From a virus: a DNA stretch of 22,630 bases. The translations under genes were made by a program, and so were the position numbers. Positions 1-22,630 of this stretch are shown piece after piece. The stretch lies in the IMG/VR virus record IMGVR_UViG_3300033153_004573, positions 1 through 22,630 of that record. One strand, written 5' to 3'. A model generated the notes under the pieces. It was not told where the DNA came from. It did no database searches and saw only the letters and a list, made by a program, of their open reading frames with translations. The stretch's first letter is position 1; every line of letters begins with the position of its first letter.

Positions 1-72
1 ACAGCAAAGGATGGTTTTGAGGTATTGATTGAGAGAATAGAAAATAAAATTAAAAAATCAGAACAAAGATGA
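1..72 (+). CDS. 3' end of an unidentified gene (partial)
   Basis: An open frame enters from the left edge and ends at TGA 70-72, giving 23 visible residues, mostly charged (Lys, Glu, Arg) and probably helical. The stop overlaps the next start as ATGA, the same coupling used by the following genes, which supports it being the real end of a translated gene. The visible part is too short to suggest a family. Confidence 0.6.
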   Translation, partial: TAKDGFEVLIERIENKIKKSEQR

Positions 73-572
73 GTGAAAAAATTAGTAAAGAAGAAATAGA
101 AGAAATGAAAAAGATGTGTAATGATTTGGACTTATTTGCTGAGATTATATTAGATGATCCTTATCATTATGCAATTATCTTAAAAGGTTATTATGAATTA
201 TTAATCAAGGAGAATGAAGAAAATAAGCGTTCAGTACTTGATATAATAGATCTTCATGCTGTTGAAAATGCAGCAGATATTAATGAGTTAACAGGTTCTG
301 TGTATATGAGTGATGATTGTTTACAGAGTGAAGAAGATAGATTTTATTTTTATTGTGGCCCAGAAAAATCCTTTCATGGTTTATGTAGTCATATAACCAT
401 CAATGATTATCTAGAATCTTTATGTGCTATCTTAGAATATGATATTAGAGTGGATGAAGGAACAAATTGGCATTCAATTGGGGTTAAATCTACCACAGAT
501 GGCCTAGAAAGATACAAAATAATAAAAGAAGCCATTGAGCAAGAGGGCATAAAAGTTTATCAAAAACAATGA
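69..572 (+). CDS. Hypothetical protein, 167 aa, acidic
   Basis: The 167-residue product is acidic and has no signal peptide or membrane segment. The first 20 residues are a charged helix rich in Glu and Lys. A central part (about residues 85-110) contains aromatic and Cys/His residues (FYFYCGPEK, then GLCSHIT), but these do not form an obvious zinc site. The family was not recognised. The gene overlaps its upstream neighbour by ATGA and its downstream neighbour the same way (569-572), so it belongs to a translationally coupled run of small genes. These are probably early accessory phage genes, judged only by size and packing. Confidence 0.75.
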   Translation: MSEKISKEEIEEMKKMCNDLDLFAEIILDDPYHYAIILKGYYELLIKENEENKRSVLDIIDLHAVENAADINELTGSVYMSDDCLQSEEDRFYFYCGPEKSFHGLCSHITINDYLESLCAILEYDIRVDEGTNWHSIGVKSTTDGLERYKIIKEAIEQEGIKVYQKQ

Positions 573-730
573 GCTGGAAACAAGAAACTAGAATGTATTT
601 AGCAGAAAAATTAATGCATTGGGCTTTTATTATTGCCCCATATAATTATGAAGGATTAAGATTGAAATTACATATTGGAGAATATGCTGAAAGAATGAAT
701 AAAAAACTAAATCAAAACAAAGATGAGTGA
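569..730 (+). CDS. Small hypothetical protein, 53 aa
   Basis: ATG at 569 overlaps the previous TGA as ATGA, and the frame runs to TGA 728-730. The product has 53 residues, with a short hydrophobic stretch around residues 18-24 (WAFIIAP) flanked by charged helices. That stretch is too short for a confident membrane span. The gene is kept because it fills exactly the gap between two coupled genes and overlaps the next start at 723 by eight bases. The family was not recognised. Confidence 0.6.
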   Translation: MSWKQETRMYLAEKLMHWAFIIAPYNYEGLRLKLHIGEYAERMNKKLNQNKDE

Positions 731-866
731 AGGAAATTGTTTTATATGTAAGAAAGAATTAAGCAGTGAAGAAGAAAAAATTAATAACAAGCACTATGTT
801 TTACATTATCCATTTCACGTAGATAAATGTGAGGATTGTGCAAATAAAACAGCAAAATTAAGATGA
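723..866 (+). CDS. Small zinc-finger-like protein, 47 aa
   Basis: The frame from ATG 723 to TGA 864-866 encodes 47 residues with two CxxC knuckles: Cys6-x2-Cys9 (NCFICK) and Cys36-x2-Cys39 (KCEDCA). Between them are histidines (HYVLHYPFH). The spacing of the Cys pairs is that of a treble-clef or zinc-ribbon style structural zinc site. The start is embedded in the end of the previous gene, and the stop overlaps the next start as ATGA. Many phage proteins of this size bind zinc and act on host proteins or nucleic acids, but nothing in the sequence identifies the target. Confidence 0.65.
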   Translation: MSEGNCFICKKELSSEEEKINNKHYVLHYPFHVDKCEDCANKTAKLR

Positions 867-1096
867 GAAAAATAATTAATATATTCATCCCTTATGGGGT
901 AGAGATACTAATGCTCTCTTTTGTAATTAATGTATTAGAAACAGCATATTTTGGATGGACTATGCAAGCAACATGTAGAGCTGAAGAGATATGGGATGTA
1001 GGTTGTGCATTTGGTTATTTATTTGGGTTTGCCTTATTAACCATAGATATACATGACAGTATACTAAATATGAAAGAAAATAATAATGAAGGATAA
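863..1096 (+). CDS. Small membrane protein, 77 aa
   Basis: The product has two hydrophobic segments: about residues 4-26 (IINIFIPYGVEILMLSFVI) and about residues 47-64 (GCAFGYLFGFALLTIDIH). They are joined by a short loop containing Cys38 and Glu/Asp residues. The C-terminal tail is charged (MKENNNEG). This is the pattern of a two-helix inner-membrane protein. There is no lysis-gene context here, so a holin role is not supported. The gene overlaps its upstream neighbour by ATGA and the next gene by 11 bases. Confidence 0.65.
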   Translation: MRKIINIFIPYGVEILMLSFVINVLETAYFGWTMQATCRAEEIWDVGCAFGYLFGFALLTIDIHDSILNMKENNNEG

Positions 1097-1466
1097 TATA
1101 AATATCAACCTCATTAAGAAGGATGATAAGTTGGAATTTTCAAAAGTCCAAAGGAAACAATATAATAAATTTATAGATAATATTCCTGATGGTGCTAAGG
1201 TAGAAATGTTTATAAGTGTTTCCAGTGATAAGGGAAGCAACGCACAGTTAGCCAGGACCCATGCTATGATTAGAGAACTGGCTTCTACATTAGGCTATAC
1301 ATTTGAGGAAGTAAAACTTCTTGCTAAAAGAAAAGCTGGGTTATGTATTGTAAAGAATGGGACTGAGTATTGTAAATCTTTTGCTGATTGTGACAGAGAA
1401 GAGCTTAATCTTGTGATACAAGCTATAAATGCAATGGGGGATTATACTAATACTAATTTAAGATGA
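1086..1466 (+). CDS. Possible NinB-like recombination protein, 126 aa
   Basis: The middle of the 126-residue protein (about residues 40-85) has the run SDKGSNAQLARTHAMIRELA followed by a helix that reads GYTFEEVKLLAKRKAG. The C-terminal part has SFADCDREELNLVIQAI. This order resembles the NinB/Orf-type phage recombination mediators, which have an N-terminal strand region, an (S/L)xxQN(R/A)xxHaxire helix, and a C-terminal S-x-(L/E)-x-E-hhh helix. In lambda these proteins bind single-stranded DNA and help recombinase loading. The match is by eye and weak. The gene overlaps the membrane-protein gene at its start and converges on the minus-strand gene, sharing nine bases (1458-1466). Confidence 0.55.
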   Translation: MKDNININLIKKDDKLEFSKVQRKQYNKFIDNIPDGAKVEMFISVSSDKGSNAQLARTHAMIRELASTLGYTFEEVKLLAKRKAGLCIVKNGTEYCKSFADCDREELNLVIQAINAMGDYTNTNLR

Positions 1467-1943
1467 CATTTTTGTAGCAAATTTTTCTGCCATCTTAAGT
1501 AATTCTTCATTATATTTTTCTGGATCATCTTTACTAAATGCATCTAATACAGGATTTAATTCTTTTGGATCCATAGGATCTGATTCTATCATAAGATCCT
1601 GTTCAAAACAAGACGCCTTTATATTAGTTATTAAAGAAGTAACAGTGTAGATGTCATTTTCAAGCTGAGTTAGTGGAGGAAAATCTTCAGGTTTAAATTC
1701 TCTATCTTTTTCTTCTTTTTCTAACTCTTTACTGTAATTCATAACTCTTTTATCAATCTTTTTATATGCTTCTGCTAACACATGAGGATCTATATTGTGT
1801 AATAGACTTAATAGTAAAGTTTGCAATAAACTTATAAAGCCTGTATCTAATTCAACATTAACTTTAGCATTTATTTTAGGAACGTATATTTTCTTAGGAT
1901 TTAACGTTTCTAATACCTGATCTAATGTTTTCTTTTTGGTCAT
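1458..1943 (-). CDS. Hypothetical protein, 161 aa, minus strand
   Basis: This is the only long gene on the minus strand. The product starts with a Lys-rich stretch (MTKKKTLDQVL). It has a hydrophobic helix around residues 38-50 (LLQTLLLSLLHNI), a highly charged helix around residues 65-85 and an acidic Pro-rich segment after it. It has no helix-turn-helix or catalytic motif I can recognise. The gene converges on and overlaps the end of the NinB-like gene and diverges from the UDG gene. Its orientation marks it as separately transcribed, either a regulatory gene or a small insertion (moron). Function is unknown. Confidence 0.7.
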   Translation of the reverse strand: MTKKKTLDQVLETLNPKKIYVPKINAKVNVELDTGFISLLQTLLLSLLHNIDPHVLAEAYKKIDKRVMNYSKELEKEEKDREFKPEDFPPLTQLENDIYTVTSLITNIKASCFEQDLMIESDPMDPKELNPVLDAFSKDDPEKYNEELLKMAEKFATKMSS

Positions 1944-2046
1944 TGGATTTTATTTTAAATACTTTTTTTTGGTTATTTGTTAATCTGATTAAATCTGGCT
2001 TCTTAAGAATCTTTTCTAAATCAAATTGTATTAACGGATATAGCAT
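1894..2046 (-). CDS. Possible small leader ORF, 50 aa, minus strand
   Basis: An ATG on the minus strand at 2046 opens a 50-codon frame ending at 1894. It overlaps the start of the 161-aa gene in a different frame. The product begins MLYPLIQFDLEKILKK and is Lys-rich. The start lies only five bases downstream of a TAnnTTTG box, which would make it a nearly leaderless first ORF on this transcript. It could be a coupled leader gene or chance; the only support is position and the absence of stops. Confidence 0.3.
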   Translation of the reverse strand: MLYPLIQFDLEKILKKPDLIRLTNNQKKVFKIKSNDQKENIRSGIRNVKS

Positions 2047-2050
2047 AATG

Positions 2051-2058
2051 CAAATATA
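2051..2058 (-). promoter_or_regulatory. Bacteroidota-type -7 box candidate (minus strand)
   Basis: On the minus strand these bases read TATATTTG, a full match to the Bacteroidota -7 consensus TAnnTTTG. It sits in the 127-base gap between the divergent genes starting at 1943 (-) and 2071 (+), correctly oriented to transcribe the minus-strand gene. I see no convincing TTTG -33 element 19-21 bases upstream, so the call rests on the -7 box and position alone. Confidence 0.35.
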
Positions 2059-2070
2059 ATAAATTAATTT

Positions 2071-2757
2071 ATGAATATTGAGATAAATAACATAAGATCA
2101 AAACTTATTGAACGTTTAGAGAGAGGAGGATGGTATAAACCACTTAAGTTTTTCATGAACAGTTCTGAATTTGATGAACTTATTATAAGTTTACGTAAGG
2201 AAGTTGAAAAAGGTTATAGGTTTACTCCACCATTGAAGTATGTCTTTAACGCATTTGAATCAACACCATATGATGAGACTAAAGTGGTTATAATTGGACA
2301 AGATCCTTATCCGCAACTTAATACTGCTGATGGGATAGCATTCAGTTGTAGTATCAAAAATAAACCTGAAAAATCATTACAGTATATATTTAAAGCATTA
2401 AATGGGACTCAATGGGACAGCTTTGACCCGGATTTAACTAGATGGTGCAAACAAGGTGTATTACCAATAAACACTGCATTAACTACACAGATTGGTAATG
2501 TTGGTTCTCATTATAAACTGTGGAAACCATTTACTACTCAGCTGTTAGATCACATTAATCATAGCGTTTCTCCTATATTTATCTTAATGGGTAAAAAAGC
2601 AGAAGAGTGGGAACCGTTGATTGATAAATGTAAAAGATTTAAAGTTCCACACCCAGCATCAGCTGCATATAAAGGTGGAGTTTGGGATGATAAAAATGTA
2701 TTTACTAAGGTAAACGAAGAACTAAAAAAGCAAGGAAAACCAGAGGTAATCTGGTAA
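2071..2757 (+). CDS. ung: Uracil-DNA glycosylase, family 1-like
   Basis: The enzyme removes uracil from DNA by cleaving the glycosidic bond. The 228-residue length is normal for family 1 UDG. The water-activating motif is GQDPYP at residues 76-81, with the catalytic Asp at 78, followed by ADGIAFS. The uracil-recognition Asn is at 134 (LPINTALT), and the catalytic His-Pro motif is HPASAAYKGG from residue 194. Two positions differ from the textbook enzyme. The sixth residue of motif 1 is Pro instead of His, and the intercalation loop HPSPLS has become HPASAA, without the usual Leu. The gene opens the rightward replication block after a divergent gap. UDGs are frequent in phages of Bacteroidota. 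Confidence 0.9.
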   Translation: MNIEINNIRSKLIERLERGGWYKPLKFFMNSSEFDELIISLRKEVEKGYRFTPPLKYVFNAFESTPYDETKVVIIGQDPYPQLNTADGIAFSCSIKNKPEKSLQYIFKALNGTQWDSFDPDLTRWCKQGVLPINTALTTQIGNVGSHYKLWKPFTTQLLDHINHSVSPIFILMGKKAEEWEPLIDKCKRFKVPHPASAAYKGGVWDDKNVFTKVNEELKKQGKPEVIW

Positions 2758-2793
2758 AAAATTCATATATTTGTTAATACTTAAAACCAACAT

Positions 2794-3306
2794 ATGTTCA
2801 AGAATAATTTATTGGAAATGACCAATGATATTCAAAAATTCATAAAGAAATTTGAATATAAATATGGTCTTTCTGTTCACGTAAAAATAGGTACAAAGAA
2901 GAGTGATGTTAGTTATAGTAACAATTCTTTAAGGGCCATTGAGAGTGCTGTTATTTCAAAATTGCATGAAGACTATCCGGCATTCTCCCATATAAAATCA
3001 TTTAAAGAAAGACAAAGAACTACCAGGTTTCTGAGATATTCTCAAGCTTTTCAACATATTGCTTTTAAAAGTGGTTTCAGTAAAACAAGTATTGCTAGAT
3101 ACATTAAACGTACTCATGCAACCAGTATAAATGCAATTAATCAAGCAGAAAATTATTTATTCTGCAATCATCCAAAGTTTACAGATGTATATTTTTGGTC
3201 ATTATTAAAACTAAACTCTAAAGACAAAAATCATGTGGGAACTATTTCAGAAAATGCTAAAGGACAAGATAACACCAAACCAATGTCTGTTATTACTAGG
3301 GATTAG
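2794..3306 (+). CDS. DnaA domain IV-like DNA-binding protein (possible replication initiator)
   Basis: The part from residue 71 to 123 resembles the DNA-binding domain IV of DnaA. A basic helix (KERQRTTRFLRYSQAFQHIA) is followed by a helix-turn-helix reading FSKTSIARYIKRTHATSINA, which parallels the DnaA run that ends GRDHTTVLHA. There is no AAA+ domain in the 170 residues, so this is a stand-alone DnaA-like DNA binder. Such proteins occur in Bacteroidota phages and are candidates for origin recognition. The last 25 residues overlap the next gene in another frame for 74 bases and look unlike a folded domain, so the true C-terminus may be shorter or the two frames may be functionally linked. 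The gene lies just before loader-like and helicase genes. Confidence 0.6.
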   Translation: MFKNNLLEMTNDIQKFIKKFEYKYGLSVHVKIGTKKSDVSYSNNSLRAIESAVISKLHEDYPAFSHIKSFKERQRTTRFLRYSQAFQHIAFKSGFSKTSIARYIKRTHATSINAINQAENYLFCNHPKFTDVYFWSLLKLNSKDKNHVGTISENAKGQDNTKPMSVITRD

Positions 3307-3829
3307 AAATAAAACTTCTGTTGGAGGACATATTAATACACACCTGGAACTTAAATCATTACTTAGTAGTGATTATCTAGAAACAAAGGGAAAAGATATT
3401 AAAATAACTCCAAAAGGTAGAGCTTTAATGGTAAAGTATGATAATTACTTTGCAATTAACAAAAAGAGAACTACTCAACAATTACTAGGGAAAGAAGGGG
3501 CCATCAATGTAAAAGATTATCGTGAGATATTCCCACCAAGTAAGCTACCATCAGGTGTTCCAGCTAGAAATAATGTAAAAATACTAACTGAGAACTTTAG
3601 ATGGTTTTTTTCTGAATATGATTATTCATGGGAAGAAATTATTAAAGCAACTAAGATGTATGTAAATGAATTCAGAGACAAACAATATTTATATATGCAG
3701 AATAGTCAATATTTTATCTCAAAGCAGGATAAGCATAAGGTAAAAACATCAAAACTTGCTGATTATTGTGATATGATACGTGAGGGAGTGACAACTGAAG
3801 ATGATCATTTTAAAGAGAGAGTAGTATGA
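3233..3829 (+). CDS. Winged-helix replication protein, possible helicase loader
   Basis: The N-terminal 70 residues read as a winged helix: ITPNQCLLLLGI, then NTHLELKSLLSSDYLE, then a basic wing KDIKITPKGRALM. The C-terminal half has a helical region (WFFSEYDYSWEEIIKATKMY) followed by an aromatic Gln/Tyr stretch (QYLYMQNSQYFI) and KTSKLADYCD. This is the layout of phage replisome organisers of the DnaD/helicase-loader type, where the C-terminal part contacts helicase or DNA. The stop overlaps the helicase ATG (3826-3829), which agrees with a partner role. ATG 3254 is an alternative start that would shorten the overlap with the DnaA-like gene. The functional call is inference. Confidence 0.65.
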   Translation: MWELFQKMLKDKITPNQCLLLLGIRNKTSVGGHINTHLELKSLLSSDYLETKGKDIKITPKGRALMVKYDNYFAINKKRTTQQLLGKEGAINVKDYREIFPPSKLPSGVPARNNVKILTENFRWFFSEYDYSWEEIIKATKMYVNEFRDKQYLYMQNSQYFISKQDKHKVKTSKLADYCDMIREGVTTEDDHFKERVV

Positions 3830-4775
3830 GTAAGGTTTCAAAACATTGGGACAGTCAACATACTTCTTTTAGTCAAGCCCTAAAATATATGCTAGATAGG
3901 CAAACCGGGGTAGAGAAATCTATATATACTCCATGGCCTAAGTTTAATGATGCAGGAACAGATGGACTAGAATGGAATACTCTCACTGTAATTGGAGGCA
4001 GACCTGGTTCAGGTAAGACATTGATTAAAGATCAAATAGTTAGAGAATCATTTGGATTGAACCCAGAAGAGAAGTTTAGAGTACTGCAATTTCAATTTGA
4101 AATGGTAGGAAGGACTTCTGCAATAAGGGAGTTTAGCAGTTTAACTGGTAAAACTTATAAAGAACTTTGTAGTGCAGGATCTGTACTAACAGCTGATGTA
4201 TTTAATAAATGTCATGAATATGCAAAAGAGAGAGTAGGTCATCCTATAGATAATATTGAGAGACCCCTAACTGTAAACCAAATGAGAGAGCAGGTTGATA
4301 TGTATATGAATGAGAACAAAGGTGAGAACACCATTATAACACTTGATCATACTATATTAGTCAAGAGAGCTCCGTATCAAAATAACAGATTAGATATGTT
4401 ATTTGAATTAGGTGAGTTCTTTACTCAAGTTAAAAGAGATGTTTAATTATTGCATTATCACAGTTAAATAGAAATATAGATAATCCGGATAGAGCTACAG
4501 ATGGTAAATATGGGAACTATGTACTTGAATCAGATATATTTGGAGCTGATGCAATGTTACAACATGCTGATATGCTTGTTGGTATTAATAGGCCGGCTAA
4601 ACAGAAGATTAGATTTTATGGTCCGGATAGATATATAATTGAAGATGATAGAACTTTAGCATTTCATTTCTTAAAAGCAAGGAATGGTGATGCACGTATG
4701 AGTTTCTTTAAAGCAGAATTTGAAAGAATGGAAATATCAGAAATGGATACTCCAGCACAACAACAAAGAAGATGA
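3826..4775 (+). pseudogene. dnaB: DnaB-type replicative helicase interrupted by a frameshift
   Basis: The first frame (3826-4446, 206 codons) encodes the RecA-fold helicase core: Walker A GGRPGSGKT at residues 58-66, then LQFQFEM and the Walker B strand TIITLDHTI. It stops at TAA 4444-4446 just as the next core motif begins. Reading on from 4443 in the -1 frame gives LIIALSQLNRN, the expected DnaB motif, and continues for 110 residues to TGA at 4773-4775, including the DIFGADAMLQHADM stretch. One extra T in the run at 4442-4444 would restore a 316-residue helicase lacking the usual DnaB N-terminal domain. No other helicase lies in the window, so a sequencing error, an inactive allele or frameshifting are all possible. 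The gene overlaps its neighbours by ATGA on both sides. Confidence 0.85.
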
Positions 4776-5299
4776 TAAGTACAAAAACAAAAAAAATGAC
4801 ACCAGAAGAACGTAAGGAAAAAGTTAAAGAACTTCAAAAAGAACATGACAGTTATTTTAACACTATAAACATGTCAGATTCTGTATATATTCCAAAGATG
4901 GCTTATAGACCAACCGGTAAGGATGAACTATATGTCAGCTTTTTTCCAAGTGAATTGGATAAAGGAAATAATATCTACACAGAATTTGTAAGTATTGATT
5001 ATGAATCTGAAGATCCTAAGAGAACATTGTATCTATGGGAACATAATAAGCACTGGGAAGAAGAATATGAATTAGTTGAAAGCAGTTCAGGTTTTCAAAG
5101 GCATATTATCCCGGTAGGAGAATTAAAGGTTATTAATGATGTTAACTCAAGGAATGCTAATATTCTAGATGAAATTGAAAACGTTCATAAAGAAAAGCTA
5201 AGTACAAGAAATCAATATTCAATTGAAAGTCAAATATTGGTAGAACTTAAAAGAATTGCTAACTCATTAGAAAAACTAACATATAAAAAATTATATTAA
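4772..5299 (+). CDS. Hypothetical protein, 175 aa
   Basis: The product begins with a basic, strongly charged helix (residues 1-27, Lys/Glu-rich) followed by a beta-rich central region (about residues 35-115) with YVSFFP, TEFVSIDYE and TLYLWEH. It ends with a coiled-coil-like helix (ILDEIENVHKEKL and VELKRIANSLEKL). No catalytic motif was recognised. The ATG overlaps the helicase stop as ATGA, and the RecA-like ATPase gene starts five bases after this one ends. That places it in the replication operon, and a role as an accessory DNA-binding or scaffold protein is possible but unproven. Confidence 0.75.
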   Translation: MISTKTKKMTPEERKEKVKELQKEHDSYFNTINMSDSVYIPKMAYRPTGKDELYVSFFPSELDKGNNIYTEFVSIDYESEDPKRTLYLWEHNKHWEEEYELVESSSGFQRHIIPVGELKVINDVNSRNANILDEIENVHKEKLSTRNQYSIESQILVELKRIANSLEKLTYKKLY

Positions 5300-5304
5300 T
5301 AATC

Positions 5305-5985
5305 ATGGCACAATCAATTTTAATTATAGCTGACGCAGGTTCAGGTAAATCTACTTCAATGAGAAAGCTAAATCCTAAAGAAACATTTGTAATAAATGTT
5401 GCAGGAAAAGGTTTACCATTTAAGGGATGGAAAAAGAACTATAAACCAATTAATAAGGAAAATCCTAAAGGAAATATAAGTAATGTTTCTTCTGCAAGTG
5501 GTATTCTTAAAGCTATGAAGCATGTTAATGACAATATGCCTCATATAAAGAATTTAATTGTAGATGATTTTCAATATATGGCAAGTTTTGAATATTTTGA
5601 AAGAGCTCAAGAAAAGGGTTATGACAAGTTCACTGATATTGCTACAAATATAGCAGCTGTTTCCAGAATGCCTAAAGACATGAGAGATGAGCTAAATGTA
5701 TATTATCTAACACACCCAGAAGAAATAAATAGAAATGGCTCAGTATTTATTAAAGCCAAAACTGTTGGGAAAATGATAGATAATTCATTAACTTTGGAAG
5801 GACTTTTCACCATTGTTCTCTTTGGTAAGGTCATCAAACAAGATGATGGAACTTTCCAGTATGGTTTTGAAACACAAACTGATGGAGACAATTCTTGTAA
5901 ATCACCAATGGGTATGTTTGAAGAAAGATTCATACCTAACTGCTTACAGTATGTCAATGATAAGATTGTGGCATATGAAGAATAA
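5305..5985 (+). CDS. Sak4-like RecA-fold ATPase (single-strand annealing/recombination)
   Basis: The 226-residue protein is a single P-loop domain. Walker A is ADAGSGKST at residues 9-17 and Walker B is NLIVDDFQYM at 83-92. Further on is KTVGKMIDN (152-160), a feature of the phage AAA_24/Sak4 group. Sak4 proteins are minimal RecA-like cores that anneal single strands together with a cognate SSB. Here an SSB-like gene follows directly after 25 bases, matching the known Sak4-SSB pairing. The start is clear, with an A-rich leader and no overlap. The alternative is a generic phage NTP-binding protein of unknown role; the ATPase call itself is secure. Confidence 0.75.
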   Translation: MAQSILIIADAGSGKSTSMRKLNPKETFVINVAGKGLPFKGWKKNYKPINKENPKGNISNVSSASGILKAMKHVNDNMPHIKNLIVDDFQYMASFEYFERAQEKGYDKFTDIATNIAAVSRMPKDMRDELNVYYLTHPEEINRNGSVFIKAKTVGKMIDNSLTLEGLFTIVLFGKVIKQDDGTFQYGFETQTDGDNSCKSPMGMFEERFIPNCLQYVNDKIVAYEE

Positions 5986-6010
5986 TTATTAACTTAAAAA
6001 AAATCAAAAA

Positions 6011-6712
6011 ATGAGTACAACAACCAAAAATAAAGCTATGTTGAATACAAAAGATATGACCGCTGGAAGTGGTAAAGTAAGACCTGTCATGGATCCAGGT
6101 AATCATGTTCTAAGAATTAATGAAATAACTTTTGATAAAACACCATATGATGCGGAAGCATACAATATTGTTTTACATACAGAAACTGAACCTGTAAAAG
6201 GTGAATTTGAAGGATTTTTTATAGATCCATCTGATCAAAAGGGACCAAGATATAAGGGTCAAGTTGGAAGAGTAAGATTTGGTCCATGGCCATATAAAGA
6301 TGCTGAACTTCCAAGTGGAAGAAAAGTTAATTTAATCACTGAAGTTATGAAATCTATGGTTTATCTTTCAGAAGTTTTAGATTGCAGAGAGCAACTAGAT
6401 GCTATTGAGGTAGACACAATTCAAGAATTTATGGTTGAAGTAAATAACTTGCTCACTAAAGAGAATGGTCACACTGAATTCTTTAATGCTTGTGTTGCTG
6501 GGCGTGAATGGGAAAATAAAGATGGTTATATCAATAATGATCTATTTTTACCACGTATGAGCAAAGCTGGTATTCCATTGGAAGCATTAAATAAGGAAAA
6601 TTCAAGGCTTTTAAAGTTTGATAGGGATGAACACATTAAACCTATTAAGAAAAAGAATGATGTAAATTCCTTTGAGCCAAAAGAAACTAATGGTTCAGAT
6701 TTTGAACTATAG
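6011..6712 (+). CDS. Single-stranded DNA-binding-like protein
   Basis: This 233-residue protein has a beta-rich N-terminal region (about residues 20-110) with alternating strands (NHVLRINEITF, AYNIVLHTETE, GRVRFGPWPY) that fits an OB-like fold. It ends with a Lys-rich linker and a short acidic tail, GSDFEL. That tail is reminiscent of the acidic tip by which bacterial SSBs recruit partners. It directly follows the Sak4-like ATPase and is followed by a strong terminator, so it closes this transcription unit. The role in coating single-stranded DNA during replication and annealing is inferred from fold pattern, tail and context; sequence identity to classic SSB is not evident. Confidence 0.65.
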   Translation: MSTTTKNKAMLNTKDMTAGSGKVRPVMDPGNHVLRINEITFDKTPYDAEAYNIVLHTETEPVKGEFEGFFIDPSDQKGPRYKGQVGRVRFGPWPYKDAELPSGRKVNLITEVMKSMVYLSEVLDCREQLDAIEVDTIQEFMVEVNNLLTKENGHTEFFNACVAGREWENKDGYINNDLFLPRMSKAGIPLEALNKENSRLLKFDRDEHIKPIKKKNDVNSFEPKETNGSDFEL

Positions 6713-6733
6713 TAGTTAATAATTAATTTGTTT

Positions 6734-6772
6734 AAAAAGGGGGATTTACATTAAGTTGTAACCCCCTTTTTT
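6734..6772 (+). terminator. Strong intrinsic terminator between SSB and primase
   Basis: A-run plus GGGGG (6734-6743) pairs perfectly with CCCCC plus T-run (6762-6771), and an inner stem TTACA/TGTAA (6746-6750 with 6757-6761) extends it. The loop is six bases, with a two-base bulge at 6744-6745, and six T follow the GC stem (6767-6772). This is a textbook Rho-independent terminator. It ends three bases before the primase ATG at 6776. A near-consensus -7 box (TTAATTTG, 6723-6730) with TTTG at 6701-6704 lies just upstream, so a transcript might start inside the hairpin and escape it. Confidence 0.9.
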
Positions 6773-6775
6773 ATT

Positions 6776-7768
6776 ATGCTGAATACAAGAAATTTAATCA
6801 CAACAGACGTACAGATCCCAAGTACCTGGGTCTTTGAATATTATTTAGATCTGCCTGAAAAGTTAGCAGGACAAGATGTAAAGATTAAGTCAATATTCAA
6901 TCCCTCTGAGAGAACACCAAGTATGTGTATCTTTATGGATAAGAAATCAGGTGAATATAAATACAAAGATTTTTCTAGTGGTAAATATGGAAGTAAGATT
7001 GATCTTGTAAAGGAAATACATGAGAATGTAAATAGTTATTCGGAAGCTATATTTAAAATTATAGAGGACTTCAACTCATATGTAATGAAAAATGGTACAT
7101 ATGAACAAGCAGACTTTAAAGAATACAGTAGATACAAGGTTGATTTTGTAAAACCAAGGGGATGGAATGAAGATGATAGAGATTTTTGGTTACAATTTGG
7201 CATAGGAACTTCAATACTCTTTGAATATAATGTAAAAGCATTGGATTACTATAAAATGTCCAAAGAAGAAGACGGTGAAGTTAAAAGTATCAAAATAAGA
7301 GGTCCCAAGATTTATGGTTATTTTGATAAGTCAGGTAATATTTACAAAATATACCAACCATTACAAAAGAAGCATAAGTTTATTAAGGTTGCTCATTATG
7401 TTCAAGGTATTGATCAGCTTAAATATAATAAGCCTTATCTAATCATATGTTCATCACTAAAAGACATAATGACTCTGAGACACTTTAATTACAATGCAGA
7501 GTATATTGCACCGGACAGTGAGAACACAATGATCAAACCTTATATTATTGAAAATCTTCAAAAGAAGTATAAAAAGGTAGTGGCTTTATTTGATTTTGAT
7601 AAAGCAGGTAAGGAAGCTATCAAAAAATATAGATTAACCTATAATATATTTGGGGCACATATGAATATAAGTAAAGATCCTGCTGATGCTGTAAGAGACC
7701 ATGGTTTCAAAAAAGCACATGAAGATCTTATAAAAAACCTTGGATATATTTTAAGAAAAATATCATGA
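6776..7768 (+). CDS. DnaG-like primase (Toprim domain)
   Basis: The enzyme should make RNA primers for replication. Residues 36-82 follow the layout of the DnaG zinc-binding domain (IFNPSERTPSMCIF, then a YKYKDFSSGKYG turn, then a helix) but lack the metal-binding Cys/His set. The Toprim core is at about 220-310: YLIICSSLKDIM (221-232), the acidic motif LFDFDKAGKEA (271-281), and KDPADAV (300-306). The usual first Toprim Glu is replaced by Ser in this hhhxSSLKD form, a variation I associate with phage primases. The stop overlaps the RusA start as ATGA. The gene starts immediately after a terminator, so expression probably depends on read-through or a local promoter. Confidence 0.8.
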   Translation: MLNTRNLITTDVQIPSTWVFEYYLDLPEKLAGQDVKIKSIFNPSERTPSMCIFMDKKSGEYKYKDFSSGKYGSKIDLVKEIHENVNSYSEAIFKIIEDFNSYVMKNGTYEQADFKEYSRYKVDFVKPRGWNEDDRDFWLQFGIGTSILFEYNVKALDYYKMSKEEDGEVKSIKIRGPKIYGYFDKSGNIYKIYQPLQKKHKFIKVAHYVQGIDQLKYNKPYLIICSSLKDIMTLRHFNYNAEYIAPDSENTMIKPYIIENLQKKYKKVVALFDFDKAGKEAIKKYRLTYNIFGAHMNISKDPADAVRDHGFKKAHEDLIKNLGYILRKIS

Positions 7769-8193
7769 AATGGTTTATACCGGGTAATGTACCCAGCTCA
7801 AAGAATGGTAGAAGATGGACAGGAAAGTATTTCATATCAAGTAAAGCTGTTATGAAATACAGAAAGGATACAAAAGCTCTATATAAGAAGCTTAAGAATT
7901 CTTTCTTAAAAACATACAATAAGTATGAAGAACCTGTGACTATTTCTTTCAGATTTGTTAGAGGCACTAAACATAAGTTTGATTATTTAAATCCAGCTCA
8001 GACAGTCCAAGATGACATGGTTGAGCACGGATGGATAGAAGATGATAACTGTGAACATGTGATTCCTAAATTTAAACCATATCACTATGATAAAACAAAA
8101 CCAGGTGTTTATATAGAAATTGAATCAAATGGAAATAGAAAAAAAGAAAATACAGTTAAGCATAAAGCAAAGCTTAGAGTTGATGTACTTTAA
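7765..8193 (+). CDS. rusA: RusA-like Holliday junction resolvase
   Basis: RusA enzymes cut Holliday junctions and other branched DNA as dimers. The 142-residue product starts WFIPGNVPSSKNGRRWT, like the N-terminal strand and loop of RusA (hhhxGxPxxKxRpR). The acidic catalytic cluster is visible: Asp73 in FDYLN, Asp83/84 in VQDDM and Asp93/94 in IEDDN, with spacing matching the family pattern DxDNxxKxxxDxLxxxGhhxDD. The extra C-terminal basic tail after residue 120 overlaps the next gene. ATGA overlap with the primase places it in the replication transcription unit, where it would process recombination or packaging intermediates. Confidence 0.75.
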   Translation: MKWFIPGNVPSSKNGRRWTGKYFISSKAVMKYRKDTKALYKKLKNSFLKTYNKYEEPVTISFRFVRGTKHKFDYLNPAQTVQDDMVEHGWIEDDNCEHVIPKFKPYHYDKTKPGVYIEIESNGNRKKENTVKHKAKLRVDVL

Positions 8194-8497
8194 AGATCAA
8201 GGTACTCACACTATATATGTCCATTTCTCTGGATCTGGAGATGACGGAGGCATTGATGAAGTAGAATTTTGGGATCATAATGATAAATCTATTGGAATAG
8301 CAAGAGATAATCATTATGATATAGAAGGACAATTTTATAGTATGATTAACAGTCATACTGCTCTTGAGGGAGATTGGATAAACAATGATGGAGGATATGG
8401 TGAATTAAGAATTAATCTTGAAAAAAATGAATATGAAGTTGAGGTTCATTTTAGAAGAGAAGAATCACATGCCTGGGAGAATCAACCCTTTTTATAA
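8183..8497 (+). CDS. DUF6878-like protein, 104 aa
   Basis: I chose ATG 8183 (overlap of 11 bases with rusA) over upstream TTG 8120 or ATG 8129, which would overlap far more. The 104-residue product has a strand followed by a Gly/Ser/Asp loop, FSGSGDDG (residues 15-22), and later DWINNDGGYGEL (64-75), then two strands and a short acidic C-terminus. This pair of motifs (a GSGDSG-like loop and NNDGaxGE) is what I remember of the DUF6878 family, whose function is unknown. The stop overlaps the next start as TAATG, and the next gene resembles another small DUF, so the two probably work together. Confidence 0.6.
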   Translation: MYFKDQGTHTIYVHFSGSGDDGGIDEVEFWDHNDKSIGIARDNHYDIEGQFYSMINSHTALEGDWINNDGGYGELRINLEKNEYEVEVHFRREESHAWENQPFL

Positions 8498-8841
8498 TGC
8501 ATCCATTATTACATGCTAAAAGCTCTGTCAAGAAATTTGGTGGAGTTTTAGAAGATTATCTTTTTATACATGAATGGTTTGATGCAACTAAAGCCTGGGT
8601 GGGACACTCAGAGCATAGATTGTTTAGACATCATAGTGAAGGGATCTTTGAACTAGAACAAATATTTGGACCAGCTTTCATTAATAATGATGGAAAGACT
8701 ATATACACAAGATATGTTGGAGAACAACATGTTAAAGAAGACTGTAACAATTACATTCCTTCTGCAAAAGAATGGTTAGTAGCCTTACGGGCTAAGAATA
8801 AACCAGAATGGATGATCAGAACTATAAAATTAATAGACTAA
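8497..8841 (+). CDS. DUF6915-like protein, 114 aa
   Basis: The protein is rich in His and acidic residues: MHPLLHAKSSVKKFGG at the start, IHEWFDATKAWVGH, then HRLFRHHSEGIFELEQIFG (about residues 40-58) and GEQHVKEDCN (75-84). Its order closely follows the DUF6915 family as I remember it, with its HP..HA.SSV.kwGG start, HRa.RHH.EGIF helix and GEQHV.ED motif. The conserved His and Glu/Asp residues suggest a metal site, but no activity is known to me. It is coupled to both neighbours (TAATG overlaps), lying between the DUF6878-like gene and an unknown helical protein. Confidence 0.65.
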   Translation: MHPLLHAKSSVKKFGGVLEDYLFIHEWFDATKAWVGHSEHRLFRHHSEGIFELEQIFGPAFINNDGKTIYTRYVGEQHVKEDCNNYIPSAKEWLVALRAKNKPEWMIRTIKLID

Positions 8842-9245
8842 TGGAAGAAAAAGTAAAATTAACTAAAACTCGTTATAGAGAGCTTAAAAAGCTACTTCTA
8901 TCAAAATCACAAGATGATTTTGATTTAGGTTGTGAAAATGTTAAAAATATAGACATAAGTAGCATTGCTATTATACTGCTTGCAAAATCTCTATCATATG
9001 GCAGGAGAGCCGCATTTATGGAAACATTTACCAAGAATATTAATAGTGTGTATTCTACTAATAAAAATATTATATCCTCTGATTTATCATGGGAAATATT
9101 ATTTCCAGTAATATCAAAAAGTCCTGAATTAACAGATCTTGATAAGTCTATTGTTAGCAGTGAGCTAGAAGAATTAGTTACTGGTACTCTAGAATGCTTA
9201 GATTATAAATTTATTAAAAAATTAAATCTTGAATTAAAATGGTAA
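8841..9245 (+). CDS. Hypothetical helical protein, 134 aa
   Basis: ATG 8841 overlaps the previous TAA as TAATG and is preferred over an in-frame ATG at 8808 inside the upstream gene. The 134-residue product appears entirely helical: a basic N-terminus (KTRYRELKKLLLSK), a region with DISSIAIILLAKSLSYGRRAAF, and a C-terminal Leu/Glu/Lys-rich helix. There is no enzyme motif. Its stop overlaps the start of the metallopeptidase/VWA gene by seven bases, so it is translated together with the VWA/MoxR pair and may be a small partner of it. The family was not recognised. Confidence 0.65.
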   Translation: MEEKVKLTKTRYRELKKLLLSKSQDDFDLGCENVKNIDISSIAIILLAKSLSYGRRAAFMETFTKNINSVYSTNKNIISSDLSWEILFPVISKSPELTDLDKSIVSSELEELVTGTLECLDYKFIKKLNLELKW

Positions 9246-10402
9246 ATATAACAGATGAATTATCTAGAGCTTCAAAGAGTTTAATACTTACAGAAGCATT
9301 TTACGGGTTATTTCTTATTGGATTAAATAAGAGATTTAGAGAGGATTTGCCAACAGCAGGTGTGAGTAAGCATGGTATTGGGATACAATTGTCCATAAAT
9401 CCTGCTTTCTTTAAAAATCTTACTGAAGATGAAAGAGTTGGTGTATTAAAACATGAATTATTACATGTTTCATTTGGACATCTTACATATAGAGATCGTT
9501 TTGAGAACAAAAAGTTATTTAACATAGCTGCTGATCTTGAAATCAATCAATATATTGATAGAACTTTTCTTCCAAGAGAAGCATTATTTTTAGATACATT
9601 TCCAGAACTTAATTTACCTGAAAGAGCTGGAACTAAAGTATACTATGATTTGCTACAACAAGCTTGTGATGATGGAAATTGTCCTTCATTGCAAAGTATA
9701 ATGGACCAAATGAATGGAGATAGTGTTTATGACCACCCAACATGGGATGAATTTGAAGAACTCACTGAAGCTGAGAAAAGATTGGTAGAGAAACAGATTG
9801 AATATCAAATAAAAGAGATTGCAGATCAAACTCAAAAGAGAAGAGGGACCATTCCTGGAGAGCTAGCAGAGATAATTGATAGATTAACAAATATACCACC
9901 GCCTAAATTTGATTGGAAAGGGTATTTGAGAAGGTTTGTTGGTAATTCTAGCATTGTATATACCAAGAAGATGAGGAGAAAGTATAACAAACGTTATAGT
10001 GAGAATCCAGGGCTTAAGATTAAGTTCAAGAATCATATCCTTGTTGGTGTAGATACATCTGGCTCAGTATCATCTAGTGAGCTAGAAGAGTTTAGAAATG
10101 AATTATGTCATATGCATAAGACTGGGCATAAAATTACTGTAGCACAGTGTGATACTCGCCTTGCTGATGTAAAAGAATTCAATCCCAAGAAAGATTGGGA
10201 AGTGAAAGGTAGAGGAGGCACAAGTTTCCAACCAGTTGTAGATCATTTTAATGAAAATAAAAAAAGATATACAGCACTTATATATTGTACAGATGGTGAA
10301 GCACCTGCTCCAGAAGAATGTCCAAAGAACACGTTATGGTGTTTGAGTTCAGATTCTTATGATAATGATGAGTTACCAGGATTAGTAATAAAATTAAATT
10401 AA
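9239..10402 (+). CDS. Metallopeptidase-like/VWA domain protein (DUF2201-type)
   Basis: Two domains are visible. The N-terminal domain carries HELLHVSFGH at residues 72-81, a zinc-metallopeptidase HExxH motif with a further His, followed by a conserved helix (NIAADLEINQYI). The C-terminal domain (about 265-387) is a von Willebrand A-like fold with a MIDAS: DTSGS at 272-276, Thr328 in GRGGTSF and Asp352 in YCTDGEA. This architecture is that of the DUF2201 proteins, which pair with MoxR-type AAA+ ATPases; the ATPase gene follows five bases downstream. By analogy with RavA-ViaA the pair may act as a chaperone or remodelling machine. Whether the peptidase site is active is unknown. The 387-residue length is normal for the family. 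Confidence 0.85.
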   Translation: MVNITDELSRASKSLILTEAFYGLFLIGLNKRFREDLPTAGVSKHGIGIQLSINPAFFKNLTEDERVGVLKHELLHVSFGHLTYRDRFENKKLFNIAADLEINQYIDRTFLPREALFLDTFPELNLPERAGTKVYYDLLQQACDDGNCPSLQSIMDQMNGDSVYDHPTWDEFEELTEAEKRLVEKQIEYQIKEIADQTQKRRGTIPGELAEIIDRLTNIPPPKFDWKGYLRRFVGNSSIVYTKKMRRKYNKRYSENPGLKIKFKNHILVGVDTSGSVSSSELEEFRNELCHMHKTGHKITVAQCDTRLADVKEFNPKKDWEVKGRGGTSFQPVVDHFNENKKRYTALIYCTDGEAPAPEECPKNTLWCLSSDSYDNDELPGLVIKLN

Positions 10403-10407
10403 AAATT

Positions 10408-11676
10408 ATGGCACAAGTAAGCTTAAATATTGATGAATTAAAAGATTTTGTAAACCATATAGTCTCCAATAATAGGTGGCTTCAGGAACAAAACAAACCA
10501 CCAGTTGCTGTTGAAGTAGTTGGTGAATCTGGAATTGGTAAAACATCTGTAGTTGTAGAGCTAGCAAAAGAGAATAATCTCAATTTTGTAAAGTTAAATC
10601 TAGCTCAAATAGAAGAATTAGGTGATTTAGTTGGATTTCCTGTGAGACAGTTTCAAATGTATAAGGAAAAAAAAGTTCCAAAGAAGGTTGATAATCTTAA
10701 CTATACTGCAGCCCAACGGGCTTCTGCATCTTCTGATGTAGCTAATATTGAGACAACTGTTACCAAGAAGATTGGTTTATGGGTAGATGAATTAGCAGTT
10801 CAGGAATATTTAAAGAATGGTTATAAGATGACTGGTAAAAACAGAATGTCTTATTGTGCGCCAGAATGGATTGCTAATAAAAAAGAAGGAGGTTTATTAC
10901 TTCTTGATGACTGGAATAGAGCAGATGTTAGGTTCATCCAGGCAGTAATGGAATTAATTGACAGACAAACCTATATATCATGGTCCCTTCCAAAGGATTG
11001 GCATATTGTGTTGACATCAAATCCAGATAATGGTGATTATATGGTAAATTCCATTGACTCAGCACAGAAAACCAGATATATTACAGCAAACTTAAAGTTT
11101 AATGTTGAAGTGTGGGCACGGTGGGCAGAAGAAGCAGGAATAGACACAAGATGTATAAACTTCTTATTATTAAATCCTGAGCTTGTAACTCAAGAAACAA
11201 ATGCAAGATCTATTACAACGTTTTTTAATGCTATATCTAGCTTTGAAGATTTTGAAAAAGATCTAAGTATGATCCAATTAATTGGAGAAGGTTCTGTTGG
11301 AGATACATTTGCATCTATGTTCACCACATTTATTAATAATAAACTGGACAAACTGGTGACACCAACTGATCTATTAACTCATGAGAATGAGCAATACATC
11401 TTAGGTGAACTAAAAAGTTGTATTGGTGAGGGTGATTCATATCGTGCGGATATTGCATCTACATTAGCCACCAGATTAGCTAATTTTTCAGTAGTATACT
11501 CTAAGGAAAGTACTATCACACAAAAGATAACAGATAGATTAATTGCTCTTTGTACAAAGAAGTATTTTACTGATGATCTGAAGTATCTTGTTGTAAGAAC
11601 TATATTTAACGGAAATAAACAGAAGTTTAACAAATTAATGATGAATCCTGAAATCATTAAAATGACAGTAAAGTAA
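10408..11676 (+). CDS. MoxR-type AAA+ ATPase
   Basis: The 422-residue protein has Walker A GESGIGKT at residues 39-46, Walker B LLLLDDWNRA at 163-172, sensor 1 TSNPDN at 203-208 and a likely Arg finger at 223 in QKTRYI. The DDWNRA and TSNPDN motifs are typical of MoxR/RavA-like AAA+ proteins (usually DEhNRA and TxNP). The C-terminal 180 residues are helical and presumably form the lid and a partner-binding region. The gene sits between the VWA protein and two large unknown proteins, with TAATG overlap into the next. MoxR-VWA pairs insert cofactors or remodel protein complexes; the phage target is not evident. Confidence 0.85.
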   Translation: MAQVSLNIDELKDFVNHIVSNNRWLQEQNKPPVAVEVVGESGIGKTSVVVELAKENNLNFVKLNLAQIEELGDLVGFPVRQFQMYKEKKVPKKVDNLNYTAAQRASASSDVANIETTVTKKIGLWVDELAVQEYLKNGYKMTGKNRMSYCAPEWIANKKEGGLLLLDDWNRADVRFIQAVMELIDRQTYISWSLPKDWHIVLTSNPDNGDYMVNSIDSAQKTRYITANLKFNVEVWARWAEEAGIDTRCINFLLLNPELVTQETNARSITTFFNAISSFEDFEKDLSMIQLIGEGSVGDTFASMFTTFINNKLDKLVTPTDLLTHENEQYILGELKSCIGEGDSYRADIASTLATRLANFSVVYSKESTITQKITDRLIALCTKKYFTDDLKYLVVRTIFNGNKQKFNKLMMNPEIIKMTVK

Positions 11677-12716
11677 TGAGCAAAAGTGTACATCAACATT
11701 ATAACTTAGATGCTCTAGAACACTTTGGATTAGAACATGCCCCAAAATATGGGGTGTGTTCTAACTCTGACGGAACAATAGAGACTATAATTGCAACTGA
11801 TTCAGAAACAACATACAATAAAATAAGAGATATACTAAGTACGGCAAAAACTACTAAGTCCATTGGTTCTTATAGTAAGGCATTCTTATTACCAAAATCT
11901 CCTATTTCTATAGACCGGATAAGATCTGGATTAAAGGAACATAAAGTTACATTAAGTAATGAATATGATGCGGCAGATTTATACGTGGTTCATGATGATT
12001 TTTATGATCATTTTAAAAATGGTCAAAATATTCATTCATCATGTATGATGGCCAAACTATGGAATTATGAAACATTTGATAGTTCAATTGGTTGGGGTGG
12101 AAGTAAGAATTATTGTACTACTACTGGTAATCAAATAGTATATGATACCAAATGTTCAGAATGGTTCAATATCTATTCAGGAAATTCATTTGATACTTTA
12201 TATGACGCTTGGATGATTTCAGGATTAGCAGTAAATATTGCTTATAAAATTGATATTGGAGAGGCTACTACTATATCATGTGATTCTGTGATGCATTCAT
12301 CAGCAAATGTACAAGTATTAACTGAACAATTAATGAAAGATTTGATTACACAAATTGAAGGTAATGAGGATGATGTTGCTCTTGCTGGTAAAATACTACC
12401 AACAATTGATTACAAAACTAATTATCACCTATTATGGGAATTTGCAAATCAAATTGATTCTAGTTTATGGAGATTTAATAGAAATAAAGATGTGCAGTAT
12501 TGGAAAGAACAAGCACAAATTCATGATTTAAATTATAGATCAGCAGAAGATATGATTCTATGGTTAGATGAAGAAAATCTTCTTGATGAAATCAGTTTTA
12601 GATACCTAGAACGTATTGTGAGAAAAGAAATAACAATTCACAATAGAAATCTATATGTATTTAAAATTCAAGTTAAACCTGAATACAGAAAATATTTAAG
12701 AACAAAAAAGAAATGA
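11676..12716 (+). CDS. Hypothetical protein, 346 aa, MoxR/VWA neighbour
   Basis: The N-terminal third (about residues 35-110) alternates strands and helices (TIIATDSETTYNKI, SIGSYSKAFLLP). The middle is rich in Cys, Ser and Trp (HSSCMMAKLW, GWGGSKNYCTT), and the C-terminal third is helical and charged, ending in a very basic tail (YRKYLRTKKK). No domain was recognised. The TAATG overlap with the ATPase gene means it is co-translated with the MoxR/VWA pair, making it a candidate substrate or adaptor. It has no signal peptide or membrane segment. Confidence 0.75.
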   Translation: MSKSVHQHYNLDALEHFGLEHAPKYGVCSNSDGTIETIIATDSETTYNKIRDILSTAKTTKSIGSYSKAFLLPKSPISIDRIRSGLKEHKVTLSNEYDAADLYVVHDDFYDHFKNGQNIHSSCMMAKLWNYETFDSSIGWGGSKNYCTTTGNQIVYDTKCSEWFNIYSGNSFDTLYDAWMISGLAVNIAYKIDIGEATTISCDSVMHSSANVQVLTEQLMKDLITQIEGNEDDVALAGKILPTIDYKTNYHLLWEFANQIDSSLWRFNRNKDVQYWKEQAQIHDLNYRSAEDMILWLDEENLLDEISFRYLERIVRKEITIHNRNLYVFKIQVKPEYRKYLRTKKK

Positions 12717-12717
12717 T

Positions 12718-13953
12718 ATGTTAAATATGAAAACAGTGGGTAAAAGTAAATTATATCAAATACATATAAATTGTAACAAAGATTATATTCAAAATGATTT
12801 AATGATAAAACCGGAGGCTCTAGATATCTCTGAATTAGGTGACTATATTGGAATGACTGAAAGTTGGACTGGCATTGATAGAGTTTTATTAAACCAATTA
12901 GAAAAAATAAAACCAAGTTTTGATAAAACTAAACTTGTGGGTTCAAAAATATATAGATTTCCTAATCTAACTTTACCTAGAGATAAAGTGGCTATTATTA
13001 ATGAGAAGTATAACTCAAGAATAATAAGAGATCGTGATAAATGTGATATTGCTGTTATATCTGAAAAACTAATAAAAAGCTTTAGAGAGCAAACATGGAC
13101 CTATCCTAGTTATGAATCAAAACATTCTTTAATGGTTAATTTGTTAGATGAAGAAATACATAATCTAAAGGCTGTATTTACTCCTATGGCATTAGAAAAA
13201 CTAAGAACTTTTGTTCATAACTTTAATGATGATGATAGAATAATAATAGAGAGAAGGCCTCATTATTATCGTAGTCAAGGAAATCCTATATTCAAACCAG
13301 GTTGTGAAGCTGATAATTGGATGAAAAAGCTACCAGGTAATGGTTCTGGTTACACTATATATATTCCCAAAGAACATGTTAAAGGTTTTGAATGGATATC
13401 TTCTAATGTGAATATGTGTTGTTTTGATACAGAGCTTAATGAATTAGCTACTGAAGACTCAGTTACATTGAATGAGGATAGTTTTAAACAAATATGTAAG
13501 ATGATGGAGAGTAGAGAAGATAGAGATTTAGCATTAGAAACAATGGCTAATTGTAATGTTGACAAGTCTCGTGCATTTCTTGGACTTCTTTTCTTTTTCA
13601 AATGGGATCAAATGAAGGATGCAAAAACATGGAATCATGTAAACTTTAAAGCATTACGTGCTGAATTTGATTCATATGCTACACATTATGGTTATGCTAA
13701 TGGTCATGCATATGATTTTATAATCAAGAAGATGGTTGATGATAATGTTCTAACTGAATTTGCAGTAAAAGTTATTGCAAAAAAGATGTTTGAAAATGTT
13801 TTATCAGCTTCATTTGGTATGGGAACAGAGTCAGTCTTTAATATAGATCCTGAAAAGCTTGAATTAAAACCAGAGTATAAAAATAAAATAATTACTGAAG
13901 CAGTGATACAGGATGCAAAAGTAACTATAGGTATAGATGATTTACCATTTTAA
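12718..13953 (+). CDS. Hypothetical protein, 411 aa, with SSB-like C-terminal tip
   Basis: This large protein has no recognised domain. It contains a basic/acidic segment DDDRIIIERRPHYYR around residues 175-190 and a helical C-terminal half (FLGLLFFFKWDQMK near residue 285). The last residues are GIDDLPF, which matches the acidic hydrophobic tip of bacterial SSB proteins (DDDIPF in E. coli, DDLPF-type in many others); that tip is the docking site for many replication and repair proteins. The gene starts one base after the previous stop and is followed by a compound hairpin that likely ends this transcription unit. A DNA-metabolism role is inferred from the tail and context only. Confidence 0.75.
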   Translation: MLNMKTVGKSKLYQIHINCNKDYIQNDLMIKPEALDISELGDYIGMTESWTGIDRVLLNQLEKIKPSFDKTKLVGSKIYRFPNLTLPRDKVAIINEKYNSRIIRDRDKCDIAVISEKLIKSFREQTWTYPSYESKHSLMVNLLDEEIHNLKAVFTPMALEKLRTFVHNFNDDDRIIIERRPHYYRSQGNPIFKPGCEADNWMKKLPGNGSGYTIYIPKEHVKGFEWISSNVNMCCFDTELNELATEDSVTLNEDSFKQICKMMESREDRDLALETMANCNVDKSRAFLGLLFFFKWDQMKDAKTWNHVNFKALRAEFDSYATHYGYANGHAYDFIIKKMVDDNVLTEFAVKVIAKKMFENVLSASFGMGTESVFNIDPEKLELKPEYKNKIITEAVIQDAKVTIGIDDLPF

Positions 13954-13958
13954 AGTTT

Positions 13959-14022
13959 GAACGGAGTTGCCATAGTTGAAACCATTGGGCAGTCCACCAC
14001 TGTCTGTGGTTTCACTCCGTTC
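13959..14022 (+). terminator. Compound hairpin, probable terminator
   Basis: The outer stem GAACGGAGT (13959-13967) pairs perfectly with ACTCCGTTC (14014-14022). A middle stem GAAACCA (13978-13984) pairs with TGGTTTC (14007-14013), stacked directly on the outer stem. An inner stem GGCAGT/ACTGTC (13988-13993 with 13999-14004, one G-U pair) closes a five-base loop. A ten-base bulge lies on the 5' side at 13968-13977. It follows the stop of the 411-aa gene by five bases. Only a weak T-rich tail follows (TTCTT), so it may be a terminator, a 3'-end protector or a structured regulatory RNA upstream of the ligase gene. Confidence 0.8.
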
Positions 14023-14047
14023 TTCTTAATAATTAAAATTAAAATAA

Positions 14048-15112
14048 ATGAGTTATTCAAAAAAGATTTATAAACTGGATTCTAAAGAAAGAGTTCGTGT
14101 ATTACACGTATATACTAATGGAGCAGAACTTATACAAGAATCTGGTCTAGTAGAGGGACAATTAGTTAAGCATAAAAGCACATGTACAGCCAAGAATGTT
14201 GGTAGAGCTAATGAAACAACTGCTGAAGAGCAGGCTGAAGCTGAAGCTCAGAGTAAAATAGAGACCAAGATGAGTACAGGTTACTTTGAATCTATAGATG
14301 ATGCTGAGTCAAACAATGTTATATTACCAATGTTAGCAAAGAGCTATGACAAAGAAACTAACAAAGTAGAATGGCCATGCTATGCACAGCCTAAGTTGGA
14401 TGGCATGAGAGCATTGGGCTACACTGACAAATTTATATCCAGAAAAGGTAAGGAAATCCTAAACATGGACCATATACTTGAAGAACTAAATAAATTTGAA
14501 CTAAATGCACCATTGGATGGTGAATTATATGCTCATGGAAAGAGTTTTCAAGAAAACATGAGACTAATTAAGAAGTATAGACCTGGAGAAACAGAAGAGG
14601 TAAAGTATCATATATATGATTATGCTGATCCTGATATGTCTTTTACACAAAGGTTAGCAGTGTTAACTAATTTATCAAATATGTTTGGGCCTTTTAAATA
14701 CATTGAGTTAGTGCCAACTGTAGCTATTAGCAATGAAGGTGAACTGAAGAAATTGCATGGCAGAGCATTGGGACTAGGATATGAAGGAACAATTGTGAGA
14801 TGGGGAGATGCAGGCTATAAGTCTAAGAGCAGAAGTAGTAACTTACTTAAGTATAAAGACTTCCAGGACCTGGCATGTACTATTGTAGATGTTATACCAT
14901 CTACAAAAAGACCCAACCAAGGACAATTCATATGCAGACATGATGATAAGGAATTTGGTTGTGGTATGAAATTCTCTCATGAAGAAAGAGAAAATATATT
15001 AATTAATGCATCTGACTATGTAGGTCAGACTGCAGAAATTAGGTTCTTTGAATACAGTGACGACGGTATACCAAGGTTTCCTGTGTGTTTTGGAATAAGA
15101 ATGGATAAATAA
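14048..15112 (+). CDS. ATP-dependent DNA ligase
   Basis: The enzyme seals nicks using ATP. The nucleotidyltransferase core has the nucleophilic Lys116 in KLDGMR (motif I, 116-121), DGELY around 157-161 (motif III), YEGTIVR at 245-251 (motif IV) and LLKYKDF at 266-272 (motif V). An OB-fold-like C-terminal region follows to residue 354. The first 80 residues carry AKNVGRANETTAEEQA (48-63), an N-terminal domain found on many phage ligases. All core residues look intact. The gene begins a new stretch after the compound hairpin, has an A-rich leader, and would join Okazaki fragments made by the neighbouring replisome. Confidence 0.92.
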   Translation: MSYSKKIYKLDSKERVRVLHVYTNGAELIQESGLVEGQLVKHKSTCTAKNVGRANETTAEEQAEAEAQSKIETKMSTGYFESIDDAESNNVILPMLAKSYDKETNKVEWPCYAQPKLDGMRALGYTDKFISRKGKEILNMDHILEELNKFELNAPLDGELYAHGKSFQENMRLIKKYRPGETEEVKYHIYDYADPDMSFTQRLAVLTNLSNMFGPFKYIELVPTVAISNEGELKKLHGRALGLGYEGTIVRWGDAGYKSKSRSSNLLKYKDFQDLACTIVDVIPSTKRPNQGQFICRHDDKEFGCGMKFSHEERENILINASDYVGQTAEIRFFEYSDDGIPRFPVCFGIRMDK

Positions 15113-15113
15113 A

Positions 15114-15149
15114 AGTGTCAAAAATTGACACTAATATCAAAAATTGATA
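15114..15149 (+). repeat. Two tandem dyads with matching core (operator or double hairpin)
   Basis: The first dyad AGTGTCAA-AAA-TTGACACT (15114-15132) is a perfect 8-bp stem with a three-base loop. The second, TATCAA-AAA-TTGATA (15135-15149), is a perfect 6-bp stem. Both share the 11-base core TCAAAAATTGA at 15118-15128 and 15137-15147, a 19-base spacing. The flanks differ but keep pairing. The element fills the 47-base gap between the ligase stop and the next ATG, so it could be a two-site operator or a processing/attenuation element. Confidence 0.75.
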
Positions 15150-15159
15150 CAAAAGGATT

Positions 15160-15765
15160 ATGAGTAAAAAAGACAATAAATATTCAATGAAAAATAAAGA
15201 CTGGACAGAAGAAGAAGTCAAAGAGTACTTGACTCAGTTTCTACACGGTTTTAATATACAAGAGATTGCTGCTGGACCAGCTGTTAAGAATAAAAACATA
15301 AAGGATCCTAAAAAACATGAAAAATATTTAAGACAACAGCATAGTGTAGATGAAAAGCTTAAAGAGTATATGCGGGAAACATTAACTGGCAATTTAGTTA
15401 TGGATACTCATAAATGGGGAACATTGTTCTTTATATGTGGAATTAATACTATTTGTTCCATGGTTGCATTAATAGGTTTTCCTTCTCATGTTAAAATAGT
15501 TCAACAATCTATAAATGTTTTAGGTGCATTATTTAAAGAAAAAGCTTCTGAATGTATAATAGATTTAGTTAGTTCTCCAGATCAGGTAGTTAAAGATCCA
15601 GGGGATAATGTATATACAGGTGTTATTGATGAGATGTTAAAAGTATTAACTAATGAAGGTTTCATTGTAAATTGTTCAAAAAAAGGAGCAACAGATATAT
15701 TAGAGTTTGTTTATTCATATACATCTGAAGGAAAGACTAAACTTAAAATTGTAAAAGATGATTAA
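15160..15765 (+). CDS. Hypothetical protein, 201 aa
   Basis: The product has a charged N-terminal 80 residues (KDWTEEEVKEYLTQFLHG, then several Lys/Asp-rich stretches). A hydrophobic segment follows at about residues 86-107 (WGTLFFICGINTICSMVALIGF) that could be a membrane helix or a buried core helix. Residues 115-160 are helical, and the last 40 residues alternate strands. No domain was recognised. It follows the tandem dyad with an AGGA-like sequence close to the start and ends 12 bases before the next gene, so it probably shares its transcript. Confidence 0.75.
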   Translation: MSKKDNKYSMKNKDWTEEEVKEYLTQFLHGFNIQEIAAGPAVKNKNIKDPKKHEKYLRQQHSVDEKLKEYMRETLTGNLVMDTHKWGTLFFICGINTICSMVALIGFPSHVKIVQQSINVLGALFKEKASECIIDLVSSPDQVVKDPGDNVYTGVIDEMLKVLTNEGFIVNCSKKGATDILEFVYSYTSEGKTKLKIVKDD

Positions 15766-15777
15766 CAAACAATATGT

Positions 15778-16020
15778 ATGTCTTTAAATAAATATTATCT
15801 ATTCGGGTTATCTGCAATAAATTTATTGTTAGATATGGAGGAAAATTATAGTGAGAAACAAATTGCTGATAAAATGCTGAATGATGTAACACTGTGTTTT
15901 GAAGTACTTGAATTTGATATGGATGATCCTAATCCAGATTTATTACTATCAGCATATGATGGCTGGATGGCCTATCATACTATAACTGAAGAACTATTTA
16001 AATTATTAAAAAATGATTGA
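15778..16020 (+). CDS. Hypothetical protein, 80 aa, acidic
   Basis: This small, strongly acidic and helical protein contains NLLLDMEENYSEKQIADKML near the start and an Asp-rich middle (LEFDMDDPNPDLLL). There is no membrane segment or signal peptide. Its stop overlaps the nuclease ATG by eight bases (16013-16020), so translation is coupled and it may be a partner or inhibitor of the nuclease. That is inference from position only. Confidence 0.7.
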   Translation: MSLNKYYLFGLSAINLLLDMEENYSEKQIADKMLNDVTLCFEVLEFDMDDPNPDLLLSAYDGWMAYHTITEELFKLLKND

Positions 16021-16999
16021 CAAACAAAAAGAAGAGGAGTTTTACTCTAAACCATTTAATTTTAGCTATTCTTCATTGAACCGGTTATTATTTTCACCAT
16101 CCTTATTTTATAAGGACTATATACTTAAAGACAGGGAGATCAGAACAGATAAACATCTGATTGAGGGTAAGTTAGTGCACTGTTTAGTATTTCAACCAGA
16201 GAAGATTAATGATTTCTTCTCTATAGTGCCAGGTAAGGTCCCATCTGATAGTGTTAAAAAGGTTCTTAAAGATGTCACTTTACACACAGATACTCTAGTT
16301 CTTACTGACGTAGATGATTTTGTGATTCTTGATTCATTAAAGGAAGCAAACTTATATCAAAGTTTAAAAACTGATGAGCAAAGAATAGCAAAAGTCAAAA
16401 CTCAAGATCATGAGAACTATTATGAGTTCATTTGTACTACAGGAAAGGACGTTATAGATAATGACACTCTTATGAGATGCCAAGATCAAGCCAATATTAT
16501 AAAGCAGAGCCCAGAAGTAATGGAGTTATTTAGCCAAGGTGCAACTGATTTTGAATTAGATACCTTAGAAGTTTTTAAAGAAAAACCACTTGAGTGTAAA
16601 CTTCAAAATTATAAGTTTGGACTTAAGGGTATTTTGGATTATTATATCATGGATCATGATAAGAAGGTATTTCATATTGTAGATCTTAAAACAACTTCAA
16701 AAACTATATCTGATTTTACTGATTCAGTAGATTATTATAACTATTGGTTACAAGCAGCCATTTACACCACATTGGTTCTAAATAACCATCAGGCTGCTAA
16801 GGATGGAAATTATAAAATTTTATTTACCTTTGTTGTGATAGATAAGTATAACCAAGTATATCCCTTTTCCGTATCAGAAAAGACAATGAATGATTGGGCT
16901 ATGGGTTTGGATGGGGTATTAGCTGCCGGTGACTATCATTATACAAACAGAAATTATAGTCTTCCTTATGAATTTCTAACTGATAACGTAGTTCTTTAG
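16013..16999 (+). CDS. PD-(D/E)XK nuclease, RecB/Cas4-like exonuclease (DUF3799-type)
   Basis: The protein begins with SYSSLNRLLFSPSLFY (18-33), followed by GKLVHCLVF (52-60), as in phage exonucleases of the RecB-like DUF3799 group. The nuclease core has GLKGILDYY with Asp209, HIVDLKTTSK with Asp224 and Lys226, and the helix QAAIY with Gln247 and Tyr251, giving the order D...DxK...QxxxY expected for this fold. The 328-residue length is normal. It probably degrades one DNA strand to make single-stranded ends for the Sak4-like annealing protein, though that pairing is inferred. It starts inside the end of the acidic 80-aa gene. Confidence 0.85.
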   Translation: MIDKQKEEEFYSKPFNFSYSSLNRLLFSPSLFYKDYILKDREIRTDKHLIEGKLVHCLVFQPEKINDFFSIVPGKVPSDSVKKVLKDVTLHTDTLVLTDVDDFVILDSLKEANLYQSLKTDEQRIAKVKTQDHENYYEFICTTGKDVIDNDTLMRCQDQANIIKQSPEVMELFSQGATDFELDTLEVFKEKPLECKLQNYKFGLKGILDYYIMDHDKKVFHIVDLKTTSKTISDFTDSVDYYNYWLQAAIYTTLVLNNHQAAKDGNYKILFTFVVIDKYNQVYPFSVSEKTMNDWAMGLDGVLAAGDYHYTNRNYSLPYEFLTDNVVL

Positions 17000-17000
17000 T

Positions 17001-17588
17001 ATGAAACAGGTGTATGCAGAATATTTTCAAAAGAGTAAAGTATTTTTATATCCTTTATTAAAAATAAAAAAGGGAGTAAGATATGTACCTATTGAAACGT
17101 ATATATCCTGGGATGAGGTGTATGGTGATGATCAAAATAAATTTATTTGTATGTATTCCGCTAAGGATGATGAGAATTACAAAAGATTTGAAAAGGTTTA
17201 CCTTACATCTCACAAACTATTTGAAGAATACTATAAACCTGATGAAGATACACATCTCTATATCTATGATTATAGTGAGTTTAAACATGATCTTGATATG
17301 TTTAGAGAAGGTAAATATTCTAAGTTTGCCATAGAAACAAAACAAAGAATTTCAGATTTTTTTGGAGATGTAGGTACTATTGCTGATTATATTCAAAGTT
17401 ATATACATCCTGAGAGCTTTCATGAATTATATGCTGAGCATTTAGGAGTCCCATTGGAAACAATAGAACAAGTGTATGAACTGTGTAGTAAACCAGATCT
17501 AGATAAAGAAAATTTAAAAATAAATGTCACTGAGCTTGATTTATTTAAAAATAATTCTTTATCTTTGTCATCTGATAAATCAAAATAA
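17001..17588 (+). CDS. Hypothetical protein, 195 aa
   Basis: The product has an aromatic, beta-rich first half (YAEYFQKSKVFLYPLL, YVPIETYISWDEVYG, KFICMYSAKDDENYKRF) and a helical second half (GDVGTIADYIQSYIHPESFH, HLGVPLETIEQVYELC). The tail includes TELDLFKNN (residues 177-185), which loosely resembles a sliding-clamp motif, followed by a Ser-rich end. No domain was recognised. It starts one base after the nuclease stop (TAGTATG), so it is tightly linked to it. Confidence 0.75.
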   Translation: MKQVYAEYFQKSKVFLYPLLKIKKGVRYVPIETYISWDEVYGDDQNKFICMYSAKDDENYKRFEKVYLTSHKLFEEYYKPDEDTHLYIYDYSEFKHDLDMFREGKYSKFAIETKQRISDFFGDVGTIADYIQSYIHPESFHELYAEHLGVPLETIEQVYELCSKPDLDKENLKINVTELDLFKNNSLSLSSDKSK

Positions 17589-17593
17589 ATATT

Positions 17594-18019
17594 ATGCCAG
17601 AGACAAAACACGGTAATAACATGCTTCTCATTACAGGAAGTTTTAGAGGAGAAAAAACATTCAATCTGGTCCCAGTGACTACAGATTGTCCATATGTAGA
17701 GTGCTTATTTGACCCACAGTCAAAGATATTAGCAGTAATTACAAAAACAATGAAAGGCGCCTATCATATGGTTCCAAAAGTAGATGATAATGGTGATCCA
17801 CAACGTCTTAAAGTAGGAAAAAGAGAGGGTGGAAAGACTATTAAAGAGCAAAGAGTTATGGTTGATACCTTCTCAGAGTTCTACATCAGTGATGAAAAAG
17901 AGATAAAAAACTTTATGAAGACTTTTGCCACTAACTATAGTGACTTTAAGTTCACAGAGTATTTCAAGAAGAAAACAGAAGAGCCAAAAATAATAACACC
18001 GGGGTTAACCACGGTATAA
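17594..18019 (+). CDS. Hypothetical protein, 141 aa
   Basis: The beta-rich N-terminal two thirds read NMLLITGSFRGEKTFNLVPV, VECLFDPQSKILAVITKTM and GAYHMVPKVDDNGDPQ. They are followed by a basic loop (RLKVGKREGGKT) and a helical tail (ISDEKEIKNFMKTFATNY). A compact beta fold with a basic loop is compatible with nucleic acid binding, but no family is recognised. It starts five bases after the previous stop and is followed by a terminator before the polymerase gene, so it closes this part of the operon. The last codons include an imperfect DNA dyad at 17998-18015. Confidence 0.75.
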   Translation: MPETKHGNNMLLITGSFRGEKTFNLVPVTTDCPYVECLFDPQSKILAVITKTMKGAYHMVPKVDDNGDPQRLKVGKREGGKTIKEQRVMVDTFSEFYISDEKEIKNFMKTFATNYSDFKFTEYFKKKTEEPKIITPGLTTV

Positions 18020-18043
18020 ACCAACTATTTTTATTTATTAAAC

Positions 18044-18073
18044 AGAGGGATGCAGCAATGTATCCCTTTTTTT
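18044..18073 (+). terminator. Intrinsic terminator upstream of DNA polymerase
   Basis: AGAGGGAT (18044-18051) pairs with ATCCCTTT (18062-18069) with one G-U pair, a ten-base loop and seven T at 18067-18073. The stem is short but followed by a good T-run. The ATG at 18058 lies in the loop, which argues against it being the polymerase start. Confidence 0.7.
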
Positions 18074-18087
18074 ATCTAAACTATTTT

Positions 18088-20076
18088 ATGAATCATTACA
18101 TAATGGACTATGAAACACTTTCAAATTGTTTTGTAGCTGTATTTAATCACTATAAGACTTCTGATCAGAAGATCTTTGTGGTACATAAGCTACAGAATGA
18201 TTTTGAAGAGTTTATAGAATTTTTAAGGAAAAATCAAAGAGATAAAGAGTGGCACATATCGTATAATGGTTTAGCATTTGATGCTCAAGTCACTCACTAT
18301 ATATTAGAAAAGTATGAGACGCTAAAGCATCTTACAGCTGAAGATATAACAAAAGCCATATATACATATGCGCAGTACTGTATAAATAAAAGCAATAATA
18401 GAGAATGGCAGGATTATGCTCCATGGGATATGAAGATTGGACAAATTGATGTATTTAAATTAAATCATTGGGATAATCCAGCTAAAATGTCATCACTGAA
18501 GTGGATTCAGTATAGTATGGACTGGGATAACATCCTGGACATGCCAATAGAGCACACTGCTGAGATAAAAACAAAGAAAGAGATAAAAACCATAGTTAAG
18601 TATTGTATCAATGATGTTGAATCAACAAAAGAGATATATAATAGATCCAAGCCGGAGATTGCAATACGTAAAGAGCTTACTGATAGATACGGCATTAATT
18701 TGTATTCTGCTGCTGAGCCAACAATAAGTAAAGAGTTATTTTCATATTACTTAGCTAAAGATCTGGGGATTCCAAAGTATGAATTAAAAAAGTTACGTAC
18801 TTATAGAGATACCATTAAGGTTAATAATGTTATTTTACCAATTATTGATTTCAAAAGCCCAGAATTTAAGCTTCTTTTAAACAAATTTAAGTCTGCTGAG
18901 CTTGACCCAGAAAAATTAAAAGGAAGTTTTAAGCACACTGTTAAGTATAAAGGTGTTCAAACTTATTTTGGTGTAGGAGGAGTGCATGGGGCAACTATTC
19001 CTGGGGTATATGAAAGTGATGAAGATAATATAATAATGACATCAGATGTTGTTAGCTTTTATCCAAACTTGGCCATAAGAAACAAATGGTCCCCAGCTCA
19101 CTTAGATAAAAAACTATTTTCTGAGCTATATGAATGGTTCTTTAATGAAAGAAAGAAGATTCCTAAGAGTAATCCAATGAATTATGTATATAAAATTATA
19201 TTAAATTCAACTTTTGGTCTTAGTAATGAGAAGAATTCCTTTCTGTATGATCCTGAATTATTAATTCGTGTAACAGTTAATGGCCAGCTTACTCTAATGA
19301 TGCTTTATGAAATGATTATGGAAGCCATCCCGGGAGCTCAAGCTTTAATGCAGAACACAGATGGTATTGAGACAAGGATTCCTAGAGAATACAAGGATAA
19401 ATACATGGAAATCTGTGAAGAGTGGGAAAAACTCACTAATCTGCAGCTAGAACATGATATGTATCAAAAATTGATACTAGCTGATGTAAATTGCTACATA
19501 GCAGTTCATGACTATAAAGAAGTAGATATGGGTACCTGGAGAGAAATAAAGAAGAAGAATCCTCACTATCTATTCAGAGTCAAAGGAAATAAGTTTGAGT
19601 ATGCAAGTACTAAATGTAAGGGACGATTTGAATTCAACAATTTATTCTTACATAAAAATAAGTCAAAACTTATTGTTCCTAAAGGTATTTATGCTTACTT
19701 TGTAAAAGGAATGCTTCCATCTGACTATATACAATCTAATAAAAATATTCTTGATTTTTGTATAGGAGGAAAGTCTAAGGGAGACTGGAGACAGGTATCC
19801 CGTTATATTAAAGATGACCATCAGGCGGAAGATAAACTTCAGAAAATTAATAGATACTACATATCTAATAAAGGGTCAAAAATTATAAAAGTTAATCAGA
19901 AGGATGGCAGAGAGATTCAACTTGAAGCTGGCCCATGGTTACAAACAATCTATAATAAAATGAAACTTTATACAAGATGGAGTGCATATGATATTAACTA
20001 TTTATATTATATAAAGGCCATTGAAAAAGAGATTAGTAATATTATGGCTGAGACAAACCAATTAAAACTATTCTAA
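18088..20076 (+). CDS. Family B DNA polymerase with 3'-5' exonuclease
   Basis: I place the start at ATG 18088 (662 aa) because the upstream in-frame ATG 18058 lies in a terminator loop; ATG 18103 is also possible. Exonuclease motifs are DYETLSNCF (Asp7, Glu9), NGLAFD (60-65) and YCINDVEST (Asp176). Polymerase motif A is SDVVSFYPNLA (Asp320), motif B is KIILNSTFG (369-377) and motif C is QNTDGIE (422-428). Here the first Asp of the usual DTD is Asn, while the metal-binding Asp425 is kept. The protein ends QLKLF (20059-20073), a close match to the bacterial beta-clamp motif QLxLF. It is the main replicative polymerase of this phage and overlaps the next gene as TAATG. Confidence 0.93.
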   Translation: MNHYIMDYETLSNCFVAVFNHYKTSDQKIFVVHKLQNDFEEFIEFLRKNQRDKEWHISYNGLAFDAQVTHYILEKYETLKHLTAEDITKAIYTYAQYCINKSNNREWQDYAPWDMKIGQIDVFKLNHWDNPAKMSSLKWIQYSMDWDNILDMPIEHTAEIKTKKEIKTIVKYCINDVESTKEIYNRSKPEIAIRKELTDRYGINLYSAAEPTISKELFSYYLAKDLGIPKYELKKLRTYRDTIKVNNVILPIIDFKSPEFKLLLNKFKSAELDPEKLKGSFKHTVKYKGVQTYFGVGGVHGATIPGVYESDEDNIIMTSDVVSFYPNLAIRNKWSPAHLDKKLFSELYEWFFNERKKIPKSNPMNYVYKIILNSTFGLSNEKNSFLYDPELLIRVTVNGQLTLMMLYEMIMEAIPGAQALMQNTDGIETRIPREYKDKYMEICEEWEKLTNLQLEHDMYQKLILADVNCYIAVHDYKEVDMGTWREIKKKNPHYLFRVKGNKFEYASTKCKGRFEFNNLFLHKNKSKLIVPKGIYAYFVKGMLPSDYIQSNKNILDFCIGGKSKGDWRQVSRYIKDDHQAEDKLQKINRYYISNKGSKIIKVNQKDGREIQLEAGPWLQTIYNKMKLYTRWSAYDINYLYYIKAIEKEISNIMAETNQLKLF

Positions 20077-20273
20077 TGGATGAACCAAAAAAAGAAGTAG
20101 ATGATCTACATAATGGGAAAATGTTCTTCAGTAAAGAAGAAGCCATAGAATTCAGAGAAGCGTATGCAAAAGCAACAAATGCTGATGAAAGATCTTTCAG
20201 ATACAACGGGGAGACTTTTGATATTGTATACGCTAAGTATCTGATTAGTTATTTAAGAATGAGCGGATATTAA
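20076..20273 (+). CDS. Hypothetical protein, 65 aa
   Basis: This small acidic protein starts MDEPKKEVDDLHNGKMFF. It has a helix FSKEEAIEFREAYAKAT (residues 18-34), then a strand FRYNGETFDIVYAKY and a short helix. The compact alpha-beta pattern suggests a folded domain, but no family is recognised. The ATG overlaps the polymerase stop (TAATG), so it is translationally coupled to it and may be a polymerase-associated factor. That is inference only. Confidence 0.65.
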   Translation: MDEPKKEVDDLHNGKMFFSKEEAIEFREAYAKATNADERSFRYNGETFDIVYAKYLISYLRMSGY

Positions 20274-20290
20274 CAATTAAAACCAATAAA

Positions 20291-21436
20291 ATGGGATATA
20301 CAAGACCAACAGAAACAACTAAATACATTTTAGAAACAAGTCCTTTGCCGTCACATGGGGATACATACACTGTAATACCTCATAAAGACGTTATGAATCA
20401 CACAGAGCAACTTTTAGCTCAGAATGGATTCATGATAGAGAAAGTACTTTACAGAGCCAATATGAACGCCCAGGTGGCTCAGGGCATATATCATATAAAA
20501 GCAATACCACAGGTGTTTAGCTTATATTCTTCTGAAGTTCAAGAAGAAGAAGATTTAGGTATGATGTTTGCATGGACTAACTCTTATGACAAGAGCACAA
20601 GATTCCAATGTGCAATAGGAGCATATGTTATGTGCTGCAACAACGGAGTAGTATGTGGAGATATGGCAAACTTTGCCAGAAAACATACTGGTTCAGCAGA
20701 TACTGAGGTACATGCTCAAATTTCATCACAAATTAAGAGTGCACATAAGTTCTTTAAGACTATTGTGAATGATAAGAATAATCTTAGGACCATTACACTG
20801 TCCACTAAAGAACAAGCAGAATTGCTTGGAAGGTTATTTTTTGACAATAAACTTTTAGATGTAACACAGATGTCATGCATTAAATCAGAAATGAATGAAT
20901 CTAGTTATGATTATAAATCAGATGCTGATAGCGCCTGGACATTTTATAATAATGTTACACATGCTTTCAAAAAGACTCATCCTAGAAATTGGTTGAGTGA
21001 TCAGCAAAAGTTTCATGAGTTCATAGTAGCGGATGTTCTGGGGAAAATGGGTGTAAATCAAAAAGACACCATAGATCCCAATCAAGTAATGACTGAGTCA
21101 GAACTATCACAAAGTATAGATGGCCATGCTGCCGTGACAGAGACTTTAGATATAAATGAAACTGAGTCAGAACCTATACCCACTGATATTACGGTTGAAA
21201 ACCAACATGCACATAGAGTGCACACTGGAGTTGAAGTTATGCCGGGCAAGGTATCTGAAAGTATTTTTAAAGAAGAGCAGGATAAAGCAAATATGAGTGC
21301 AGATCTTGAAACTAGTGATCAGGGGAAGCCATTTTATACTGAGGAAGCTAATGATCAAAATGTATATGACAATTCAATAAAGGTCTCTGAAGAAAATGAA
21401 ATAGATTTTGAGGAAGACGGAAGCTTTGAAATTTAA
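20291..21436 (+). CDS. DUF932 family protein, 381 aa
   Basis: Residues about 30-250 follow the DUF932 pattern found in phages and plasmids: a beta-rich N-terminal part (VLYRANMNAQVAQGIYHIKA, FAWTNSYDKSTRFQCAIGAY), then VMCCNNGVVCGD and a helical half with HKFFKTI and WTFYNNVTHAFKKTHPRNWL. The last 120 residues are acidic, Ser/Thr/Glu-rich and probably disordered. The biochemical role of DUF932 is not established; plasmid and phage contexts suggest a link to DNA replication or conjugation. The gene has an A-rich leader and lies after the polymerase and a small gene. The long acidic tail is unusual and may be a lineage-specific extension. Confidence 0.75.
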   Translation: MGYTRPTETTKYILETSPLPSHGDTYTVIPHKDVMNHTEQLLAQNGFMIEKVLYRANMNAQVAQGIYHIKAIPQVFSLYSSEVQEEEDLGMMFAWTNSYDKSTRFQCAIGAYVMCCNNGVVCGDMANFARKHTGSADTEVHAQISSQIKSAHKFFKTIVNDKNNLRTITLSTKEQAELLGRLFFDNKLLDVTQMSCIKSEMNESSYDYKSDADSAWTFYNNVTHAFKKTHPRNWLSDQQKFHEFIVADVLGKMGVNQKDTIDPNQVMTESELSQSIDGHAAVTETLDINETESEPIPTDITVENQHAHRVHTGVEVMPGKVSESIFKEEQDKANMSADLETSDQGKPFYTEEANDQNVYDNSIKVSEENEIDFEEDGSFEI

Positions 21437-21447
21437 AATTAATAATA

Positions 21448-21708
21448 ATGGATAAAAAAAACTGGGCATTTACAAAAGCTGATGAATCTGCAGTACCTAA
21501 GAAAATAAAAAAGAGAAGTGGGAGTAAACTCACTTCTCTTAAAAACAGGTATCTAGGAAAATTTAAATGCAGAAAATGTAAAGAAAAAACTCAACATATT
21601 TTTCCAGTTGAAATAAACATGAATGCCGCAAACAATGCAGATATAAGAAAACTAAGAGTTTGTGCAGTATGTTATAATAACTCTAAATTAGAAAAACATG
21701 ATCTATAA
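21448..21708 (+). CDS. Zinc-ribbon protein, 86 aa
   Basis: The protein has a basic N-terminal region (KKIKKRSGSKLTSLKNRY) followed by a zinc ribbon with Cys41-x2-Cys44 and Cys72-x2-Cys75. The basic stretch and ribbon together suggest binding to nucleic acid or RNA polymerase. The ATG of the MazG-like gene lies in the last codons, so the two are coupled. A strong hairpin (21511-21540) lies inside the coding sequence, early in the gene. Confidence 0.75.
   Translation: MDKKNWAFTKADESAVPKKIKKRSGSKLTSLKNRYLGKFKCRKCKEKTQHIFPVEINMNAANNADIRKLRVCAVCYNNSKLEKHDL
21511..21540 (+). repeat. Perfect 10-bp inverted repeat inside the zinc-ribbon gene
   Basis: AAGAGAAGTG (21511-21520) and CACTTCTCTT (21531-21540) are perfectly complementary around a ten-base loop that can add a few inner pairs (GAGT/ACTC). 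It lies 64 bases into the gene and codes for the basic region. There is no strong T-run after it, so attenuation, mRNA protection or a DNA-level site are alternatives to termination. Confidence 0.7.
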
Positions 21709-22012
21709 AGACTATTTTGAATTAGAATGCTGTGTTGAAGAATGGGCAAAAGAAAAAGGAATATTTGAGAAGGGTACCCCAATGAGTCAAGCACTAAAAA
21801 CACAAGAAGAGTTAACAGAACTATTAATAGCTATTAATAATAATGATAGGAGTGAAATAGCAGATGCCATAGGAGATATTATGGTAACTTTAATCATCCA
21901 GGCTAAAATGCAGGGACTTACCATAGAAGAATGCCTCAATCTTGCTTATGATATTATCAGTAAGAGAAAAGGAAAGATGGTTGATGGTCAATTTGTTAAA
22001 GAAAATGAATAA
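21698..22012 (+). CDS. MazG-like nucleotide pyrophosphohydrolase
   Basis: MazG-type enzymes hydrolyse nucleoside triphosphates or related nucleotides to monophosphate and pyrophosphate. The 104-residue protein has the expected all-helical metal site: Glu37, Glu38 and Glu41 in QEELTEL, then Glu53, Asp56 and Asp60 in SEIADAIGD, matching the pattern EExxE...ExxDxxxD. The length is that of a single-domain MazG-like protein. In phages such enzymes may alter host (p)ppGpp or nucleotide pools; the substrate here cannot be read from sequence. The start overlaps the zinc-ribbon gene and the end overlaps the exported-protein gene by eight bases. Confidence 0.8.
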   Translation: MIYKDYFELECCVEEWAKEKGIFEKGTPMSQALKTQEELTELLIAINNNDRSEIADAIGDIMVTLIIQAKMQGLTIEECLNLAYDIISKRKGKMVDGQFVKENE

Positions 22013-22265
22013 GCTATTGTTCTTTCTTTTGTTAAGCTCTGCACTGTATGCTCAAGATAAAGTTCCGTCATATAATCATATAATATCAGTGGTAACTGAG
22101 AACCGGGATACATTATATCTTATTAACAATGAGGTTGGTCAAATAATAAAGGAAGTTTGGAATGAATTTGATGAATTCAAAGAAGAGAAGCCAACTATAA
22201 TTATGAAACCAAAAGAATGGCTAATCTGTGAAAATAAGAAAAGATGTCTGGAAATGAAGAATTAA
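22005..22265 (+). CDS. Small exported protein with signal peptide, 86 aa
   Basis: I chose ATG 22005, which overlaps the MazG stop and gives a clean signal peptide; an upstream in-frame ATG at 21942 would bury it. The first 17 residues are MNKLLFFLLLSSALYAQ, with a Lys, a hydrophobic core and an Ala-Tyr-Ala|Gln cleavage site. Gln at +1 is common in exported proteins of Bacteroidota. There is no lipobox Cys. The mature part is about 70 residues and acidic in its middle (EFDEFKEEK), with two Cys near the end (ICENKKRCLE) that could form a disulfide. It is probably periplasmic. Superinfection exclusion or a lysis accessory role are possible but unproven. Confidence 0.65.
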   Translation: MNKLLFFLLLSSALYAQDKVPSYNHIISVVTENRDTLYLINNEVGQIIKEVWNEFDEFKEEKPTIIMKPKEWLICENKKRCLEMKN

Positions 22266-22405
22266 AATTAATAGCCATAAGAATATATGAAATTGTAGAA
22301 GGCAGTTCCAATGAATATGATGCTGTGGAAAGAATAGAAGATTATTTATCATTGGTCTTCCATATGAAAAAGTTACAAAGAGAAGACTTATCTCGTGAGG
22401 GATAG
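22244..22405 (+). CDS. Small hypothetical protein, 53 aa
   Basis: ATG 22244 lies inside the end of the exported-protein gene, and the frame ends at TAG 22403-22405. The product is acidic and helical (ELKLIAIRIYEIVEG, AVERIEDYLSLVFHM) with no membrane segment. The overlap style matches its neighbours, and it is the last coding sequence before the non-coding end of the window. The family was not recognised. Confidence 0.55.
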   Translation: MSGNEELKLIAIRIYEIVEGSSNEYDAVERIEDYLSLVFHMKKLQREDLSREG

Positions 22406-22462
22406 GTGGGGTTTTTAGGGTTCTTTCAGTGCACCTTCATTTTCCCTCTTTCATCTTCTCTT

Positions 22463-22487
22463 AAGCAGCAGCTAGTCACTGCTGCTT
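22463..22487 (+). terminator. Perfect 9-bp hairpin
   Basis: AAGCAGCAG (22463-22471) pairs perfectly with CTGCTGCTT (22479-22487) across the seven-base loop CTAGTCA. The tail GTTATT is only weakly T-rich. It is the first hairpin after the last gene, so termination of the rightward operon is the simplest role. The loop is itself complementary to 22524-22529. Confidence 0.65.
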
Positions 22488-22495
22488 GTTATTAA

Positions 22496-22572
22496 GACGG
22501 GTGAATAGATGCTCCACTATGAGTGACTACATGTCCCGTCAAGGTCTAACTAACCTTTCATAAACATGTAGT
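22496..22572 (+). ncRNA. Pseudoknot-like pair of stems
   Basis: GACGGG (22496-22501) is complementary to CCCGTC (22535-22540). ACTACATGT (22526-22534), inside the loop of that stem, is complementary to ACATGTAGT (22564-22572). The two stems abut at 22534/22535 and would stack as an H-type pseudoknot. The second loop contains a further small stem AAGGT/ACCTT (22541-22545 with 22553-22557). All pairings are perfect in the sequence. Whether the region is transcribed and on which strand is unknown. Confidence 0.5.
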
Positions 22573-22589
22573 TGAATTAGTTCAGATTG

Positions 22590-22622
22590 AAGGTCCCTCA
22601 TCCCTACAAGTGAGGGCTCCTT
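22590..22622 (+). terminator. GC-rich hairpin at the end of the window
   Basis: CCCTCA (22595-22600) pairs with TGAGGG (22611-22616) around a ten-base loop. AAGG (22590-22593) and CCTT (22619-22622) extend the stem across a small internal mismatch. The tail TCTATTCTG is moderately T-rich. It may be a terminator acting in either direction at a module boundary, or the last stem of the structured element. Confidence 0.55.
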
Positions 22623-22630
22623 CTATTCTG

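Follow-up and report, generated by a model that had tools for sequence, protein, structure and literature searches.

Small riboswitches of the preQ1-II and SAM-II types are H-type pseudoknots, and in preQ1-II the long loop contains an extra hairpin. Type III antitoxin RNAs (ToxI) consist of tandem pseudoknot repeats located 5' of a ToxN-like gene, and HDV-like ribozymes are nested double pseudoknots in which a hairpin (P3) lies between the 5' strand of P2 and the 3' strand of P1. The ligand of the gene 32 operator of phage T4, gp32, is a zinc protein. This translational operator, described in T4 and RB69, has its pseudoknot first, then UUAAA/UAAA repeats, then the start codon; in T4 the knot spans about 28 nt, and the SSB gp32 binds it (PMC535899). 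Here we describe the end of a marine phage fragment that very probably carries a small knotted RNA, real and functional. Judged from its sequence, the stretch 22496-22574 encodes, on the same strand as the replication genes, an RNA pseudoknot of the H type; we put the probability that it is a real conserved RNA at roughly 85%.

The window, that is, the whole stretch of DNA that was analysed, is an entire IMG/VR record of 22,630 b and a fragment, its tail being cut by the contig end. It holds the replication block of a large phage, with nearly all genes on the + strand: a DNA polymerase (672 aa; PHROG 1252), a DnaB-like helicase, a ligase, an ATPase, a VWA/metallopeptidase-like protein, a DUF932 protein (the anchor gene of the neighbourhood) and MazG. 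Related IMG/VR records reach ~120 kb in length, except for one of 246 kb, and the best polymerase matches among cultured phages, Cellulophaga phage phi14:2 among them, reach 31-35% identity. A single 245,646-b record (IMGVR_UViG_3300030098_004828) has two separate DUF932 loci (L013 and L026), and is possibly a joined or concatenated assembly. The DnaB-like helicase of the window is spread over two frames around 4419-4560 (3826-4446, then another frame from ~4430 that reads LSQLNRNIDNPDRATDG...), as the result of a frameshift, an assembly error or a programmed event. Gene order after the polymerase is reshuffled among relatives, as between window 20076-22405 and 10000-12520 of locus L087 (contig IMGVR_UViG_3300033144_006180); MazG directly follows the polymerase in many loci, and in the window stands behind a gene for a CxxC...CxxC zinc-ribbon protein. 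This protein has no Pfam match, and neither it nor a 107-aa frame recovered relatives when used as queries; an HMM picked up the zinc ribbon in the window and the L087/L003 contig alone. A perfect 12-bp hairpin, AAGAGAAGTGGG...CTCACTTCTCTT (21511-21540; z -6.7), lies within its coding sequence.

The non-coding tail begins immediately past the stop codon of the last ORF (22405) and contains no ORF longer than 32 aa. The initial annotation had described this tail as less AT-rich than its surroundings and as holding six perfect pairings, and both statements are borne out: GC content is 0.43, against 0.315 for the window, and all six pairings are perfectly complementary (22463-22471/22479-22487, 22496-22501/22535-22540, 22526-22534/22564-22572, 22541-22545/22553-22557, 22595-22600/22611-22616 and 22473-22480/22522-22529). 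The comparison of folding energy with shuffled sequence that it had suggested is also favourable, at -70.7 kcal/mol (z -4.5) with 0 of 200 shuffles equally good. This z-score ranks seventh of 196 scored windows, and several coding windows reach similar values; folding energy alone is therefore weak evidence, and we dropped it as a sole argument. The arrangement of the helices was examined separately: a zero-gap Watson-Crick pseudoknot of 6+9 bp occurred in none of 2000 dinucleotide shuffles of the tail, and any perfect 9-bp hairpin in 11 of 2000. The best nested fold of the pseudoknot bases is stable as well (-18.7 kcal/mol), and since the energy model used scores no pseudoknots, stability does not decide for the knotted form.

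Strands follow one another in the crossed order P1 5' - P2 5' - P1 3' - P2 3', both in the window and in L087 (Table 1). P1 has 6 bp, and P2 has 11 bp when two terminal G-U pairs beyond its 9-bp helix are counted. P2 contains U-G and G-U pairs in both members, at its distal end in the window and elsewhere in L087; because on the other strand these would be A-C mismatches, the structure belongs to RNA of the + strand. Loop 1 includes GCTC...GAG (22511-22514/22521-22523), a possible 3-bp hairpin kept in L087, the helix weak and the sequence conserved. The conserved core TGTCCCRTCAAGGT (22532-22545) includes the 3' strand of P1.

Table 1. Coordinates of the pseudoknot, its flanking features and the RNA loci of relatives
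Feature	Position	Strand	Remarks
DUF932 protein	20291-21436	+	Pfam PF06067, E 1.7e-17
Zinc-ribbon protein, 86 aa	21448-21708	+	homolog in L087, 24 nt 3' of pseudoknot
ORF of 53 aa, immediately 5' of the tail	22244-22405	+	no family match
9-bp hairpin 5' of pseudoknot, then TTGTTATT	22463-22487	+	terminator-like; absent from L087
P1 5' strand, GACGGG	22496-22501	+	pairs with 22535-22540
Loop 1, crossing P2; TGA after P1	22502-22523	+	from alignments of window and L087
P2 5' strand, TGACTACATGT	22524-22534	+	pairs with 22564-22574; P1 3' strand follows directly (0 nt)
P1 3' strand, CCCGTC	22535-22540	+	pairs with 22496-22501
P4 hairpin in loop 3, AAGGT-ctaacta-ACCTT	22541-22557	+	L087: AGGT-tggtt-ACCT
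Junction P4 to P2 3' strand, 6 nt, TCATAA	22558-22563	+	L087: AATAAA
P2 3' strand, ACATGTAGTTG	22564-22574	+	pairs with 22524-22534
Terminal two-step hairpin, GAAGG-CCCTCA...TGAGGG-CCTTC	22589-22623	+	z -3.2; absent from L087
AACCAAC RNA of relatives	L137:11488-11542, L098:11271-11323, L150:11893-11947, L018:9256-9303, ~50 others	+	found by covariance model

P1, the 11-bp P2 and P4 recur in one relative, at L087:11978-12054, where the element was found by reading the gaps between genes of relatives. It reads GATGGG-TAAGTTAAGGCTCTGGCTCGGAG-AGAATAGGTGT-CCCATC-A-AGGT-TGGTT-ACCT-AATAAA-GCATCTATTCT, and sits between an 81-aa gene and the zinc-ribbon gene, beginning 4 nt past one stop codon and ending 24 nt before the next start codon. 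All 17 pairs of P1 and P2 are kept between the two sequences, with four double changes, three consistent single changes and none broken: one double compensatory change with five pairs unchanged in P1 (GATGGG/CCCATC), and three double, three consistent single and five unchanged in P2. When the P2 partner is slid by 1-3 bases, only 2-7 of the 11 pairs remain. This covariation rests on two sequences, both from one clade (window, L087 and L088; support 1.0 in the polymerase tree), in which the polymerases of window and L087 are 67% identical and the L088 contig stops short of the element. Broken stems in relatives, which the initial annotation had named as grounds for giving up the structure, are thus absent from P1 and P2 in this one relative, and its proposal of an undescribed phage ncRNA, a 6+9 pseudoknot with a nested hairpin, gains a homolog with compensatory changes and no Rfam match.

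Letters common to both members, unpaired or partly paired, are GGGTRA, GCTC...GAG, TGTCCC and TCAAGGT. When the gap of the window and that of L087 were aligned locally, one scoring scheme gave an equally good result in 1 of 2000 shuffles and a second scheme in 11 of 2000. A topology scan of ~160 fetched loci placed the window first and L087 second, by a score that rewards letters which the two have in common. Leaving this reward out brings a few other loci to about the same level, and hence the evidence is that of topology, position and shared core combined. Other searches for members were negative: blastn and nhmmer found nothing significant between the tail and relatives, blastn found no match in cultured phages, and three DNA-pattern scans of IMG/VR found the knot in the L087 contig alone. 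As a control of specificity, neither the 25 other viral matches of the loosest pattern nor 11 chance matches in bacterial (GTDB) genomes had an intact P1 plus a P2 of at least 8 bp, and a 2-mismatch pattern run over ~98 whole relative records gave no new knot, its match rates being about those of a reversed-pattern control. The members found are two in all, from one clade. Searches for tRNA and tmRNA gave none, and Rfam, at the gathering threshold and at E up to 10, gave nothing credible; an Rfam-catalogued family was accordingly rejected, none reaching the gathering threshold.

The two members differ in their surroundings. L087 has no counterpart of the 22463-22487 hairpin, of the terminal hairpin (22595-22616) or of the TAGTCACT/AGTGACTA helix. 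The mutually exclusive helices had been read as typical of switching or kissing-loop RNAs; with the first hairpin (the competing loop) and the AGTGACTA partner both missing in L087, that reading is left unsupported.

Most relatives carry a different covarying RNA hairpin shortly 3' of the DUF932 gene. It consists of stem 1, an AACCAAC bulge on the 5' side, stem 2 and often a TTTTTGCATT loop, with the return strands joined directly. A covariance model detects it, in every case on the + strand, in 54 of the 89 sources. The alignment of 45 distinct sequences has 96% of its cells paired, and 16 of 17 pairs have changed on both sides. Covariation scores 0.764, compared with 0.222 for shuffles, a comparison favoured by the model-fitted alignment; in a similar first round, a slide of one column gave 0.145-0.204. 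This RNA has no match in Rfam, and its models match neither the window nor L087/L003, so that it is separate from the pseudoknot; within the sampled relatives, the two never occur together. A likeness of the first hairpin, on the minus strand, to the AACCAAC hairpin (TCTTAA-taacaa-GCAGCAG) was set aside, as the models do not recognise it.

What the pseudoknot does can be approached through its position. Most likely, at odds that we consider about even, it is a cis-acting element between genes of the replication operon: carried in the polycistronic mRNA, it would be bound by a protein (most likely) or act through sheer stability, and would thereby determine how a neighbouring cistron is translated or decays, in the manner of the operator pseudoknot of T4 gene 32. 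It is possibly a protein-binding translational operator of that type, by analogy with a phage pseudoknot likewise among replication genes, although its place in an mRNA is here inferred. The likeness is closest in L087, where TTTTAAATATAAAATT / AAAGAGCATTTTAAATATAAAATT, an AU-rich leader, and then the ATG of the CxxC...CxxC gene come after the knot. AU-rich stretches are, however, common in the genomes of these phages. In the window the knot is followed by a hairpin and then by the contig end, with no AU-rich leader seen, and the gene order differs from the T4 layout. Unlike the T4 operator, moreover, the knot is ~79 nt long with hairpins in its loops, and the protein encoded 3' of it, a short zinc ribbon, belongs to no known family. 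That zinc-ribbon gene lies directly 3' of the knot in L087 and ~800 nt 5' of it in the window, and the flanking gene differs, which weakens the case for regulation of one fixed gene; the co-occurrence of zinc ribbon and knot on two contigs means little, because both belong to one clade. Since the window has its zinc-ribbon gene 5' of the knot, we treat the operator interpretation as a lead and not a result. It is doubtful, too, that the knot represents a new class, an autogenous or ligand-responsive operator of the zinc-ribbon and replication genes that would replace the AACCAAC-bulge hairpin in this clade.

A free small RNA, cut out of the operon transcript or transcribed independently from a separate promoter, and acting in trans or by sequestering a protein, is less likely than a cis-acting element and on the whole improbable. 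The compact, self-contained fold of ~79 nt with non-conserved neighbours would suit it, as would the strong hairpins at 22463 and 22589 that bound the knot in the window, the upstream one terminator-like; in L087, however, 4 nt separate the knot from the gene before it and 24 nt from the gene after it, with no flanking hairpins or terminator, and no sigma-70-type promoter is found just 5' on the + strand (a consensus that is not of the Bacteroidetes type). The 22463-22487 hairpin could be a terminator, a GC-rich hairpin plus U-run being loosely present at 22467-22486, and if it is, the knot downstream would need read-through or a promoter of its own. The same hairpin, with its U-rich tail, enters into another unlikely reading, in which pseudoknot and hairpins would block 3'-5' exonucleases or end transcription of the operon. 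The tail does come after the last ORF of the contig, and a different structured hairpin occupies the same stretch in relatives; against this, the knot of L087 precedes two further same-strand genes and so is not at the operon end there, and no U-run of the kind that marks an intrinsic terminator follows the knot.

We see only a slim chance of a ligand-sensing pseudoknot (riboswitch) or a self-cleaving ribozyme of a class not known. H-type pseudoknots with an extra hairpin do exist among small riboswitches, the long-loop hairpin here resembling that of preQ1-II, and the core letters GGGTRA and TGTCCC...TCAAGGT, unpaired, are kept in both members. Unlike preQ1-II and SAM-II, though, the knot lacks a plausible counterpart in Rfam, even with E allowed to reach 10, other letters are conserved and no known metabolic gene lies 3' of it, and from two sequences a conserved binding pocket cannot be shown. 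With HDV-like ribozymes it shares a long-range pseudoknot and a hairpin like P4 that precedes the 3' strand of P2; that topology is excluded, however, as the P2 5' and P1 3' strands abut (0 nt) and there is no P3 hairpin. Two more candidates were rejected: a type III antitoxin RNA, which like ToxI would be an RNA pseudoknot that a phage or mobile element carries beside a gene (the knot is single-copy in both contigs, with no ToxN/AbiQ-like gene seen), and a -1 frameshift pseudoknot (no ORF longer than 32 aa crosses the knot in the window, and the L087 knot is intergenic). A DNA element, the replication origin or packaging site that the initial annotation had also entertained, is hardly credible, for although inverted repeats adjoin replication genes and a convergent block lies beyond the knot and two more genes in L087, GC skew remains above zero and does not turn as the tail is approached, and the G-U pairs of P2, which exist only in + strand RNA, would be G-T mismatches in a DNA cruciform, contrary to an inverted repeat at the DNA level.

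With neither RNA matching Rfam, structured RNAs of the uncultured phages in this group appear to be uncatalogued. A compact pseudoknot with compensatory changes across polymerases 67% identical is a testable candidate for an RNA regulator, and the second, unrelated covarying RNA in most relatives points to the end of the replication block as a probable site of RNA-based control.
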